DNA of 64,000 nt from a virus. Under the pieces are notes generated by a model. It worked only from the letters and a program-made list of their open reading frames with translations, made no database searches and was not told the DNA's origin. This document shows positions 1 through 64,000 of the stretch, piece by piece. The DNA is taken from positions 1 to 64,000 of the IMG/VR virus record IMGVR_UViG_3300049149_000013. One strand, written 5' to 3'. The first letter of the stretch is position 1, and every line of letters begins with the position of its first letter. Both the position numbers and the translations under genes were made by a program.

Positions 1-1
1 G

Positions 2-712
2 GGAACGGGGAAGACGGTGTTCGGAAGCACGTTCCCGAAACCACTACTCCTGATCGACGTGAGGGAGAAGGGAGTGGAGTCGATATCGGACGTCAAGGGA
101 ATAGACCTCCTCGAAATCGATAGCTGGCCCGACCTCTGGGGTGAGGATAGTATCTACTGGCAGCTGAAAGGGCGTAATCATTACAAGAGCATCATCGTCG
201 ATCAGCTTACGGCTGCCCAGAGTCTCGGCATGGATTGGCTTCGCGAGCGCAAGGGCATGAAGCCTATGGAACCGTTCTCCCAGAGAGCGTGGGGTCAGCT
301 GTCTGGCATGATGCAGGAGATGATCTATGGCTATCGGGAATTGTATTCTGATGGCTATAACGTTTTGTTCAACGCTCACGAGAGGTTGAGAGAACCACAG
401 GAAGAGGATGACGACCGTATCGCTCCAGCGGTGGGATCGAATCTAATGCAATCGGTCTCTTCATTTGTGAACGGGGCGGTGTCAGTAATAGGTAATACGT
501 TTATTCGCGAGTTCCACGACAAAAAAGACAAGACTACAGAAGTGCAATACTGCATGCGGGTAGGTCCGCACGCATTCTACCGTGCCAAAATTCGCCGACC
601 AGTTTCAGCGGGACCTGTGCCTGGCGTAATCATCAACCCATCCTACGAGAAGATCCGTAAAATCTCAAAGGGTGAACCATTGTCCCGTAAGATCGTCAAA
701 AGGAGAAAGTAA
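2..712 (+). CDS. Sak4-like P-loop ATPase (AAA_24 type), 5' truncated
   Basis: The reading frame is open from base 2 and begins inside a Walker A motif, GTGKT, so the true start lies left of the window. A beta strand LLLIDV follows, then a Walker B-like SIIVDQLT about 45 residues later. This layout fits the RecA-like Sak4/AAA_24 phage ATPases, which act in single-strand annealing recombination with an SSB. The next gene is SSB-like and starts within the stop codon, which supports the call. The C-terminal tail is basic. The missing N-terminus is probably only 10-20 residues. A different RecA-like ATPase is the main alternative. Confidence 0.75.
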   Translation, partial: GTGKTVFGSTFPKPLLLIDVREKGVESISDVKGIDLLEIDSWPDLWGEDSIYWQLKGRNHYKSIIVDQLTAAQSLGMDWLRERKGMKPMEPFSQRAWGQLSGMMQEMIYGYRELYSDGYNVLFNAHERLREPQEEDDDRIAPAVGSNLMQSVSSFVNGAVSVIGNTFIREFHDKKDKTTEVQYCMRVGPHAFYRAKIRRPVSAGPVPGVIINPSYEKIRKISKGEPLSRKIVKRRK

Positions 713-1488
713 TGGCTCTGAAGAGAAAAAGTCGCCGCGATGATGACAGTGACCCGATTATTAACTTCTCGGGTGTCGAGTCCGGAGGGCGACGTTGTCC
801 CGATGGTGAGTATGCGGCAGTTATTGCCTCTGCCGAGCTGGAGAAGTCCAGTAACGATAAGCCGATGGCGGCATTGCAGTGGAAGATTACCGAAGGCAAG
901 TTCAAAGGTGTTAAGCTCTACGATAACGTCTCGCTTGTACCGCAAGCATTCTGGAAGATGAAAAGTCTACTGGAGGCTGTCGGTATCGAGCCGCAAGAGG
1001 AGGACGTTCGGGCCTCAGAGTACATCAAGGAGCTTCCTGATATGGAGGCGACTATCGTCGTCACTAACGAGACTTTCGAGGGCGAACAGCGCCCGAAGGT
1101 CACGGGCTACGGCGCGAATGGAGAGGCCGAGGAGGAACCACGAGTCCGTAACAAACGAAAGGCGAAAGGAGAGGAAGATGCTTCTGAGACTGAGGATGAC
1201 GGCGAGACAGAGGACGATGAGGAGGATAGCGGAGAGGACGAGGATGACGAGGCTGCACAGGAGGAAGATGAGGAAAGTGAGGATGAACCGAAGAAGAAAG
1301 GGAAAGCTGGAAAGCCCGTCGCCAAGCGGAAGGCCCGTGTTAAAGAAGGGTCGCGCGTAAAGTTCGATGACGGAGAAGGCCATGTCATCAAGGGCACGGT
1401 AACGTCGCTTGACGATGGTAAGGCTACCGTTGAAGACAAGAACGGCGATGAGTACGAGATCGATGCCGAGGACGTGGAGTTGATTTGA
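712..1488 (+). CDS. DUF669-like single-stranded DNA-binding protein with acidic linker and KOW-like tail
   Basis: 258 residues. The first ~140 residues resemble DUF669/phage SSB proteins: a short FSGVE start, then DGEYAAVIASAE and KGVKLYDNVSL, a pattern expected of an OB-like fold. Residues ~140-195 are a very acidic Glu/Asp stretch, and ~210-258 form a small KOW/SH3-like domain (SRVKFDDGEGHVIKG). The ATG overlaps the upstream Sak4-like stop by one base, and AGGAGA precedes it. DUF669 proteins commonly pair with Sak4 ATPases, so a recombination/replication SSB role is inferred. The C-terminal extension beyond the acidic region is unusual. Confidence 0.65.
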   Translation: MALKRKSRRDDDSDPIINFSGVESGGRRCPDGEYAAVIASAELEKSSNDKPMAALQWKITEGKFKGVKLYDNVSLVPQAFWKMKSLLEAVGIEPQEEDVRASEYIKELPDMEATIVVTNETFEGEQRPKVTGYGANGEAEEEPRVRNKRKAKGEEDASETEDDGETEDDEEDSGEDEDDEAAQEEDEESEDEPKKKGKAGKPVAKRKARVKEGSRVKFDDGEGHVIKGTVTSLDDGKATVEDKNGDEYEIDAEDVELI

Positions 1489-2933
1489 AACTCCGAGGCT
1501 ATCAGGATCGGGCCTATCGGGAGGCCATCTCTGCCTTAACCGGCGGGGGTGGCTTCCTCCTGACCCTCGAAATGAGGACCGGCAAGACTCCGGTTAGCCT
1601 AGAGGTAGCCAAGCACTTCCACGTACCCCTCCTGATAGTCTGCCCTAAGATCGCACTCCCGGTCTGGCGGAAGCATATCGAGAAAATGAGGGTTTCCCGC
1701 TGTTGCGCCGAAATCGAATTAATCCACTACGAAGCGGCTGTTAAGAAACATCGGGACTGGTATCGATGGGCGGATAAGCATAATAATGACTTCCTTATGA
1801 TTCTGGACGAATCTCATTATATAAAGGCGCGTGGCTCGGATCGCAGCCGCGTAGTCCGGACGATAGCCAAACGATCCAGATACCGGCTAGCATTGACCGG
1901 CACTCCAATCGCAAACGGGTTGCAAGATGCGTGGGCACAATACGACTATCTTGGCCAAATCTTTGGCCCGTGGGACGATACGTGGGAAGGCGGGCTTGAC
2001 GGGCGTCTCGTACCTGGTTTTGAAAAGACCTATCTCATTTACGGCGGCTTCCGTAATCACGAAATTATTGGATACCGCAATCAGGAGAGATTCTATAAAA
2101 TCTTTCATCAGCACCAGTTCCGCATTACACTGCGGGAAGCCAAGCAAGAGGGCGGGAAGGGCCACATGGTGCTGCGCTATCAGAAAAGGTATTTCGACCT
2201 TGGACCTGTTTCGCTGGGAGTCTATAGTGCTTTACAGGAGGAACTCGAAGCCATCGTCAATGAGAAGAAGATCAAGGTGCCTAATGTCCTTGCGTGCGTA
2301 TCTAAACTCCAACAAATCTGCGGAGGGTACGTAATTGAACAGATATTCACAGGTAGGTATTCAAAGCAAGGTCGGCCACTTTTTAAGAAAAAGATTCACG
2401 AGATTCCTGGCGAAGGTAAGTTGCAATTATTACTCCAGACAATTGAGCCTCTTTCAGGAAAGCTCATCATTATCTGCCGATTTATCCACGAGCTTGAGGC
2501 AGCTCAGGCGGCGCTTCAGGAACTCGACTACTCAGTAGATATCGTCCGGGGTGGCGTGCCCTTTGACGGAGAGTTTAAGTCCGATATCATCTGTATGCAG
2601 ATCCAGTCCGGCCAGGCAGTGGATATGTCCCAAGCCGATACCATCATCTTCTACTCGCTGGACTACTCTTATATCAACTTCGAGCAATCACGGTTCCGCA
2701 TACTCAATTATGACAAAAACTTCGGCAAGTACATTTTTTTGCTTGCCAAGAACACGGTCGATGAAGTAATATACGCAGCGATCCGGACTAAGAAGAAGGT
2801 AGCTGATTTGGTGATCGACCGTTTTCGTAAGAGGACAAAACATGCCAGACAATCTCAGCAAGCGAATCGAAAGCCTGAAGGGGAAACTAAAGGCGAAACC
2901 AGGAGAAGCCTCCCCATCGACTTCTCCACCTGA
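1485..2933 (+). CDS. SNF2/DEAD-type superfamily 2 helicase
   Basis: 482 residues with clear SF2 motifs: motif I EMRTGKT (29-35), motif II DESH (108-111), motif III LTGTP (137-141), and a C-terminal RecA lobe with GKLIIICRF and a late SQADTIIFY strand. Such helicases remodel DNA or displace proteins in phage replication and recombination operons. The start is TTG, with a 4-base overlap on the SSB-like gene. The last ~30 residues are low-complexity and overlap the next gene by 92 bases, so the functional domain likely ends near residue 450. Homology is to the superfamily; the exact substrate is unknown. Confidence 0.85.
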   Translation: MKLRGYQDRAYREAISALTGGGGFLLTLEMRTGKTPVSLEVAKHFHVPLLIVCPKIALPVWRKHIEKMRVSRCCAEIELIHYEAAVKKHRDWYRWADKHNNDFLMILDESHYIKARGSDRSRVVRTIAKRSRYRLALTGTPIANGLQDAWAQYDYLGQIFGPWDDTWEGGLDGRLVPGFEKTYLIYGGFRNHEIIGYRNQERFYKIFHQHQFRITLREAKQEGGKGHMVLRYQKRYFDLGPVSLGVYSALQEELEAIVNEKKIKVPNVLACVSKLQQICGGYVIEQIFTGRYSKQGRPLFKKKIHEIPGEGKLQLLLQTIEPLSGKLIIICRFIHELEAAQAALQELDYSVDIVRGGVPFDGEFKSDIICMQIQSGQAVDMSQADTIIFYSLDYSYINFEQSRFRILNYDKNFGKYIFLLAKNTVDEVIYAAIRTKKKVADLVIDRFRKRTKHARQSQQANRKPEGETKGETRRSLPIDFST

Positions 2934-3198
2934 TGAGGTAAAGAAAGTGGCAAAAGTCAAGAAAATCGTGAAGAAGGCAGTTAAAGCCAAGAACGGCGGT
3001 GGCGCACCGCGCGGACCGCAGGAAGTTCCTGATGGCTTCGTCTCGATTGCACAGCTAGCCGAGGAGGCGGAAATCACTCCCCAGTCAGCCCGTGTAAAGC
3101 TCCGCTCTTCAGATGTCGAACGTCCCGAGGGGCGTTGGCTCTGGAAGTCGGGATCTAGCCAGCTGAAGGCTGCGCGCAAGGTCCTGGGTCTTGGCTAA
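2842..3198 (+). CDS. Small HTH DNA-binding protein with Lys-rich linker
   Basis: 118 residues. A Lys/Ala/Val-rich arm (~35-60, KKVAKVKKIVKKAVK) precedes a C-terminal helix-turn-helix-like segment, VSIAQLAEEAEITPQSAR, followed by a wing-like EGRWLWKSGS. This arrangement suggests sequence-specific DNA binding. GAGGACAAAAC precedes the ATG. It overlaps the 3' end of the helicase gene by 92 bases and the next gene by 8. A regulatory or replication-initiation role is possible, but no named family was recognised. Confidence 0.6.
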   Translation: MPDNLSKRIESLKGKLKAKPGEASPSTSPPDEVKKVAKVKKIVKKAVKAKNGGGAPRGPQEVPDGFVSIAQLAEEAEITPQSARVKLRSSDVERPEGRWLWKSGSSQLKAARKVLGLG

Positions 3199-3610
3199 GC
3201 CCGAGAACGGGTTATGGAAGTTCCTGCGGGCACGGATGCCCGTAGGGACCCACTTCTCCCGTATTGAATCGCTCGATACAGCACCTGGCTTCCCCGACGT
3301 TCACTATACCCTGAAAGGCATGACCGGTAGCATGGAGCTTAAGTGCCAGGAGTTCCCTACTGGTGAGTTTCCCTTTAAGGACGAATTACGCAAATCCCAG
3401 AAAGAGTGGATTGCAGATGAGTTAGCAGCTGGTGGCAAGGTCATCCTAGTCCTTCAATGCCGCCAGATGATCTACTTCCTGGATGGACTATACGCTAACC
3501 AGCTCGATTCGATGACTGAATTAGATTGTAACGAACGTGCGGTAGTGTTATGGACGAAGGGAGTATCCTGCAACGTTACCGCACTGGCCGAGTTCATGAC
3601 GCAGACGTAA
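3191..3610 (+). CDS. VRR-NUC/PD-(D/E)XK-like nuclease
   Basis: 139 residues. The nuclease signature is visible as RIES (24-27), PGFPDV (32-37) and MELK (48-51), that is E...PD...ExK. An RKSQKEWIADELAAGG helix follows, as in VRR-NUC and phage Holliday-junction-resolvase-like enzymes, which usually carry Q-x-x-W after the active site. The start is TTG, overlapping the HTH gene. As the last gene of the left recombination operon it likely processes branched or recombination DNA. Substrate specificity cannot be read from sequence. Confidence 0.7.
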   Translation: MAKPENGLWKFLRARMPVGTHFSRIESLDTAPGFPDVHYTLKGMTGSMELKCQEFPTGEFPFKDELRKSQKEWIADELAAGGKVILVLQCRQMIYFLDGLYANQLDSMTELDCNERAVVLWTKGVSCNVTALAEFMTQT

Positions 3611-3648
3611 GCTTTGCTGTAATCTTCCGCTCCCGGGGACGGTCTCTA

Positions 3649-3657
3649 TGCTATACT
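3649..3657 (+). promoter_or_regulatory. Extended -10 promoter element TGCTATACT
   Basis: TG-N-TATACT lies in the 275-bp gap before the glycosyltransferase-sulfotransferase gene. No good -35 is visible at 16-18 bp, which is tolerable for an extended -10. It overlaps partial inverted repeats (CTCTATG/CATAGAG and GGGGAC/GTCCCC). A start near 3664 would give a ~220-nt leader. Confidence 0.4.
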
Positions 3658-3682
3658 TACCCCATACGGTCCCCATAGAGGG

Positions 3683-3701
3683 CCGATTCCCCGGGAATCG
3701 G
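3683..3701. promoter_or_regulatory. Perfect 9-bp inverted repeat, operator-like
   Basis: CCGATTCCC and GGGAATCGG flank a single C. The loop is too short for an RNA hairpin, so a dimeric protein-binding site is more likely. It lies just downstream of the candidate -10 of the accessory cassette. Confidence 0.35.
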
Positions 3702-3815
3702 GGAACCCCCCGAGAATCCGCCTTAAACGTCGCGCAGGGCTGCATACGAGGCCGCAGGTGCGCCGATCTGCCGCCCCCCGGTACCCTACTAGCGACCCCC
3801 CTCCCTAAAACCGCG

Positions 3816-3837
3816 CCTAGGGCTTCCTATTGCGTTG
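3816..3837. repeat. 22-bp intergenic element, copy A
   Basis: Matches 48859-48880 with one mismatch in 22 bp; the shared core GCTTCCTATTGCGTTG (3822-3837) is identical. Both copies have a GGTACC site 25-40 bp upstream and sit in intergenic DNA ahead of plus-strand genes. Function unknown; a phage-specific promoter or replication/packaging signal are the options considered. Confidence 0.6.
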
Positions 3838-3885
3838 TAGCTAGCTGCCTAGCTTACGCTTTGGCTTCGGATCGAAAAGGAACTG

Positions 3886-5208
3886 ATGATGAGAATAGCG
3901 TTCTGCACTACTTGTAAAGGGCGGGCACATCACGTAGCACGGACGTTACCAATCAACTTAGCTGACAACGACGATTACCAGGATTGCGTATTCGTCATCG
4001 TAGATTATGGTAGTCCCGATGGACTGATCGACTACCTGCGGAAGAACCACGAGAAAGAACTTCAGAGTAACAGGGTGGTAGTCTACTCTGCTCCCAACGC
4101 GGGTCCGTTCCGAATGGCGCATGCGAAGAATATGGCTCACCGTCTTGGGATTCACGAAGGAGCCAAGATCCTCTGCAACCTGGATGCCGATAATATGACC
4201 GGCAAAGGATTTGCCAAGTATATAGCCAACCACTTTACGATGGAAGGTATGGATACCTTTCTCTGGGCGCGAATGATTCCCGGCGTATTCGCCCGGGGTA
4301 TCTCAGGGAGGATTGTAGTGCCTGCGCAGATGTTCCTTAAGGCAGGTGGCTATAACGAGCAGTTTGAGAACTGGGGTCCGGACGACAAGGATTTTAACGC
4401 GCGGCTCTCCCGTATGAACTACCGACCCTTTGAGATTCCCGGGGACTATCTGAAAGGCATCAAGCACGATGATAGAATCCGGTTCAAGGAGTATCCGCAC
4501 GTTCGCCCGCCGCCGGATAGCTCGCAGGAACAACCCATCGATCCCTGCGCGCCGAATATCTCCAATAACGGCAACATCGGTTGCGGCGTGGTTAAGAGCC
4601 TCTGGCATCGTATGACCTTGCCGCTCGGGCATATCGCCACGCGGGTTTTCGGCATTGGCATGCACAAGACCGGCACGACCTCGCTATGCGCAGCGCTAAC
4701 CATGCTCGGCATGGATTGCTCGCACTGGACGACGGCTCGCCATGCCCGTACGATCTGGGAACAGATGAGAGCCGAGGGTCATTCGGTAGAGCTGGAACGC
4801 TACTACGCGGCCACCGATCTTCCCATCTCCCTGCTATACAAGGAACTCGACCGAGCTTACCCGGGATCGAAATTCATCCTAACCCTGAGACCCGAAGAAC
4901 AATGGCTAGACAGCATAGAGGCTCACTTTAGTGAACGTAACCCGTACCGCAATACTTGGGATATTGATTGTTTTACTCATCGCGTACATCGTGAACTCTA
5001 CGGACGAAAGACCTTCGACCGACAAACCATGCACGATGCTTACATCAAACATAATCGCGAAGTGTTAGATTACTTTCGCAACCGGCCTCACGATCTACTG
5101 TTAGTTCATATGGATAGCAACAGTATTTGGCCTAAGCTTTGCGGTTTCCTAGGCGCGGTATGCCCGGGAGATCCCTACCCTCGGGAGAATATGACACGCG
5201 CTAGCTAA
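3886..5208 (+). CDS. Glycosyltransferase family 2 / sulfotransferase fusion protein
   Basis: 440 residues, two domains. Residues ~1-235 are a GT-A-type glycosyltransferase: IAFCTTCKGR start, NLDADN metal-binding motif (98-103) and the acceptor-side GPDDKDF (164-170). Residues ~250-440 are a P-loop sulfotransferase with the 5'-phosphosulfate loop GIGMHKTGTTSL (256-267) and a 3'-phosphate region FILTLRPEEQW (330-340), as in Sulfotransfer_4-type enzymes using PAPS. The fusion would add a sugar and sulfate it, or act on one glycan in two steps; the acceptor is unknown. No signal peptide or membrane segment is seen, so it is cytoplasmic. It lies just upstream of two exported PEP-CTERM proteins, which suggests action on the host envelope or its glycans. 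Confidence 0.85.
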   Translation: MMRIAFCTTCKGRAHHVARTLPINLADNDDYQDCVFVIVDYGSPDGLIDYLRKNHEKELQSNRVVVYSAPNAGPFRMAHAKNMAHRLGIHEGAKILCNLDADNMTGKGFAKYIANHFTMEGMDTFLWARMIPGVFARGISGRIVVPAQMFLKAGGYNEQFENWGPDDKDFNARLSRMNYRPFEIPGDYLKGIKHDDRIRFKEYPHVRPPPDSSQEQPIDPCAPNISNNGNIGCGVVKSLWHRMTLPLGHIATRVFGIGMHKTGTTSLCAALTMLGMDCSHWTTARHARTIWEQMRAEGHSVELERYYAATDLPISLLYKELDRAYPGSKFILTLRPEEQWLDSIEAHFSERNPYRNTWDIDCFTHRVHRELYGRKTFDRQTMHDAYIKHNREVLDYFRNRPHDLLLVHMDSNSIWPKLCGFLGAVCPGDPYPRENMTRAS

Positions 5209-5225
5209 CAGCTCGCTCCCGGGCG

Positions 5226-5231
5226 TATACT
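5226..5231 (+). promoter_or_regulatory. Candidate -10 box TATACT before the PEP-CTERM genes
   Basis: TATACT lies 33 bp upstream of the first PEP-CTERM ATG, right after CGCTCCCGGG, a string also found upstream of the TATACT at 3652. No clear -35. A start near 5238 would give a ~25-nt leader carrying the small RBS hairpin. Confidence 0.35.
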
Positions 5232-5240
5232 AGGCGCGGA

Positions 5241-5254
5241 CCTTAGCGCTAAGG
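5241..5254 (+). promoter_or_regulatory. Palindrome overlapping the ribosome-binding site of the first PEP-CTERM gene
   Basis: CCTTAGCGCTAAGG is a perfect 14-bp palindrome (stem CCTTA/TAAGG, loop GCGC). Its 3' arm provides AAGG of the Shine-Dalgarno AAGGAGG (5251-5257), six bases before the ATG at 5264. It could fold over the RBS or bind a dimeric repressor. The SD contains a CsrA-type AGGA core, and a csrA gene is present at 54.6 kb; that link is inference only. Confidence 0.4.
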
Positions 5255-5263
5255 AGGCCCAAG

Positions 5264-5506
5264 ATGATAATGAAGAAGATCTTATGGATGATCCCTGCGT
5301 TAGCACTCGCATCCCCAGTGCTAGCAACGGGTGTTTACGAAGCCCACAATAAGTGGCCGGGGATGGAACGTGAACACAATCATGGAGATTGTGATCATAA
5401 GGAATGCAAAGCGGGTGATCCGGTTGGCGTTCCTGAACCAGGCACGGCAGCACTGTTAGTGCTTGGGATCGGCGGTATCATTGCGGCAACACGCCGCAGG
5501 AGGTAA
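5264..5506 (+). CDS. Short exported PEP-CTERM protein
   Basis: 80 residues. A Sec signal peptide (MKKILWMIPALALASPVLA, ending near residue 21) is followed by only ~35 mature residues rich in His/Asp/Cys (HNHGDCDHKEC, 38-48), a possible metal-binding patch. A textbook PEP-CTERM tail ends it: VPEPG (56-60), one transmembrane helix, and ATRRRR. In bacteria this tail is recognised by an exosortase, which cleaves it and delivers the protein to the outer surface or extracellular matrix. No exosortase is seen in this window, so the host enzyme is presumed. A strong SD AAGGAGG sits 6 bases before the ATG. Confidence 0.85.
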   Translation: MIMKKILWMIPALALASPVLATGVYEAHNKWPGMEREHNHGDCDHKECKAGDPVGVPEPGTAALLVLGIGGIIAATRRRR

Positions 5507-5512
5507 GGGCGA

Positions 5513-6163
5513 ATGAATAAGTTGGTAGTCCTGGCGGCTGCTGCAATGATGGGAACTGCCGCCGCCCATGCTACGGAGGTGTTATCGTTCGGCCAGAGCG
5601 TCGCTGGTTCCGCGCCTATTACAGGTACGGAATCCGGAGGCGTCACGACCATAATGGCGAACGCTGCACCTATCTCCTTGACGTCCTGTCTCTTGTGCTC
5701 GACGATCATCGGCTCTGAGACCCTGACCCTTGATGCGACGAGTGTCGGACCGGCGTTCAGCTTCCACGGCTTCGTGGTGCAGAACTTCACTGGCACTTTT
5801 GAGATTCTGTCGTCTACGGGTCAGAATATCCTTTCGGGATCGTTCAGCGATGCAACGTTTGGCGCAGGAACAAGTCTCACGCTCTCGGCATCAAATGCCT
5901 TCAATGGGGAAACGTTGACCTTCACGTCAGGCGTGATTAAATCATCGATTCTCGATCCGAAGGCAATGAGCTTGAGTCTTGCGGACGTTACTCCATTCGT
6001 AGGCACGACTGACGGATCGCTATCATCCTTCACAGGATCGATTGCGGGTACCTTTAGTGCCTCACCCCGGGTAACGGGAGTTCCAGAGCCAGGAGCGGCA
6101 TCGATGATGCTGCTTGGGCTTGCGGGAATCGGCGTTGCCGCATGGAGACGGAGACGTAAGTAA
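5513..6163 (+). CDS. PEP-CTERM sorting-domain protein
   Basis: 216 residues. Signal peptide 1-~21 (VLAAAAMMGTAAAHA), then a Ser/Thr/Gly-rich beta-type mature region of ~165 residues with one CLLC pair (59-62). The C-terminal sorting signal is VPEPG (190-194), helix ASMMLLGLAGIGVAAW, then RRRRK. Family knowledge: such proteins are exosortase substrates linked to exopolysaccharide, floc or biofilm formation. The gene starts 7 bases after the first PEP-CTERM stop with AGGAGG at the junction, so the two are probably translationally coupled. The Ser/Thr-rich middle could be glycosylated, plausibly by the upstream fusion enzyme (inference). A rho-independent terminator follows. Confidence 0.88.
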   Translation: MNKLVVLAAAAMMGTAAAHATEVLSFGQSVAGSAPITGTESGGVTTIMANAAPISLTSCLLCSTIIGSETLTLDATSVGPAFSFHGFVVQNFTGTFEILSSTGQNILSGSFSDATFGAGTSLTLSASNAFNGETLTFTSGVIKSSILDPKAMSLSLADVTPFVGTTDGSLSSFTGSIAGTFSASPRVTGVPEPGAASMMLLGLAGIGVAAWRRRRK

Positions 6164-6173
6164 TCCTGAGACT

Positions 6174-6203
6174 AGGGGCGGGCAGGAGGCCCGCCTCTTT
6201 TTT
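6174..6203 (+). terminator. Rho-independent terminator after the PEP-CTERM genes
   Basis: GGCGGGC-AGGAG-GCCCGCC is a perfect 7-bp GC stem followed by TCTTTTTT. It closes the 3.6-6.2 kb accessory cassette. Confidence 0.85.
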
Positions 6204-6221
6204 AACCTTCAGGAGATGACA

Positions 6222-6410
6222 ATGCCAATGGTTCATACACTTCTAGTCTTTCTCATCCTTATCGCAATCATCGGACTGATCCTTTGGGGAGTCGGGCAGA
6301 TCCCCGGCATCCCGCCAATCGTAAAGACCATAGCCTACGTAGTAGTCGGCGTCATCCTGTTGCTTTATCTATTGGAACTAGTAAGCGGCGGACAACTCTC
6401 GCTGAAATAA
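6222..6410 (+). CDS. Small two-TM membrane protein (Thivi_2564-like)
   Basis: 62 residues using the ATG at 6222, chosen because AGGAG (6211-6215) sits 6 bases upstream. Two hydrophobic helices (HTLLVFLILIAIIGLILW and TIAYVVVGVILLLYLL) are joined by a short GQIPGIPP turn. The size and pattern resemble the small Thivi_2564-type membrane proteins found in phages and bacteria. A holin function is possible from size and topology but not shown. It lies after a terminator and before an orphan gene. Confidence 0.55.
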   Translation: MPMVHTLLVFLILIAIIGLILWGVGQIPGIPPIVKTIAYVVVGVILLLYLLELVSGGQLSLK

Positions 6411-6411
6411 T

Positions 6412-6705
6412 ATGCTTATTCGACAGCTCCGTTCAGTCTGGGTTCCTTATGAGGTCCTTCACGAGGCCGATCCTAGGGGAAAGCTCTGCAACGACATCCC
6501 GAGGTTCTGCCACCCCGAGGAGTGCAAGGACTTCATTCAGTTCAACGGGAGCAAGCTCAGGAAGCGATTAATTCAATTCCGTGAGCACTATGAAGAAGAA
6601 TTCAAAAAGCAATATGCAATGGGAGTGGGCCGCACGATTAAATGGCGGTACGGCCCATCCTATGCAGGCATCACTCACGACCGGCACGGTGATCGTGATT
6701 ACTAG
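6412..6705 (+). CDS. Hypothetical protein
   Basis: 97 residues, starting one base after the membrane protein stop. It contains a CHPEECKDF segment and many charged helical residues (LRKRLIQFREHYEEEFKKQ). No family recognised. The stop lies head-to-head with the stop of the minus-strand late operon: the two reading frames overlap by 4 bases at 6702-6705. Confidence 0.55.
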   Translation: MLIRQLRSVWVPYEVLHEADPRGKLCNDIPRFCHPEECKDFIQFNGSKLRKRLIQFREHYEEEFKKQYAMGVGRTIKWRYGPSYAGITHDRHGDRDY

Positions 6706-7961
6706 ACCTTAAAGCTTCCCAGCCGTTCCTTCGACCGGTTAATCGATTGATTGATATTACGCATTGCTCCAGGTAGCGGTATGCGCGGCCTGCGAGCACC
6801 AGGGAACCCCGCATGTTGCCCTGCCATCGGTCCGCTTATTAGGCTTTGCAGGGGTGAAGGCGGACGCATCATTTGCCCGGGCATCTGGCCTGGCAGCGTC
6901 GGCATTCCTCCGGGGGGCGATATCCTACCGCCTCGTGCCCTCATCCCAGCGCGCATTCCCTGGAACGGCATCGGACGCATCATGCCAGGATGCACCATCG
7001 GTGGGCGCATTGCCGGAGCACGCCCGATACCTCCCTGCTGCGCTGCCGCTAGTTGTGGGCCTAGCTGACTAAGCATGCCACCTGCCATCGGTGGGCGAAC
7101 GCCTCCAGCCGCCACACCGCCCGGGCCTAGCTGGAAGGGATTACCACCCGTAACATTACCCATGCCACTAGGTCCGCCCGCAGGACCCGCATTCCATGCC
7201 CCCCCTGGACCAAATCCTTGCATCGGTCCCGCGCCTCCCGCTCCTGCCCCCATTATGCTACCTATATTACCAAATGCTCCACCACCGGATACCGGCCCCG
7301 CCTGCGGTCCACCAGGAGGAGTTGGCGTAGGCGGAGGAGACATCATTCCACCGAGTGCTCCGCCACCTCCCGGCGGCATCTGTACGGGTCCACTAAACCC
7401 ACCGCGCATGCTAGGTGGCAAGTTATTATTCTGCTGAATAAGCGAAGACCAGAGACTAGGCGGAATGCCCGTAGGTGGGGGTTGATTCGGATCTGCGTAC
7501 CCGAAGCTCCCCGGACCCTGCGGCACCGCTGTACCTGCTCCACCAGCTCCTCCGAACAAACCTCCAAAGCCCGTAGCACCAGGATTAGCATTCTTAAGGT
7601 TAGCGATCATGCTAGCCAGATCGGGTGTAGCCTGCTGAGGAGGCTTATATCCTGGTTGAGCCATAGGAGACCTAGGATCGAGCGTACTGCCGAAATACCC
7701 AGGACTACCGGGACCGGATGTCGGGAAGCCCCCGCCACCAGTAGGAGGTTGATTTAGAGCGGTACCTGCGGCTCCGAGACCGGCAGCCATACCGCCTAAC
7801 TGATACTTCTTGCGGCCTTTCATTGCGCGACTTAACATAGCCGATCCTTTATCAGCTTGGTTGAATTCTGACGATACTTTCTGTGGTGGGCAGGATTCGT
7901 AGCCAGCACCATGCGAGCATGCTGCCATAAACCGTGCCTGCTCCGGTGTCTTGCTAGGCAT
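6702..7961 (-). CDS. Gly/Pro-rich putative internal virion protein
   Basis: 419 residues. The N-terminus holds a motif common in phage virion-associated proteins, TPEQARFMAACSHG followed by EFNQADKG. The rest is very rich in Gly, Pro, Met and Ala, with GG tags such as ARGGRI. This is the last gene of the late operon. Low complexity prevents a functional call; a minor or internal virion protein is inferred from position and composition. Confidence 0.6.
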   Translation of the reverse strand: MPSKTPEQARFMAACSHGAGYESCPPQKVSSEFNQADKGSAMLSRAMKGRKKYQLGGMAAGLGAAGTALNQPPTGGGGFPTSGPGSPGYFGSTLDPRSPMAQPGYKPPQQATPDLASMIANLKNANPGATGFGGLFGGAGGAGTAVPQGPGSFGYADPNQPPPTGIPPSLWSSLIQQNNNLPPSMRGGFSGPVQMPPGGGGALGGMMSPPPTPTPPGGPQAGPVSGGGAFGNIGSIMGAGAGGAGPMQGFGPGGAWNAGPAGGPSGMGNVTGGNPFQLGPGGVAAGGVRPPMAGGMLSQLGPQLAAAQQGGIGRAPAMRPPMVHPGMMRPMPFQGMRAGMRARGGRISPPGGMPTLPGQMPGQMMRPPSPLQSLISGPMAGQHAGFPGARRPRIPLPGAMRNINQSINRSKERLGSFKV

Positions 7962-8641
7962 TACTTTAAATCCTTCGGGTCAAAAACCGCGAGTGAGTTT
8001 AGATCATTCCTACCTGCTAGTTCGTCAGTTCCCATAAAATCCCGGTAATAGGCTGAATCATAACCTAACCCTTGCAAACGTTCTTGCATCTTCAGCAACT
8101 CGGGCGTACTCAGATTAATACCCATTGTAATCGATCTACGGGGCAGACGGTCTATGTAAGTAAACCCTCGACTTGGTTCCCATTCAGGATCAGCAGCCAG
8201 GAACTTAGCTAGATTCTGTCCACTAGGCGCGAAGCGATCCGCGCGTTCCATTACGGCTTGTCGTAGCTGAGGATTATCCGAAAGCGCTGTCGAGAGCATA
8301 TCATGGTAAAGGTCCCTTCCCATATTCCCAGGCAAGAGGGAAAGTGGATTTGATACATTAGGGTTAACCTCGAACACCTTATAACCTCGACCCCGATCCG
8401 CCGCTATCGCCGCTGCATGCTCGGGATGCTCCGCCAAATGCACAGCTCCAGGCAGAAGTGTGCCTCGTTCTCCAGGTATAATTCTAGTAAAGGTAGTAGG
8501 ATCTGTTTTTCCCCCATGATACCATGGATGGCTCTGGATCTCCTCTAGTAACTGAGCTAGTCTCTCAGCTACGTTTACCTCGCCTCCGCCCGCGAAGTAA
8601 CCCCCTAGCAGGACCACCCTGCGCCATTGCCGGTTCCTCAT
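7961..8641 (-). CDS. Putative ADP-ribosyltransferase (ART-PolyVal-like) domain protein
   Basis: 226 residues. After an N-terminal FAGGGEVNVAERLAQL tag (also present in the upstream 1491-residue protein), the protein shows WYHGG (~38-42), PGAVHLAEHPEHAA, a YKVFEVNPNVSNPL strand, and a C-terminal YDSAYYRD...SLAVFDPKDLK. These match the layout of ART domains found in phage polyvalent proteins, which may ADP-ribosylate host targets after injection. It overlaps the upstream gene by 77 bases in another frame. Domains of this kind are usually fused to the large protein, so a frameshifted fusion is possible. Catalytic residues were not verified. Confidence 0.5.
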   Translation of the reverse strand: MRNRQWRRVVLLGGYFAGGGEVNVAERLAQLLEEIQSHPWYHGGKTDPTTFTRIIPGERGTLLPGAVHLAEHPEHAAAIAADRGRGYKVFEVNPNVSNPLSLLPGNMGRDLYHDMLSTALSDNPQLRQAVMERADRFAPSGQNLAKFLAADPEWEPSRGFTYIDRLPRRSITMGINLSTPELLKMQERLQGLGYDSAYYRDFMGTDELAGRNDLNSLAVFDPKDLK

Positions 8642-11600
8642 CCTCAGGCTGCGGCTGATACTCCTTCTGCATCCTGCCCAGATCCCGATTCGTCATCCTG
8701 CCCATAGCCTGCATAGCTATCTCACGACCCAGGGGAGCTTCCATCTCCTCCTGAGCCTCCGCTACATCGTCCGAGGTAAAGTGAATCGGCGCAGACGGAC
8801 CGAAATAATTCTCATGCTTACCTATCAGCTCCTTCAGGCGCTCAAGCAGATCCCGATGAGCGTCTGCTCGCTGCTGAGTCTCTATCTCGTCATCGGACAT
8901 TGCAGGCTCGGCGGGCGGAGGAGGTTCCCCCGGCTGACCTCCAATAGTCGGATGTTGCAGGGTGTGAAGTCTATTCCTCGTAGCTTCCCAGTCTATCCCA
9001 CCACCCTCAGCCATCCCTCCCCCGCCCCCATCATCTACTCCCGAGGTTCCCGGCACGGTCGTATAGAGCGCAGGCGAACCATACATGTGTTTAAAGTGAC
9101 CGCCTCTCGCCTGACCCGGAGGCTTATCATAGATGCTAGTCCAATTGCGGCTCTGAATATCCTTAGCATGCTCTGCCATCTCAGGACTGGTCTCGGCTAC
9201 CTGGGTAAAGATATCCTGAGGCTTTGCTTCTGTTGCCCAGCCCCGGTTAAGGACATCGGCAGCATGGGCCTTCATCTCCGGGCTTGAGGTAAGTTTCTCC
9301 CAGAGCTGGGCGAGCCTCTCAGCAAGGCCGATCTCTCCACCCCCTGCCATGCGGGGAGGCGGCGCGCTCTGCCCCATAAACATTCGACGCTGGAGCAACT
9401 GATCTAAGAAGTTTTCCTCGGTCTCAGGAGGTGGGGTCTGCCCGCCTTCCGCCATGCCTGCCGTTACCGGACTTCCGCCCGGGAAGTGAACTGTCTGACC
9501 TTCATCTAGGCCACGCAGATGCCGTTGATAGGCTTCGTCGCCAATCTCCTTCTGGATATCCTTGCCGACGCTGGTATCTTCCGGTTCAACCGAGTTCGGG
9601 TCCGGTCCCTGATGCCTGGCATGTTCGATCATTTGTTCGGGACGCATCCGGCCTCCACCGCCTCCACCCCTAAGTCGGTCGAGCGCATCCCCTGCCGAGC
9701 CTATCAGCGCGTTAAGGCTACCCCATTCGGTAGCCATTGCCGGCCAACTACGCAACGGGGAAGCTCCTAGCCAACCCATTAAATGAGAACCTGCACCTTC
9801 GGCAGGAAGGCCCGGGATCGGGATAACCGCTGAAGGAGCTTCCTCAAAGAAATGTTGCTTAAACGTATGGGCTGGCGGTAATCCTACGCTACGTTGGATC
9901 TTCCCCTCAAGAGCCTCGGCCCGCTCACCTGCCGCTTTCGATCCAGGCATCATCGAGGAGATTGGATGACCCTTCGATTCGTCACCTAGGTTAGCTCCCA
10001 GCAATCTAGCCGGTAGTGTGGCATATCCCTCGAATAGCCGAGCGAGGGCATGAGGTGTCGAGTATAGCCTATCGAGTATCAGGGGAGGTGTAGACCCCGG
10101 ACCGGGATGGAGAATATCCCCTCCTGCCACCAGATGACCTTGCGGATCAGTACCATAAACCTGTTTTGCCAACGAGGTAACGGCACGCGCCGCAAGTTCC
10201 CCGGGAGGATTATCGGGGTCATCGTACTTAGCTGGATCTGTTCCAGCTGCCTTCATCTCCGCTGCCGCCTCGGCCTCTCTCTCAGCAATTGATCTCTGAA
10301 CTCTATTTCTCAAAGCCGTAAGCGATGATTCGTAATCCGGCTGATAGTTCGCCGGGATACCCTCGTTACCCTTAATCGTTGGTCCGGTAATAAGGTCTGA
10401 CAGGGAAGGACCACCTTCCTGGAAATGCTTGCGGGTCATCGGATTAGAGGTATAGGTTGGCTTCTGCTCCTCCTCGGATGCCTGCGCCAGCATATACTCC
10501 TGCATTTTCTTCAGAAGTTCCTTATGAGCTTCCTGTTCTTCGCCAGGTACTTGCCTCTCACTCTCAACTAGAACATTCTCAAGACTCGGCTGATCCCCTG
10601 TTGTCGAACCACCCTCGGCATGCTCGGTTACGGCAGGAGTCTTACCGGCTGCGGCCATACGGTCGTAGATTAGATCCTCAGGGTTAATACCGGACTGCTG
10701 CAACTGATTGCCTACCTGGCGGATATGGGCGGCATCGGCATCCTGGATTTCCCCGACCGGCGTACGCATGAAATCATGGTACCTTTCGAGGAAGTGCTCA
10801 ATAAGCTCGGAGAGGTTCACTGCGGTCTTAACCTCACCGCCCCCGGCCATGCCATGCTGCTGCCGTTCGTCCTCGCGCGAGACGAGGTAATCAGTGCTAT
10901 ACCCTAAGTGATGAAGGGCATGTCTTAGATGGTCCACTGGACCTCCGTGCTTCCAGACCGGTACGCCTGCTGCCTTAACGCGCGCTAAGTCATCTGGATT
11001 AGTCATATCAATTGCATTCTCAAATGTCTTTTTACGAAGTGGGTTCTGTTCAGGAGGCGCTTTATAAGTTTGCTCGTACCAGTCCCAGAGCGGACGCATC
11101 GACTCACCGGCCTCGCGGGATGCTTGCTCCCAGTTATAGTGCATATTCTGGTAAGCACGGGAACGCTGCATATCCGCCCATGCCTGCTGATTCTTCGGCT
11201 CATCTTCTACCCAGTTATCCTCCTCATCGTAGTGGCCACTCTCCCGAGGACGGTACTGCATTTCTACATCATTAATTTCTTTGGCATGTTTGCGCATATC
11301 CGCAATAGCCTTATAAAACTTATCCTCCATCGTTCCTTCTGCGGCGGGAACGTCTTCACCAGTTTCGGGATTAAAGGCACCTAATCCCATCTCCTCACGT
11401 TTCTCTACTGGAACCTTATCAACCATATGCTGCCAGAGCCGTTCGTACTTGCCTGGAACCTCGTACCTATTCCATTCATCGCCCTCGGCGTTTAGAACCT
11501 GGCGGATATAGTTATCAAGTGTCGGGTGGGCCCAATCGGGCACGTCCGCTAGTTCCTGTCCCCTAAAGTCGCCTATCTCCCGGGTAAAGGGTCGAGGAGG

Positions 11601-13040
11601 CCAGTTTAGATTCGGTTCTGGCTTCGCATGCAATGTAACGTCCATCGGGCGGTATGGTAACTGAAAGCGCTGTGCTAGATCCTTAAGTACCGAGGGATAA
11701 CTGATATTATAGTTATAGTTCTGCCCCGTAGCTTGATCAGCACTAAAGCGACGGCCATAGAACGCATTCTGGTCGTTACCGCTCGCAAGTCCTAGTCCCA
11801 TATCACCGGTATGCGCAGCGTCGGCCAATGCTTTGCGCATTTCCAGACCGACAAACCCCTGAGTAGTCTTAAACGGTGTATCGGGGATTTTCGCTCTAAG
11901 CCGCGCCACCTCATTCTTCAAGGCATTTAATCTCGCCTGAAGATTCGGATCAGTATTGAATTGTAGATTTCCTTCCTGATCGAAATAAGGGGTCTGTGCC
12001 CGACGCATAACCGCATTCGGTTCACGGAAAAGCTCCATCCCCTCAATCTCTCTGATCCGAGCTAGATCCGCAGGAGTTTGGTAACCGACCTTAGTAGCCT
12101 TCGACGCCTCACGGAGCTTTTGAAGTTCCTGCCAACGAGGGTCCTCAGCGAGTATATTCCCGCCTCGGGCACCCTCCGTTCCAAACCGGAGTGCATCGGT
12201 AATAACGTCACGCGCCCAAGGACCGGCCTGAAAGCCTTCACGATCATCGAACATATTCGTCATCAGGTCCTGGGCCAGATCCTGCATGCGAGTAAGATTC
12301 TCAGGGGTAGGAGCCCACCCTCCTGGCTTAATCGCTTTCTGGTGCCGGTCGGATTGGATCTCGTCTATCACCCTCATCGTGCGGCCTTCGGGTGTACCGG
12401 TAGCACCCATACCGGTGCTCTCGCCCCAGAGTGGCAGACGGTTGCTGCGGTTCCAGGAGATATCCCGATCCGAGAAGTGGCTTTGATACTGACCGAAGTC
12501 CGGCGAGCGTGTCACGTCGAGCTGGTAAGCCTTAGCTCCATAAGGCGACGCTGGATTACCCGGCCCACTATCACCCCGCTCTGCATGGGAATACTCGGAA
12601 TACTGAGGGCTTCCTGCCGTAACACGCCGCTGACCGCCTGCACCGGTAGTAGAAACACCTGCCTGGGCTAGTTGCCTCTGCTCGCGGGTCGTACCAGCTT
12701 GGGCAAGATCAGAACCGAGCTGTACGTTCAGGTTCGGAGCATTCTGCATATAGAGCTGGAGAATATCAGCTCGACTTACCTTCTGATTAGGCTTCAGTGT
12801 CTGGAGATAGGGAACAATCTTTGAATAATCAAGCTCCTCCTTCTTCAGAGGAAAATCTACACCGGCTCGGCTTGCGATCTGCCCGGGCTTAAGATAGCCA
12901 GCCCACTCCTGAGCAGTCATCGCCTCGCGGGGCGAATTATCGATCAGACCCTTTAGGGTAGAGAACATCCCATAGCGCGGGACCTTGCCGGTCAGATACT
13001 CGGCAAGATGCTCAAGCTCGGGTAAATTGATCTTAGGCAT
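8565..13040 (-). CDS. Very large internal virion/polyvalent-type protein (1491 aa)
   Basis: The start is taken at ATG 13040 (MPKINLPELEHL), just after the upstream stop, rather than the GTG/ATG at 13103. The N-terminal ~700 residues are complex sequence (YLKPGQIASRAGVDF, IDEIQSDRHQK) reminiscent of the large polyvalent proteins that phages inject. The C-terminal half is a string of linkers with repeated short tags: MAGGGEV, AEGG, FQEGG, MAEGGQ, MAGGGEI, MAEGGG, MAQGG. Two tags introduce amphipathic AERLAQL segments. Probable role: ejected virion protein. Precise domains need profile searches. Confidence 0.6.
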   Translation of the reverse strand: MPKINLPELEHLAEYLTGKVPRYGMFSTLKGLIDNSPREAMTAQEWAGYLKPGQIASRAGVDFPLKKEELDYSKIVPYLQTLKPNQKVSRADILQLYMQNAPNLNVQLGSDLAQAGTTREQRQLAQAGVSTTGAGGQRRVTAGSPQYSEYSHAERGDSGPGNPASPYGAKAYQLDVTRSPDFGQYQSHFSDRDISWNRSNRLPLWGESTGMGATGTPEGRTMRVIDEIQSDRHQKAIKPGGWAPTPENLTRMQDLAQDLMTNMFDDREGFQAGPWARDVITDALRFGTEGARGGNILAEDPRWQELQKLREASKATKVGYQTPADLARIREIEGMELFREPNAVMRRAQTPYFDQEGNLQFNTDPNLQARLNALKNEVARLRAKIPDTPFKTTQGFVGLEMRKALADAAHTGDMGLGLASGNDQNAFYGRRFSADQATGQNYNYNISYPSVLKDLAQRFQLPYRPMDVTLHAKPEPNLNWPPRPFTREIGDFRGQELADVPDWAHPTLDNYIRQVLNAEGDEWNRYEVPGKYERLWQHMVDKVPVEKREEMGLGAFNPETGEDVPAAEGTMEDKFYKAIADMRKHAKEINDVEMQYRPRESGHYDEEDNWVEDEPKNQQAWADMQRSRAYQNMHYNWEQASREAGESMRPLWDWYEQTYKAPPEQNPLRKKTFENAIDMTNPDDLARVKAAGVPVWKHGGPVDHLRHALHHLGYSTDYLVSREDERQQHGMAGGGEVKTAVNLSELIEHFLERYHDFMRTPVGEIQDADAAHIRQVGNQLQQSGINPEDLIYDRMAAAGKTPAVTEHAEGGSTTGDQPSLENVLVESERQVPGEEQEAHKELLKKMQEYMLAQASEEEQKPTYTSNPMTRKHFQEGGPSLSDLITGPTIKGNEGIPANYQPDYESSLTALRNRVQRSIAEREAEAAAEMKAAGTDPAKYDDPDNPPGELAARAVTSLAKQVYGTDPQGHLVAGGDILHPGPGSTPPLILDRLYSTPHALARLFEGYATLPARLLGANLGDESKGHPISSMMPGSKAAGERAEALEGKIQRSVGLPPAHTFKQHFFEEAPSAVIPIPGLPAEGAGSHLMGWLGASPLRSWPAMATEWGSLNALIGSAGDALDRLRGGGGGGRMRPEQMIEHARHQGPDPNSVEPEDTSVGKDIQKEIGDEAYQRHLRGLDEGQTVHFPGGSPVTAGMAEGGQTPPPETEENFLDQLLQRRMFMGQSAPPPRMAGGGEIGLAERLAQLWEKLTSSPEMKAHAADVLNRGWATEAKPQDIFTQVAETSPEMAEHAKDIQSRNWTSIYDKPPGQARGGHFKHMYGSPALYTTVPGTSGVDDGGGGGMAEGGGIDWEATRNRLHTLQHPTIGGQPGEPPPPAEPAMSDDEIETQQRADAHRDLLERLKELIGKHENYFGPSAPIHFTSDDVAEAQEEMEAPLGREIAMQAMGRMTNRDLGRMQKEYQPQPEDEEPAMAQGGPARGLLRGRRRGKRS

Positions 13041-13041
13041 C

Positions 13042-16000
13042 TTACTGACCCTGCTGCGGAGTAGGCGTAAGCGCTGCCGCTCCACCGCCTGCCGTAGCTC
13101 CACCGATTAAGCCAGAGACGTTCTTCTGGCTCCGTAACGCATCAGCTGTCTGCTGGAGTCTGCTCATCTTCTCCCTAGCATGAGGATCGTTCGCCATAGT
13201 TCCCATCGTCTCGGAAATCTCACCTGCCTTGCCCGGGCGCATTAGCTGACCTCGGACCATCTGACCTATCGAGAGCGGCTGCTGGCTAATATTCAAACCT
13301 GCCTCTCCCGCTCTGATCAAACGTCGGCCGGTTCCAAAGACCTCTGCCTGGCGGGTAAGAGAATCGATAAACCTCTGACCCTCCGCTGGATTATCGAAGA
13401 TCGCCATAATCTTCGCCTTCAGGTTCGGGTTAGCTACTACAGCCATCGCGGTATTACGGTTAGCTCCCATATTGCCAATCTTCTGCATAATGCCTTCGGC
13501 TACACCGGTGCGGTACGCATCCCGGGCACTCCAGTCGAGCTTGCCCATCAGTTGCTTGACTTCCTCAGGAGTCAGCTTATCGAAGGTCTCCCGGCCACCG
13601 CGCAGTGCATCCATAATATCGAGGTCGCCCGCGTACTGATCGCGAGCCTCCCGGTAGGGACTGCGGCCATTCGGCAGCGTAGTAGCCTGATCGAGTTCCT
13701 TTACCAGGTTAGAGCGCATATCACGCAGGATACGACCCTGCGGCGACGCCTGGTAGTTAATGCCGGTACCCTCCTCCTGGAGAATCATCTGATCGAGTGC
13801 CCGCTTGACTTCATCAAGGTATTGCAGGGTAGGATTCTGCACCATGCCTGCTACGTCTGGGCGACCGATAGGTATCATCCTATCCTGCATCATACGAAAG
13901 GCCCGCGCCGACGCTTCTTGACCGCTAGGAGTATTCAGGATCTGGGAGAGCGTCTGCGTCTTGACACTTGGGAATTGTGAAAATGCCTGATCATAAAGCG
14001 GCGCGGCTTTAGTATAGAGAGCATTCCTCAGCTCCTCGGTCTTGGCGTAGTAATCATCGGGCTTAAGACCCCGGTTGACTATATCGCCAGTCCCACCTGT
14101 CATACCTGCCTCGCGCTCCTGCAAGGCTCCGAGCAAAGCATTCGACTCTGGCACATCCTTGCGTATCGCTGCCGAGGTCAATCCAACCGAGCGTGGCCCC
14201 GCAGCCTCGGCTACCGTTGACGGTATGCCCATACGAGCGTCTTTCGCCAGAATATCAGCAATTTCCCTGACGCCTCCTTCTGGTCTATCGAGATTCATCG
14301 CCTCAAGCGACTTACGCACTCCTGGCCCCGCAGAACGGGTAAGCTCGTTGGTAAGCCTCAGGAGAGGAGCGGAAGCACCACGACCGGCACCCGCAAGCAG
14401 TGGGCCAAGCATCGCACCGCTGGCTGCTCCCGGGAGAAAGTCATCGCCACCTCCCATCTCGCCTGATATCCCGCCGGTCAGTGCGCCTACTCCCGAGGCA
14501 GTCAGGTGAGGATGACGAGCCATAAAGCGTGCTGCCGCAGCTGGCCTGCGCAGGGCTGCCAGACCTGCTGCCGTAGTAGCGCCAGCCCCCAGAGCTTCCC
14601 CTAGTAAGTTTTCAGCCGGGGAATCCGGATCTTCTGGACGCCCCGCAGCCTTAAGTGATAATCCCTGGATAAGAGCATTCAGAGAGTTCCTTATCTCGGG
14701 ATCAGCCTGCTCGGGCTGTCCACCTTCCTGCATACCTCTTTTAAGCCTATCTAATTGCTCCTTGAAAGTTTGTTCAAACTGTTCCTCATAGCGTTGAAGT
14801 TCGGTATCTTCTTCCCGGCGTTTCTGGTCGGCTTGACGAGCCTCATAATCTGAAAGATGCTCAACCGTCTGTTCGTTAGGATCGTAAACCCTAGATAGGT
14901 TCTTGGAAGGCCCCTGTTCCTCTACCTCACCGCCTTCCGCCATACCTCCGGCAGGCTGCGTATCCGAAGGCTGAGGATGATAGCTAACGTCTGGCTCCTG
15001 GGTCCCGGGAGGTCCCGCACCTGGCGCACCTACTTCCTCGGTCTGAACCTGGGGATTCTGATTCCTAAAGTAATCCTTCCAGTCCATCCGCTTCGGATTT
15101 AGAGGCTTCAGTCCATTCTTCAGGAATGGCGCACTATGGTCGAAGATCGGGTTATCATTAATATACGTATCCCAAGCCTGAGTAGCACCCGCCAATGTTC
15201 GGTGGAGTCCGAAATATGCCTGTTCAAACTGGTGCCGTTGCAGATTATTATTCAGGGTAATGCGTAGAGCCTCGGCAATGGCATCGTTGGTAGCCTTGGG
15301 CTTATCCGTACCGATCATTGCTGACTGGAAGAGACCGAGGTCGCGGTTTGTAACGCGCCCGAAGCCTTTCGAGGGAATAGCCTGCGCAACAGTATCGGCA
15401 GCGAGCTTATCCATCGTCTGAATGCTAGACTTCAGGTGAGCTACGATTGAAGGAGGCCAGATATTAATACCACCCTCAGTACCTACCTCGGCACCGGCAC
15501 CGTGCGGCCCCGCGTGTATCCCTCCGATACGTACTGGAGCGATCATAGGACCTGTAGCCGTCGTGGTATTTAACTGCTGAAACTCATCAAGGTTCCGCAG
15601 AGCTTTCATCATCTGCTCATCGTTCGCACCGTAGTCAGCAAACTGCTTATCAGCGGCTTTCTGTTCGCTACTATAGAAGTTCTGGCGTTGCTTAGTTGAC
15701 ATATGCACAACATCGGGCATGCCAACGGGATTAAACGGCACGCCCGCCAGATTCGCATTCTCAAGCTTCTCCTCAGGGGTTAGTTGGGTCTCATCGATAC
15801 CTGCCCGCGCCTTAGCCTCCGCAATGGCCGTATCGTTCAACTGCTTAACCAATGCACGGTAGGCAGGGCTAAATCCACTACCTGGATCCCCGGGAACTAG
15901 ATAAGCCCGTGGACCGAGCTGATCTAGCGCTATCTTACCGAAGCTGGACTGAGGCTTCATCCCCGCCTGTTGCGCAGGGGTAGTAGCCATACGACCGAGA

Positions 16001-16584
16001 GCGGTCATAGCCGACTTGCCCAGCTCGGTCTCTTGCCGTTGCATCATCTCCAGGAGCTTGCGCTTACCCTCGGCGGTCTGAGTATCGATACCCCTGATCT
16101 TCTCGGCTAGGTCAGCACCACCGAGAGTCTGGAGGTATTGCATGATTGCCGTGCGCTGTTGTGCCGCCTGAGCTGCCTCCTCTTGAGCGATCTGTCCTAA
16201 CTGAGACTGAAGCGCTCCATACATGCCTACGCCCGGGACCGGCTTCGCTGCCGCAGCCTGGATCTGGAGAGCCTTCTCATGCTCGCTCGGAACACCATAC
16301 TTCCAGTAGTTTTGCAAAAGAATCTGCTGGGCATTTCTAAGTGCTGCCTTGGAAGCCTCGGCGCTGCTCTCTATGTCCTTACCGATCTTCTCGGTTTCAC
16401 CCTCATGCTTGCCGATACGAGACAGGATCTTGCGAGCTTCGTCCTGAGCTTCCTTGGTCGTAGTCGCCTGCGTAGCGCCAGCCGGGATAACGTCGGGATC
16501 ACCCTCACCCCGAATACTCTCAAGTGCCGAGCGTACGTCATCGGGCGATGCCGTCTGGGAAACAATGTCTTCTGGTGTTGACAT
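13042..16584 (-). CDS. Large internal virion protein (1180 aa)
   Basis: The N-terminal ~200 residues are helical and Gln/Ala-rich (KILSRIGKHEGETEKIGKDI). The middle holds two GG tags (GMAEGGEV, GMQEGGQ) near ~545-630. A Gly-rich hydrophobic stretch follows at ~690-740 (SGVGALTGGISGEMGGG), which could insert in membranes during ejection. The C-terminal ~400 residues (KAAPLYDQAF, YLDEVKRALDQ, YREARDQYAGD) resemble a helical region frequent in podovirus internal virion proteins. It abuts the neighbouring genes with 1-2 base spacing. Role inferred: DNA ejection or periplasm-spanning channel. Confidence 0.6.
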   Translation of the reverse strand: MSTPEDIVSQTASPDDVRSALESIRGEGDPDVIPAGATQATTTKEAQDEARKILSRIGKHEGETEKIGKDIESSAEASKAALRNAQQILLQNYWKYGVPSEHEKALQIQAAAAKPVPGVGMYGALQSQLGQIAQEEAAQAAQQRTAIMQYLQTLGGADLAEKIRGIDTQTAEGKRKLLEMMQRQETELGKSAMTALGRMATTPAQQAGMKPQSSFGKIALDQLGPRAYLVPGDPGSGFSPAYRALVKQLNDTAIAEAKARAGIDETQLTPEEKLENANLAGVPFNPVGMPDVVHMSTKQRQNFYSSEQKAADKQFADYGANDEQMMKALRNLDEFQQLNTTTATGPMIAPVRIGGIHAGPHGAGAEVGTEGGINIWPPSIVAHLKSSIQTMDKLAADTVAQAIPSKGFGRVTNRDLGLFQSAMIGTDKPKATNDAIAEALRITLNNNLQRHQFEQAYFGLHRTLAGATQAWDTYINDNPIFDHSAPFLKNGLKPLNPKRMDWKDYFRNQNPQVQTEEVGAPGAGPPGTQEPDVSYHPQPSDTQPAGGMAEGGEVEEQGPSKNLSRVYDPNEQTVEHLSDYEARQADQKRREEDTELQRYEEQFEQTFKEQLDRLKRGMQEGGQPEQADPEIRNSLNALIQGLSLKAAGRPEDPDSPAENLLGEALGAGATTAAGLAALRRPAAAARFMARHPHLTASGVGALTGGISGEMGGGDDFLPGAASGAMLGPLLAGAGRGASAPLLRLTNELTRSAGPGVRKSLEAMNLDRPEGGVREIADILAKDARMGIPSTVAEAAGPRSVGLTSAAIRKDVPESNALLGALQEREAGMTGGTGDIVNRGLKPDDYYAKTEELRNALYTKAAPLYDQAFSQFPSVKTQTLSQILNTPSGQEASARAFRMMQDRMIPIGRPDVAGMVQNPTLQYLDEVKRALDQMILQEEGTGINYQASPQGRILRDMRSNLVKELDQATTLPNGRSPYREARDQYAGDLDIMDALRGGRETFDKLTPEEVKQLMGKLDWSARDAYRTGVAEGIMQKIGNMGANRNTAMAVVANPNLKAKIMAIFDNPAEGQRFIDSLTRQAEVFGTGRRLIRAGEAGLNISQQPLSIGQMVRGQLMRPGKAGEISETMGTMANDPHAREKMSRLQQTADALRSQKNVSGLIGGATAGGGAAALTPTPQQGQ

Positions 16585-16585
16585 A

Positions 16586-17599
16586 TCAATTTCTCACTAA
16601 ACAACCTAGCGCACCTACGCGACCACCTCTTGCGCCAGGATTCGAGAAGAGTGATTGCATGCCGGTAAGTGCGCCAAGGAACGGAGTCTGTGATCCGCCT
16701 TGCTGCCACGGAACAACCTGCTGCTGGGTCGTAGTGCCGCCAGGAGTTGTGCCGGGGATCGTACCCTGCATAAGTCCCTGCAACCATCCGAGTTGCTGGT
16801 ACGGCCATTGCTGCTGCTGACCAAACTGCTGACGAGCATAATCGAGGTTCGCTTGCTGGTTCGCCTGGAGTTCCTGACCTGCAACGTCGAGCGCTCCTGC
16901 ACCCTGAAGACCGAGTTGCTGACCAGTACCGGCAAGCTGTCCGAGCGCACCGGCACCCTCGTAGCCGAGACCCCCATATGTCTGGCCTAGCGCCCCGAGA
17001 GCCTGACCCCCGGCCAGTGCCGATTGCTGAGCATTGGTATACGCATTCGCCAAAGCAGCCTGCGAGGTATCCTGGATATTCTGGGTAATCTGTTTAGCCG
17101 CCTGTCCGAGTGCGCCGACATCGCCCGAGGACATCGGCTGGCCTGCCGCCGTAAACTGATTCGTAATCGACGGCATCAACTGATTCTGCCAATACTGCGT
17201 CGCGGTATCCTCGGCCTTCTGGATTACGTTCTGAGTATACGGATTCATCATATCCGGGGTTACATTCATCGAGCGGTTAACAGCCGCTTGCGCTCCCGGC
17301 AGCATGCCTAGCCCACTGGTAAATCCCTGAGTTCCCAGGTTAATAGCCGAAGTCAGAGTAGGTTGATACCCTCCCTGCAAGCCCGAGACGATTCCTGCTG
17401 CCTGCTGGCTATACGGAGTCTGGCCCGCTACTCCCGGCCCTTGGTATGCCTGGTAGGGCTGGGACGCTAGCGCTGCACCTTCCGACAGAATTCCCTGAGC
17501 ATAGTCCTGCAACCAGGTAGGAACATTCGTCGTATTCTGCCCAGTATTAGTTACCTGAGTGGGAGGTGTGCCCTGAAAGAGCATATCTAAGGAACCCAT
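16586..17599 (-). CDS. Gln/Gly/Ala-rich virion protein
   Basis: 337 residues. The N-terminal PTWLQDYAQGILSEG followed by PYQAYQGPGVAG is a signature I recognise from podovirus structural proteins next to internal virion genes. The body is heptad-like and rich in Gln, Ala and Gly (LGQTYGGLGYEGAGALGQLAG). The protein ends in an ARGGRVG tag like its neighbours. Probably an internal or tail-associated protein; no enzymatic motif. Confidence 0.55.
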   Translation of the reverse strand: MGSLDMLFQGTPPTQVTNTGQNTTNVPTWLQDYAQGILSEGAALASQPYQAYQGPGVAGQTPYSQQAAGIVSGLQGGYQPTLTSAINLGTQGFTSGLGMLPGAQAAVNRSMNVTPDMMNPYTQNVIQKAEDTATQYWQNQLMPSITNQFTAAGQPMSSGDVGALGQAAKQITQNIQDTSQAALANAYTNAQQSALAGGQALGALGQTYGGLGYEGAGALGQLAGTGQQLGLQGAGALDVAGQELQANQQANLDYARQQFGQQQQWPYQQLGWLQGLMQGTIPGTTPGGTTTQQQVVPWQQGGSQTPFLGALTGMQSLFSNPGARGGRVGALGCLVRN

Positions 17600-17600
17600 T

Positions 17601-19931
17601 TTACTTTCTCCCCTTACCCATATAGGCAGCCGGGGGCTTCGCCTTCATAAACTGTTTACCTTTCGACATCGGCTTGGCAGCACTGCGGCGCAGGTTCTCA
17701 CGCAATTGATCAAGCTTCGCTGCGCCTGCCTTATTAGAGCCATTGCCTAGCAGACTTACGGTATTCGCATCAAACACGTACTCGCCATCGGAAAGCTGTG
17801 CCGGGATATTGTCGCTAGTCCCGTCGCCTGGGCCTACGGCATGATGCTGCACAGCAGAGTCAAACTCGGGCATTAGCGCATCTAATGCAGAACCTCCTCG
17901 GGCACGGCCAGGAGGCATACGAGGGCGAGGTACCGGCATCTGTGGCGCAGGAGCAGCGGGGGGTGTAGCAGCTGTCGGCGGTGGAACTAGACCGGTCATC
18001 TGCGTCATTGGCATCTGGTTATTCTGGAAGAACTGAGCCTCCGGACGCTGGCCGTACGTATACCAATCCTGCAAGCTCATCGGTCCGCCGCCCGGAAGAT
18101 TCGATGGTGCCATATTCTGAGTGCGGTTAAAGATCGGTGCCCGTGGCGCAGTCGCCCCTTGCGTCATCCCCGGGGCAGCAGTCGGGGGTTTCAAGTTGGT
18201 ATGCGGTCTGCCAAGCCCGAATAATGGCGCAACCGCAGCCCCAGCCTTCAGAGCATTCAGCATACCGGTGATACCACCCTGGCCGGTAAGGTTCTTCCAA
18301 GCATTCTGAAGATCTCCCTTAACGGTATGACCAGCCGGTGCATTCGGGTCCGGACTCTGGCCGACTATCTTTCCATTCTCATCTATAATCTGACCGTCCT
18401 TCGTAACCATCAGACCTGAGTTAGGGTCCCAGGCACTTCCATTCGGCAGATATACTATATCACCAGGTTCTTCGCCTCCGCCACCGCCTCCTCCTCCTCC
18501 TCCCCCTGATGGAAGAGTAGGACCCATCTCGGGAGGTGGAGCCGAGGGTTCCGCAGCCAGGTAGTAGGGAACGTCTCCCCCGCTATCACTAGAGAAGTCC
18601 CCACCAGTATCCCCACCGTCCTGGAAATGCTTGCGAGCATAGCGTGCGGCACCCCGTTCGAGATGATCGAGGCCGGATCGCTTCTTCATAAGACCACCTT
18701 CTGCACGTAAACCGAATTCAGGGGCCTGCGCCATCGCCGGTTGAGGCGTAGGACTATAACTCATTGACTGAACCGTAGGAGCGGCCATGCGAGCCGCCTG
18801 TTGAGGATTGCCTGCCCAGAATGCTTGAGTAGCTGCCTGCGTCGCAGCCGGTTGCGCCGCCTGGGTACTGCCCCAACCGGAGAACTTCGTTCCCGCCTGA
18901 GGTGACCAGCCCTGATTCTCGTAAGCACCCATAAGGCTCTGGATAGAACTCTGTAATGCCGGAGTCTCAAGAGTACCCTTAGAAGTACGAGCATTCGGGT
19001 CCCAGACATTACCCTTAGACGCTAACCAGGGATCGATAACCTTCGTCCACTGATCCTGAATCGACATATTCGGATTAATCTGACCAGAGGCGACAGCCTT
19101 ATTAATCTCCTGTCCCATCTGGTTCATCATATTCTGCTCACCCATCCTACCGAAGATTCGTTCAACTGCCTCCGAATGACCAGGAGTAAGGTTTCTAGCA
19201 TCCATAATACCGGCGAGGTTCGTCATAGCCTGCTGCGGACTTATTACATTCTGACTAACCATCTGAGCTTGTTGTTGTGGATTCAACTTATTGAACTGCT
19301 GGGCAAACGCATTAAACTGACCGGTCTCCGGATCTACCGCACCACCACCGAAGGCTGAGCTAAGTGCTCCGACCCCACCACCGATAAGCCCGCCAATGAG
19401 AGTCCCGATTCCCGGCACGATGGAACCGATAGCGGCACCTGCCTCGGCACCCTGTAGCGCGTCTGAACCCGTACTCCCCGACTTCCAGTTACTAATGGCA
19501 TTATAGACGGCAAGCGGCGCAAGAACATAACCACCCATCGTAGACATCAGGGGATTATTGAGCAGCAGTCCCGCTCCTTGAAGTCCTGAACCTAATGCCT
19601 GTCCGTAACCCTGAAATCCTCCTCGCTGTAATCCTTGGATAACGCCGAGCGCATCGAGCGCACCGGTCGCACCCATATTAAGATTCTTCGCCGTGCTCGG
19701 ATCAAAACCCAAACCAGTAAGCGCACTGCCTGCCTTACCCCAGTTCTGAGTACCGAGCTTCGCTAGATCTGCGGCAGCACCTATATCCCCGGTAAAGCCT
19801 CCCCGCTCGATATTGCCATAGAGACCCGCAGCGGTTCCAGCCGCACCTAACCCTGGGCCTAATGCAGTCCCTTTGCTAAGAGTACCGCTCAGATTGAGCA
19901 GTGCCCGTTCTCTTGGTGTCATGAAAGCCAT
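17601..19931 (-). CDS. Gly-rich internal virion protein with glycine zipper and phage SDGEYV motif
   Basis: 776 residues. Residues ~135-195 form a glycine-zipper-like hydrophobic region (AAIGSIVPGIGTLIGGLIGG) able to insert in membranes. The centre has AEGG and FQDGGD tags and a poly-Gly run. The C-terminus carries SDNIPAQLSDGEYVF plus NGSNKAGAAKLDQLR, a motif recurring in phage internal virion proteins, then a basic tail. Likely ejected with the DNA. The neighbouring genes are also virion proteins, with overlapping or adjacent ends. Confidence 0.65.
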   Translation of the reverse strand: MAFMTPRERALLNLSGTLSKGTALGPGLGAAGTAAGLYGNIERGGFTGDIGAAADLAKLGTQNWGKAGSALTGLGFDPSTAKNLNMGATGALDALGVIQGLQRGGFQGYGQALGSGLQGAGLLLNNPLMSTMGGYVLAPLAVYNAISNWKSGSTGSDALQGAEAGAAIGSIVPGIGTLIGGLIGGGVGALSSAFGGGAVDPETGQFNAFAQQFNKLNPQQQAQMVSQNVISPQQAMTNLAGIMDARNLTPGHSEAVERIFGRMGEQNMMNQMGQEINKAVASGQINPNMSIQDQWTKVIDPWLASKGNVWDPNARTSKGTLETPALQSSIQSLMGAYENQGWSPQAGTKFSGWGSTQAAQPAATQAATQAFWAGNPQQAARMAAPTVQSMSYSPTPQPAMAQAPEFGLRAEGGLMKKRSGLDHLERGAARYARKHFQDGGDTGGDFSSDSGGDVPYYLAAEPSAPPPEMGPTLPSGGGGGGGGGGGEEPGDIVYLPNGSAWDPNSGLMVTKDGQIIDENGKIVGQSPDPNAPAGHTVKGDLQNAWKNLTGQGGITGMLNALKAGAAVAPLFGLGRPHTNLKPPTAAPGMTQGATAPRAPIFNRTQNMAPSNLPGGGPMSLQDWYTYGQRPEAQFFQNNQMPMTQMTGLVPPPTAATPPAAPAPQMPVPRPRMPPGRARGGSALDALMPEFDSAVQHHAVGPGDGTSDNIPAQLSDGEYVFDANTVSLLGNGSNKAGAAKLDQLRENLRRSAAKPMSKGKQFMKAKPPAAYMGKGRK

Positions 19932-20167
19932 TAGTAGGGTACTACCTGGTTAAACCTAGAAGCCCAGTCTACCCAATCATCGAAACCTCGCGGATCAGCA
20001 ACATCGAACGACTCCAGTCTTGCAGCCTGCATTAGATCAAAAGCCCAGTCCTTCCAGTTATCAGGATTATCAAGTCTGCGTGGAGTCACTCCAAACTGAT
20101 CTAAGGGAAGCATAATGAAGTCTGCCCATTCGCGAACGTCCCTCATCCCCCGAGGATCTACGATCAT
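19931..20167 (-). CDS. Small conserved virion-module protein
   Basis: 78 residues with two similar halves: REWADFIMLPLDQFGV followed by NWKDWAFDLMQA, then DDWVDWASRFNQ. The repeated W-A-D/W pattern suggests duplicated helical units. The start overlaps the gp10-like gene's stop by 4 bases, and its stop shares a base with the 776-residue protein. Function unknown; probably a tail or ejection accessory protein. Confidence 0.55.
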   Translation of the reverse strand: MIVDPRGMRDVREWADFIMLPLDQFGVTPRRLDNPDNWKDWAFDLMQAARLESFDVADPRGFDDWVDWASRFNQVVPY

Positions 20168-21687
20168 TGCGTAATCCTCCCGTTATCAGGCTCGATATGG
20201 GCAAGCGTCTTTCCCATATAATAGAAACCACCCGCTACGTTAGATTCAAACCTAAATCTCAGAAGTCGGCGGGCCTCCTTAAACCGGACTATTTGCTGGT
20301 CCGCAGGGAGAGGAGAGCCAGACTGATCAGGATAGGTAACGCTCTGACTCTCGATATCACTGGCCCGAGGATTCGCCCGCCCGATAGCCGTTACGGTTAC
20401 ATCACCTATCTGAACCATATCCGGCTCGATTATATCAACGCGCATGCACTTATCAAGACCCTGATCGAGAAACTCCTTCTCATCGGTTACAAAGTAGGAA
20501 TCAATCGGCTGGACGTTCTGACCCGTAATCGCATCGTAGCCGGTCTCATGCTGCCAGAGGGTATACAAGCCACCTCCGGTCCCCGGATCGGTTAATAGGG
20601 GGAAAGGGTATGTGCTCGGGAAGTATCCTGAGGTCCGACCCGATCCCGGTAGGTTTGTATCATACCACGTCCCTTCGCGGACGTTATAGATCACTGCCTT
20701 GTTGCACTCGGTCGCATTGCCGAATGGGAAGCAGAACCATATCTCGCCCCAGCGCGGCACTTTAAAGACAAACGCCTTCTGGCGCTGCGTCATATTAATG
20801 CCGTCGAAGAAGAAGCTTAGGTTCAGCTGGTTAGGCACTTCACGTACGACGCCATTGAACATCAGGAATCGATCTACTCCCATCCAGAAGTAGATACCAT
20901 CGTACTCGATTACTCCTTGAGAGGATAGAATCGAACACGTATCCGAAACCGTATTGAATCTAAACGGTACACCGGTCAAAATCGCAGCGTCGAAGGTCGC
21001 CATGATCAGCGAGTCGAGTGACCAAAGCAGGAAGGCTGGGCCTCCAGCATTACGCAAGGGTAAGCCTTTGACGATCTTCTGGCCAGTGACGAAAGCTTGA
21101 CCGAGAGGCGCACCGGCAAGGTTATTGATTGCCGAACAATCGACACGCCCGTTATTCCCATAGCTAATCAGGTAGGGATAGATGGCAACGATTCCACCCG
21201 ACTGGTTAGCCATTGCACTAGCTACTAATGCCGTACCTGCCGTAATCGGCCCATAATAGATCGGCGTCTCAACGGCATTAGTGATATCCGAGAGATTCAA
21301 GCCCGGGTGAGCGCAGATATTATTCACTCCGCCCGAGGTCGTATACATCACATCGAACTGCCAAAGGTTATTCGGATTCGACGCAAAGCCTCCAGGCGTA
21401 CGATCTACCTGAGCTAGGAAATTACCCTGAGAGTTTGTCTGCACCTGATTAACGTGAGCAATGCCCCCCATATGGGTATAATTAACCCCTGCCTGCTGGT
21501 AAGACTCCATGCCCCGGGCAGCCTCGGGGAGAGCCTGCGTAACCGACTGGTACCCGGCCATCTTCCTCGGACGACCACGGTAGAAGCGACACCACTGGCC
21601 ATCGGAATACTCGTGACCATCATAACGAGTACCGTCCCGACGAATCCCGGGCTGGGATTTAATCTCGACTGGCTTCGTCGTAGACAC
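20164..21687 (-). CDS. P22 gp10-like tail nozzle / packaged DNA stabilization protein
   Basis: 507 residues, the usual size for this family. The sequence is beta-rich with blades such as DGIYFWMGVDRFLMFNG, VREVPNQLNLSFF and RWGEIWFCFPFG, the pattern of the beta-propeller-like nozzle proteins that close the short tail of P22-like phages. It starts SQPGIRRDGTRYDGHEYSDGQ, which is typical. Its position between a fibre gene and internal virion genes, with gp4-like proteins upstream, fits a podovirus tail hub. Confidence 0.72.
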   Translation of the reverse strand: MSTTKPVEIKSQPGIRRDGTRYDGHEYSDGQWCRFYRGRPRKMAGYQSVTQALPEAARGMESYQQAGVNYTHMGGIAHVNQVQTNSQGNFLAQVDRTPGGFASNPNNLWQFDVMYTTSGGVNNICAHPGLNLSDITNAVETPIYYGPITAGTALVASAMANQSGGIVAIYPYLISYGNNGRVDCSAINNLAGAPLGQAFVTGQKIVKGLPLRNAGGPAFLLWSLDSLIMATFDAAILTGVPFRFNTVSDTCSILSSQGVIEYDGIYFWMGVDRFLMFNGVVREVPNQLNLSFFFDGINMTQRQKAFVFKVPRWGEIWFCFPFGNATECNKAVIYNVREGTWYDTNLPGSGRTSGYFPSTYPFPLLTDPGTGGGLYTLWQHETGYDAITGQNVQPIDSYFVTDEKEFLDQGLDKCMRVDIIEPDMVQIGDVTVTAIGRANPRASDIESQSVTYPDQSGSPLPADQQIVRFKEARRLLRFRFESNVAGGFYYMGKTLAHIEPDNGRITQ

Positions 21688-23444
21688 TATGCCATCCTTA
21701 TCAGCATGAAATGTGAACCTAAGTTTATTATAGTAGAGCTAACATGCGAAATAGCCTGGGTCCATATCAATATCATCGAGGTAACTCCGGTAGCAACGAA
21801 GTGACCTTCGATATTAAGCTGAGTGGCGTTACTATTACCGGCACTTACAACGCAAGCATTATTACCAGCATTACCACCCTGTCCGTAGCGAGCTGAGGTA
21901 TTATTATCCAGAGCAAAGATATTGTAACTCCCTATGGAAAGATTAGCACCCATCTGAAGCTCCGCCTGTACCCCGCCTCCGGCACAACTCCAACTAGCAA
22001 TACCCTTAATCTGATAGGTCCCTGCCGGAATATTAGTCAGCTGCAATACGCTATCGTTGACAAATACTGTACTACTAGTTACGCTCTGAGTCGTAGATCG
22101 ATAACAGTAAGCGATCTGACCTGCAACCATTGTCGAACAGTTTAGAGTTGTCGATCCATTATTAATCAACGGAGGAACTATCGTACCAATGAGATTCAGA
22201 GTAACGTTCGCTGTTAGCGATCCACCACCGGTCAGATTAGTCCCGGCAATAACCTGGGTCGATGTCGGCACTGCGCTGATAGCCGAGGTCGCTGCCGCTG
22301 CATTAATTGCCGTAAAGACGTTGATGCCTACGGTCGTACCACCGAGATTGGTAAGAGCAACCGGGGCTGTCGTTGCACCCGTACCGCCTTGACCAATGGT
22401 TATCGGGAAAGCTACGGTATTGGTCAAAGCATTAACTACGTTCGTTCCATCACAGTAGAGAATATAACGATTATTCTGAGGGATAGTAGGCGGGCCTATC
22501 TGAGCTACTGTTCCTACATCAAGTGAGAAAGCTCCGGTAGTCTCGTTATCAACCCAATACTCTTGGGCCGTGCCTGGAACGATAACATGCCGGTTGCCGG
22601 TAAGCAGACCTGTAAGCTTATACCCTATCTGATTAAGTTGCCCACCCGAGAGAGTATAGTTACCCGATCCCGAAACGTCAATCGAGACAAGGTTAAATGC
22701 TCCTCCACCTGCGGTCGCTCCACCCTTCAGAGTAAAGTAATTCGCTCCATCGGTCAGGTACCACGTCGAGGCTGCTGGAGCAACGGTATCGCTAGCGTTC
22801 CCATCGACCAATGCACCACCCGGGTTTACAGTAACGTTACCACTACCTTGATTCTTAACGACTACGAACCATCCAGCACCTACGGTAGCGGGAGCTAACA
22901 GGTTAAAGGTACCTACGCCTCCAGTCCACTGGAGCACCGTAGCACGATCCGTATTCTGAACGTTATAGGGGCTAGTATTCTTCGGCTGGACTACCATCTG
23001 CTCGTTCAAGGTCGAGCCGATAGCCGTAAGGCCCGAGCCTGCCAGCGCTGCGGCAACCGCTACCGAGACTGAGGCACCAAACTGGAAAATACGCCACGTA
23101 CCACCGGCAGTCGTATTATCAACTAAGTAAAGCTGCCAGACCGTTCCGGATACCAGAGATAACAGGGTGGATCCGGTATTGCTAAGAACCGAGGTAGTCT
23201 GGCCGCTAATGTTATTGAAGAGAGCCGTATACCCCTGTGTAACCTGGCGTGCGTCGGGCAGCGAGACTGAAAGCCCGGGAGCGCTCGGGTTCAGATCGAT
23301 AATATCAGTAACTACCAGAGCACCAGCGATAGCCTGCTCGACAGGCCAGGAGAGCTGAATATTCGATGAATAGTTCAGCTGACTATAAGTCGGTTCTACG
23401 GGATAAATGTTATTCCCGCCGAAGACTTGACTAAACCCAGGCAT
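21687..23444 (-). CDS. Tail fibre protein
   Basis: 585 residues rich in Thr/Ser/Gly/Asn, with the tail-fibre signature TIGQGGTGATT followed by ALTNLGG (~350-370). The first ~110 residues (YPVEPTYSQLNY) may attach to the tail. The C-terminal ~150 residues (beta-rich, ending GSHFMLIRM) probably form the host-binding tip. It overlaps the neighbouring genes by one base. Receptor not predictable; no depolymerase motif seen. Confidence 0.7.
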   Translation of the reverse strand: MPGFSQVFGGNNIYPVEPTYSQLNYSSNIQLSWPVEQAIAGALVVTDIIDLNPSAPGLSVSLPDARQVTQGYTALFNNISGQTTSVLSNTGSTLLSLVSGTVWQLYLVDNTTAGGTWRIFQFGASVSVAVAAALAGSGLTAIGSTLNEQMVVQPKNTSPYNVQNTDRATVLQWTGGVGTFNLLAPATVGAGWFVVVKNQGSGNVTVNPGGALVDGNASDTVAPAASTWYLTDGANYFTLKGGATAGGGAFNLVSIDVSGSGNYTLSGGQLNQIGYKLTGLLTGNRHVIVPGTAQEYWVDNETTGAFSLDVGTVAQIGPPTIPQNNRYILYCDGTNVVNALTNTVAFPITIGQGGTGATTAPVALTNLGGTTVGINVFTAINAAAATSAISAVPTSTQVIAGTNLTGGGSLTANVTLNLIGTIVPPLINNGSTTLNCSTMVAGQIAYCYRSTTQSVTSSTVFVNDSVLQLTNIPAGTYQIKGIASWSCAGGGVQAELQMGANLSIGSYNIFALDNNTSARYGQGGNAGNNACVVSAGNSNATQLNIEGHFVATGVTSMILIWTQAISHVSSTIINLGSHFMLIRMA

Positions 23445-24112
23445 TAGGCTTTACTCCTGACAGCTTCGCGATCCGCGATCTTCTGAAGATCCTGCTGATC
23501 GACGGTCGCAAGCTGTTCCTGGTAGAGAGCCTGCCAGGTCGGGATGCGCTCATCGTTCTTCAGGTAGGGAGTGGCCTCCAGCAACGCGCGGTAGAGCAAA
23601 AGATTGGGCGCGTAATCGGTAAGCCAGTTCGTCTGGTTACTGCTATCGAGCAACGCAGGTTGGGTATAGTAATTAACCTCCCAAGGGAAATTGATTGCTG
23701 GGGTAGGCACGATCAACCAGTGATTAAACTCATAATCAGCATAGAACTTCGGCGGCTTGGTCGCATCCGAGATATTGGCATTAGGCCAATAGGCACGGCA
23801 ATATTCGTACGATCTTGGGAAGAGTGGCTGCCGGTAGTTCTGAGCCGGATCGGCAACGGTCGCTACTCCGTAATTCATCGAGACCGTCTGCCGCCAGCCA
23901 TTCGGTTTCTGATAGACCGAAGTACCCGCTACTAACCCCGAAACTACAGGAGTCAGAAAGCCCTGCACCTTTATGGCCGTAGCAATGGCTCTCTCCGCCA
24001 GGTTGATAAGGCGCGGAATCTGGTTTGCTACCTGCACGTCCAGAGGCGTACCCCGCTCCAGATATGATTGCATATCTGCGGTGAGCGAGTTGAAAGTCAT
24101 TGAGGTCGGCAT
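23444..24112 (-). CDS. Head-tail adaptor-like protein
   Basis: 222 residues. It begins with a helical segment in the style of phage adaptors (LTADMQSYLERGTP, NQIPRLINLAERAIA), then beta strands (WRQTVSMNYG, PPKFYADYEFNHWLIVPTP), and ends with helices (LLLYRALLEATPYL). This matches the adaptor family placed near gp4-like and gp10-like tail genes in podoviruses. Family assignment was by eye. Confidence 0.55.
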   Translation of the reverse strand: MPTSMTFNSLTADMQSYLERGTPLDVQVANQIPRLINLAERAIATAIKVQGFLTPVVSGLVAGTSVYQKPNGWRQTVSMNYGVATVADPAQNYRQPLFPRSYEYCRAYWPNANISDATKPPKFYADYEFNHWLIVPTPAINFPWEVNYYTQPALLDSSNQTNWLTDYAPNLLLYRALLEATPYLKNDERIPTWQALYQEQLATVDQQDLQKIADREAVRSKA

Positions 24113-24113
24113 A

Positions 24114-24323
24114 TCACTTCGCCGGTGGTGTTGTCGGTGCTACTGCGGGCGGCGCTGTTGCAGCTACGGGCTGATCAGGAATAAAGATCATATGCAGGAC
24201 CGCAGCTAATGCCGTTATCATTGGGACATACATCGAAGTCTTACCCGAAGCAAGCAACAAAACAGATAACGAGTTTAGGAAATGGTCTCCATTCGACTTA
24301 AACCATTGCGTAAGCTTATCCAT
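24114..24323 (-). CDS. Small membrane protein, holin candidate
   Basis: 69 residues. One or two hydrophobic segments (LNSLSVLLLASG and MYVPMITALAAVLHMIFI), then a Pro/Ala-rich tail (APPAVAPTTPPAK). Its size, topology and location among tail genes fit a holin or membrane-anchored tail accessory, but no family was recognised. It lies one base from the adaptor-like and fibre genes. Confidence 0.4.
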   Translation of the reverse strand: MDKLTQWFKSNGDHFLNSLSVLLLASGKTSMYVPMITALAAVLHMIFIPDQPVAATAPPAVAPTTPPAK

Positions 24324-26810
24324 CTAATTGACCCTCGTGAGAACGATGAAAGTGCCAATTCCCCCAAAAGAATTTAAGGTGGTATTAGTTGCATTTGAGG
24401 TATCCTGTGCCCAGCAAACCGAAATCCCTGCATTACCCTGAAGTGTCCCGTGAAAGGTTACCCACTCACTAGTCGAAGCACTAGTAAAGTTAATGGCATT
24501 CGCAGCATCACCTCTCTTCATAGCTGGAGTATTATTATTATATTGCCAGTAACCCGAGACTGGGAGACCCGTATTGCAAGCGCCACCGTTATTAAGAACA
24601 GCCCTATATCCACCTGCGTTCGCTCCTGCTCCGAAGTACAGGCTAATATCAACAATAAAGTAGCCCGATGGAGTCGCAGTCACATTCAGATCCGGATCAA
24701 TAGTCTGTGTCGTTGTAGTATTCCGTGATGTGCTCGTACCTTTATTCAGATAGAGAGACTGACCAACTACCAAAGAGGCTCCACTGCATGCCGTCGTACA
24801 GGTAATCGGACCTGCGGGGGCAGCAACACCATTAACATAGTAGCCACTTGAGACGTTTATCGTTCCAGCACCCTTATCACCTCCGGTTGGAGCATTGCCT
24901 ATCGTCATGCCTCCGTTACCGTATATCGTACCAAGTATAGTACCCCCGCTCTGATTAGTCCATTGCGTATTCCAGTCAGCTGCGGTAGTGCCTGCCTTTA
25001 CCTGTTCACCAAACGACTGACCAGATGTAGAGCTTGCAACAACCATCGTAGTAAAGTTATTAGCAAGACCATTAAAAGTAACACCAGTACCCGCCGTAGG
25101 TGCATTAAAGGTATAACCACCCTGAGTATTCCAACTTACGTTCTGGGTCGTATTCGGACCTAAGAAGCCCGAACCATCCCCGAAAATTTCAAAGTAGGAG
25201 GTCGAGCTGGGCCGACTCTGGACTAGTAAAGAATAATCAATAGCACTTGATCCGGCTAGGATCTGTAGTCCCTGTGCATGATTAGCGGTATTAGAGGCAA
25301 CGATCTGAGCTATCGGATTAGCTCCAGTAGAGGTAACACCACCATTATCTACTAATAACGCACTCTGCCCAGTAGCGGTATTACCTTGGACTTCAAGAGT
25401 CTGGCCAGCCGAAGATCCTGCGAGCCTAAATTCCCCGTCATTAAACCAGAACATATTATGATTAGGGGGTCCTAAGTTACCTGAAGCATCTCCCCTAATC
25501 AACATACTGGTAGTTCCGCCTATTACACCGAAACCTCCTACACGAAGCGAGTAGTCATTAACCGAGGTTCCGGCTTGAATGTTTAGACCAAAATTCCAAT
25601 CGGTAATATTGGGTCCTACGATATTCACCGTAGGTTCTACATTAACATTATCCGTTTGTCCATTAACCAAAAGAGCCGGATGAGTAAACGGTGAACTATT
25701 AAAGGGGTTTATCAGCCAAGATCCATCGGAACGTATCTGACCTACCGAGATACCTTGAACTCCGAAAGATACAGGAGCTAGACCAGTAGTCCCGATTACC
25801 AACGCCTCACCTGTAGGCGCACCTGTCTGCAAAGCAAAGATCGGAGCACTTGTGCCTTGAAACCCTATGATCGCTTGATGGATAGTCTGGAGATAATCGC
25901 AACAGTTAGTATAATTCGGGATAGCCGAAAGATCATGCGCTGCTGGTAACGTCGAGTCATTCTGAAAAAGGATAGTACCAGTACCCGTAGTGCTCGTATT
26001 CTGTATGGCGACTCCGGTTAGAGCCTGCCGACCGGAGCTACCACTCCAGCCGAGGTGGGTATCGATATTACCGGTAATCGCCAGACCTATCGGGTTGCTA
26101 ACCTGCTGAGGAGCACCCAGAGGGCTATTAACTTGGCTAATCATACCATAGAAGTCGGAAATAGTTCCATAGGTACCATCCATAGTTTCCAGATTAGTCG
26201 CAGGTGAGGCTAGAGCATTATTATGAAATTTAAACGGAGCACCAGACGAACTCTGAAACTGAATAGCAGACGAACCACCACTATTAGTACCACCAATAAA
26301 GACCGTACCCTGTGATCCGGCAGCTACGGGACTCCACTGAATAAAGGCACTCCCAGCACTACCAGAAGCAGTCATTTGCAAGATGGACGAATTACCAGAA
26401 GAATTAGTCAAAATCAGATTACTATTATTAGATGGTTGATTTATGGTCAACGTATTATTCGTATTATTCCACGCCAGATTATCGCTGCCTCCAAATGCTC
26501 CAGAGTTATTAAACTGGACATCCGTATTATTGCCAGCTGGATTTACAGATACTGGTTGACACTGACCATCGCCTCGCAGGAAGGTAGTATTATTACAGAG
26601 AGGAGTCCAGAGACTCGTAATCTGTGTAAACGTAGTCAGAGGAGTGCCAACCGTATTGACCGGAGTCTGTTTCGTAACTCCACCCTGAACAATAATCGTT
26701 GGCTCGGTACCCGCCAACGGCACCGTCGCTTGAGGCAAATTAGTAATCGGGATCTGCCCTAGTGCTATGGCGCAGGCGACAGCCAGTAGGGTCTGAAAGA
26801 ATCTTTTCAT
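24324..26810 (-). CDS. Tail fibre/spike-like protein with a signal-peptide-like N-terminus
   Basis: 828 residues, Asn/Ser/Thr/Gly-rich and beta-repetitive (NSSGNSSILQMTASG, LQILAGSSAIDYSLLVQ, LNIQAGTSVNDYSLRVG; the latter two are internal repeats). Residues 1-20 read as a cleavable Sec signal (MKRFFQTLLAVACAIALGQ), unusual for a virion fibre assembled in the cytoplasm. The C-terminus (GISVCWAQDTS) resembles C1q-like beta folds seen in fibres. Probably a host-recognition fibre; an exported phage protein is the alternative. Confidence 0.6.
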   Translation of the reverse strand: MKRFFQTLLAVACAIALGQIPITNLPQATVPLAGTEPTIIVQGGVTKQTPVNTVGTPLTTFTQITSLWTPLCNNTTFLRGDGQCQPVSVNPAGNNTDVQFNNSGAFGGSDNLAWNNTNNTLTINQPSNNSNLILTNSSGNSSILQMTASGSAGSAFIQWSPVAAGSQGTVFIGGTNSGGSSAIQFQSSSGAPFKFHNNALASPATNLETMDGTYGTISDFYGMISQVNSPLGAPQQVSNPIGLAITGNIDTHLGWSGSSGRQALTGVAIQNTSTTGTGTILFQNDSTLPAAHDLSAIPNYTNCCDYLQTIHQAIIGFQGTSAPIFALQTGAPTGEALVIGTTGLAPVSFGVQGISVGQIRSDGSWLINPFNSSPFTHPALLVNGQTDNVNVEPTVNIVGPNITDWNFGLNIQAGTSVNDYSLRVGGFGVIGGTTSMLIRGDASGNLGPPNHNMFWFNDGEFRLAGSSAGQTLEVQGNTATGQSALLVDNGGVTSTGANPIAQIVASNTANHAQGLQILAGSSAIDYSLLVQSRPSSTSYFEIFGDGSGFLGPNTTQNVSWNTQGGYTFNAPTAGTGVTFNGLANNFTTMVVASSTSGQSFGEQVKAGTTAADWNTQWTNQSGGTILGTIYGNGGMTIGNAPTGGDKGAGTINVSSGYYVNGVAAPAGPITCTTACSGASLVVGQSLYLNKGTSTSRNTTTTQTIDPDLNVTATPSGYFIVDISLYFGAGANAGGYRAVLNNGGACNTGLPVSGYWQYNNNTPAMKRGDAANAINFTSASTSEWVTFHGTLQGNAGISVCWAQDTSNATNTTLNSFGGIGTFIVLTRVN

Positions 26811-27202
26811 GGTAGATCTCGTGGCCCTGGTGCAATCGGGATATCGATATACTGACCATCCTGGGTCATAATCGCTCGACCGTCCTCCGTTACCAGTCTC
26901 TGAGCGAGGACATTAAAGATCGGGAAGCCCGCAGAACCAATAGGTGGAATACCGGTACCGTACATCCAGGTTAAACTATCGGTCAGCGGTACATCGGGAC
27001 GGTAGAACGGCAGATTAATCTGCTCGGTCTGTCTCGCCGGGAGACGGTAGGGGTCTAGGACATCCAAGTCCTTAACACAAACCATTAACCCTGGAGCGTT
27101 AGGATCGGGAAAGAGGTCCTCCAAGGACATCTTGATACTGCAACGGGCACACAACCCGATGCCGTAGGTGGACCGACCTCTCGGATTCAGCCAAATGGGC
27201 AC
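26807..27202 (-). CDS. Cys-containing structural protein of the tail-accessory region
   Basis: 131 residues. N-terminal LCARCSIKM and later MVCVKDLD give a C-x2-C...C pattern. A TEDGRAIMTQDGQYI segment with repeated strand-turn units sits near the C-terminus. Similar small proteins follow gp4-like genes in podovirus genomes; function unknown. It starts 3 bases after the gp4-like stop and overlaps the fibre start by 4. Confidence 0.5.
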   Translation of the reverse strand: MPIWLNPRGRSTYGIGLCARCSIKMSLEDLFPDPNAPGLMVCVKDLDVLDPYRLPARQTEQINLPFYRPDVPLTDSLTWMYGTGIPPIGSAGFPIFNVLAQRLVTEDGRAIMTQDGQYIDIPIAPGPRDLP

Positions 27203-27205
27203 GGA

Positions 27206-28279
27206 TTACCTCGTATAGTTCCAGATGCGCGGCTGTAACCACGTTGGTGCTCCGTCGGATTCAGACGCCCAGGCTCGCGCAAGCTGCTTATCAGCTTCCG
27301 GCCCAAGGAACGCCAGGACTTCCGGCTTAACTTCGGGAATCTCCATAGCCAGATTACGCGCCAGCTCAGTCGTTATCGCTAATAGCCAGCGTTGCGGAAC
27401 CTCAATGGAGACTGTCAGATCGGGACCTACATCCTGTATATATCGGCTAACGTAGAGAACAAACTGGTTAAATGTAAACTGTAACTGCGGTGCAGGCCAG
27501 ACCGTAACCTGCGGCTGCTGAAGTTGCTTGTCAAACCACATCTGAACCGGTCTGCCAGGGAAGAACTTATCCGGCAGGTTAGCGTAATCATCCATATTGA
27601 TTTTCGCTACCGGTATCTCACTCGGCGTAGTCTCAAAGACTAGTTCAACGATATCGAGCGTTGTCGTTAAGCCAGCCGAGATACGATAATAGAGAAAACC
27701 ACTCTCGGGCACTCCCTGGATATCCAGCCAGATCCACTGATTCTGCACTACTGCCTGATTATTTACCGTCGCTAGTACCGTCCAAGTAACACCATCGTTC
27801 GACGCCTGCCAGGTATAACTCCAAGTCTGCGAAACGTTCGGCAGAATACCATAGATCACCGCCTGAGCATTAGCAGGTAACTGAATCTGAATAAATCCGT
27901 TAGGAGCTACCAAGGTGCAGGCAGTAGTTAATGAACCATCGAAAGCGTAATCGGGTCTGCCGCTGGGCGAAGAAACGCTCCCAGTCGCTAACCGAGTAGA
28001 AGTCCGCAAATTGCAACTCAATACATCGATGACGTCCGTGTTCAGTGGTATATTCTGAACCGAGTCGTAGATCGGGTAGATCTGTTTCTGCTTGCACCAT
28101 AGAGGGATACCTTCGTTACCCAGGGTGGAAAGATGCAGGTACAATAGCTGTTTCGCAATCTCGATGTACTCTTGCGTAATCTGCTGCGGCGCGAGCTTAC
28201 ACCGACCAAAGGCACGGTCAATCATATCCCCTATCGTAAAGATAGTGGTTGAGATTGTGCCGCTGGTAGTAACAGGCAC
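27206..28279 (-). CDS. P22 gp4-like head-tail connector with inserted F5/8-type (discoidin-like) domain
   Basis: 357 residues. The start (TIGDMIDRAFGRCKLAPQQI) and the end (PQRWLLAITTELARNLAMEI) resemble gp4-type tail accessory factors. Between them, residues ~100-210 form a jelly-roll-like module: GRPDYAFDGSLTTACT, a WQASNDGVTWTVL strand pair and WIWLDIQG...YYRIS, the pattern of F5/8 type C carbohydrate-binding domains. The insertion may bind sugars on the virion surface. The module boundaries are estimates. Confidence 0.6.
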   Translation of the reverse strand: MPVTTSGTISTTIFTIGDMIDRAFGRCKLAPQQITQEYIEIAKQLLYLHLSTLGNEGIPLWCKQKQIYPIYDSVQNIPLNTDVIDVLSCNLRTSTRLATGSVSSPSGRPDYAFDGSLTTACTLVAPNGFIQIQLPANAQAVIYGILPNVSQTWSYTWQASNDGVTWTVLATVNNQAVVQNQWIWLDIQGVPESGFLYYRISAGLTTTLDIVELVFETTPSEIPVAKINMDDYANLPDKFFPGRPVQMWFDKQLQQPQVTVWPAPQLQFTFNQFVLYVSRYIQDVGPDLTVSIEVPQRWLLAITTELARNLAMEIPEVKPEVLAFLGPEADKQLARAWASESDGAPTWLQPRIWNYTR

Positions 28280-29251
28280 TTACTTGCCTCCGCGTTGGAT
28301 TAACTCCCGCATACCCTTATGACCCCTCGGAGCCTCACTCTCCAAGTGCTCACTCATCTCTCTAGAATGACCACCCTTATGGTAGAGCGCTCCACCAGCG
28401 GCCAGCCGGTTAATCGTTCCACCGGTCGCATAGTTCGGCGGAATTACCTTGGTATTATCGTGAATATGCCCGCCCTTAGCCTTATGCAGACCTTTCAGGG
28501 TTTTAGCCAGAGCCGCCCGCCGTCGCGTGGTAGGGTTAGACGAATGAGCCGCCTTCGCCAGCTTGGCAGCCGGAATCTTCTTACCCTGAGGAACTCCCAG
28601 AGTACGGTGCAAGGCTCCAGGATGCTTGATTGCTCCCTGAATCCATTTGCCGCCTTTCGCCAGCTTATTACGGGTCTCACCGGTCTCGCCACAGGAACCA
28701 CCCTTCGCCAGCCTATCCCGGGTCCTTCCCGGCTGGCCACGAGTACCGAAGCCGCCCGCAACCCGATGAGCGGTAAAGCGGTGAGAGTCCTGCACCTTGC
28801 CAGCCTTACCAGCCAGGTTCTTCGGGTAGCTCTGATGCTCCGATTTAACGACCTTACCACCCTGGTAGTAATGCTTATGAACGTGGAAATGCCTTGCCCT
28901 GCCACCACCACCGTAGCCGGGGTTTAGCGGTGCTCTACCACCATGCTCGGTCTCGTTTACGGTCGAGGGTACTTCTCGGTGAACTGCGGCATGCCCCACA
29001 TGGTGTTGTCCATCGTTAGCATTACCATGAACGGTAAGATCGGTGATGCGGTCAGGACCAGGGCCACGACCCTTAACCGGACTTGCATGACCGAAATCAC
29101 GCTCGACGGATCCACCACCAGCCAACTTATTAACCAAGCCACCCGTAGCAAGCCGATGGCCGGGGTTTGACTTGCCAAAGGTACTAAACTGGGATGCCGG
29201 AACGTTATGATGTCCGGTAACCATCCGAGTAGTATTCTTAAAGCCTTTCAT
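28280..29251 (-). CDS. Basic Gly/His/Lys-rich virion protein with repeated GG tags
   Basis: 323 residues from ATG 29251, preceded by AGGGGAT; the longer upstream frame lacks a better RBS. It contains many tags of the form A-x-GG (ATGGLV, AGGGSV, YQGGKV, AKGGS, AKGGKW, ATGGTI, AAGGAL). It also has a motif recurrent in phage virion proteins: KWIQGAIKHPGALHRTLG with KAAHSSNPTTRRRAALAKTL. Very basic overall, so it may contact packaged DNA. Function not established. Confidence 0.55.
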   Translation of the reverse strand: MKGFKNTTRMVTGHHNVPASQFSTFGKSNPGHRLATGGLVNKLAGGGSVERDFGHASPVKGRGPGPDRITDLTVHGNANDGQHHVGHAAVHREVPSTVNETEHGGRAPLNPGYGGGGRARHFHVHKHYYQGGKVVKSEHQSYPKNLAGKAGKVQDSHRFTAHRVAGGFGTRGQPGRTRDRLAKGGSCGETGETRNKLAKGGKWIQGAIKHPGALHRTLGVPQGKKIPAAKLAKAAHSSNPTTRRRAALAKTLKGLHKAKGGHIHDNTKVIPPNYATGGTINRLAAGGALYHKGGHSREMSEHLESEAPRGHKGMRELIQRGGK

Positions 29252-29538
29252 ACTATCCCCTGCTGTGAAACGACCATAACATCCGCCGAGACAGCTCCGG
29301 ACATACGCACGGCGCGAACACCCGAAGGAATAAAGTACAGTCCGGTTGTGGCATCCTTGGTCGGAGCAGCATGCCACGTCGGGGTGATAGTTGAGTCGAA
29401 GACGTTATCCGCTGTAACCTGAGGAACGCCTGCACCAGCGGTCTGATAATCGACCACAGTCTGCTGACCCTCCGCATAAACATCAAGGGGCACGGCAGCT
29501 GACGTTCCCGTAACCCCAGTCACTCTTATCGGTCGCAT
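29248..29538 (-). CDS. Small structural protein, capsid-accessory candidate
   Basis: 96 residues, ATG preceded by GAGGAGGG. The sequence is beta-rich (VPLDVYAEGQQTVVDYQ, YFIPSGVRAVRMSG) without Cys. Its position between capsid-module genes and a basic virion protein suggests a decoration or neck protein. Its stop overlaps the next start by 4 bases. No family recognised. Confidence 0.5.
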   Translation of the reverse strand: MRPIRVTGVTGTSAAVPLDVYAEGQQTVVDYQTAGAGVPQVTADNVFDSTITPTWHAAPTKDATTGLYFIPSGVRAVRMSGAVSADVMVVSQQGIV

Positions 29539-29584
29539 AATACCCTCCTCAGTGCCAGGGCATCCCTGCCCTGTTCACCGGTCG

Positions 29585-30376
29585 CTAGAACGTCGGGGTT
29601 ACCAGGACGTTACTCCTCTCCTTAATAACTGAGAACAGATCTACCTGCATTGTGCGAGCAACGCCGGTAGAGGCTGTGATGCCAACAGAAGGATTTATTG
29701 CCGTAGCGCTCGGCCAGCCAGTCGGCAGTGGAAACGCCGAAGAGCCACCGAAAGAACCACGAACCGGAGCTACGACACCGGCACCGGAGAGTTCCCAAAC
29801 GATACGCCCGGAAGGCGCGGCCTGATAGATCGCTCCATCCCAGTAGAACTTAAAGGTTACGAAATTCGTCAAGCCAGGGTTCAACGTAGCGACTGCTGAC
29901 TGAGTAATTTTCGCGCCACCACCCGCTACCGCGATGATATTAATCGCAGACGTTCCCAGCGTCTGCATATAGATACCATCCGTAATATTCGCAGGGGTAA
30001 AGAGGGCTGCGTTAGTATTAAACATGCCAGCGAGAATATTCGCAAGAGCACTATCAACACTAAGAATCCAAGCCCCAAAGCAACGAAAGCCATTAGCCAT
30101 CACATAGTCAGCGCGAGTGTTCTGCATCTGAAAGCCTGCATTCGCATTCGCACTGCTAATCGCTTGAATTATTCCACCATCCCCGGCGATTGCCGTAAAT
30201 GTCGTCCCGGCAACACCTAGGGTAGTAACGGTATAATTCGCTGTGTTGAACTCGTCAAAATCATTATTATATTCGTGAACCTTTGTCCGGTCCTCTACGG
30301 GCTGGTCGGAGAAAGTCTCCGTATCCCTGGTGTTATTAGCACCAAACTGGTTACGGGTAATACTCAGATCGTACAT
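29585..30376 (-). CDS. Hypothetical capsid-associated protein
   Basis: 263 residues with beta-sandwich character (FVTFKFYWDGAIYQAAPSGRIVWEL) and a Gly/Ala-rich C-terminal half. It lies directly downstream of the major capsid gene, where decoration proteins are common. The start ATYDLSI-type leader (MYDLSITRNQFG) follows an AGGAGAATT RBS. No catalytic motif; decoration is inferred from position. Confidence 0.5.
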   Translation of the reverse strand: MYDLSITRNQFGANNTRDTETFSDQPVEDRTKVHEYNNDFDEFNTANYTVTTLGVAGTTFTAIAGDGGIIQAISSANANAGFQMQNTRADYVMANGFRCFGAWILSVDSALANILAGMFNTNAALFTPANITDGIYMQTLGTSAINIIAVAGGGAKITQSAVATLNPGLTNFVTFKFYWDGAIYQAAPSGRIVWELSGAGVVAPVRGSFGGSSAFPLPTGWPSATAINPSVGITASTGVARTMQVDLFSVIKERSNVLVTPTF

Positions 30377-30470
30377 CTAAATTCTCCTATTCAGGAGGGG
30401 CAGCAAAGCCTGGGGCCATAGTGAAAACCGCACGTAAACACCTGACGGTTAGACCTTGCCGCCCCAAACC

Positions 30471-31391
30471 TTATAGCCCTGCGGTCCCGTACATTGCCCG
30501 CCAGTCGGTCCAGGAGGGTATGTAACGCTCCGTGCTCTTGTACCGCATGGAGTCCGTCTCGAAGTCGCCTTCCATCGACTTTTCCAGCGAGCGGCGCATG
30601 GCAAGCTTGAGACCCTGCTTCACGTCGGTCTGCACCCACCAGGCGGTAGTGCTCGTGATACGGGTAACATTCGCCTGCCCCTTCGACAGCAACCCGAGTG
30701 ACTTGATCGGGTTGATATCGTTATTCGCCGTTCCTGCACGCAGCACGGACTTCAGGAGAACCTCAGCCTGCATCACGTTGCTCGGACCGGTTACGATCTG
30801 CAACGGGTTCAGGCGAACTCGCTTGCCGTTATTGTCAACGGCATTACGAATCTGAATAAGCATCTGCTCCAGAGAAGTCTGCGAGAGCGCAGCCGCCGTA
30901 GTCAGCACATTCGAGAAAGTGCCAGCTGGCGGAGCCAAGGGATGCGCCACGTTATTAAGGGTAACGCCATCACCTCCGTTGAAACCTACCGTAAAGGCAG
31001 TATTCAACACGTTAGCGCAAAGCGTTTCCTTCGTCTCGATCATCGACTGACCGAGATGTTCAGCGTAGATTTGACCAATTTTAATATGGTCGCCGTCCTC
31101 GACTAGGACCTTCGTGAGTGCAAAGGCGAGACCGAACACGGCATAGACGTAACGCTGAATAAACAGCACGCCTCCTGATTGGTACGTAACCGGCGTACCA
31201 TCCGGCAGCGCAGGTGCCGCGCCCATACCGAAGAGGACTGGCTCTTCGTGATAGTTGCGGGGTGTGCCCTTGAACTCGCGGAAGACCATCTTCCACTCGT
31301 CCGAGCGCTGATCATAGATGCCATCGAACGTTTCATTAAGAATCGGTTCGACGATAGAGCGGAAATCGGTACTCCGCATCGGGACAGCCAT
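30471..31391 (-). CDS. Major capsid protein (HK97-fold)
   Basis: 306 residues. Matches the Mu-type/phage major-head family by pattern: an N-terminal helix region (FRSIVEPILNETFDG), the AHPLAPPAGTFSNVL loop, EQMLIQIRNAVDNNGKRV, LNPLQIVTGPSNVMQAE and the NDINPIKSLG segment. It lies downstream of the scaffold and a putative decoration gene in a typical head order. The 93-bp gap after it (30377-30470) holds no gene that I can support. Confidence 0.8.
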   Translation of the reverse strand: MAVPMRSTDFRSIVEPILNETFDGIYDQRSDEWKMVFREFKGTPRNYHEEPVLFGMGAAPALPDGTPVTYQSGGVLFIQRYVYAVFGLAFALTKVLVEDGDHIKIGQIYAEHLGQSMIETKETLCANVLNTAFTVGFNGGDGVTLNNVAHPLAPPAGTFSNVLTTAAALSQTSLEQMLIQIRNAVDNNGKRVRLNPLQIVTGPSNVMQAEVLLKSVLRAGTANNDINPIKSLGLLSKGQANVTRITSTTAWWVQTDVKQGLKLAMRRSLEKSMEGDFETDSMRYKSTERYIPSWTDWRAMYGTAGL

Positions 31392-31418
31392 TGAGCTTCC
31401 TCCTTAAGGTGAGCCTGA

Positions 31419-32060
31419 TTAGTAGGCGACTTGACTCGCTACGTCCTGATGCATTGAGATCTGCACCTGAACAATAGTAAACGCATCGCCTGGCAGGTTA
31501 TCGATCCTCTGAGAGAAGCCCACGATACGAAGCTGGTTAGTGCTCGTTTGAGTAAGCGAGCCGCCAGTCGTCACATCGAGAGAGACCGTGGAGAAACCAG
31601 TGGTCGTATTCCCGTTACCCGTAAGGTTGGTTGAGATCGATGCCTGTCCACCAAGCGCAGTTGCAGCAACCGAGCCGCTTGCCTGGATTTCATAGATAAT
31701 CCAAGCGTCACGAGTCGCCCAGCCGACGATTGTCGTAGCAACGGTACTTGCAGGCCAGAAATTACTGACCGTGCGGCGACCAGTCGCCGTAAGGGTAAAC
31801 TCGCAACCCTGGAAAGCACCCAGGATGCGGTTAACTGCCGCGCCTGCGCCAGCCGCTCCGAGAGCGGTAGCCAGGAGCAAATTGCCCGAAGGAGTACCTG
31901 TATCTATCTGAACCGGGCTGTTCATAAAGATATTGAAGGCTGCGCCGCTGGCAATCGTAATGCCGCCGAACGGTTGTGGGCCTCCACTTACTGAGGGACG
32001 TACGGTTCCAGACGGATGAAGGCACGGCTGGAGACCGAAGGGTGCAGCAGTTGCGGACAT
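31419..32060 (-). CDS. Putative capsid decoration protein
   Basis: 213 residues from ATG 32060, chosen because TTGGAG lies 7 bases upstream; a TTG 12 bases earlier is less likely. Pro/Gly-rich start (FGLQPCLHPSGTVRPS), then a beta-rich Ala/Thr/Ser body. It sits just upstream of the major capsid gene in the operon. This is a usual place for a capsid-stabilising protein, but the family is unassigned. Confidence 0.55.
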   Translation of the reverse strand: MSATAAPFGLQPCLHPSGTVRPSVSGGPQPFGGITIASGAAFNIFMNSPVQIDTGTPSGNLLLATALGAAGAGAAVNRILGAFQGCEFTLTATGRRTVSNFWPASTVATTIVGWATRDAWIIYEIQASGSVAATALGGQASISTNLTGNGNTTTGFSTVSLDVTTGGSLTQTSTNQLRIVGFSQRIDNLPGDAFTIVQVQISMHQDVASQVAY

Positions 32061-32098
32061 TGAATACTCCAAAAGAGAGCTTCATTGCCGCGATCTCC

Positions 32099-32671
32099 CT
32101 AACCCACCTCTTGTTCGATGAAGCTGGGAAGCTCGCGGGCCTGTCCCAGTTCCTGCGTGCCCTGCTCGATGAGCGGACCTTTCATACGACCACCACGACG
32201 TGCTGACTGAGCAGCCTCTTCTGCGGCCCTCTGTGCAGCAGCATATATCGCTTCCTCTTCAGCGAGGGGCTGACGATAATGTACTTCCTGCATAAAGGCT
32301 TCGTAGAGATGAAGTGGTAGCTTTGCGGCTATCATCTCATTTACGCTGATTACGCCCGGAAACTCTGCACTCTTAGAAGCCATCGCCTCAAAGCCGGGGA
32401 TTTCATGAGCTTGGATCAGCTCGTAACCCAGGCGGAGACGCCCATGGATCGGATCGCGTGAATTCTGAGTCGTTAACCAACATACGTGGTAGCCCTCGAT
32501 CCTTGGAAGATCAGGCAACGCAGACTGGAAGAATGTTCGACGCAGCATGTCAACGCGCTCAGCATCCGTATACTCCCGTCTCTGGGTAATCGGGCGGTCA
32601 TTCGACTCGCGTCCCCCACGGGATTCCGAAAGCTTTCGTACACGCTTGATAGGTTTTCTTAGTTCAGACAT
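32099..32671 (-). CDS. Conserved phage protein between scaffold and capsid genes
   Basis: 190 residues. Basic N-terminus, central GYHVCWLTTQNSRDP and LRLGYELI motifs, then a long Ala/Glu helix (AEEEAIYAAAQRAAEE) and a RRGGRMKGP tag. I recognise the central motif from other podovirus head modules, where it is uncharacterised. Possible roles: scaffold partner or capsid assembly factor. Confidence 0.5.
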   Translation of the reverse strand: MSELRKPIKRVRKLSESRGGRESNDRPITQRREYTDAERVDMLRRTFFQSALPDLPRIEGYHVCWLTTQNSRDPIHGRLRLGYELIQAHEIPGFEAMASKSAEFPGVISVNEMIAAKLPLHLYEAFMQEVHYRQPLAEEEAIYAAAQRAAEEAAQSARRGGRMKGPLIEQGTQELGQARELPSFIEQEVG

Positions 32672-32697
32672 TCTCAGCTACTCCTTTCGAGTGCTCT

Positions 32698-33669
32698 CTA
32701 GTGACGACGGTTCTCTCGGTCGTACTTCTGATATTGCTTCAGAAACTTATCCCGAAGAACAGGGTCATCCCAGACTCCGGCTTTAATCAACGCCTCCTTA
32801 CGGTCGGCATCAATATAGACTTCATTCTTGCGCAGCGGTCTCTCACGACCACCGACTCTTACCTGAGGACCCCGGGATCGGCGCTCTTCACGTTCGCCTT
32901 CATCCCCTTCCTCTTCACGAGTATTCCGCTGCCCGTTACCAAACCGATGAGGCATATACTTTCTTAGCCTCTCATCCAGTTCGTCCCAGTAATCTTCATT
33001 ACGGGCATCGAAATTACCTTCATTCCAAAGCTGATCTTCTACCGCTTTTGCTACCCGTGAATCCGCATTACGCAGATTCGTATCATACCAAGAATGGCGT
33101 TCTGCCCACTCGCGCGCTCTCGCCTGGATCGCAGGATCAACCGAAGGCATAGTGCGTACTGTCTGAGCAGCTAGCGTCCTCTGGTTCTTCACGTTTTGCA
33201 GGGTGTAGAGTCCTGCCCGAAGGTCGTTAGCTATCCGGTCGGCTTCAGCTGCCGACTTCCCATCGGATTTATCGATAGCCATCGCCTTGATTCGCTCGGC
33301 CTCCCGAATCTGGGAGTCAAGTTCCGCAATCTTATTATCTATCAGTACCATTTCTCCGTTAGCTACCCGAGAGTCCAGCTCCGACTGGCGGCGCTCTAAC
33401 TGCTCGTTTCGCTGGCGAAGGAAGTTCAACTCCAACCGGTCACGGTTCCGGTTTTCCTTCTTACGTGCTTTTTCAGCCCGCCGTCGGCGACGGATGACCT
33501 CTCGTTCATCCTCCTCGCCTTCCTCGGCTTGGCCTAATCGTTCCTCTTCCTCTTGATCCTCCGGTTCACCGCCTTCGGCTAGATCCTCGGCGCGTTCCTC
33601 GGACTCTTCACGCACATCTTCGTCAGCACCAGGGCCGACTGGGATGATTTCATCTTTCTCTGCGGCCAT
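32698..33669 (-). CDS. Scaffolding protein
   Basis: 323 residues, extremely charged and mostly helical. The acidic N-terminus (~1-65) is followed by a basic RRRRRAEKARKKENRNRDR run and a coiled coil (~75-140, LERRQSELDSRVANGEMV). The C-terminal helix is basic (DKFLKQYQKYDRENRR), the type that binds capsid protein in P22-like scaffolds. The position between portal and capsid genes supports the call. Confidence 0.72.
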   Translation of the reverse strand: MAAEKDEIIPVGPGADEDVREESEERAEDLAEGGEPEDQEEEERLGQAEEGEEDEREVIRRRRRAEKARKKENRNRDRLELNFLRQRNEQLERRQSELDSRVANGEMVLIDNKIAELDSQIREAERIKAMAIDKSDGKSAAEADRIANDLRAGLYTLQNVKNQRTLAAQTVRTMPSVDPAIQARAREWAERHSWYDTNLRNADSRVAKAVEDQLWNEGNFDARNEDYWDELDERLRKYMPHRFGNGQRNTREEEGDEGEREERRSRGPQVRVGGRERPLRKNEVYIDADRKEALIKAGVWDDPVLRDKFLKQYQKYDRENRRH

Positions 33670-33688
33670 TGCAACCTCTTATCAGGGG

Positions 33689-34204
33689 TTAGATATAGGC
33701 AACCATTTCAAGTGCCTTATCTTCAGGCACCTTACCCTTTAGTTCCATATCGTTGAAGAGAACGAACAGAGCTTTCCCATCGTCATGATCGGCATCGACC
33801 CACCATCTGTCTCCACCGTACTTGGGCACGCGCACGTAATCGCCAACCTGGCACCACTGACCCTCCGGCCATGGCTTCAAAGTTTCGCGATTACAAAAGC
33901 AGACCGGACCAAAGGCGATAACTTTCGCCACTTGCATGTTCCATTGGTCTGTTTCGCGTGATTCCTCAACCAGCGCGATGCCACCCGCTGAGTGCGTCGG
34001 GGGCGTCTTAAGCTGAACGAGTACGTCGGAGCCGAAGGGTACGAGACCAGGATCAGCTTTTGGGAAAGCCTGTTCCAAGGAATCGTACTTGTACGCAGCT
34101 TTCCTGAAAATTCCCTCGGTCTTACCTCCTACTGTGGCAAGACGGTCGCGGCTAACGCCTCGGTCGCGAGGTGGTTCCAGTTTGTGCGGCAAGCTTCGAT
34201 CCAT
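33689..34204 (-). CDS. GroES-like co-chaperonin
   Basis: 171 residues from ATG 34204, with GAGGAG 7 bases upstream (a TTG 6 bases earlier is less likely). Residues ~51-165 follow the GroES fold: GLVPFGSDVLVQLK, a mobile-loop-like THSAGGIAL (70-78), AKVIAFGP, VGDYVRVPKYGG, ALFVLFNDMELKG. The ~50-residue N-terminal extension is basic and unlike host GroES. The role would be to cap host GroEL for folding capsid or other large phage proteins, as T4 gp31 does. Its place in the head operon fits. Confidence 0.72.
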   Translation of the reverse strand: MDRSLPHKLEPPRDRGVSRDRLATVGGKTEGIFRKAAYKYDSLEQAFPKADPGLVPFGSDVLVQLKTPPTHSAGGIALVEESRETDQWNMQVAKVIAFGPVCFCNRETLKPWPEGQWCQVGDYVRVPKYGGDRWWVDADHDDGKALFVLFNDMELKGKVPEDKALEMVAYI

Positions 34205-34394
34205 TCTCAAACTCCTCTTGTGCGGTTATCTCATCATTTAACAAGCGTTCGGCCATTTCTAAGCCTTGAACTACGCCGCAGGCTAATCCATAACCGTACG
34301 CTGATTGGCTCCTCTTATGCGGACTCAGTGCTTCAAGTGCATATTGCACTCTCAGCTCTTTCAGCTGGGACAGGAACCTATCTGGGGTGGGCAT
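34152..34394 (-). CDS. Hypothetical protein
   Basis: 80 residues, helical (RFLSQLKELRVQYALEAL, GLACGVVQGLEMAERLL). It overlaps the GroES-like gene start by 53 bases. Similar short helical proteins occur in phage head operons, but no function is known to me. Confidence 0.5.
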   Translation of the reverse strand: MPTPDRFLSQLKELRVQYALEALSPHKRSQSAYGYGLACGVVQGLEMAERLLNDEITAQEEFENGSKLAAQTGTTSRPRR

Positions 34395-34445
34395 AGTACG
34401 CTACTCCGGGGGGCTGCGCAAATTTCTGTCTAGCCTACGTTACAG

Positions 34446-34790
34446 CTAGAAGTTCCTTTTCCGCCCATGGGTAGGGTGTCCGCCGTGCCCGCCGTCGTGC
34501 TCCGAGGGGTGGTGATGGTGCATATGCTTATGCCCCCCGTGATGATGCTCTGGATGATGCACTGGCGTATGATGATGCCCATGCTCTCCGTGATGCTGCG
34601 ATCCCTCCTTCTCCGGATCAGTCGTATGACTATGGTCGTCGTAGTGTGCACCATGCCCCGGATGAATATGACCACCCTCATATTCCCGGTTACGGGTCGC
34701 AGACTTACCTATGGTCTCGCTAAACTCCTCATATGGACTCCTACCTTGGGCCATATTCTGGTGTTTAGTCATAATTGGCTCACCACTCAT
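34446..34790 (-). CDS. Histidine-rich protein
   Basis: 114 residues, 28 of them His, concentrated from residue ~42 on (HHGEHGHHHTPVHHPEHHH). The N-terminus carries MAQGRSPYEEF. Such sequences bind Zn, Ni or Cu in other proteins; here binding is inferred from composition only. It lies between the Acb2/Tad1-like and GroES-like genes. Low complexity makes recent expansion of CAT/CAC codons likely. Confidence 0.5.
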   Translation of the reverse strand: MSGEPIMTKHQNMAQGRSPYEEFSETIGKSATRNREYEGGHIHPGHGAHYDDHSHTTDPEKEGSQHHGEHGHHHTPVHHPEHHHGGHKHMHHHHPSEHDGGHGGHPTHGRKRNF

Positions 34791-34800
34791 AACTCACCTC

Positions 34801-35025
34801 CTATCGTGTAATATGCTTAACTGCCCACATAACCGCCTCTTCCATCTTCGTAATAGCAAGGGAGAGTTCCCGTGACCTCCCTACGTCATTACAGAAGTTA
34901 ACGAAGTCAACTCCAATATCCTTTATCCCCTTCATCTGAAGCTTTTCCTCATCGGAAAGGATACGGTATTCATGCCTCATTACGTTATTCGCAGTACGGT
35001 CATCCGAAGTTGCATCAATTGCCAC
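34801..35025 (-). CDS. Acb2/Tad1 hairpin-type protein, putative cyclic-nucleotide sponge (anti-defence)
   Basis: 74 residues from a GTG at 35025 with GGAGG 6 bases upstream; the frame is open to 35091 but that start lacks an RBS. The body is a helical hairpin: YRILSDEEKLQMKGIKDIG, a short acidic loop, then SRELSLA (51-57) and EEAVMWAVKHIT (62-73). I recognise this as the Acb2/Tad1 hairpin family. Characterised members sequester cyclic nucleotides and block CBASS or Thoeris signalling. Activity of this member is inferred. It is in the late operon between portal and scaffold genes. Confidence 0.68.
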   Translation of the reverse strand: MAIDATSDDRTANNVMRHEYRILSDEEKLQMKGIKDIGVDFVNFCNDVGRSRELSLAITKMEEAVMWAVKHITR

Positions 35026-35302
35026 TTGTATCCTCCGGTTGAGTCTCTTTAGGTTCAGGCGGGGTCTTACCGAATAGATGGTCATGCACATCGGCCAGGA
35101 CTGCCATGAACTCCTTACCGTGACGCTTCTCGATCAACCGAATACGCTCGCCTAGGTCCTCGTTTTCGGGAACACTCTCAACGGGAGCCGATTCAGTAGG
35201 TGGAGAAGCTTCGCCCGAAGTCTCTGACGATGTCTCCTCAACTGGTGCTTCCTCCTGGCCTTCTTCACGATGCTGTCCATGACGATGCGGATGCTTAGCC
35301 AT
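35015..35302 (-). CDS. Acidic hypothetical protein
   Basis: 95 residues. A His/Arg start (HPHRHGQHRE) and a long Glu/Ser/Thr/Pro-rich disordered part precede one helix pair (GERIRLIEKRHGKEFMAVLADVH is one continuous segment, ~51-73). The start overlaps the portal stop by a base, and the end overlaps the Acb2-like start by 11 bases. Position after the portal suggests a head-assembly accessory; unassigned. Confidence 0.5.
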   Translation of the reverse strand: MAKHPHRHGQHREEGQEEAPVEETSSETSGEASPPTESAPVESVPENEDLGERIRLIEKRHGKEFMAVLADVHDHLFGKTPPEPKETQPEDTSGN

Positions 35303-37920
35303 TAGCCTATTCCTCCTGCTTCGGGACCGTGGTGCCCCATAAGGCCGGTCCCGGTTGATATATTAGTCGAGTGCCCTGTGTCGATCTTAGCGGCGGCAAT
35401 TTCCAGGGCGGTAGCATTGTCCTCCGCATTAATCCGCTCGTGAGCGGCTATCTCTTGCTGAGTGCGGGCCGTCTCACCCGCCTGCTCGACTTGAGTCTGT
35501 TGCAGATCCGTAGCGTTATCCTGCTGGGTCTTCTTACCCTGCGCATCAGTTTGCATACCTGCGATCTTCTCGCGGCTCTGATCGGTAGCTGCCTGAGCCT
35601 GTGCGCGCTTATCAGCAACGGCAAGGGCAGTCGGATCGGGCTGCTGTTGCGGCTGCTGCATGCTCTTAAGCTGTTGCATAGCCTGCTGAATAATCTGCGG
35701 GATTTGCTGAAATGCTTGGCCCGCAGCCTGCACAACTGTCTTCGAGGCAGCGGCTAAAGTCTTATCCATCTCAAGGCCAACTTCTTTATTCTTATGATGT
35801 ATGCGCGCGATCTTGCCGGTATCTGCCCCGGTAGCCTTAGAGGTAACGTCAACCATATGGGTTACATACCAATAAAGGATGTGCTCGCTAAGGTGCTGCA
35901 CAGCCGGGCCTAGGAACCTATTAGCTATCGTAGGCAGCCCACCTAGCACTGGGGACTGCATAAAATCCAGTAATACCTGGACGTGCGCCAGGTGATCCTG
36001 TTCCGGATAAGCGGCGACCGGCCTACCGAGACTCATGGCGACGTTTTCGTTCACCTGATTCATCTCGGTAATCTGCGGCAGCGGCTTCAGAAGCTGAACC
36101 GCATTCGGCAGCTTAGTCCTCTGAAGTATCAGCTCCTCGACCTTATGAGCATCGTACAGTTCCGGGTGCATATCCGACCGCTGCTGTACAATCTGAAGCT
36201 GTGCGAAACGCTGAACGTCGGAGAAGACTTCAGGATCGGAAACCGGGACGACATCGACCGGCCCTTCATAATCGGTCCGGTACGCGAGTTGTTCTCCTGC
36301 CTCATCACGAATTTCATCATCAGTAATATAGAGTCGGTTAATGCGATGCAGAACGCCAATCAGACGATCCATCGCATGATGTAATCTCTTATGGATAGCC
36401 GATAGGACTTTCAGACCTTGCTCGATTAGAGCCAGGGTCGTCCCAACCGGCATATTGGGTGCGCCGTCCTGGGAGAGATTCTCAAACGTCGTGCGTACAA
36501 GTTCCTCTCCTTGATCCGTACACCAGCCGAGCAACTGGTAAAGCATCTGGCTCGGCGGATTAAACGGCAGGGGCATGACAACCTCTCGTATGTCCTTAGC
36601 ACCTACCCCTCCTTCGATCTCAGTCAGTTGACCGATATTCAAGCCAAGCGTTTGGCCGGCCATGCCGGACCCTTTAAGCTTTAATCCCGTCTGGAGATTA
36701 TTAACCAGAGCAGCATCAAGCAAAGCCCTAAGACTGCCAGTACCAGCGCCGGCCAAGGACCCCGCAAGATGGATAAGACCGACACTTTGCGCACCCTCCC
36801 AAGGTAGGAACTCAAAGTCTACGATCCAGCACATATTCTGATGAAGCTCGTCGTCCTCCTCCCAGTTACGGGTTATCCGCATTATCTGATGCGAGTGTGC
36901 ATCCAGCTCGATAAGGTATGGAAGCGGAATGTCCGCATCTTCCTCAACGTCTTCCATCTTCGGACGGTCGCCCGCAATCTTAATGTCATCCGCGTCCTCG
37001 ATGACCGCCAATGCCTCAACGATGTAGATTGTTCTATTACCATCCTTGTTATAGGTATCGCGATCAACGCCCTGCACCTTGTCCTGGGCTTTTTCCGCCT
37101 CGGTCTCTTCGCCTTGGCGTTGAGCAGGTGGAGATATAGAAGTCGGTTTGATGTAGTATCCTGTGCGTACGCGATTATCAAACTCCGCCTGAGTGATCGA
37201 GGTACGCACCGTACGGCGCTCAGCTGAATAGAAGTCACCTGCGCCCTCCGGGATGTAAACATCATCCAAAGAGAAGAAACAGGGAACGGGACGCTTCTGG
37301 ACCGAGTCAAAGACCAGGCGCATATACTGCGAGCCACCGAGTGGCTGCTGGCTGAGCAACTTCTCTAGCTGATTACGAAACTCGGGCATCTGGCGCTTAA
37401 ACTGCCAGTTCATATGCTCGCACTTGCGCCGCGCCTTCTCTACCCTCGCCGGTGTAACCTTGCCTACGATATCATCCTTAACCGGACCACCAGGAGGGAA
37501 GAGTTCACCAATCGTATGCGACTGATAGTAAACCGTCGCCTTTGACATCATCGGATGAACTGCTTCAGACGCTCCAACGAATGCAGCGCCTCCAGGCGCT
37601 TCATCCCCAAGTCCTGTTCGCTTAATTCCTTCGGCATACTTGTCATCGCGGTCTTTTCGGGCATCTTTATCCCGCTCGATGTATTCGAGGAGGTCGATTC
37701 CCAGGGTGGAGATTTGCCCTGTATCGAGTTCCTCAACAAGGTTGCGGTAAAACTCGTCCTCATCAGCAGTCTTACTGTCGTCCTTATCAGGGTGGATTTG
37801 GATGATTGCTCCGCCATCGTCGGTATCCTCTGGAGGCAGATGCTCATTGGTAACTTTATCAGAGAGGGTAGGCGTATCCTCTCGATCATCATCAAAAAGC
37901 TTACTAGGATTGGCGGCCAT
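35302..37920 (-). CDS. Portal protein
   Basis: 872 residues, in the range of long podovirus portals with C-terminal barrel extensions. The sequence has portal-like blocks: DKYAEGIKRTGLG, GASEAVHPMMSKATVYYQS, SLDDVYIPEGA, FLPWEGAQSVGLIHLAGS, followed by GSGMAGQTLGLN. The C-terminal ~150 residues are Gln-rich and helical (QQAMQQLKSMQQPQQQ), as expected for a barrel. Adjacent to the large terminase and a small Cys protein, as in P22-type order. Confidence 0.8.
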   Translation of the reverse strand: MAANPSKLFDDDREDTPTLSDKVTNEHLPPEDTDDGGAIIQIHPDKDDSKTADEDEFYRNLVEELDTGQISTLGIDLLEYIERDKDARKDRDDKYAEGIKRTGLGDEAPGGAAFVGASEAVHPMMSKATVYYQSHTIGELFPPGGPVKDDIVGKVTPARVEKARRKCEHMNWQFKRQMPEFRNQLEKLLSQQPLGGSQYMRLVFDSVQKRPVPCFFSLDDVYIPEGAGDFYSAERRTVRTSITQAEFDNRVRTGYYIKPTSISPPAQRQGEETEAEKAQDKVQGVDRDTYNKDGNRTIYIVEALAVIEDADDIKIAGDRPKMEDVEEDADIPLPYLIELDAHSHQIMRITRNWEEDDELHQNMCWIVDFEFLPWEGAQSVGLIHLAGSLAGAGTGSLRALLDAALVNNLQTGLKLKGSGMAGQTLGLNIGQLTEIEGGVGAKDIREVVMPLPFNPPSQMLYQLLGWCTDQGEELVRTTFENLSQDGAPNMPVGTTLALIEQGLKVLSAIHKRLHHAMDRLIGVLHRINRLYITDDEIRDEAGEQLAYRTDYEGPVDVVPVSDPEVFSDVQRFAQLQIVQQRSDMHPELYDAHKVEELILQRTKLPNAVQLLKPLPQITEMNQVNENVAMSLGRPVAAYPEQDHLAHVQVLLDFMQSPVLGGLPTIANRFLGPAVQHLSEHILYWYVTHMVDVTSKATGADTGKIARIHHKNKEVGLEMDKTLAAASKTVVQAAGQAFQQIPQIIQQAMQQLKSMQQPQQQPDPTALAVADKRAQAQAATDQSREKIAGMQTDAQGKKTQQDNATDLQQTQVEQAGETARTQQEIAAHERINAEDNATALEIAAAKIDTGHSTNISTGTGLMGHHGPEAGGIG

Positions 37921-37926
37921 ATATCC

Positions 37927-38157
37927 TCACATCGCAGGTCCCTGATACTGACCGCACCAGTCATCGCCGTGCACACCAGGCCAATGCGATTGACCATTCG
38001 GTTGTCTAATTGGAGGGTAGAACTTGCAACAGTTCATAGTGCTAGTACCCTCGACACCAATGAAAACGCAGGTAAGACAGGAACGTCCCCGGGGGTTATC
38101 AGGAATCTGAGTATCTTGTTTCGGGGCAGCTTCTTCAGTAGGAAAGTTTACGCTCAT
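37927..38157 (-). CDS. Small Cys-rich protein between terminase and portal
   Basis: 76 residues with CLTC (28-31), CCKFYPP (43-49) and WPGVHGDDWCGQY. This Cys arrangement recurs in phage packaging modules and suggests a zinc-binding fold. It overlaps the terminase stop by 4 bases. Function unknown; a packaging accessory is plausible from position. Confidence 0.55.
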   Translation of the reverse strand: MSVNFPTEEAAPKQDTQIPDNPRGRSCLTCVFIGVEGTSTMNCCKFYPPIRQPNGQSHWPGVHGDDWCGQYQGPAM

Positions 38158-39680
38158 CGACCTCTCCCATCGTATGGATTACGGCGATGTCTAGAGTGCA
38201 GCTTATCAAGTGCTTTCTGACTTGCGACTTGAGGATCGTCACGCACAGTAAACTTCATATCGAAACGGTGCATTAGCCATATCCAGGCTTGCGTTGCCGA
38301 ATCGAGCAAGTCGTCATGAATCAGACTCCCCTCACCAACGTACGTACATACCTGCGAAATCAACGGGTCTGCCCAATTCCGTGGCTCCCCCTTTACCTTT
38401 AGACTCTCTACTGCCCAGACTCTACCGTGCGGGAAGAGTGGGGAGCAGGCATGCAACCTGCTGAGTTTGTCCATCCCCTCCGGATTATAGCTCTCTGTGA
38501 GGATCTCTTCTACTGCCAATTGTTGCCGCAGAGAAATACCTGATCCTTTGTCTTCGAGGAGTATGAGATCCACAGGGCGACCTTGGTGCCGGGGACGTTG
38601 CATCTTATCGATGAGCGGGCGCAGGACCGGTTCATCTTGGTCGCCATACGTATAGTTTCTCTCAATCTTAACTCGCTTGATAAGGGCTGGAAAGCCCAAA
38701 TAGTCCTCCCACGCATCGAGCAGCATGATATGATCCGTGCGTTCGTAGGTAAAGATACCCCAAACCGAGCACGCAGTCGGATCACCGGTCTGTTCCTTCT
38801 TATCCCATTGCTTCTCCGTAAAGGCTGTATCAAGCGACATAACGATAAGGCGGAACTTCGGCAGCTTCTTGCTCGCTGGCCAAAGCCGCCACTGCGAACG
38901 CTTAACAAAACCAGCCTCCTCCGGATCGAGGATCTCACCATAGAGTTCCTGCCGCCCGACAGCAGTACCCTCGTATTTAGCCACGTTCTCGAAAAAGGTA
39001 CGTGGTAGATTATCCCGGTTCTCATAGGTACTGCCGTTGATTACGATTGATCGCGGCAGTTTGACCAGATTCCGTATAAACGGTTTAGGCTTCGGGGTAC
39101 CGGTCCAGAATATCTGTGGGTGAGGCCCGAGTCGCAGACCCATAATAAGGTTGTCCCAAGCCTTATCAGGATAGCGCCACGAGGCAACTTCGTCGCACCA
39201 AGCACGGTGGCACTGCGGGCCTCGTAAACGCTCAGGTGTATCCGCCGAGAAGCCCTGGATGAGTGATTCGTTCCAGAGACAAATAACGAGAGGAGATTTC
39301 GTGTGCCATTTGATGAGGCTAGGAGGGATGATAGGGTACGTCCTATTGGTGACTTTATCATAGAAGTTACCATGCAGTCCGGTCGGACCGTAGAAACAGA
39401 CCTTATTCAAATCCTCGTGGGTAGGAGCAATCACGAAGTTATAACTCCCGGGATCGCGCGCTGCATTCTGCCATAGCCACTGGACCGCTGCTAAGGTCTT
39501 GCCAAATCCTCGCCCCGACTTAACACCATAAAAATCCCAATCCCGATCTACGGGTGGCACCTGTTTCTTGCGTGCTACCCGCTTCCATAAAAGTTGAGAT
39601 CGCAGGAGGTTAAGGTCATGATCAGTAAAGTGCTCTAGCTGAGCACGCAGCTTTACTGGATCTTTGACAAAGTCTAACAT
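38154..39680 (-). CDS. terL: Terminase large subunit
   Basis: 508 residues. ATPase domain: GRGFGKT Walker A (56-62), CDE Walker B (161-163) and WTGTP coupling motif (191-195). The RNase H-like nuclease domain shows SLDTAF (D283), LLEDKGSG (~373-380) and DDLLDSATQAW (~463-473), the three acidic positions. It packages DNA through the portal. The small subunit is not adjacent but ~6.5 kb upstream at 46177, separated by fibre and accessory genes, which is less usual. Confidence 0.9.
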   Translation of the reverse strand: MLDFVKDPVKLRAQLEHFTDHDLNLLRSQLLWKRVARKKQVPPVDRDWDFYGVKSGRGFGKTLAAVQWLWQNAARDPGSYNFVIAPTHEDLNKVCFYGPTGLHGNFYDKVTNRTYPIIPPSLIKWHTKSPLVICLWNESLIQGFSADTPERLRGPQCHRAWCDEVASWRYPDKAWDNLIMGLRLGPHPQIFWTGTPKPKPFIRNLVKLPRSIVINGSTYENRDNLPRTFFENVAKYEGTAVGRQELYGEILDPEEAGFVKRSQWRLWPASKKLPKFRLIVMSLDTAFTEKQWDKKEQTGDPTACSVWGIFTYERTDHIMLLDAWEDYLGFPALIKRVKIERNYTYGDQDEPVLRPLIDKMQRPRHQGRPVDLILLEDKGSGISLRQQLAVEEILTESYNPEGMDKLSRLHACSPLFPHGRVWAVESLKVKGEPRNWADPLISQVCTYVGEGSLIHDDLLDSATQAWIWLMHRFDMKFTVRDDPQVASQKALDKLHSRHRRNPYDGRGR

Positions 39681-39688
39681 GCAAAATA

Positions 39689-39726
39689 AAAGCCGGATGA
39701 GAAGGGGGTCCCACCCGGCTTAACCT
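39689..39726 (-). terminator. Stem-loop upstream of terL, possible terminator
   Basis: AGCCGG and CCGGCT arms flank ~18 bases including GGGGGTCCC, in the 112-bp gap before terL. On the minus strand no clean T-run follows. It may be a weak terminator, an RNA processing site or a packaging-related structure. Confidence 0.3.
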
Positions 39727-39792
39727 AAGAGGTCAATGCAGTCAGACTCTCTAGCAATCGACACTTTAGCCTACCTCGCGACCTAATGCAAG

Positions 39793-40389
39793 TCAGTTAA
39801 CCACGATATCGACATACGCAACAGCGGCTTGGGCAGCAGTCATATTTGGGGGCGGGGTTGCGCATCCCGGGCCAGAGGGTATCCCGCCCGCACCGGCACC
39901 TTGGGTCGGCGGGGCGACAGGTTTGAAACCCTCGGTTGTCCAAGTCATCATTCCGTCCTTGATTCGAGCCATCATCTCGGCAATAGTCATCGATGGCTCC
40001 TGCGAGAGCACGAAGCATGCTCCCAGCCGCAGCAGTGCCCGGGTTGTATAGCCAAAGTAAACCGTATCGGATAGTAGATGACAGCATGCACCGTTACCCG
40101 TTGCTGCGAGGATCATATTAACCTGATACAGCTTATAGGTAAGATGCGAACAGCACGGCTGAATACCACCTAACAGAGTAGTAGGTGAGAACTCCTGCCC
40201 GGAAGTAGTCAGACTAGGGACAGAAGCGTACAGGACCGGGGTCCACTCCGGAGGCCACGGGTAAGGAGTGACTATCGGATTAGAAACCCATACCGGTGGC
40301 GGCGGAGTCGTCGTCTGAGCGAGCGTAGTACCCGTAATCAGCACCCCCAGCAAGATGGAGAGAATAGGTCTTAGTAGAACGGTCTTCAT
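39793..40389 (-). CDS. Secreted hypothetical protein with signal peptide
   Basis: 198 residues from ATG 40389, preceded by GGAGGAGG. A clear Sec signal (MKTVLLRPILSILLGVLI...TLAQ) is followed by a Pro-rich stretch (TTTPPPPVWVSNP). A domain follows with two CC pairs (PCCSHLTYKLYQ, GACCHLL) and an EMMARIKDGMMTW helix. Presumably periplasmic or extracellular; role unknown. It lies upstream of terL in the late operon. Confidence 0.6.
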   Translation of the reverse strand: MKTVLLRPILSILLGVLITGTTLAQTTTPPPPVWVSNPIVTPYPWPPEWTPVLYASVPSLTTSGQEFSPTTLLGGIQPCCSHLTYKLYQVNMILAATGNGACCHLLSDTVYFGYTTRALLRLGACFVLSQEPSMTIAEMMARIKDGMMTWTTEGFKPVAPPTQGAGAGGIPSGPGCATPPPNMTAAQAAVAYVDIVVN

Positions 40390-40454
40390 CTGCCTCCTCC
40401 GGTTTATCAGTACGATGTCGGGGCAATCCATAACTGCTCCTCGGTGGAGTAAAG

Positions 40455-41018
40455 TCAGGATAGCGCCCTCTTATCTTTTGGACTATTGGATGCAACATCT
40501 TCAGTCCCCCTTTTTTTACGCGGCTTGCGTGGGGGAGACTGCTCTACTTCCACCACAGGCGCATTATGACTATCCTTGAGCTGCGCTCTGAGCGTCCGGT
40601 TCTCTTGAAGTAACTCTGTAACCTGGTCTGTAAGTTTAGTAACCTGATCGAGTAATCGGTCAAACCTCTCCTGGGAAATGCCGGATGATTGCTTTGTCGG
40701 GGTAGGCGTAGCCGCCGCAAGTCTCTCCAGATTTGCACGGTTCGGTGGTTCTTCCTTTTTGTATGGGGCCTTGGAATCAGCGAGACGTGCTCTCTCAGCA
40801 ATCTCTGCCGAGGAGCGAGCAACCTGCTGATACGGGTGATCCTTGTCTGTGTTACACGCACGGCACTTTACCCAACCCCAGCGCATTACTGCGCCCAGTA
40901 GCGGCATATTAGCAGTTCCCTTGCCAGAAGTAATTATACCAGGGGTAAAGCCATTGCGACATTCCGGGTTGCGGCAGTCGCCGGTCATCTGTGAATGAAT
41001 TTGATCTAGTTTACTCAT
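40455..41018 (-). CDS. Zinc-ribbon and coiled-coil protein
   Basis: 187 residues. N-terminal Cys pairs (DCRNPECRNG and VKCRACN) suggest a zinc ribbon. A coiled coil follows (~115-148, FDRLLDQVTKLTDQVTELL), then a basic tail (PPRKPRKKRG). No family recognised. It overlaps its upstream neighbour by 4 bases as part of a tightly packed run of small genes. Confidence 0.5.
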   Translation of the reverse strand: MSKLDQIHSQMTGDCRNPECRNGFTPGIITSGKGTANMPLLGAVMRWGWVKCRACNTDKDHPYQQVARSSAEIAERARLADSKAPYKKEEPPNRANLERLAAATPTPTKQSSGISQERFDRLLDQVTKLTDQVTELLQENRTLRAQLKDSHNAPVVEVEQSPPRKPRKKRGTEDVASNSPKDKRALS

Positions 41019-41419
41019 CCGATTACTTCCTTCGCGTTGCGTCCTGGCATACCTTCGGCAACCATCCAGCGTTCCCAGAAGGTATCGGGAAGCTTCGGTG
41101 TCGTATCAAAGCGGCAGGAGAAGCACCAACGCCCAGAGTCCGGATCGTGGATAAACTCCGGTCGGCGTCGCCACCAGATGATCTTTCGCAGATGTCGATT
41201 ATCAAAAGCAACCTCCTCCAAATCCTGTAACTCGGAAATTACCAGGTTTAAAAGAGCCTGACAAGCATCCCGACAATCCTGTTCACTGCCGATATAACGC
41301 AACATCTTATAGATAATCTCAACTCGTTGACCGGTGCCATCCGAATGCTCGGCTATAGCAAAGCCCGCATACGGAGGTCCATCAATATGGCAAATGCCGT
41401 GTTCGTCAACTTCGGTCAT
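41015..41419 (-). CDS. Hypothetical protein
   Basis: 134 residues, mixed alpha/beta (YAGFAIAEHSDGTGQRVEII; WWRRRPEFIHDPDSGRW), with single Cys residues and no known motif. Its ATGA start overlaps the upstream stop, as with its neighbours. Confidence 0.5.
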   Translation of the reverse strand: MTEVDEHGICHIDGPPYAGFAIAEHSDGTGQRVEIIYKMLRYIGSEQDCRDACQALLNLVISELQDLEEVAFDNRHLRKIIWWRRRPEFIHDPDSGRWCFSCRFDTTPKLPDTFWERWMVAEGMPGRNAKEVIG

Positions 41420-41703
41420 TGGTGCAACCTCTCATCGTCGTCGATCTCGTCCGGCCTCGACGCCGGAGTTTGTTTGACGACGCTTCGGATTGGTGGATCC
41501 CCCGTATCTACCCAGTGCTGGTATTCTTTTTCTGACCAACCGTTGTCCTTTGCTAACTGCCGGTTTCGCGCTGTATCTCTTACAGGCTCCGCAAGCCCAC
41601 TCTCGATAACCCTCACTATTCCACGGCCAGTAAACTCGGGAGATACTGGCTCCTGCTGCAAGGTCTTCAAGCCAGGTACGTTTCCTTCTCTCGGCTTGTT
41701 CAT
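41416..41703 (-). CDS. Hypothetical protein overlapping another ORF
   Basis: 95 residues (LAKDNGWSEKEYQHWVDTG is the most protein-like part). The stop forms a 4-base ATGA overlap with the next start, which supports it. It lies almost wholly within the frame at 41432-41824. Either both are translated or the pair is one gene with a frameshift; this one is the likelier 3' reading. Confidence 0.4.
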   Translation of the reverse strand: MNKPREGNVPGLKTLQQEPVSPEFTGRGIVRVIESGLAEPVRDTARNRQLAKDNGWSEKEYQHWVDTGDPPIRSVVKQTPASRPDEIDDDERLHQ

Positions 41704-41824
41704 AATCGAATTTCTTTAGTGGGTATGCTATAATGTCGCGGATTGACTGGACAGTTTCGGCGTACTGCTTCTCGTACTTAAAGCGTTTCAAAAACTCATA
41801 AGGCCATTCTGGATCAAAGCTCAT
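41432..41824 (-). CDS. Hypothetical protein, 3' part doubtful
   Basis: 130 residues. The N-terminal 45 residues (DPEWPYEFLKRFKYEKQY, IRDIIAYPLKKFDYEQ) look like real protein, and the ATG overlaps the upstream stop by 4 bases. The Arg-rich C-terminal half looks like out-of-frame reading of the 41416-41703 gene. A frameshift joining the two is plausible. Confidence 0.4.
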   Translation of the reverse strand: MSFDPEWPYEFLKRFKYEKQYAETVQSIRDIIAYPLKKFDYEQAERRKRTWLEDLAAGASISRVYWPWNSEGYREWACGACKRYSAKPAVSKGQRLVRKRIPALGRYGGSTNPKRRQTNSGVEAGRDRRR

Positions 41825-42090
41825 AGCACCCGTTTAGGCGGTACGTACTCTACGTGAACCTTATTGTAGTCCTTCTCGCACCGGGGATGAAGAGTTACCG
41901 TCTGTTCCACTAAGGAGTAAAAGATGGGTCGGCCCGAAACTTCACCCTCCTTCTCCTTCATCTTATCCATATTCAAATCAGCCAGCCTCTGAAGCGGGTA
42001 TAGCAACCCGTTATGGTCCTCTATGACAATGCTCAGGATATCGAACAGTTCCGGTACTACGAACTTCACTTGGTCGCGCTTCAACTTCAC
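41821..42090 (-). CDS. Hypothetical protein
   Basis: 89 residues: VPELFDILSIVIEDHNGLLY, a Lys/Glu helix, and TLHPRCEKDYNKVHVEYVPP. No family recognised. Packed with 4-base overlaps on both sides. Confidence 0.5.
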   Translation of the reverse strand: MKLKRDQVKFVVPELFDILSIVIEDHNGLLYPLQRLADLNMDKMKEKEGEVSGRPIFYSLVEQTVTLHPRCEKDYNKVHVEYVPPKRVL

Positions 42091-42281
42091 AGAGCACCCC
42101 GCAGCTTCGATTCAAAATACTTAATGGCATCTTCCAAGACCTTAGCTTCTTCCTCATCGTATCTATCGACACAACCGCGCTGCTCCCGCAGCGAGACCAA
42201 AGCATAACGGATTCCCTCAGGGGTATCGACCCGACGTTTCATCGCCTCGATGCCCTGAATCCATTCCTTATGAGAACCCAA
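42087..42281 (-). CDS. Small hypothetical protein, start uncertain
   Basis: About 64 residues from a TTG at 42281 (an ATG at 42242 is the alternative). Helical: GIRYALVSLREQRG, EEEAKVLEDAIKYFESKL. The frame is open further upstream inside the next gene. Unknown function. Confidence 0.45.
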   Translation of the reverse strand: MGSHKEWIQGIEAMKRRVDTPEGIRYALVSLREQRGCVDRYDEEEAKVLEDAIKYFESKLRGAL

Positions 42282-42639
42282 TCTCGCCCTCGATATTAAG
42301 AGTGATACCGGTACCACTCCCGACCCCGGTCAGAAAGTCGGTCGAGTCAAAACGAGCATTACTAAAGTAGACATCCTGAGCTTGATTAGGCGGCAGCGAG
42401 TAGGCCGCAAAGCCAAACTCAGTTCCAGCTGCGCTACCTCCGGTCGCTCCCTTATACAGGGTTAGGGTGATAGCGCCTGCCGTACGGTTCATAGCTCGGA
42501 TATGCCTGATGAGCATATACGGCTGAGTAGCCGTAATCCCAATCGGACCGGTAAGCGCGGTGATCGCACAATTCAATAGATTACCTATCGAATTAGGTAC
42601 CGCGATGGGTTCTATATTAAGGATCTTATTCGCAGCCAT
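42268..42639 (-). CDS. Putative structural (decoration/head-fibre) protein
   Basis: 123 residues from ATG 42639 with GGAGG 7 bases upstream. Beta-rich: YMLIRHIRAMNRTAGAITLTL, VYFSNARFDSTDFLTGVG. The pattern resembles small virion surface proteins of phages. It lies among fibre genes. Confidence 0.5.
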   Translation of the reverse strand: MAANKILNIEPIAVPNSIGNLLNCAITALTGPIGITATQPYMLIRHIRAMNRTAGAITLTLYKGATGGSAAGTEFGFAAYSLPPNQAQDVYFSNARFDSTDFLTGVGSGTGITLNIEGEIGFS

Positions 42640-42848
42640 AGTAATCCTCCAAGAAGTGCTAGCCAATAGAGACTCATCGCCCAGGAGCCGGTCCCCGCGT
42701 TCCCGGGCAGGGGAAATATAGGAATCAACGAGACGGTTATCGGTACGACCGGTGGTCTGATAGAGGATGCCCAAGGGAAAGTAATCTTATCCGGCCCGTA
42801 TGAGACGAGCGGTGCCGCCATCGCGTTATTTAACGGTAGAAAGGTCAT
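42612..42848 (-). CDS. Small membrane protein
   Basis: 78 residues from ATG 42848, which overlaps the upstream stop by 4 bases (ATGA). A hydrophobic helix near the C-terminus (AMSLYWLALLGGLLWLRIR) is followed by a short basic end. There is no N-terminal signal. A tail-associated or lysis-related membrane protein is possible. Confidence 0.45.
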   Translation of the reverse strand: MTFLPLNNAMAAPLVSYGPDKITFPWASSIRPPVVPITVSLIPIFPLPGNAGTGSWAMSLYWLALLGGLLWLRIRSLI

Positions 42849-44059
42849 TGCCACACCAGCAGCATGCAGGCCGCACCACCTGTAAAAGCGGGCGTATAGA
42901 GCGATATGAGTGGGTATCCTGTTATACAAGGCACTGCGATATACGTCAATGAGGTCGATCCAATTATAGTGATGGTTCCGGTAGTACCTATCGAAACCCA
43001 ATCAGGCCCACCCCCGAGCGCCAGGGCGTTAGTTATCCCGAGGCCCGGAGTTGTGCTATTTCCTTTCCACTGGAAGCACGGAAACACCTGCGCCGTGGTG
43101 CCCATTACACTTGAATAGTTATTGAACGGGATCACCCCCCATACTGTAGGTGCCCAAGCGCCTGTCGTTCCGTTCGGAGACGTTGTATTAAAACCATTCT
43201 GAACCCCTCTGTTATAGTCATAAAATGGTAAGTTTCCTCCAGAGGACGTACCACTGGTGGTATTAGCGTTATTGCACAGACAGTGGATAGTATCCGCTGT
43301 GGGGGCACCTGTGTTATCCACTGAGCGGTACAAACAGAACCCCAGGAAAGAAGTCTGCACTCCCGCAGTAACCGAGCCAAATTTAAAACCCATCCACGCT
43401 ATGCCCTGCGTGGCGTTGTAGCAGAAATAACTCTGGTAGTTTGCGCCTCCGTTATTTAGGTTTGCGCTGGATCCGTAACCGGCGGCGGATCGAGATATGG
43501 TCGTCCCAGTTATGGTGCCAGCGCCGTTGGTTCCTGTGCCACAGGTTATTAACATCTGCGGCGTAGTGGTGACGTTACCGGAACCCCACTCAAGTTTAAA
43601 ATATACCGGGCTGGTTGCTTGCAGTGTATCGTTGAACCTGAAAATAGAGTACCCGTAGAAAGTGGCCGTCGCCCCCGGAACCTTGAATGAAATGGTCATT
43701 GACTCCGCCGCAATCGTGCCGGGAGTCGTGCTTAGGTTGTACGTTCCGGTGCCACCGGTGCCGGTACCGAAGGAAGTGATATACGTGCCCGCTGCTATAC
43801 CAGCCCCGACGACCTGCATGCCGACGCAGATGTTATTACCGCCGCTCGTAACGCTATTGACAGTTAGAACACTAGTGGCTGTCTGTGCGTTCACCACAAC
43901 CGAAGCGTTGTAGTTTGAAGTCGTGATCGAGCCGGTATCGTTAACCTGCGTCAACCCAATAGCATTGAGCCCGGTCAGAATCTCATTGATATAGTTCTGC
44001 ACACCAGCGTCGGTGTTCGTTACCCAAGGCTGGTTCGTGGAGGAAGTCGTCATGGTCAA
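42845..44059 (-). CDS. Putative tail fibre/appendage protein
   Basis: 404 residues, Thr/Gly/Asn-rich and beta-repetitive (VVVNAQTATSVLTVNSV, GTGGTGTYNLSTTPG). The N-terminal NTDAGVQNYINEILTGL helix may trimerise. It lies directly after the collagen-like fibre gene with a 4-base overlap. The N-terminal Asn/Gly-rich module resembles repeats in phage fibres; no enzymatic motif. Confidence 0.55.
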   Translation of the reverse strand: MTMTTSSTNQPWVTNTDAGVQNYINEILTGLNAIGLTQVNDTGSITTSNYNASVVVNAQTATSVLTVNSVTSGGNNICVGMQVVGAGIAAGTYITSFGTGTGGTGTYNLSTTPGTIAAESMTISFKVPGATATFYGYSIFRFNDTLQATSPVYFKLEWGSGNVTTTPQMLITCGTGTNGAGTITGTTISRSAAGYGSSANLNNGGANYQSYFCYNATQGIAWMGFKFGSVTAGVQTSFLGFCLYRSVDNTGAPTADTIHCLCNNANTTSGTSSGGNLPFYDYNRGVQNGFNTTSPNGTTGAWAPTVWGVIPFNNYSSVMGTTAQVFPCFQWKGNSTTPGLGITNALALGGGPDWVSIGTTGTITIIGSTSLTYIAVPCITGYPLISLYTPAFTGGAACMLLVWQ

Positions 44060-45276
44060 TTACCTATCGCGATATAATACCCGGTACCGGCTAGGATACC
44101 ACCGGTTGAGTTCGTAGCAGTGAAGCCGCTGGTCGTCACCGAATCTGCTCCGAAGGGGTAGCCATAGCTGGTCGAGTCGCCCTGAGACGGGACTACTGAC
44201 CAGACGTGGTTCGGGAATGTCAGAGGGAAGGTCACAGAGGTACTGCCAGCAGACGGTAGTACGAACTGCCCCCACTGGATAATCAAGCCGCTCGGAAAAA
44301 TCTGATAGCCGTTAGTGCCCAGAGACTGCGACCAGTTATTATTGGTAGCCCCCTGGGTACTCGCGGTAATGACTCCCGCCCCGCCGCCAAAGGATACGTT
44401 ACCAGCATTCGACATCGCCGCCTTGACCGCCGATACTGCCTGCGCGTCGCTATAGCTGCCCGCCCAGTTCGGTGCGCCAGTGCGCTTCATGGTAACGTTA
44501 ATAATAATCTCAGTAAAGAAGCTACTACTTACCAGATGGAAGTTCAGTACGTTGCCCGCTGGGATATAGATAGTCCATCCGGCCAGCGCACTATTATCGT
44601 AGGTCAGTGACGAGCTGATCGCCGGGAAAACGCCACCGGTAATCGTCGTAAAGGTCCCGTATGATCCAATAGGCGCAGTCTGTACATCGACCGAGCATGA
44701 GCCGGTCCCGCCCTTCGTCATAATGGTGCAGCGGGTGATCTGAACATCTTCGGGAATGATGACCGCTACATCGGTCATCTGGTTCTGCTGGATAGCGGCA
44801 TTGCCGCCGCTCCAGGTCGCGCCCCGTACCTGAACGACCGAGCTGGAATCTTTTCCGGGTGGCCCTATCTCGCCATCCGCACCATCCTCAGGAGGGAGAG
44901 CGAAGCCCGGTACCCCTTGAGGTCCCGTATAACCCTGAACGCCGGCCACGCCAGGCGGACCCGGTTCGCCATCTATGCCATCCTCTCCCGGTATCCCGGG
45001 TACGCCTTGACCCGTAGCCCCGGTTAGTCCCTGGGGTCCCTGAGCACCTGGCGGTCCCGGCTCGCCGTCCAGACCATCCTCGCCCGCAACACCCTGAACG
45101 CCCGCCGCCCCGGGTGGGCCGACGATGCTGGTCTGCATGGTCGAGAGCGGAGCGGATACCGTCGTCGGTGGTGTGCCCTGATCCATTGCCACCAGCTCGG
45201 CACCGGTCAACGGCCCCGCTGGCGGCAGCTTTGAGATCGGCGTGCCGCCTGGCCCCCCTACCTGGGTCGTCGGCAT
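44056..45276 (-). CDS. Collagen-like tail fibre with gp53-like C-terminal domain
   Basis: 406 residues. The N-terminus (GGPGGTPISKLPPAGPLTG) is followed at ~50-145 by Gly-X-Y collagen-like repeats interrupted by EDG/DGEPGPPG units. A beta region (NQMTDVAVIIPEDVQITR) leads to a C-terminal module, GYQIFPSGLIIQWGQF...TFPLTFPNHVW, typical of gp53-like tail-fibre ends. Collagen-like stretches give extended trimeric stalks. Likely receptor-binding appendage. Confidence 0.72.
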   Translation of the reverse strand: MPTTQVGGPGGTPISKLPPAGPLTGAELVAMDQGTPPTTVSAPLSTMQTSIVGPPGAAGVQGVAGEDGLDGEPGPPGAQGPQGLTGATGQGVPGIPGEDGIDGEPGPPGVAGVQGYTGPQGVPGFALPPEDGADGEIGPPGKDSSSVVQVRGATWSGGNAAIQQNQMTDVAVIIPEDVQITRCTIMTKGGTGSCSVDVQTAPIGSYGTFTTITGGVFPAISSSLTYDNSALAGWTIYIPAGNVLNFHLVSSSFFTEIIINVTMKRTGAPNWAGSYSDAQAVSAVKAAMSNAGNVSFGGGAGVITASTQGATNNNWSQSLGTNGYQIFPSGLIIQWGQFVLPSAGSTSVTFPLTFPNHVWSVVPSQGDSTSYGYPFGADSVTTSGFTATNSTGGILAGTGYYIAIGN

Positions 45277-45551
45277 TAATGGCTCCGGTACATCCGCTGA
45301 TGACTGAGAGCTAAGAGTTCATCCACCTTCTGCTCGACGCTGCGGTGATCGCGCTCCAGGGCATTCATGCGGGAATCGAGCAGCTGGAAGCGCCGCTCGT
45401 TATCTGCCTTGATCGCCGCATCCCTCTCATTGAGCGCCTGGATGGTAATGTTCTGACACAGCTGCTCCAGGTCGCTTTTCTGACTCTTCGTCAAGTTAAG
45501 GCTGCAACCGCTACTGGCGACCACGACCGACATAATAATAAACCATTTCAT
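45276..45551 (-). CDS. Small lipoprotein with coiled coil, o-spanin-like candidate
   Basis: 91 residues. Signal and lipobox: MKWFIIMSVVVASSGCS, with lipidated Cys16. The mature part is helical (LEQLCQNITIQALNERDAA, LERDHRSVEQKVDEL). Outer-membrane lipoproteins of this size can act as o-spanins in lysis, but Rz1 proteins are usually Pro-rich and this one is not. It overlaps the fibre start by one base. Confidence 0.5.
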   Translation of the reverse strand: MKWFIIMSVVVASSGCSLNLTKSQKSDLEQLCQNITIQALNERDAAIKADNERRFQLLDSRMNALERDHRSVEQKVDELLALSHQRMYRSH

Positions 45552-45871
45552 GTGCCTCCCTTACAGTTCTTGGGAAATGATTCATGCACGGCCTTCCAGA
45601 AAGCATTGGCTGCCAGCTGGGGATCTCCCGGCGTAGTCACGGTGCCGTCGCGCAGACTGATAACCGCCAAGCGCTCGCCCTTATTCCCATACAAAGTTAT
45701 ATGATCGCTGCCGGGGGGTATCTCGCCCAGTGCGCCCGCAGCCCCCACCTTAAGTTGATCAGCAGGAGTAATTGGCGCTTTGGTAACCGGATGACCTGCC
45801 AGCAGTGCGGTACCCACAATAGCCAGCGGAGTGCCGATGCCCAGTACCTTGGCCTTGGTATCTTCGTTCAT
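45548..45871 (-). CDS. Hypothetical protein with one hydrophobic segment
   Basis: 107 residues: VLGIGTPLAIVGTALLAG near the N-terminus, then a small beta region (SDHITLYGNKGERLAVISL). Possible membrane-anchored protein. The 4-base overlap with the lipoprotein suggests coupled expression; a lysis role is possible but not supported by motifs. Confidence 0.45.
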   Translation of the reverse strand: MNEDTKAKVLGIGTPLAIVGTALLAGHPVTKAPITPADQLKVGAAGALGEIPPGSDHITLYGNKGERLAVISLRDGTVTTPGDPQLAANAFWKAVHESFPKNCKGGT

Positions 45872-46173
45872 GCAGCCCTCCGATGGGAATGGGGATGAGG
45901 ATGGGGATGGGAGTGGGTCCGCAGCGGTGCGTGACTAAAGAAGTGATTAGCAGGGTAGGTGCGGACTCTGGCTGCCCGTATCGCCACGCCCCATCGATCG
46001 ATCACATAGGCGCGTGCTGGCTGAGCATCGGCATCGATCTCATCCTGGAGCTTGTCGCAGTAGGCATACGCAGTCGAGCGCTGCGTGAAATTAACCTGAA
46101 TGGTCGCCCGGAATCCGATTTTGGGGAAGCAGGTAATGGCGACTACGCTGAAGTGCCCGCTTTCGTCCTGCAT
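45868..46173 (-). CDS. Hypothetical protein with His/Pro-rich tail
   Basis: 101 residues, alpha/beta N-terminal part (FRATIQVNFTQRSTAYAYCD) and a SHPHPHPHSH tail encoded by a short purine-repeat tract (GGGGATGAGGATGGGGATGG on the plus strand). The tail may bind metal or simply reflect slippage of the repeat. Confidence 0.45.
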   Translation of the reverse strand: MQDESGHFSVVAITCFPKIGFRATIQVNFTQRSTAYAYCDKLQDEIDADAQPARAYVIDRWGVAIRAARVRTYPANHFFSHAPLRTHSHPHPHPHSHRRAA

Positions 46174-46176
46174 GGT

Positions 46177-46773
46177 TCATGCCTCCTCCCCGGCGGGCGT
46201 GACATTCTCGCGAGCCTTCTCCTCTGCCCGTGATTTCTCCTTCTCCTGATCGGGCTTGCTGGCCACGATAGCTAAGATCGCATCAATGACCTCGTTCCGG
46301 CCATCTACCTTGATCGCCCCGTCCTTCCCAACTCCCGCCACGGTCAGCCTATCACTGCCGGGCCATTCATCCTTCTTCCTGCTGGCGAGCCAATGTTTCT
46401 GAGCCAGGAAAACTCCCGGCATATGTCTCTTAACCTTCAACACGGTCGGTGATTTCCCGCCCACTGCCTGTTCTTCGATGTAATCGTATCCGCATGCCCC
46501 TTTGAACATTGAATGGAGCACCGCGGCATCAGCCAACGTCCTGCCATGCTCAATCGCGGCATCCAGACCGGGGTAATACTTCCGCCATTTCTTCAGGGTT
46601 TCGGGTCCGAGCCCATAAACCAGCTCGATCTCCTCGTCGGTCGCCCCCCTCATGGCGATTAACCGAACAAGTGTCTCATGGTCCGGTAGGTATACCCCAT
46701 TGGGCTGGGGACTCGGTACGTCCCTAGGGGGTGGGGACGGTCTCTTGCGGCGTGCCACGCGGATTCTGCGCAT
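46177..46773 (-). CDS. Terminase small subunit-like protein
   Basis: 198 residues. Pro/Arg-rich start, then an HTH-type DNA-recognition region: LVRLIAMRGATDEEIELVYG, ETLKKWRKYYP, AIEHGRTLADAAVLHSMF, CGYDYIEEQ. This is the arrangement of phage small terminases that bind the packaging site. The C-terminus is charged and helical. It lies at the upstream end of the late operon, far from terL. Confidence 0.68.
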   Translation of the reverse strand: MRRIRVARRKRPSPPPRDVPSPQPNGVYLPDHETLVRLIAMRGATDEEIELVYGLGPETLKKWRKYYPGLDAAIEHGRTLADAAVLHSMFKGACGYDYIEEQAVGGKSPTVLKVKRHMPGVFLAQKHWLASRKKDEWPGSDRLTVAGVGKDGAIKVDGRNEVIDAILAIVASKPDQEKEKSRAEEKARENVTPAGEEA

Positions 46774-46853
46774 GGACGCACAGTATACGGGCGTAGCCTC
46801 CGGCTATGCAATCTGACAGGGTTTCTAACGGGTTTGGGGTCGGGTGGGTGTGC

Positions 46854-47057
46854 TTACTGAATAACTTCCATCTTCTGGCAGGTATGAGGCCAGGTCGCCC
46901 CTTTACTGGCTGCCATATGATAGAACGCCTCGCAATCCTCGATCTTGGCAAAAACCCCACCAACCGGCGGTTGACCCGCTCCTACCGTGTTCGGCTGAGG
47001 ATACGGCACCCCTAGAAAAATCAGCAGATAAACGAACTTGGCGCATACCACTTGCAT
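46854..47057 (-). CDS. Small exported-looking protein
   Basis: 67 residues from ATG 47057 with AAGGAGAGGA just upstream. A hydrophobic N-terminus (VVCAKFVYLLIFLGV) could be a signal or anchor. Two Cys follow in EDCEAFYHMAASKG and HTCQKME. No family recognised. Confidence 0.5.
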   Translation of the reverse strand: MQVVCAKFVYLLIFLGVPYPQPNTVGAGQPPVGGVFAKIEDCEAFYHMAASKGATWPHTCQKMEVIQ

Positions 47058-47147
47058 GTTCCTCTCCTTCGTGCTGGTCAAAAAATGCCCCTCGCCACTC
47101 CCGCCCTTCGTTGGTTGACCGGAGCTTAAAGGGGCTGCTCTATGCTT

Positions 47148-47516
47148 CTAGGGGGTAATACCGGGAGGCTTGGCCTTATCCCCTTGGGATGCGGAGCTAG
47201 TTGGCACGACAACGATCATAGTCCCTACTATTTTGTGCACGCTCCTTATGAGCCTGGATGCCGTCTCGTTAAACGGCAGATCCTTCAATAATCCCTCCTC
47301 GTCCACATAGGCTATGCAGAGCTGGGTCCCGTGCCTTACGAGTGCGGGTACCTGCTCCAGCCAGCCGTTATTGATATGTTTACGTAATTCCTCGTCCGTT
47401 GGCTCCCAGCCCTCATAGTCCTCGTAATAGCTGGCCCCTTTAGCAGGGATGATAAGGAGCCTCCCCCCTATACCACCCTTTTTTCTATGGGGACCGGTAA
47501 TGTCGCCGTTGACCAT
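47148..47516 (-). CDS. DUF3846-like protein
   Basis: 122 residues. The segment CIAYVDEEGLLKDLPFNETA followed by VGTMIVVVPT matches the DUF3846 pattern found in phages and mobile elements, function unknown. It is the first gene on the minus side of the divergent intergenic region and could be the first transcribed. N-terminal GRLLIIPAKG is also consistent. Confidence 0.55.
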   Translation of the reverse strand: MVNGDITGPHRKKGGIGGRLLIIPAKGASYYEDYEGWEPTDEELRKHINNGWLEQVPALVRHGTQLCIAYVDEEGLLKDLPFNETASRLIRSVHKIVGTMIVVVPTSSASQGDKAKPPGITP

Positions 47517-48282
47517 ATAGTGCCCCCCTGCGGCTTTGCGCCCCGAAACTATACGCCGGGATTGAAGCTCGTGTCGAGTTATTTTGTCATTTAACTGAAC
47601 TTGGCTTTAAATACTATGTATAGCGGATCGCGAGGGGCTAAGTGCGGTCACGATGGGGGGGTGTGATTTTTCGGGTGGCCCGGGGTCCCGGCCATCGTCA
47701 TTTCACTTATCGACTTTACATATCACAGCATGCAAGTCTCATGCCAGCTCCTGCACCGCATTACAACGCCTAGGACGGCGCTGGTGCCGATAACGCGCCG
47801 ACCCGCCACTACCCAGCGCTCCAAAGCCAGCGAGCCAGCACGAGCCGCGTACAGCGCCCGGGAACCACAGGGGAGAGCATTTCGCAGACACTTAACACTT
47901 CCAGTTACACTCCTCGTACACCACCAAATCATGCCAAAACCAATTTAACCTATTCGCAGAATAAGTATTATTGGCTCGTAAGTATCTAATCTATATAGAG
48001 TTATAGTTTAACATATTATTAAATAATAAAAACGTCTACGTATACTACTTATTATCACGCGCGAGCAAACCAGTTTCACTTATCATCTCATTTACCATAT
48101 CATTTTTACCTATCTCTTTACCGCACAAAATAAATAATGCTGCGTTGCGATTTCCCCTGCTAATTCAGGCACTTAGAGAGACTAAACGGCTTTTTTACAT
48201 ATTGCCAGTATTGCGTTTTCCTTAACATAATCCTAGACTTGCGCTGCGTTATTTAAATTATTGCTCGCAGGAGTCAATGCTA
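47517..48282. other. Divergent intergenic region with AT-rich tract
   Basis: About 760 bp separate the leftward late operon from the rightward early region. 47.7-47.93 kb is GC-rich with no supportable ORF. 47.94-48.27 kb is AT-rich, with a G-poor strand at 48.07-48.12 kb built of TTTCACTTATC, CATTTACC, CATTTTTACC, CTCTTTACC units. TTGGCT (47971) and TATAGA (47994) with a 17-bp spacer could be a plus-strand promoter. Such a switch region could hold promoters for both arms and a replication origin; neither is proven. Confidence 0.5.
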
Positions 48283-48729
48283 ATGCGCCAGACAGCTCGC
48301 ATTTCACTTATCATCGACGCGAACAAGCCACTTAACATATATCTCGACTCCCACGGCGACCCGAGCACCGTGCGTGATGTGTTAAATAAGGCAGTACGCG
48401 GCCATAGGCGCGACGTTTCACTTAATCCCGAGCGCATCTACTGGCGATTCGTATATAACATAATACGCCGCACCGAATCACTTTACATAAGACCGAGGCT
48501 CTACGACTGGCGGTACGAATTTAACTTAATATCCAATCCACCGCGCGTGCATTATGTGAAAGGCACGCTAAGTGAAACGCTGCCGCTCTTTCGCTGGCTA
48601 AGCGTACCTCGGGCAAAAACCATGCCAATTAAGCCCGTTAAGCCAAAAAAATCCATTTCACTTAAGCGGCGCGGTCGGCCGTCCATATTTAGTGAAATGC
48701 AGGAACCACTGCCCGACGAGCTTAAATAA
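48283..48729 (+). CDS. AT-hook-like DNA-binding protein
   Basis: 148 residues from ATG 48283, 8 bases after CAGGAG (the ATG at 48277 is too close). The C-terminus KKSISLKRRGRPSIF contains the AT-hook core RGRP in a basic setting, so minor-groove binding of AT-rich DNA is likely. The rest (YWRFVYNIIRR, RLYDWRYEFNLI) is unassigned. The coding DNA itself carries several copies of ATTTCACTTA-type motifs also found in the flanking AT-rich DNA, and the stop codon lies in another. Autoregulation or origin binding is an attractive inference. Confidence 0.6.
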   Translation: MRQTARISLIIDANKPLNIYLDSHGDPSTVRDVLNKAVRGHRRDVSLNPERIYWRFVYNIIRRTESLYIRPRLYDWRYEFNLISNPPRVHYVKGTLSETLPLFRWLSVPRAKTMPIKPVKPKKSISLKRRGRPSIFSEMQEPLPDELK

Positions 48730-48764
48730 GTGAAATGGCACGATTTTTCAGGGGATTAAGTTAA
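48727..48764. repeat. Intergenic ~38-bp repeat, unit 1
   Basis: TAAGTGAAAT, then GGCACGATTTTTCAGGGG and ATTAAGTTAA. The layout TAAGT-NAA.. / GGCACGATTyTTCArG / ATTA..GTTAA is shared with units at 48890 and 49009. It begins on the stop codon of the AT-hook-like gene. Confidence 0.55.
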
Positions 48765-48858
48765 GCCAGATTTAACAATAACTGGCTGCATATAAGGCCC
48801 AAGGCAGGCAGATCGGCAGGCAGGCAATACCTACGCCTAGGGTACCTTTCACGCGGAA

Positions 48859-48880
48859 CCTAGCGCTTCCTATTGCGTTG
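48859..48880. repeat. 22-bp intergenic element, copy B
   Basis: Twenty-one of 22 bases match 3816-3837 (shared core GCTTCCTATTGCGTTG at 48865-48880). GGTACC lies ~20 bp upstream, as in copy A. Located in the 400-bp intergenic region between the AT-hook-like and the Lys/Ala-rich protein genes. Confidence 0.6.
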
Positions 48881-48889
48881 GAACCAGAT

Positions 48890-48928
48890 TAAGTTAATTG
48901 GCACGATTCTTCAAGCGATTATTGTTAA
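48890..48928. repeat. Intergenic ~38-bp repeat, unit 2
   Basis: TAAGTTAATT, GGCACGATTCTTCAAGCG, ATTATTGTTAA. Closest to unit 1 in its GGCACGATTyTTCA core. Confidence 0.55.
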
Positions 48929-49008
48929 ATGAAATAGTGCTTGCAAGTCCAATCAGAGTATGCTATTCGCGCGCACGTTTCCTTGATTTTCGAGCCGCAA
49001 GGCCAGGT

Positions 49009-49044
49009 TAAGTTAAACTGAAATATTTTCGCTGATATTGTTAA
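49009..49044. repeat. Intergenic ~38-bp repeat, unit 3 (diverged)
   Basis: TAAGTTAAACTGAAAT, ATTTTCGCTG, ATATTGTTAA. The two ends match units 1 and 2, while the GGCACGATT core is replaced. Confidence 0.4.
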
Positions 49045-49127
49045 ATCGGCTACCTATTCCCTAGGATGCGCGTAGATTCAAGCTCGAAGGCAGGGCAAAC
49101 CGCCCGCCAAAACAGGAAGTAGCGAAA

Positions 49128-49442
49128 ATGCAGAAAGTCAAGAAAATCCAGAAGGCCGCAAAGGCCGCTCCCGCCGCGAAGGCTGTCGCCGTAGCGGTTC
49201 CCGCAAAGGCCGCGAAGGCCGCACCGACCCAGGCCAGCGACGGTATCGTGCTGAAGGTCGCGTTCAAGGATCTGGACGCGGAGGGTCTTAAGACTCTGCG
49301 CCGCCACCTGCGCCGTGCGTTGCGCGACAAGGATGCGCCCCAGTTCCGGTTCCACAAGCTCGGCACGCGCTGGGTTTTCCCGACCGCTCGCGACGTGCAG
49401 GTGGCCCGCGAGATCCGCAAGGGGGTGCCGAGCCTCCAGTAA
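49128..49442 (+). CDS. Lys/Ala-rich DNA-binding-like protein
   Basis: 104 residues. Residues 1-~38 are a histone H1-like Lys/Ala/Pro arm (KKIQKAAKAAPAAKAVAVAV). A compact C-terminal domain follows (LDAEGLKTLRRHLRRALRD, FHKLGTRWVFP). Such basic arms bind DNA nonspecifically. AGGAAGTAGCG precedes the ATG, and a strong terminator follows 23 bases after the stop, so it forms a single-gene unit, likely highly expressed early. Confidence 0.6.
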   Translation: MQKVKKIQKAAKAAPAAKAVAVAVPAKAAKAAPTQASDGIVLKVAFKDLDAEGLKTLRRHLRRALRDKDAPQFRFHKLGTRWVFPTARDVQVAREIRKGVPSLQ

Positions 49443-49464
49443 CAATAAGTAAAATCCAACCTTC

Positions 49465-49491
49465 GGGGGGGCGTTCAGCCCCCTCTTTTTT
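49465..49491 (+). terminator. Rho-independent terminator
   Basis: GGGGGC-GTTCA-GCCCCC stem followed by TCTTTTTT, downstream of the Lys/Ala-rich protein gene. TAAGTAAAAT lies 10 bases before the stem. Confidence 0.85.
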
Positions 49492-49684
49492 ACCTGTTGC
49501 AGTTAACTTATTCTGCCGATTCTAAGCCTCTCTAGGACCAGCAAAAGGGGGTCGCTACCCTCCTACCGGCCCCCCTAGTGAGTCGGCGCAGCGAGGCTTG
49601 GATTGCGGCTAATGCGATTGGCGGAAATAGGCTAGACTAGGACTGCCGACGACGCTCTTTAACATAACCGGGAGTTAACATATC

Positions 49685-50083
49685 ATGCCTAAGAAGGTGC
49701 TGAGTGCAGCGGCTGTGGCTGCTATCGATAAGGCTGAGGCAACGCGCGAGAAGGCCGAGGACCTGGTTGAGCTGGCAACGCGCGTACGCGCCTGGGGTGA
49801 CGCGGACGATTGCGACAAAGTCTGCGAGTACGGTCAGCTACTCATAGACCAGATCGCGAGCCTGCTCTCCATACCAGAAGCGCGTAAGCACGCGATCAAC
49901 TCAAAGGTGCTCGATGAGATCTGGCACGAGATGACGGACGACGAAGTCAAAGGCCAGGAGCAAGTCAAATCGCGACTAGCCAACAGGCGCAAGCGTTTCA
50001 AATCGCGGACACAGGCTCGCTCGCGACTTGACCGGGATTGGCAGGGATTTATCAAAGAGGCCAAGAAGGCCGCAGGAAAATAA
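49685..50083 (+). CDS. Hypothetical helical protein
   Basis: 132 residues, almost all helical: AAAVAAIDKAEATREKAEDL, CDKVCEYGQLLIDQIASLL, and a basic RRKRFKSRTQARSRLDRDW end. No family recognised. GGGAG precedes the ATG, and a terminator starts 9 bases after the stop, so it is another single-gene early unit. The upstream 185 bp contain GGCTAGACTAGG, similar to GGCTATACTATA at 53.5 kb. Confidence 0.55.
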   Translation: MPKKVLSAAAVAAIDKAEATREKAEDLVELATRVRAWGDADDCDKVCEYGQLLIDQIASLLSIPEARKHAINSKVLDEIWHEMTDDEVKGQEQVKSRLANRRKRFKSRTQARSRLDRDWQGFIKEAKKAAGK

Positions 50084-50091
50084 GTAAAATC

Positions 50092-50117
50092 GGCCGGGAC
50101 TCACACCGGCCTTTTTC
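50092..50117 (+). terminator. Rho-independent terminator
   Basis: GGCCGG and CCGGCC flank an 8-base loop, followed by TTTTTCCTT. The stop codon just before is embedded in TAAGTAAAAT. Confidence 0.8.
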
Positions 50118-50190
50118 CTTCACCTCTCTGCCTGACAAATCTTGTAGACTTTGACTGATTTTTATGCTAGTGCTGCCCTGACAAAACTAC

Positions 50191-50217
50191 TTGCCACTGG
50201 CCGCAGCGTGCTATAAT
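50191..50217 (+). promoter_or_regulatory. Sigma70-type promoter with extended -10 TGCTATAAT
   Basis: TTGCCA (50191-50196) and a perfect TATAAT (50212-50217) are spaced by 15 bp, with TG one base before the -10. It drives the long run of small early genes from 50263 onward. The spacer is short, but the extended -10 compensates. Confidence 0.65.
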
Positions 50218-50262
50218 GCGCGTGCGTTACGTTTCTCTACCGGCAAAGCAGGAGCAGCCAAC

Positions 50263-50673
50263 ATGCAGATTATCCAGAGACGAAACATCCAGTGGATCAC
50301 CGAGTACGAGTTCCAGTATCTGCGGCCAGATACCAGCGGCTACTCGTTTCCATGCAGTGCAGACGGAATCATAGACGAGGCCGCACTTCAGCCCGAGGGA
50401 CGCGCGAGCCTTGCACTCTGCCGCGCAGGCACGGATCCAGAGCTCAGGGAGTACGGGGTCAAGTCATACGAGCGCAAACTGGTTAGCCCGACAATCGGTC
50501 GCTGCGACTGCGGCTGCGAGCTGATGCTGGAGGGCTTTACCAACGAATGCGCGTGCGGACGGTTCTACAACTCGGCAGGCCAGGGGCTAACCCACCCGCG
50601 CTTCTGGGGCGAGGAGACCGGCGAGCGCTTCGACGATCACGGCAATTACATCGGGGGAGGATATGACGATTAG
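50263..50673 (+). CDS. Zinc-ribbon phage protein
   Basis: 136 residues from ATG 50263, 8 bases after CAGGAG. C-terminal CDCGCELMLEGFTNECACG (~90-108) is a four-Cys zinc ribbon, followed by RFYNSAGQGL and WGEETGERFDD. This C-terminal pattern is widespread in phage and host genomes without a known function. First gene after the TATAAT promoter. Confidence 0.6.
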   Translation: MQIIQRRNIQWITEYEFQYLRPDTSGYSFPCSADGIIDEAALQPEGRASLALCRAGTDPELREYGVKSYERKLVSPTIGRCDCGCELMLEGFTNECACGRFYNSAGQGLTHPRFWGEETGERFDDHGNYIGGGYDD

Positions 50674-51004
50674 TGAGGAGTTCGTCTGCACGCGCTTTCT
50701 CGCGACGTGCCGCGATCCCAAGACATGCCATATATGCCGACAACCAAAAGCACGACACCAGGAGAATAACATGCCAATCGATATCTCACCAGACGGCACG
50801 CATACATACACCGGCAATGCCATTCGCATCTTCCAGTACAAAGCAGTCCAGCACGCAATCCGTATGGAAGCGCAGGGCTTCGGGCGCAGGGGCATGCGCT
50901 CTGGCTGGGCAAAGCGCTTCGGACTCTCGCCACGCGCCAAGGCGGAAGCCGTCATCGAACGTCTCCAGCAGGAGATCAACAAACTCGAAACAGAAGGAGT
51001 CTAA
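50663..51004 (+). CDS. Small protein with Cys/His motif; internal start possible
   Basis: 113 residues from ATG 50663. N-terminal CRDPKTCHICRQPKARH resembles a small zinc finger. A second ATG at 50771 has a better RBS (AGGAGA), and the 77-residue product (FGRRGMRSGWAKRFGLSPR) may be the main or an additional protein. Overlaps its upstream neighbour by 11 bases. Confidence 0.5.
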   Translation: MTISEEFVCTRFLATCRDPKTCHICRQPKARHQENNMPIDISPDGTHTYTGNAIRIFQYKAVQHAIRMEAQGFGRRGMRSGWAKRFGLSPRAKAEAVIERLQQEINKLETEGV

Positions 51005-51005
51005 C

Positions 51006-51449
51006 ATGCCACGTTCAATCTTCGGTTGGGATCTGCCGCCCGGGTGCAGCATGCGCGATATCGATGCGCTCAGCGAGGAGCCAGCCCTCAGTCCAGAGGG
51101 CGATAAGGTCAGCGAGATGATATCGCAGGTGCTGGAGACCGAGGGCATCACCGGCGACGCCTACGATCAGTTGCAGGAAGATCACAGCAAGATCATCGAG
51201 CTGGTCGAGAAGGCCGCAGGTGAAAGGGAGCACGCCATCGAGCTTCTCAAGTCTACGCTGCGCTTTCTGCCGGAGCGCGGCCCGCCACCGGAATGCACCT
51301 GCAACCCCAAGCCAGGCGCGCATCAATGCACCAGCCACGAGTGCTGCGAGCCGGATATGCGCTGGTGCGAACTCCACGACGGCTGCTGGGACGAGCCGAC
51401 GCTGAGGGAGGAGATCGAGGCTTTCATCAAAGACGAGGGGGCTGCATGA
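51006..51449 (+). CDS. Cys-rich hypothetical protein
   Basis: 147 residues from ATG 51006 (GAAGGAG upstream). Acidic helical first part (DQLQEDHSKIIELVEKAAGE). The Cys/His-rich end (CTCNPKPGAHQCTSHECCE, then WCELHDGCWDE) probably binds zinc. No family recognised. Confidence 0.55.
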   Translation: MPRSIFGWDLPPGCSMRDIDALSEEPALSPEGDKVSEMISQVLETEGITGDAYDQLQEDHSKIIELVEKAAGEREHAIELLKSTLRFLPERGPPPECTCNPKPGAHQCTSHECCEPDMRWCELHDGCWDEPTLREEIEAFIKDEGAA

Positions 51450-51619
51450 TCTGGATACTCTTTATGATAGGTCCGAGCGGGCATAGCTATTTTGATAGCG
51501 TGCATAAGACTCAGCAAAGCTGCGAGTTTCAAGCGGGGATGCTGGAGAAGAATCAAAGCGCATTCTGGGCTATGCACTCATGCGAGCAATGGTTAGTTCA
51601 CGATTGGGAGGGCAAATGA
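51446..51619 (+). CDS. Small hypothetical protein
   Basis: 57 residues starting in an ATGA overlap with the upstream stop. Hydrophobic start (MIWILFMIGPSG), then CEFQAGMLEKNQSAFWAMHS with two Cys. The pattern resembles tiny exported phage proteins, but a signal peptide is not clear. Confidence 0.45.
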   Translation: MIWILFMIGPSGHSYFDSVHKTQQSCEFQAGMLEKNQSAFWAMHSCEQWLVHDWEGK

Positions 51620-51822
51620 GTTACATCAAGCCGCCTCAGATCACGATAGATCCGGAGGATGAGCATGAAGCCTCGGAGGCCGAGTGCGCGCTGCTGCTGC
51701 TGCGGATGGGATTTAAGATCGTGCCCAAAGACAGCGAAGTGCCAACCACCGAAGAGGAATTGCTGGAAGTGATAAAGCAAGAGGCACGGGAGAGGGCAAA
51801 TGCCAAAGCTGCCAAAGATTAA
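51616..51822 (+). CDS. Small hypothetical protein
   Basis: 68 residues from ATG 51616 in an ATGA overlap. Acidic with one helix pair (EAECALLLLRMGFKIVPK, EEELLEVIKQEARERANAK). Unknown function. Confidence 0.45.
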   Translation: MSYIKPPQITIDPEDEHEASEAECALLLLRMGFKIVPKDSEVPTTEEELLEVIKQEARERANAKAAKD

Positions 51823-52057
51823 GGATACGCCGATCACTCGCACGCGCCATCGCAAGAGTAACCCAAAGATCCGCTGTTGCTGGGTCTGCGGCAAGCCCGG
51901 GGCATGCTACGGGTTCACAAGTGCGCTGCGCATGCTCGGCTACAACACAACGGGCACCGTTGCCCACGCTCACGTGCATTGCATCGCGCGGCTGCAACGC
52001 GAAGAGGTCAGGAAATCACCCGCGTACTTCTCACCTAAAGAACTCAAAGGAGACTAA
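51800..52057 (+). CDS. Small zinc-finger-like protein
   Basis: 85 residues. Basic N-terminus, CCWVCGKPG (26-34), then VAHAHVHCIARLQ: a C-x2-C...H-x-H-x2-C arrangement suited to zinc. Overlaps the previous gene by 23 bases. Could bind nucleic acid or a host protein. Confidence 0.5.
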   Translation: MPKLPKIKDTPITRTRHRKSNPKIRCCWVCGKPGACYGFTSALRMLGYNTTGTVAHAHVHCIARLQREEVRKSPAYFSPKELKGD

Positions 52058-52058
52058 C

Positions 52059-52301
52059 ATGCTACGAGAACCACTTCAAACTAACTTCGCCAAGGCACTC
52101 GTCAAGGGCCAGCGATACCTTATCACCTATAGGTTTAGCCATCAGCGGCGCAATCGCCAGTTCGTTGGGGTCTATCTAGGCGTCAATCCAGCGCTAGATG
52201 AGCTCGCTTTTAGCCTGCGCCCTGCGAGCGGCACGAGCACGATCAAAGAGCGCGACATCATCAGCTCGGTCTGCACTAACAAGCCATGCGGAGTCTGCTA
52301 A
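52059..52301 (+). CDS. Small hypothetical protein (SH3-like strands)
   Basis: 80 residues from ATG 52059 after AAGGAGACTAAC. Beta-rich (KGQRYLITYRFSHQRRNRQF, VGVYLGVNPALDELAFSLR), ending CTNKPCGVC. Unassigned. Confidence 0.5.
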   Translation: MLREPLQTNFAKALVKGQRYLITYRFSHQRRNRQFVGVYLGVNPALDELAFSLRPASGTSTIKERDIISSVCTNKPCGVC

Positions 52302-52302
52302 C

Positions 52303-52512
52303 ATGCAACTGATAATCGATCCGTACCGGCTGAGCTTGCTCAAGTCATTGACTAAACAACTCGAAGACGTCAAGCTCGATCACGATACGGTGGATAATAA
52401 CAAAACGCTATACAATAAACTGGAGGCAATCGAGGGCTGCATCGCGCAGTTCAATGAGACGGTAGGCAAGTGCATCAAGGATATCCATAAAGAGACTTTT
52501 GGCGAGGACTAA
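52303..52512 (+). CDS. Small helical hypothetical protein
   Basis: 69 residues from ATG 52303: RLSLLKSLTKQLEDVKLD and NKLEAIEGCIAQFNETVG form a helical hairpin. Unknown function. Confidence 0.45.
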   Translation: MQLIIDPYRLSLLKSLTKQLEDVKLDHDTVDNNKTLYNKLEAIEGCIAQFNETVGKCIKDIHKETFGED

Positions 52513-52517
52513 GAAAA

Positions 52518-52724
52518 ATGAGTAACGTGCTCACCTACGATCTAACGCCAGATCAGCTGCGGTATATCCGCGCGACCGGCAGAGTGCCGCTTGAGTTTTT
52601 CACTACCGAGGAACTGAAAATGCTCCGGCGACTTTTGGAGGATGTAAAGGTACCGGAGCCAATCCATAAAGAGATCATCCTTATGATCGAGTACGAACTA
52701 ATCAGGAGATATTCCGATGACTAA
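52518..52724 (+). CDS. Small helical hypothetical protein
   Basis: 68 residues: LTPDQLRYIRATGRVPLEF followed by EELKMLRRLLEDVKV. No family recognised. Overlaps the next gene by 8 bases. Confidence 0.45.
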   Translation: MSNVLTYDLTPDQLRYIRATGRVPLEFFTTEELKMLRRLLEDVKVPEPIHKEIILMIEYELIRRYSDD

Positions 52725-52980
52725 TACGGACGATCCAACGATAACTATCAAGTACGATGAGTATGAGGATATGCACGCCCGCATCGAGTCGACAGATCAA
52801 GTGCTAGGCTATGCCACTAAGGCGTTAGTAGATCTCATAAAGGTTTGCCAGGAGGTAATCAAGCATCGCGACGACGCCCCGGATGACTTGCAGGGTTGGA
52901 TTACCGAGCTGGAAGAGAACATACCCTGCGAGGACTGCCTGCATGCGCCGTGCTGCTGCGAGCCAAGGGAGATGAGATAA
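52717..52980 (+). CDS. Small acidic protein with Cys-rich tail
   Basis: 87 residues. Helical core (LGYATKALVDLIKVCQEVI) and a CEDCLHAPCCCEP tail with six Cys in a short space, likely metal-binding. Unknown function. Confidence 0.45.
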   Translation: MTNTDDPTITIKYDEYEDMHARIESTDQVLGYATKALVDLIKVCQEVIKHRDDAPDDLQGWITELEENIPCEDCLHAPCCCEPREMR

Positions 52981-53210
52981 TGCACGTCTGGGCAGATATC
53001 GTAGCAGTAGGACAGACGCTTGCGTGGATAGCGCTCTATTACCCAACTATAGTAATCATTAGGAGCAACGATGAAGCTTTCCAAAAAAGAGAAGAAGCTG
53101 ATAAAGAAACACCGCAACCGTCCGATATGGGATATCTACATCCCTCTGAACCGGGAAGAATTGGACCGGATCATTGGGAGTTTAGAAGTTCAAGAAAATG
53201 GCGCGGCTGA
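52980..53210 (+). CDS. Small putative membrane protein
   Basis: 76 residues starting one base into the previous stop (TAATG). N-terminal hydrophobic helix (DIVAVGQTLAWIALYYPTIV) followed by a polar tail. Its last 140 bases overlap the next gene, so only the N-terminal part is well supported. Confidence 0.4.
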   Translation: MHVWADIVAVGQTLAWIALYYPTIVIIRSNDEAFQKREEADKETPQPSDMGYLHPSEPGRIGPDHWEFRSSRKWRG

Positions 53211-53286
53211 CGAGGCGGACCCGCAGCTAGCAGATGACTACGCGACTCTCAAACTTAAGCTGGCGGAGTACCGGGAGAAGTTATGA
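53071..53286 (+). CDS. Small charged hypothetical protein
   Basis: 71 residues with a very basic start (KLSKKEKKLIKKHRNRP), WDIYIPLNREELDRII, and an acidic helical end. AGGAG sits 5 bases before the ATG. Overlaps its neighbours on both sides. Confidence 0.5.
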   Translation: MKLSKKEKKLIKKHRNRPIWDIYIPLNREELDRIIGSLEVQENGAADEADPQLADDYATLKLKLAEYREKL

Positions 53287-53504
53287 GCAAAGGACCTATG
53301 CAACGTCATTACTTGCTGGAGGGACGAGAGATGAGTTTCGAGGAATTCTGGACCAAGCTATTTGGGAACTATGCGGTCGCCTTCATCCGGAATCGCGAGG
53401 GCAAGACCATCCCAATACGGCTCGGGGATCGCCACATCGCGGAGTTTTTCTGGCGGCAGGGCTTTAACGCAGCGGTTGGCGAGGTGAAGACTTCTGATGA
53501 ATAA
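53283..53504 (+). CDS. Small hypothetical protein
   Basis: 73 residues: MSFEEFWTKLFGNYAVAFI, then IRLGDRHIAEFFWRQGF. No family recognised. Last gene of the 50.2-53.5 kb run. Confidence 0.5.
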   Translation: MSKGPMQRHYLLEGREMSFEEFWTKLFGNYAVAFIRNREGKTIPIRLGDRHIAEFFWRQGFNAAVGEVKTSDE

Positions 53505-53506
53505 TA

Positions 53507-53521
53507 GGCTATACTATAGCC
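53507..53521 (+). promoter_or_regulatory. Palindromic -10 region GGCTATACTATAGCC
   Basis: Perfect 7-bp inverted repeat around a central C that contains TATACT (53510-53515), ~35 bases before the DUF2786 gene. It may be a promoter with an embedded operator. No clear -35 is visible. Confidence 0.4.
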
Positions 53522-53555
53522 GGACTCGATAGCACGACAACTCAGGAGAATAAAG

Positions 53556-54278
53556 ATGGATATGCAGAAAATTGTGGAACGTGTTAAGAAGATGCTTGAG
53601 ATGGCTAAAGGCAAAGCTGAAGGAGGCGAGCATGAGCGTGAAAATGCAATGCGGATGGTGCATGCCTACCTCGCCAAGTATAACCTCGATATGGCTACGG
53701 TCGAGGGGTCGAAAAGCCAGCAGGCACGGAAGCAGGAGGAATCAGAGGGCGGGCCTAGGACACATCATCCGCATCAGTTTTTCGGCAGACCTTGGGCACG
53801 GTGCGCCGCCGCTGCGGTAGCGGACCTATGCTTCTGCATGTATCTGTACCGGAGCGCTCGGGTCAGCAAGGACTGCACGCACTTATTCATAGGGAGGACA
53901 GCTAATGCGGTGACTGCCTCGTATCTGGCAGAGTACGTATGCGTCAGCATCCACCAAGAGGGACGGCGCAGGCAGCGCAGGGAAGGACTCAGCAATCCGT
54001 GGTTTCTCGACTTCGCTTGGGGAGCCGCGATGATTGTGCAGGAACGTTGCAAGCTGTTAAAGCAGTCGGCAGGTCAGAAGGTTAACGGATCGGCAGGGAC
54101 CGAGCTGGTACTTATGGATTACTATAAGTCTGAGCGCGCGGCGAATGCGGACTATCAGCAGGTAGCATTCCCCCGCCTGAAGACCGGCTCGATGGGCAAG
54201 GGAGTCAGGGGAACGGGTGGCTACGCAGAAGGTCGGGAGTACGGCAGCACAATCAATCTTAATCGGCAGATGAAATAG
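53556..54278 (+). CDS. DUF2786-domain protein
   Basis: 240 residues. N-terminal ~50 residues match DUF2786: IVERVKKMLEMAKGKAEG, AMRMVHAYLAKYNLDMATVE. The larger C-terminal part (FFGRPWARCAAAAVADLCF, CTHLFIGRTANAVTASYLA, FAWGAAMIVQERC) is the domain usually attached to it. Widespread in phages and bacteria, function unknown. Its own promoter-like palindrome and RBS (AGGAGAATAAAG) suggest separate control. Confidence 0.7.
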   Translation: MDMQKIVERVKKMLEMAKGKAEGGEHERENAMRMVHAYLAKYNLDMATVEGSKSQQARKQEESEGGPRTHHPHQFFGRPWARCAAAAVADLCFCMYLYRSARVSKDCTHLFIGRTANAVTASYLAEYVCVSIHQEGRRRQRREGLSNPWFLDFAWGAAMIVQERCKLLKQSAGQKVNGSAGTELVLMDYYKSERAANADYQQVAFPRLKTGSMGKGVRGTGGYAEGREYGSTINLNRQMK

Positions 54279-54287
54279 GAGGGGCAG

Positions 54288-54554
54288 ATGTTCGTTTTCT
54301 ATAAGGATGGCGTTGCGTGGTTAGATCCGACGCACGAGCCAGACGATAATGAGCGCATCGTGCGGGGGGCAGTCGCGGCTGCATTGCCGGACATACCGGA
54401 AATAATCACGATCAATCAAATATGCGAATACGTCAAGGTAGATCAGGGAGAGTTCGGTGAATGGTTCGGGGGACATCCTCCCAGCAATTACGTCGAGTAC
54501 CACTTTAACGTGCAAGGTGAAAGCGCGTTGCCTTTAAAGGAGTCCTCAGGGTGA
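54288..54554 (+). CDS. Hypothetical protein
   Basis: 88 residues, acidic: [49 protein letters not shown]. No family recognised. Upstream neighbour of csrA. Confidence 0.5.
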
Positions 54555-54586
54555 TTGAGTTAGAGGCTAGCGCCAAGGAGTCGGTC

Positions 54587-54808
54587 GTGCTTATACTTAC
54601 CCGTAAGGCAGGAGAGGTCACATATATAGGTCATAACGTTACGGTCAGAGTTCTAGGGATCAAAGGCCATCAGGTGCGCCTAGGATTTGAAGCACCGGCG
54701 GAGGTAGAGATTCACAGGGAAGAGGTTTACCGGAAGATCATGCGAGAGAAATCATTAATTGGCACACAAGGAAATCGCACAAATGAAGAACGTAGTGATA
54801 AAGACTGA
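54587..54808 (+). CDS. csrA: CsrA/RsmA-family RNA-binding translational regulator
   Basis: 73 residues from GTG 54587, chosen because AAGGAG lies 6 bases upstream and the product then begins exactly as CsrA does, [10 protein letters not shown]. It aligns without gaps to bacterial CsrA through residue ~51: both RNA-binding faces are intact, Leu4/Arg6 and Arg44 (HREEVYRKI, 43-51), plus [16 protein letters not shown]. CsrA dimers bind GGA motifs in mRNA leaders, often over the Shine-Dalgarno. In hosts they control carbon flux, motility and exopolysaccharide. A phage copy could repress host or phage mRNAs. The tail after residue 55 is divergent. Confidence 0.92.
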
Positions 54809-54974
54809 TAAGAAAAAGATGACTATCGAGGTCGATCTGACGAAAGAGTTCGGCTTGAGCAAGTCTGGCAAGTCGATCACCATCGCTTCCACCGAAGGCA
54901 ACCATAAGGTTGAAGCCGATAGCGGGGAGGTAGTCGTTGGGCTTAACGTCTACAAACCTGCCAAGGGGAAGTAG
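54783..54974 (+). CDS. Small conserved phage protein
   Basis: 63 residues from ATG 54783. [19 protein letters not shown] and ITIASTEGN are a motif I recognise in many phage early regions, function unknown. Overlaps the csrA 3' end by 26 bases, so it is co-transcribed. Confidence 0.6.
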
Positions 54975-54977
54975 GCC

Positions 54978-55208
54978 GTGGCCGGTGGAGGCCGATGCCG
55001 TCTTGGATGCGGACGCAAGTTGGTTACGCATACCATAACGGAGATATGCTCCACCTGCCTCGGCAATCTGGCAATGTGGCGGCGGCGATCTGCCGCCGAC
55101 CGCATCCGATACCGAGAGACATGCGAGCTCAGACTCAGGAGGCAAGGCGAAATCGACAAAAATCCAAAGGGTTATCGTTTCAAATTTCAACGAAGAGGCA
55201 CGAAATGA
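54978..55208 (+). CDS. Small basic Cys-containing protein
   Basis: 76 residues from GTG 54978. RCRLGCGRKL and CSTCLG give two Cys pairs; the rest is Arg-rich (WRRRSAADRIRYRETCELR). Possible zinc-binding nucleic-acid protein. Overlaps the next start by 4 bases. Confidence 0.5.
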   Translation: MAGGGRCRLGCGRKLVTHTITEICSTCLGNLAMWRRRSAADRIRYRETCELRLRRQGEIDKNPKGYRFKFQRRGTK

Positions 55209-55435
55209 AAATCTCAGACGAAATCATCGACGAAATGATCCGAGCCGGTATGGTTAAAGCCTTCGGAGGCACCGGGGAGGATATCAGTAGGGTTGTAGCA
55301 ACCGTCAAGGACTGCGACGAGGCCACCGTCATCCTGCGCCGATCCGGCAAGGCTGTCGGTGTGCTGGTAGTCGCGGACTCCGACCACGAGGGTGCTACCA
55401 AGCGGGGTCAGGAAGTCCTCGCACAGCTTCAGTAA
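55205..55435 (+). CDS. Small hypothetical protein
   Basis: 76 residues from ATG 55205: DEIIDEMIRAGMVKAFGG and VILRRSGKAVGVLVVADSDH. The longer open frame upstream is out-of-frame reading of the previous gene. Unassigned. Confidence 0.5.
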   Translation: MKISDEIIDEMIRAGMVKAFGGTGEDISRVVATVKDCDEATVILRRSGKAVGVLVVADSDHEGATKRGQEVLAQLQ

Positions 55436-55486
55436 ACCGCATCAGTCGGGGCGCAGGGACGCGCCCTCAGCTGTTAGGAGAAATCA

Positions 55487-55921
55487 GTGAGAGTAGAAGA
55501 ACAGGTAGAGGCCAACGGTCACGACGTCAGCAAGATAATCGCTAGTTACAAATCAGAGGGAAGGCAGCCAACGCTTAAGGAGTTCAAGCTTACGGACTCT
55601 CAGCTCTATACCCTGCTTCACCGGGAGGGGGTGCGGCTCTCGACCGCAGGCAAGCGCGTGAAATCGCATAGGACGCACGCTAAAGCCCGCAGAGCGGACT
55701 CACGCGCGACCCGGGGGGTAGGTAAGGGGTCCGAAAACGCCCGCCGTAGGGCTTCGTATAAAGCCCGTAGAGAGGCGCGGGAGGGGGGCGGTAGGGATGC
55801 TCTAGTCTACCTCGGAAAGGCCGCAGAGCGGCTCGTAAGCTCGTACGGCGCAGGGTACCGGGAGGCCGGTGCTATCCTCGGCCTTGTTTCGCTCGCAATC
55901 GAGGCTCTAGGCGGGGAATAA
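55487..55921 (+). CDS. Basic HTH-like protein
   Basis: 144 residues from GTG 55487 (TAGGAG upstream). N-terminal IIASYKSEGRQPTLKEF with LTDSQLYTLLHREG resembles a helix-turn-helix. A very basic middle (HRTHAKARRADSRATRG) and a hydrophobic helical end follow. Probably DNA-binding. The stop lies in TAAGTTAAAT and a terminator follows. Confidence 0.55.
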   Translation: MRVEEQVEANGHDVSKIIASYKSEGRQPTLKEFKLTDSQLYTLLHREGVRLSTAGKRVKSHRTHAKARRADSRATRGVGKGSENARRRASYKARREAREGGGRDALVYLGKAAERLVSSYGAGYREAGAILGLVSLAIEALGGE

Positions 55922-55943
55922 GTTAAATCGCGTTAAGTAAAAC

Positions 55944-55971
55944 GCCCGGGGCGTATAGTGACCGGGCTTTT
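55944..55971 (+). terminator. Rho-independent terminator
   Basis: GCCCGG and CCGGGC arms with a ~12-base loop, followed by TTTT. TAAGTAAAAC abuts the stem. Confidence 0.7.
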
Positions 55972-55985
55972 GCTTGAGGGGTATT

Positions 55986-56237
55986 ATGAGACATAAAAGA
56001 CCACCGATTGATTTTCTGGGCTGCGAGGTCTGGATTAAGGCTACTGACCTTGAAGACTTCGATAAGTGGGTTAGGATCAACCTCAAAGCCCTCTCCAAAC
56101 TATTCGCTATGAGAGCTGTCGCGGTATTCCATAACACCCGCAAGCTCCCCCCGATTGAGGAATTCGAGGGTTTCTGTCGTGACGTGCATACTCAGTGCAT
56201 TGAGCATGTTACCGATGCTCATGCGACTAGGCATTAG
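55986..56237 (+). CDS. Hypothetical protein
   Basis: 83 residues from ATG 55986 (GAGGGG upstream). RPPIDFLGCEVWIKATDLE, DKWVRINLKALSKLF, CRDVHTQCIEH. Unknown. Its last 11 bases overlap the end of the convergent primase gene. Confidence 0.5.
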   Translation: MRHKRPPIDFLGCEVWIKATDLEDFDKWVRINLKALSKLFAMRAVAVFHNTRKLPPIEEFEGFCRDVHTQCIEHVTDAHATRH

Positions 56238-58362
56238 CCCGTTGTTTTGGCCAGAAGATATCCCGGCCCTCCGAGACCGACGCACCGATCAACCCGATTT
56301 GAATAAGCGCACTGACGATTTCTTTGAAGTCCCGTTGTCGGATGTACCGGCATCGCCACGCTAGCCAACGAAGAGGGCAGAGACCTTTTTCCATAAGTTG
56401 ACGATCTTTCTCATCCTTAGCCTCATGCTTCCATCTGCGCGTCTGAAAGATAAGACGCTCAACGTCTTTGGATTGAGCCTCGGTATAGTTGCGTGCTGCG
56501 CTCTGATCGATCCGCACTAGCCAACGCTCTACGGACCAACGCACTAACTCTACAGCCCAAAGCGCAATCTCTCGGGTGATTACTGGCTTAATGGGATTAA
56601 CCCCGACAGCAACTAACCCTGCACAAATTAAGGCATTCTGATGCGCTCGGCCCCAAAGGTCAGCGCCCCGATCCCGGCGAGCGGCCATATCCACCTGATA
56701 AGTTTGGAAATCGTCTAGGGTTGCGAAAGCCTCGTTATCCACATAATCTACCTCGATAAACTCACCCTCGGGTAGCTTAATATCATCAAACTTCTTGAAT
56801 GCGCCCTCGATGGCCGAAGGGAAACCGGTGTAGCGCTGTTCGTTCTTGCGGCTCGCATTCTCACCTGCATCGAACAGCAGAAAACGGTTGACGAATCCCG
56901 TCTGGAAATCCGTGCTGGTTATAGCCTCTAACAGAAGCTCCGGTTGCGTCATGCCCATAACCAGAAAAAACGGGTGATCGATATCGGGGATCGGATTCTT
57001 CCGCGCAGGCATGCCGAAACAGCCACAGATCGCCGTGCCATAGAGCGAGATGACGTGCGAGAGGATCGCATTCTCTTGGCTAGAGACCGATCTAGCCGAA
57101 GCTTTTAGATAGCGAGCGCACTCATCCCAAAGCCAAAGCGCGACGTGCGGCGGCTGCGCGAGTAGGTCGAGCATTGCGTGATAGGACTGCGAGCCTGTGA
57201 AACAAGATTTGTTTAATCCGAGCTTCGGTGCTAGAGTACGCAGTGCTTCCCGAATTTGATTCTTGCCTCCCGCCGTACCCGCCACACACAACATATAAGG
57301 CTGCAATGGTGTATCAAGTCCTGCGATCTTATATTTGTTCCGCGTAGCCAGCGCAGTCCCCATAAGGCCGATAGCCAGATCGAATAGAGGTTGTTTGATA
57401 ATCGACCTCCGACCGGCCCACTTCATAATCTCGCCTACCAGGCCGGGAACTCTCAAATGCCTCGGATCAATCGTACCGACCGGTTCAGCTGCAATAGTAT
57501 CAGGAGGGGTCTCGTCATTATCGGGTATGAATTCCTCGATGCTCAGATAACGGCGCAGGTTTTGAACCGATAGTTCTGGCATAAAGTTCGCGAGCGTCGG
57601 CAGTCCTTGAACGTGCTTATTCGCGTGATAGGATTTGATCGTATGCTCGATTGTTCCATCCCTATCCTTGATTTCCTCGTCTGTGCTGGAAGCCGCGTCA
57701 CGGACAGCCTTCATAAAAGCGCGTACTTCACCATCAGGCCATTTCGCATGCAGCAATGCGCCTGTAAGTGCGTGCACATAATCGTGCCTGGAACCTTCCT
57801 CAGGGTAGTAGTGAGCGGCGATAGCTGCGGCTGCCACCTTACTAACGAGAGCCTTCAGCTCGCTCCACTTGATACTCGATATATCAGCGTTATTGTCGAA
57901 TCTGTAGCGATCCCCGGTTGGATGCGTAGACCCGGGCAGTGCCGTTTGCGTTCCGGTTGATCGTATCTCTGCGATCATTCCGGTATCCTTCGTATGGAAC
58001 TTGCTGGTCTCCGCGTACTTACAGCGGTAGATATAATGAGAACCAGGAGACTTGAATCGTCCGTAAACTAACGTATCAGGTAGGAAGTGCTGGGCAGCAA
58101 CTTGAGCTTCGGGAGTGTCCAGATCAATATCGATTGCCCAAGCACTAGGCTCTCCCCATAAGCCTCCGATATTGTCTCCGGGCTTGAAGTGTTTATCCAC
58201 ATTCGATTCAGTAACTCGCAGATTGGTCCATCCGTTAGCCCCTTTCGCTGATCCATTTTTCTCCCCTTTTGGCCTCTTTGTGCCTGCCTCTAGCGGTATC
58301 GGATAGATACCTCGGTCTAACCAGCGGAGAGCGTGTTTCGCTGAATTAAAAACTTTCTGCAT
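56227..58362 (-). CDS. Prim-pol / DUF3987 helicase (bifunctional replication primase-helicase)
   Basis: 711 residues from ATG 58362 (GAGGG 5 bases upstream; an open frame extends to a TTG at 58407). N-terminal AEP prim-pol: AIDIDLD catalytic acidic motif (76-82), GSHYIY (107-112), RSTGTQTALPGS. C-terminal DUF3987 P-loop ATPase: AGTAGGKN (361-368), with Asn in place of the usual Thr/Ser after Lys, and LWLWDE Walker B (409-414). It primes and unwinds at the replication fork. It is the only minus-strand gene in the early arm, which is unusual. Confidence 0.8.
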   Translation of the reverse strand: MQKVFNSAKHALRWLDRGIYPIPLEAGTKRPKGEKNGSAKGANGWTNLRVTESNVDKHFKPGDNIGGLWGEPSAWAIDIDLDTPEAQVAAQHFLPDTLVYGRFKSPGSHYIYRCKYAETSKFHTKDTGMIAEIRSTGTQTALPGSTHPTGDRYRFDNNADISSIKWSELKALVSKVAAAAIAAHYYPEEGSRHDYVHALTGALLHAKWPDGEVRAFMKAVRDAASSTDEEIKDRDGTIEHTIKSYHANKHVQGLPTLANFMPELSVQNLRRYLSIEEFIPDNDETPPDTIAAEPVGTIDPRHLRVPGLVGEIMKWAGRRSIIKQPLFDLAIGLMGTALATRNKYKIAGLDTPLQPYMLCVAGTAGGKNQIREALRTLAPKLGLNKSCFTGSQSYHAMLDLLAQPPHVALWLWDECARYLKASARSVSSQENAILSHVISLYGTAICGCFGMPARKNPIPDIDHPFFLVMGMTQPELLLEAITSTDFQTGFVNRFLLFDAGENASRKNEQRYTGFPSAIEGAFKKFDDIKLPEGEFIEVDYVDNEAFATLDDFQTYQVDMAARRDRGADLWGRAHQNALICAGLVAVGVNPIKPVITREIALWAVELVRWSVERWLVRIDQSAARNYTEAQSKDVERLIFQTRRWKHEAKDEKDRQLMEKGLCPLRWLAWRCRYIRQRDFKEIVSALIQIGLIGASVSEGRDIFWPKQRANA

Positions 58363-58400
58363 CGCTGCCCTCAGTTCGTGAGTTGATATCTTTAACTTTG

Positions 58401-58427
58401 CGAGCAAAGCGGGTATCTTAGCTCGCG
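58401..58427. promoter_or_regulatory. Inverted repeat between divergent primase and kinase genes
   Basis: GCGAGC (58401-58406) and GCTCGC (58422-58427) with a 15-base spacer, in the 110-bp divergent gap. Possible operator for one or both directions. No convincing sigma70 pair. Confidence 0.3.
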
Positions 58428-58472
58428 CGAAGCGGCTTTTAAACTTGACATTTCTACCCTAGGGGCGGCAGG

Positions 58473-59003
58473 GTGAGCATAATAATTGTCGAAGGGCCGG
58501 ATGGTGCGGGCAAGACTACCCTTATCCGTCGGTTACGAGAGGAGTCCAAAACGTACTTCTGGGTAGCCTCAAGCTCCGGTCGGCCTAAAACTCTAGTTCA
58601 ACTCCAAGATGCCTTGCACTGGATTGCACAGAGCACATACCTCGGTACGCCGATAGTCTGCGACCGACTTCCCCTCATCTCCGAGTCTGTATATGGTCCT
58701 ATTCTTCGGGACCAATGCCTGCTAGATCAAATGGGACATAGAGAGCAGGGCGCAGCCTCGGACCTTCTGCGGCAGATCGATAGGGTCATATACTGCCGTC
58801 CTACCATAGAAACAATCAGAAGAAACCTAATCACTAGTGCCTTACCTCAACTGCATGGTGTAGTAGAAAAGCTGGATGCCTTGGTAGCACGTTACGATGA
58901 GTTAATGGACTCTCTCAGGGACGATAATATCTTTGTTCATAAGTACGATTACCTGGCTAACTATGGTAAACCACTTGACGAGATATTCTTTGGGAGGATT
59001 TAG
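58473..59003 (+). CDS. Deoxynucleoside monophosphate kinase (thymidylate kinase-like)
   Basis: 176 residues from a GTG with GGCAGG upstream. P-loop EGPDGAGKTT (7-16), the DR motif CDRLPLIS (63-70), and a lid-like region near ~110-125. It would phosphorylate dTMP, dUMP or a modified dNMP. It heads the nucleotide-metabolism operon and ends one base into the dUTPase-like gene. Confidence 0.75.
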   Translation: MSIIIVEGPDGAGKTTLIRRLREESKTYFWVASSSGRPKTLVQLQDALHWIAQSTYLGTPIVCDRLPLISESVYGPILRDQCLLDQMGHREQGAASDLLRQIDRVIYCRPTIETIRRNLITSALPQLHGVVEKLDALVARYDELMDSLRDDNIFVHKYDYLANYGKPLDEIFFGRI

Positions 59004-59626
59004 TGGATAAACTGAACGAAATCTTTCAGAGGCAAGCTGTATACGTACGTGCTCTGACACCTACCTACCTGAGCAATGGCTTCGACTGGCACCACCGGCC
59101 TCTGCCGTGGGATCTGAGCGGACGCAAGGCGCAGGAAGAGTTCAGACTACTGGCGTGGAGGTTTACAGAGGAGCTTATCGAAGCGCAGGAAACGTATGAA
59201 TGTCATAGACATAAGGGATTCCCAGAACTATATGCTGAAGAAATGGCAGATGCTCTTCACTTCTTCGTAGAACTCTGCCTGGCGAGCGGTATCCTAGAGC
59301 ATGAACTATTGCAAGGAAATACATTCGACGGAATCTTTCTACGGCAAGATTCAGCGGTAATTGAGGAACCTTGGGCTAATACGATCCGTGCGCTCGGTCT
59401 TGCAATGATGAGCTTACGTCAGCGTCCTTGGCGTACCGATTACCGGGAGACGGACAGAGCGCGTTGGGTCCTGGGCATGCACCTAGCGTTCAAAGCATTC
59501 GCGAGGGCATGCACCGATACCGGCATCACACCCGATATGCTCTACATCGCGTATTTCAGGAAATCAAAAGTCAACGACCTCCGGATAGAACAATACGGGG
59601 TATTGCCGCATGGCTATACTCTCTGA
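59003..59626 (+). CDS. All-alpha NTP pyrophosphatase (dimeric dUTPase/MazG-like)
   Basis: 207 residues from GTG 59003. The helical metal-binding signature is WRFTEELIEAQETY with EEMADALHFFVEL (~54-93), the E-x2-E...E-x2-D pattern of dimeric dUTPases and MazG. It would convert dUTP or other dNTPs to the monophosphate, feeding TS. The C-terminal half is helical and unassigned. Coexistence with UDG fits keeping uracil out of DNA. Confidence 0.7.
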   Translation: MDKLNEIFQRQAVYVRALTPTYLSNGFDWHHRPLPWDLSGRKAQEEFRLLAWRFTEELIEAQETYECHRHKGFPELYAEEMADALHFFVELCLASGILEHELLQGNTFDGIFLRQDSAVIEEPWANTIRALGLAMMSLRQRPWRTDYRETDRARWVLGMHLAFKAFARACTDTGITPDMLYIAYFRKSKVNDLRIEQYGVLPHGYTL

Positions 59627-60407
59627 TTTAAAGTGGGGAATACCGCTGTACCTAGAGGCGGCGGAAGCGGAAACGGCAGGCTATCAGGCTATAGGCAAGG
59701 TGGTTCAGGATATCACCTATACGATGAGCAGTCTTCCTGGCTGGACCCTAGCGGATTGGGGTTACGGATCAAATAAACACGCACAGTTAGAGAGGAACTA
59801 TGTCAACCCGGAAGAATTTCACAGAGTCCGAGCTGTCCTTGCTCGAAGAGACCTTGGCAAATATACCTCCGTGGCGGTCTCTCTGCGCGGCAAGCCGAAG
59901 GATACCAGATCTCAGGGGTGGTGCATGCTATCTCTGGTTATATCGCGGACAAAGGAGTGGACTCGGGTCGAAGTGCAGTACCGCACGACGGAACTCATCC
60001 TCAAGTTTGCGGCAGACGTTTGGTTTTTGGGGGTACTTTGCGAGCAACTCAAAATAGAGCCGGAGCGTTTCACGTTCCGCTTCGCCAACTGTGCTCTATC
60101 AGGCGCATATTTCCCCTACCTCATCGATAAGACTGACCTGGTGCGGTTCCTTGCTCGCATCAAGGAGGCAGATGAGGATTTCTTTTTTCGTACCACGCGA
60201 TTCCTACTCAAAGCGAGTTATCGGAAGGATCAATATCATCCGTTCTCGCCCGAACGGGTCTCGCATCGTTACCTTTGGGAGCGGGGGACAGCACGGCAGA
60301 TCCAATCAGTCAGAGATTATCTGGAACCTCTGCATCGTACCACTGGCCGCCCGCTCCCGAAGGACTTTCACGATAAATCCTACATACCGAAAGGACAACG
60401 CATATGA
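59610..60407 (+). CDS. Thymidylate-synthase-like paralogue 1
   Basis: 265 residues. NYVNPEEFHRVRAVL, GWCMLSLVIS, VEVQYRTTELILKFAADVWF and FRFANCALSGAYFPYLI. The Y-R-T/S-x-E...D segment parallels the TS core (YQRSCD...N). It is clearly homologous to the protein at 61710 (NYLIPEELERVSAKL, VMYYRSLELIGGFAYDL). No TS-type PC catalytic site was found. It may be a TS-fold protein of changed function, possibly in nucleotide modification. Confidence 0.5.
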   Translation: MAILSDLKWGIPLYLEAAEAETAGYQAIGKVVQDITYTMSSLPGWTLADWGYGSNKHAQLERNYVNPEEFHRVRAVLARRDLGKYTSVAVSLRGKPKDTRSQGWCMLSLVISRTKEWTRVEVQYRTTELILKFAADVWFLGVLCEQLKIEPERFTFRFANCALSGAYFPYLIDKTDLVRFLARIKEADEDFFFRTTRFLLKASYRKDQYHPFSPERVSHRYLWERGTARQIQSVRDYLEPLHRTTGRPLPKDFHDKSYIPKGQRI

Positions 60408-60775
60408 AGATCTGCCTGATAGGTTCCTCGCGCTTTGTCGAGCAGTATAATGAGATAAACCGCAAGCTGACCCTAGCCGGTCATGTGGTCTATTCGATTG
60501 CTACGGTATCATCGGCCTCCGGAAAACTTCAGACGCAGAAGCAACTCACCGAGGATGAGAAGGAGACCATAGATCTAGTCCACCTCCTGAAAATCCAAGA
60601 ATCGGATGCGTGCTTCCTGGTTACTGATGAAACTAAGTACGTAGGCGAATCTACCCGCAGGGAAATCAAGTGGGCAGTAATGCAGGATATGGCTGTCTTA
60701 ACGCATGCAGATTTGGACTATTTGCTAGATAATATCCGCGAGGGGATGCCGGACCTAGGGAAGCCAGAGGAATGA
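60404..60775 (+). CDS. Nucleoside 2-deoxyribosyltransferase-like protein
   Basis: 123 residues. Rossmann-like start (KICLIGSSRF), then DACFLVTDETKYVGESTRRE followed by IKWAVMQDMAVL. The Y-x-G-E-S-T-x2-E motif carries the family's catalytic Glu. This family swaps bases on deoxyribose; in phage operons it is thought to salvage nucleotides. 4-base overlaps on both sides. Confidence 0.6.
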   Translation: MKICLIGSSRFVEQYNEINRKLTLAGHVVYSIATVSSASGKLQTQKQLTEDEKETIDLVHLLKIQESDACFLVTDETKYVGESTRREIKWAVMQDMAVLTHADLDYLLDNIREGMPDLGKPEE

Positions 60776-61569
60776 GATACTTCAGTAGCTTTAAAGAGGC
60801 ACATAGACAGCTAACGCAGGACTTCGCAGATCGTGCGTACCTGGTACATACCGATAAGTGGCAGGCGCTTCAAATATCTGACAAGCCTGAGATGGCGATG
60901 CGAGAGCTGTTCAATGTTAGTTTCTCGGTACCGACGAGGGGTAATGAGGAGATCGTTTATTGGCAGAAGGACATACTGCCCAACCTGCCTTTCGCTGACC
61001 AGCATTTTGAGGAGCGCGTCTCGGGGATCGGTAGTAATCCTGGCAAGGCTTGGAAGATCTGGCCGTGGGGGCATTCTGCGGACGCGCATCGCACTCAGAA
61101 CGGGCGATATACGCATACTTACCAGGAGCGGTTCTGGCCGAATAACCTAGAGGACGAAGATGCCCGACCAGATGGTATACGCTATCGTTATGGCGATTAC
61201 GGCGACCTGCTTAATCATCTTCGCATGGACCCTCTTAGTCGTCAAGCTTATCTTCCGATCTGGTTTCCGGAAGATGGCGCTTGCGATGGCAGAAAGCCGT
61301 GTACGCTCGGGTACCACTTCCTTATGCGGCACGATTTCCTCCATCTCACGTACTACATCCGAAGTTGTGATTTCGTTCGACACTGGCGAGATGATTGCTA
61401 TCTCGCGGTCCGTTTATTGGTGGAAACCCTCCGAAGGTTACGCGAGCTGGATAGCGATTGGGGAAGTGTTAAACCGGGATTCTACGTAATGCACATAGTT
61501 TCACTTCATATGTTTATCAACGATTATGCAAAAATCCAAAAATCAGTTCAAAGCATTGCTCTTCGGTGA
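60772..61569 (+). CDS. Thymidylate synthase family enzyme (dUMP or dCMP methyl/hydroxymethyl transferase)
   Basis: 265 residues. YGDLLNHLRMDPLSRQAYLP (cofactor and phosphate side), catalytic Cys in RKPCTLGYHF (Cys177), and the phosphate-binding IRSCDF (196-201). After that, where classical TS has the dUMP-discriminating Asn, this protein reads RHWRDDCYLA (203-212), without Asn. An Asp at that place is typical of dCMP-specific enzymes such as T4 dCMP hydroxymethylase. Substrate therefore uncertain. Part of the nucleotide operon. Confidence 0.78.
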   Translation: MRYFSSFKEAHRQLTQDFADRAYLVHTDKWQALQISDKPEMAMRELFNVSFSVPTRGNEEIVYWQKDILPNLPFADQHFEERVSGIGSNPGKAWKIWPWGHSADAHRTQNGRYTHTYQERFWPNNLEDEDARPDGIRYRYGDYGDLLNHLRMDPLSRQAYLPIWFPEDGACDGRKPCTLGYHFLMRHDFLHLTYYIRSCDFVRHWRDDCYLAVRLLVETLRRLRELDSDWGSVKPGFYVMHIVSLHMFINDYAKIQKSVQSIALR

Positions 61570-61996
61570 TGATGATCGAGGCTTCTTCCAGGTATGGCAA
61601 TCTAACGAGCATGAACGCTTGCAAGTATGGGTATTCGGTAAGCGCGGCTCGACTAAGCTGGTCCGGCAGTTTCGAGTAGAGGACTGGGACCCCGAGATTG
61701 AGAGTCTAGATGAAGCTATTGCGATATGTAGGCGTGGGAAGAAGCGGCGCTGTATTGGGCTACCCAGAACCTACGTCTATCGCGGACCTCTGGACACACT
61801 TAGTTCCCGATTACCAGTCACGAAACTACGGTCCCGCGATATTCAGAATCCTTTGGGATCGAAAGGTGGCAAAGGAGCTAGGATCGATCAGTCAAAGAAG
61901 GTATTCGTCAAGGTTAAGGAACTACCTGATACCCGAGGAGTTGGAAAGAGTATCCGCCAAGCTTCAAAAGGGCGAAGCATCCATAAGGTTCGGTAA
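61526..61996 (+). CDS. Hypothetical protein; 3' part overlaps the next gene
   Basis: 156 residues. The first ~75 (KALLFGDDDRGFFQVWQSNE, VRQFRVEDWDPEIESLDEAI) look like genuine protein. From 61710 on the frame is basic and overlaps the TS-like paralogue by 287 bases. Either two overlapping genes or a frameshifted single gene. Confidence 0.4.
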   Translation: MQKSKNQFKALLFGDDDRGFFQVWQSNEHERLQVWVFGKRGSTKLVRQFRVEDWDPEIESLDEAIAICRRGKKRRCIGLPRTYVYRGPLDTLSSRLPVTKLRSRDIQNPLGSKGGKGARIDQSKKVFVKVKELPDTRGVGKSIRQASKGRSIHKVR

Positions 61997-62267
61997 CTTA
62001 AAGGAAGGTCACGGATATAACGGTGAGCGCGGAGACTTCTGTATGGTAGCAGGGGTTATTGATCGCAGGCATGCCGTTATGTATTATCGCAGCCTAGAGC
62101 TGATAGGAGGATTCGCTTACGACCTTGCATTGCTGGCCTACCTAGAGGAGACACTTCGATGTAACTGGAAAGATATCACTTTCATAACTCATAAGGCTTT
62201 CATATTCGCCCTGAAAGGGAACTCGAATGAGAAGCTTTATCCAAAGCTTAGAAGAATATTGGACTGA
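61710..62267 (+). CDS. Thymidylate-synthase-like paralogue 2
   Basis: 185 residues; the start is uncertain (weak RBS). NYLIPEELERVSAKL, GDFCMVAGVIDRRHAVMYYR, SLELIGGFAYDLALLAYLE parallel the 59610 protein along ~120 residues, and the YYRS...D...LAYL part resembles the TS YQRSCD...N...YALL segment. No catalytic PC. It overlaps the preceding frame. Function unknown; the gene pair flanks the true TS gene. Confidence 0.5.
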   Translation: MKLLRYVGVGRSGAVLGYPEPTSIADLWTHLVPDYQSRNYGPAIFRILWDRKVAKELGSISQRRYSSRLRNYLIPEELERVSAKLQKGEASIRFGNLKEGHGYNGERGDFCMVAGVIDRRHAVMYYRSLELIGGFAYDLALLAYLEETLRCNWKDITFITHKAFIFALKGNSNEKLYPKLRRILD

Positions 62268-62457
62268 CTCTATCCATTTCCTCTTGCAGCGTGGCTGCGC
62301 GGTGATATGCGTGAAATTCTATATATGGTTTTGGGGTGCCCTCGTTGTAGGGTTCCTCTTCGGTTGGATGGCACGAACCCGACTTTGGCATTGGGATGAG
62401 GAGGAGAGGCAACATGACCCAGCAGCACCACCAGAGGACAAGGATCAGCCGCGATGA
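62227..62457 (+). CDS. Small membrane protein
   Basis: 76 residues. One hydrophobic helix (VICVKFYIWFWGALVVGFLF) followed by a charged tail (RLWHWDEEERQHD). It overlaps the TS-like gene by 41 bases and the dCMP deaminase start by 44. Unknown function. Confidence 0.45.
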   Translation: MRSFIQSLEEYWTDSIHFLLQRGCAVICVKFYIWFWGALVVGFLFGWMARTRLWHWDEEERQHDPAAPPEDKDQPR

Positions 62458-62881
62458 CGCGCTAATGCAAATCGCGGAACTAATGTCTGAGCGCTCTACG
62501 TGTTTAAGATTGCAGGTGGGAGCGCTTGTCGCCCGGGAGGGGCGTATTCTTGTGACCGGCTATAACGGCGCACCTTCGGGCGTGCCTCATTGTTCATCCG
62601 ATACCTGCGGCGAGCGTCTGCCCTGCATCCGAGCAGTTCACGCCGAGGCTAATTGTATGGCCTTTGCCGCCAAGCACGGTATCCAGCTAGACGGCGCAGA
62701 GATGTATACTACCGACTCGCCATGCATAAATTGCGCCCACTTAATCATTAACGCTGGGATCGCTTGCGTAACATATATGCGTGAGTACCGGGATAAGTCC
62801 CCAATCGACTGGCTGCATATGGCAGGGATTAAGACTCGCTTCCATGAGTGGGTACTCCAGAAGCGAATGGAACATGACTGA
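62414..62881 (+). CDS. dCMP deaminase
   Basis: 155 residues from ATG 62414, preceded by GGAGGAGAGG. The zinc and catalytic motif is HAE (76-78) with SPCINC (102-107), and VTGYNGAPSG (47-56) is typical of dCMP deaminases. It makes dUMP for thymidylate synthesis. Overlaps the UDG-Pol start by 8 bases, so all these genes are one operon. Confidence 0.88.
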   Translation: MTQQHHQRTRISRDDALMQIAELMSERSTCLRLQVGALVAREGRILVTGYNGAPSGVPHCSSDTCGERLPCIRAVHAEANCMAFAAKHGIQLDGAEMYTTDSPCINCAHLIINAGIACVTYMREYRDKSPIDWLHMAGIKTRFHEWVLQKRMEHD

Positions 62882-64000
62882 TCTTTTTCCAGAAGAGCCA
62901 CGTCTCTTCGATCATAACTGCAAGCGCTGCCCGCTGCATAAGGGGGTAAAAAGTGTCTGCATCAAAGGCGACGGTCCTCAGGATGCGGAGGTCATCGTCA
63001 TCGGAGAAGCGCCGGGAGGACACGAGGATCGTCAGGGAAAACCATTTGTTGGTCCAAGCGGTCAGCTATTACGGCATGAGCTTAGTAGCGCGGGCTTCAA
63101 GTCGGCATACTTCACTAATGTTGTTAAGTGTCGCCCTCCCGGCAACCGTGATCCTACCCCTGCTGAGATCAAGTCTTGCCGTCATTACCTGGATGCCGAG
63201 CTACTTGCTATCAAAGCGAAGTACATTATTACGGCTGGACGTTTCTCTAGTAAGAGCGTTCTTAAAAGAGCCAAGATTACTCAGCAACATGGAGAAATCG
63301 TTGAACTCAATGGCAAAAGAGGTATGCCGCTTTACCACCCCGCGTATTGCCTCAGGGACCCCTCGAAACTTCCCGCATTCAGACAAGACCTTAAACGCCT
63401 TCGTAATATCATCGACGAGGTTGCAGTTGGAGAGTTACCTAACTGGGAGATTATTCAGGACCCCGAAGCCCTCGAAAAGTTCATCCTTAGTTTCCAGGAC
63501 GCGGAGGAGTTCAGCTACGACCTCGAAACGACGGGCCTATTCCCGTACAACCGCAAAGGCGCGATCCGCTGCATCAGCATAGGTCTGGTAGACTGCGCCT
63601 ATGTAATACCCCTGGAAATGCCAGGATCGATATTCCTCGGCAATCACGAAGCGCAAGTGGCTTTCCTCCGATTGCTAGTTCAGATCGCGAACATCACCGA
63701 GAAGATAGCCATAGCTCAAAACGGTAAGTTCGATCAGCACTGGCAAAATCTAGTGCTCGGCTGCCGTTTCGAGCTTCACTTCGATACAATGCTCGCCTCT
63801 CACGTTATAGATGAGAACGAGGATCATGATCTCAAATATCTCGCGCGGAGGTGGCTCGATGCTCCTGATTACGACATACCGAAGAAAGAAAAACAAGGGA
63901 AGTTCCTTCACATTCCTGAAAAGCGGCTTGGGTATCTCCGCTATGCCGCATTTGACGCTGCATACACATTTGCCCTCTTCTGGGTCTTCCGCGAGAAGCT
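62874..64000 (+). CDS. Family 4 uracil-DNA glycosylase / DNA polymerase A fusion, 3' truncated by the window
   Basis: About 375 codons, open to the edge. Residues 1-~180: family 4/5 UDG with Fe-S cysteines Cys16/Cys19 and Cys85/Cys102, GEAPG (44-48), KPFVGPSG, NVVKCRPPGNRDP (82-94) and LYHPAY (153-158). Residues ~205-375: DEDD 3'-5' exonuclease of PolA with YDLETTGL (215-222), AQNGKFDQHW (281-290) and AAFDAAY (358-364). The polymerase domain presumably follows outside the window. A fused UDG could remove uracil just ahead of or behind the polymerase. Confidence 0.85.
   Translation, partial: MTDLFPEEPRLFDHNCKRCPLHKGVKSVCIKGDGPQDAEVIVIGEAPGGHEDRQGKPFVGPSGQLLRHELSSAGFKSAYFTNVVKCRPPGNRDPTPAEIKSCRHYLDAELLAIKAKYIITAGRFSSKSVLKRAKITQQHGEIVELNGKRGMPLYHPAYCLRDPSKLPAFRQDLKRLRNIIDEVAVGELPNWEIIQDPEALEKFILSFQDAEEFSYDLETTGLFPYNRKGAIRCISIGLVDCAYVIPLEMPGSIFLGNHEAQVAFLRLLVQIANITEKIAIAQNGKFDQHWQNLVLGCRFELHFDTMLASHVIDENEDHDLKYLARRWLDAPDYDIPKKEKQGKFLHIPEKRLGYLRYAAFDAAYTFALFWVFREK

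Follow-up and report, generated by a model that had tools for sequence, protein, structure and literature searches.

Why does a phage carry two tandem genes whose products end in the sorting signal of a bacterial exosortase, and what might it gain from them? We addressed this question in a window of 64,000 nucleotides (positions 1-64000 in a virus record of 66,646 bp), for which a first-pass annotation had described two such genes, with Sec signals, phage genes on both sides and a closing terminator. The products, PEP1 and PEP2, are authentic PEP-CTERM proteins and the genome is that of a true phage; the proteins may be used to remodel the surface of the infected cell.

Two PEP-CTERM proteins encoded in tandem

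Both genes are real open reading frames, each with its own Shine-Dalgarno sequence (Table 1), and both products score above the curated cut-offs of TIGR02595 (16 bits) and PF07589 (20.7 bits; 25.5 bits for PEP1). The tails are thus recognised as PEP-CTERM domains, and the possibility raised in the annotation that profiles would score them as ordinary transmembrane anchors falls away. TIGR02595 matches the whole record at exactly two places, the PEP1 and PEP2 tails, which end no more than two residues from the stop codon (0-1 residues after the domain in PEP1, 0-2 in PEP2), in keeping with the extreme C-terminal position that defines the class, where fewer than 10 residues follow the domain in 87%. 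The matches are not due to chance, because none of 50 related viral records has a tail match over the cut-off and because homologues of PEP2 match it over its full length and share its tail. By inspection, both N-termini look like the annotated Sec signals: PEP1 begins with KK, a hydrophobic core and a VLA/T junction, and PEP2 with NK, a core and AHA/T. In a hydropathy scan, neither protein has a transmembrane segment in the region that separates the signal from the tail.

Table 1. Features of the window, with their positions, strands and supporting evidence.
Feature	Position	Strand	Evidence or remark
Variable cargo slot	3611..6215	.	from VRR-NUC-like gene to 97-aa gene / opposed structural operon
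Glycosyltransferase + sulfotransferase fusion, 440 aa	3886..5208	+	PF17784 119 bits, PF02709 27 bits, both above cut-off
PEP1 Shine-Dalgarno AAGGAGG	5251..5257	+	sequence
PEP1, 80-aa PEP-CTERM protein	5264..5506	+	TIGR02595, PF07589 over cut-off
PEP1 putative Sec signal peptide MIMKKILWMIPALALASPVLA	5264..5326	+	sequence, hydropathy
PEP1 tail VPEPGTAALLVLGIGGIIAATRRRR	5429..5503	+	TIGR02595 27 bits
PEP2 Shine-Dalgarno AGGAGG	5498..5503	+	overlaps last Arg codons of PEP1
PEP2, 216-aa PEP-CTERM protein	5513..6163	+	PF07589 29.1 bits; homologues in viral contigs
PEP2 putative Sec signal peptide MNKLVVLAAAAMMGTAAAHA	5513..5572	+	sequence
PEP2 tail VPEPGAASMMLLGLAGIGVAAWRRRRK	6080..6160	+	TIGR02595 25.2 bits
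Terminator-like hairpin, then T-run	6174..6198	+	1 found vs 2.7 expected by chance
62-aa protein, two hydrophobic segments	6222..6410	+	hydropathy; adjoins cassette
Proteins with MAEGGE-like motifs	8565-16584, 7961-8641	-	relatives' proteins carry such copies too

Serine and threonine make up 32% of PEP2, as against 12% in the other phage proteins, and lysine and arginine only 1.8%; such Ser/Thr enrichment with few basic residues is typical of PEP-CTERM proteins, though not obligatory. The mature PEP1 ectodomain, of only ~34 residues, is rich in His, Asp and Glu, has two Cys and no Ser/Thr enrichment, and yielded no homologue. Within it (5327-5428), HNHGDCDHKEC resembles a small metal-binding stretch. 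A fold model of PEP2 built from nine sequences has an all-beta ectodomain (pLDDT 58) and a helix at residues 193-215 in the tail, while the single-sequence fold was uninformative (pLDDT 38). The former found no significant fold match, its top, weak and non-significant ones being glucanase- and lectin-like, and the profile search recognised no enzyme or binding domain in PEP1 or PEP2. Assignment of PEP2 to the FxDxF family of PEP-CTERM proteins (NF038126) was rejected: residues 70-213 align at 45.9 bits, below the 50-bit cut-off, and the ectodomain alone has no match.

A search of the phage record with PF09721 found no exosortase gene, and sorting must therefore be done by the host. The sigma-54 -24/-12 box of the bacterial PEP-CTERM regulon (PrsKR) does not occur anywhere in the window at 9 or more of 12 positions; in a phage, a promoter of its own would be expected instead.

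A closed phage genome with a variable cargo slot

The window is phage DNA. Among its genes we recognised those for the large (TerL) and small terminase, capsid, tail fibre, primase, helicase, dCMP deaminase, thymidylate synthase and thymidylate kinase, and the annotated phage genes do lie on both sides of the PEP pair. A 7-bp sequence is common to the two ends of the record. When these are joined, the Walker A motif of a RecA-like gene is restored in frame, and the encoded protein aligns with five relatives straight through the junction; on this ground, the virus genome is closed. The major capsid protein (MCP) is 76% identical to that of Caulobacter phage RW and up to 92% identical to those of IMG/VR contigs, and the Caulobacter phages RW and GB2A and HTVC023P-like phages share the backbone of the window and its two opposed operons. 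In RW, the plus and minus operons meet at ~29.9 kb with no cargo between them, whereas the window has cargo at this point. A tRNA search of the window found none, and there is no integrase among the ~50 window proteins scanned. A host assignment from MCP in genome bins gave a mixed result and was dropped. Elsewhere in the window, proteins of 1512, 1180 and 226 aa contain several copies of MAEGGE-, MAGGGE- or MQEGGQ-like motifs, which may mark where large polyproteins are linked or cleaved, and a GroES-like co-chaperonin (phrog_3188; 33689-34210, minus strand) lies inside the structural module.

The PEP genes occupy a variable slot at the end of the plus-strand replication operon, whose last gene is VRR-NUC-like. 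Around it, five related records keep the order RecA-like, DUF669, helicase, 118-aa and VRR-NUC genes (plus strand) and a 419-aa structural gene (minus strand). The flanks of the slot are kept in order in G001, G002 and G006, G007 and G008 retain the VRR and 419-aa genes, and the 97-aa gene is recognised between these two in three of the five relatives. Slot content differs in each of the five, and none has a PEP-CTERM gene there. The slot of the window is filled by a glycosyltransferase-sulfotransferase fusion, PEP1, PEP2 and a 62-aa membrane protein, with no break in GC at the cassette. The fusion, immediately upstream of PEP1 among the cargo genes and missing in the five relatives, contains a PAPS-loop-like GMHKTGTTSL; its single INPHARED relative, MT837976, is 35% identical over the glycosyltransferase half. 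The 62-aa protein reaches 25 bits against NF041949, below the cut-off of 33. As for the closing terminator, the hairpin and T-run are present as annotated, but shuffled sequence yields as many such hairpins.

A virus-borne PEP2 family that moves between backbones

The ectodomain and tail of PEP2 align with proteins of eleven viral contigs at 35-44% identity (E 1e-16 to 1e-20), three further contigs giving weaker matches, and over the aligned ectodomain PEP2 is 30-46% identical to six other family members. A profile of the ectodomain scores E 4e-60 for the window, which is itself a row of the model, and E 1e-56 to 1e-78 in members outside it, which served as the positive control. PF07589 is passed by the three family members tested, and the VPEP and GL positions of the tail are invariant in all nine aligned members. 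Pairwise dN/dS, where not saturated, is 0.09-0.42, and the PEP2 family is under purifying selection.

At least three backbones carry the family, that of the window being the third. In the other two, the gene belongs to the head and packaging modules. One of them (L244, L299/G830, G814) has portal (phrog_156) on one side of the PEP gene and either MCP (phrog_334) or TerL on the other; the second (L242, L219, L204), marked by MCP phrog_1328 and portal phrog_1216, has the PEP gene either adjoining TerL or, where the contig ends, following portal and scaffold. The search suggested in the annotation, for PEP-CTERM genes near terminase or portal in phage databases, thus turned up such loci in IMG/VR. 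Compared by tblastx with G814, L242 and L204, the window has nothing in common with them but PEP2. G814 and L242, on different backbones, have in common a broken stretch of ~3.4 kb surrounding the PEP gene and PEP genes that are 80% identical, whereas those of G814 and L244, on the same backbone, are 68% identical; because identity is higher across backbones than within one, the cassette moves between backbones. In L299 (3181-5787), a DNA N6/N4 methyltransferase adjoins the PEP2-family gene, and in L236, a protein with the same start as this methyltransferase precedes the family gene.

When entire PEP2 or its full alignment was searched against bacterial genomes, most matches were driven by the tail, and a profile of the ectodomain alone was used instead. 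At E 1e-4 it found the family in none of 321 gammaproteobacterial and none of 337 alphaproteobacterial genomes (658 in all). These are samples of two classes, and elsewhere the weaker single-sequence searches applied; 149 genomes from the phylum to which an Acidobacteriaceae bin belongs gave no match in a whole-protein search. Since the genomes searched are samples, absence from bacteria is provisional. No relative turned up in INPHARED, nor in PLSDB except for a weak match to PEP2 at E 0.08. Direct scans for PEP2 with back-translated 8-mers, which are too specific, gave no matches.

More widely in IMG/VR, a motif scan, whose pattern had been checked on the two tails of the window and on tails from bacteria, returned at least 120 stretches; 67 of the 80 loci read had a proper C-terminal VPEP, transmembrane and basic tail, and TerL was present in 22 of 50 records carrying genuine tails. 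Some of these loci may be provirus flanks, while several PEP-CTERM genes lie plainly within phage modules. In G818 (L334 9880-15469), the gene of a different PEP-CTERM protein has DNA polymerase A on one side and an adenylosuccinate synthetase on the other, and this phage may therefore make modified purines. In G828 (the record of L248; C1:13647-15365), a TerL match (E 7e-60) has 8 in-frame TGA and 1 TAA, which could reflect stop-codon recoding or decay.

Probable sorting by the host and a putative surface cassette

PEP1 and PEP2 are very probably true phage-encoded substrates of an exosortase. From their sequences we infer signal cleavage, exosortase processing, surface location and function as follows. 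The signal peptide would carry each protein through Sec, by the logic set out for the bacterial system (PMC1569441), the tail would anchor it so that PEP faces the periplasm, and an EpsH-type exosortase of the host would cut it and pass it to the surface or the exopolysaccharide. There, PEP2 would expose its Ser/Thr-rich beta domain, the small, charged PEP1 would alter the surface too, and, together with the adjacent enzyme transferring sugar and sulfate, the cassette would change the cell surface. The likeliest gain would be that competing phages adsorb, or progeny re-adsorb, less readily. The coat, exclusion and biofilm roles proposed in the first-pass annotation are plausible. As the best overall explanation, we give an even chance to substrates of the host exosortase that remodel the infected-cell surface, probably for superinfection exclusion; for the more specific statement that this cassette remodels the host surface with an exclusion benefit, our confidence falls slightly short of even.

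T5 Llp and Ltp of phage TP-J34 are phage morons with envelope-directed superinfection exclusion, and both are lipoproteins. PEP1 and PEP2 would resemble them as small, exported, envelope-anchored, accessory and phage-mobile proteins, but carry an exosortase sorting signal in place of a lipid anchor. With the bacterial PEP-CTERM/EpsH system (Haft 2006, PMC1569441) the pair shares the C-terminal TIGR02595 tail, a signal-like N-terminus, a Ser/Thr-rich ectodomain without an inner transmembrane segment (in PEP2, as is the pattern of secreted PEP-CTERM proteins; PMC1569441) and a glycosyltransferase nearby. Unlike that system, it is encoded by a phage within phage modules, with no exosortase, no sigma-54 box and a PEP2 ectodomain family not found in the sampled bacteria.

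Surface remodelling has to be weighed against other readings of the same genes. That they are passenger host genes or, as the annotation had allowed, the product of a chimeric assembly would suit their lack in close relatives; yet the record closes in frame, phage genes stand in conserved order on both sides and virus-borne homologues are under purifying selection. With syntenic flanks and no GC break at the cassette, a host-DNA chimera is unlikely, and this reading as a whole is highly improbable. The proteins might instead be plain inner-membrane or periplasmic anchors on which no exosortase acts, as the lack of an exosortase in the phage record would permit, and no control genome, among them that of C. 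vibrioides, the host of the nearest cultured phages, matches TIGR02595. Against such anchors, which we consider improbable, the PEP motif itself, and not just the transmembrane-Arg part, is invariant in all nine family members, and the curated profiles are passed.

Other readings keep the exosortase and change the purpose. As decoys, abundant phage tails would jam the host enzyme and the ectodomain would matter little; PEP1, nearly only signal and tail around its 34-aa ectodomain, and the presence of two substrates in tandem would agree with this, but the PEP2 ectodomain is conserved across backbones, with invariant positions and the low dN/dS given above. Mere jamming fits poorly with an ectodomain kept under purifying selection, and we rate decoys as quite improbable. 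A modifier of the matrix, by which displayed proteins loosen or bind the exopolysaccharide of floc or biofilm and so help progeny to disperse or to find new hosts, is unlikely but the least so of these alternatives. PEP-CTERM proteins are required to keep exopolysaccharide on Zoogloea cells (PMC9012009), the neighbour is a glycosyltransferase-sulfotransferase, and the weak fold matches are glucanase- or lectin-like; these are not significant, however, and neither protein has a recognised enzyme or binding domain.

Searches of the open-access literature turned up no paper that describes PEP-CTERM proteins as phage genes, in line with the annotated lack of a described phage function, and no assay linking any PEP-CTERM protein to phage exclusion was found in the literature. 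PEP-CTERM proteins and exported phage cargo are each known; the PEP2 family in phages appears, provisionally, to be previously undescribed. Its occurrence in several unrelated viruses and in no sampled bacteria suggests that viruses may use host sorting to repaint the cell. We tentatively propose that tailed phages whose hosts bear an exosortase have in common a mobile class of PEP-CTERM proteins, specific to viruses, with which they may hijack the exosortase and display a viral coat for exclusion by way of a sorting signal and not a lipid anchor. Few of the exosortase substrates, which are many and evolve fast, have a known function, and a family carried as phage cargo gives a direct handle on them. 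Exosortase-positive bacteria also become a host clue for orphan viral contigs, and, if the proposal is true, phages would have a new route to alter the surfaces of flocs and biofilms.
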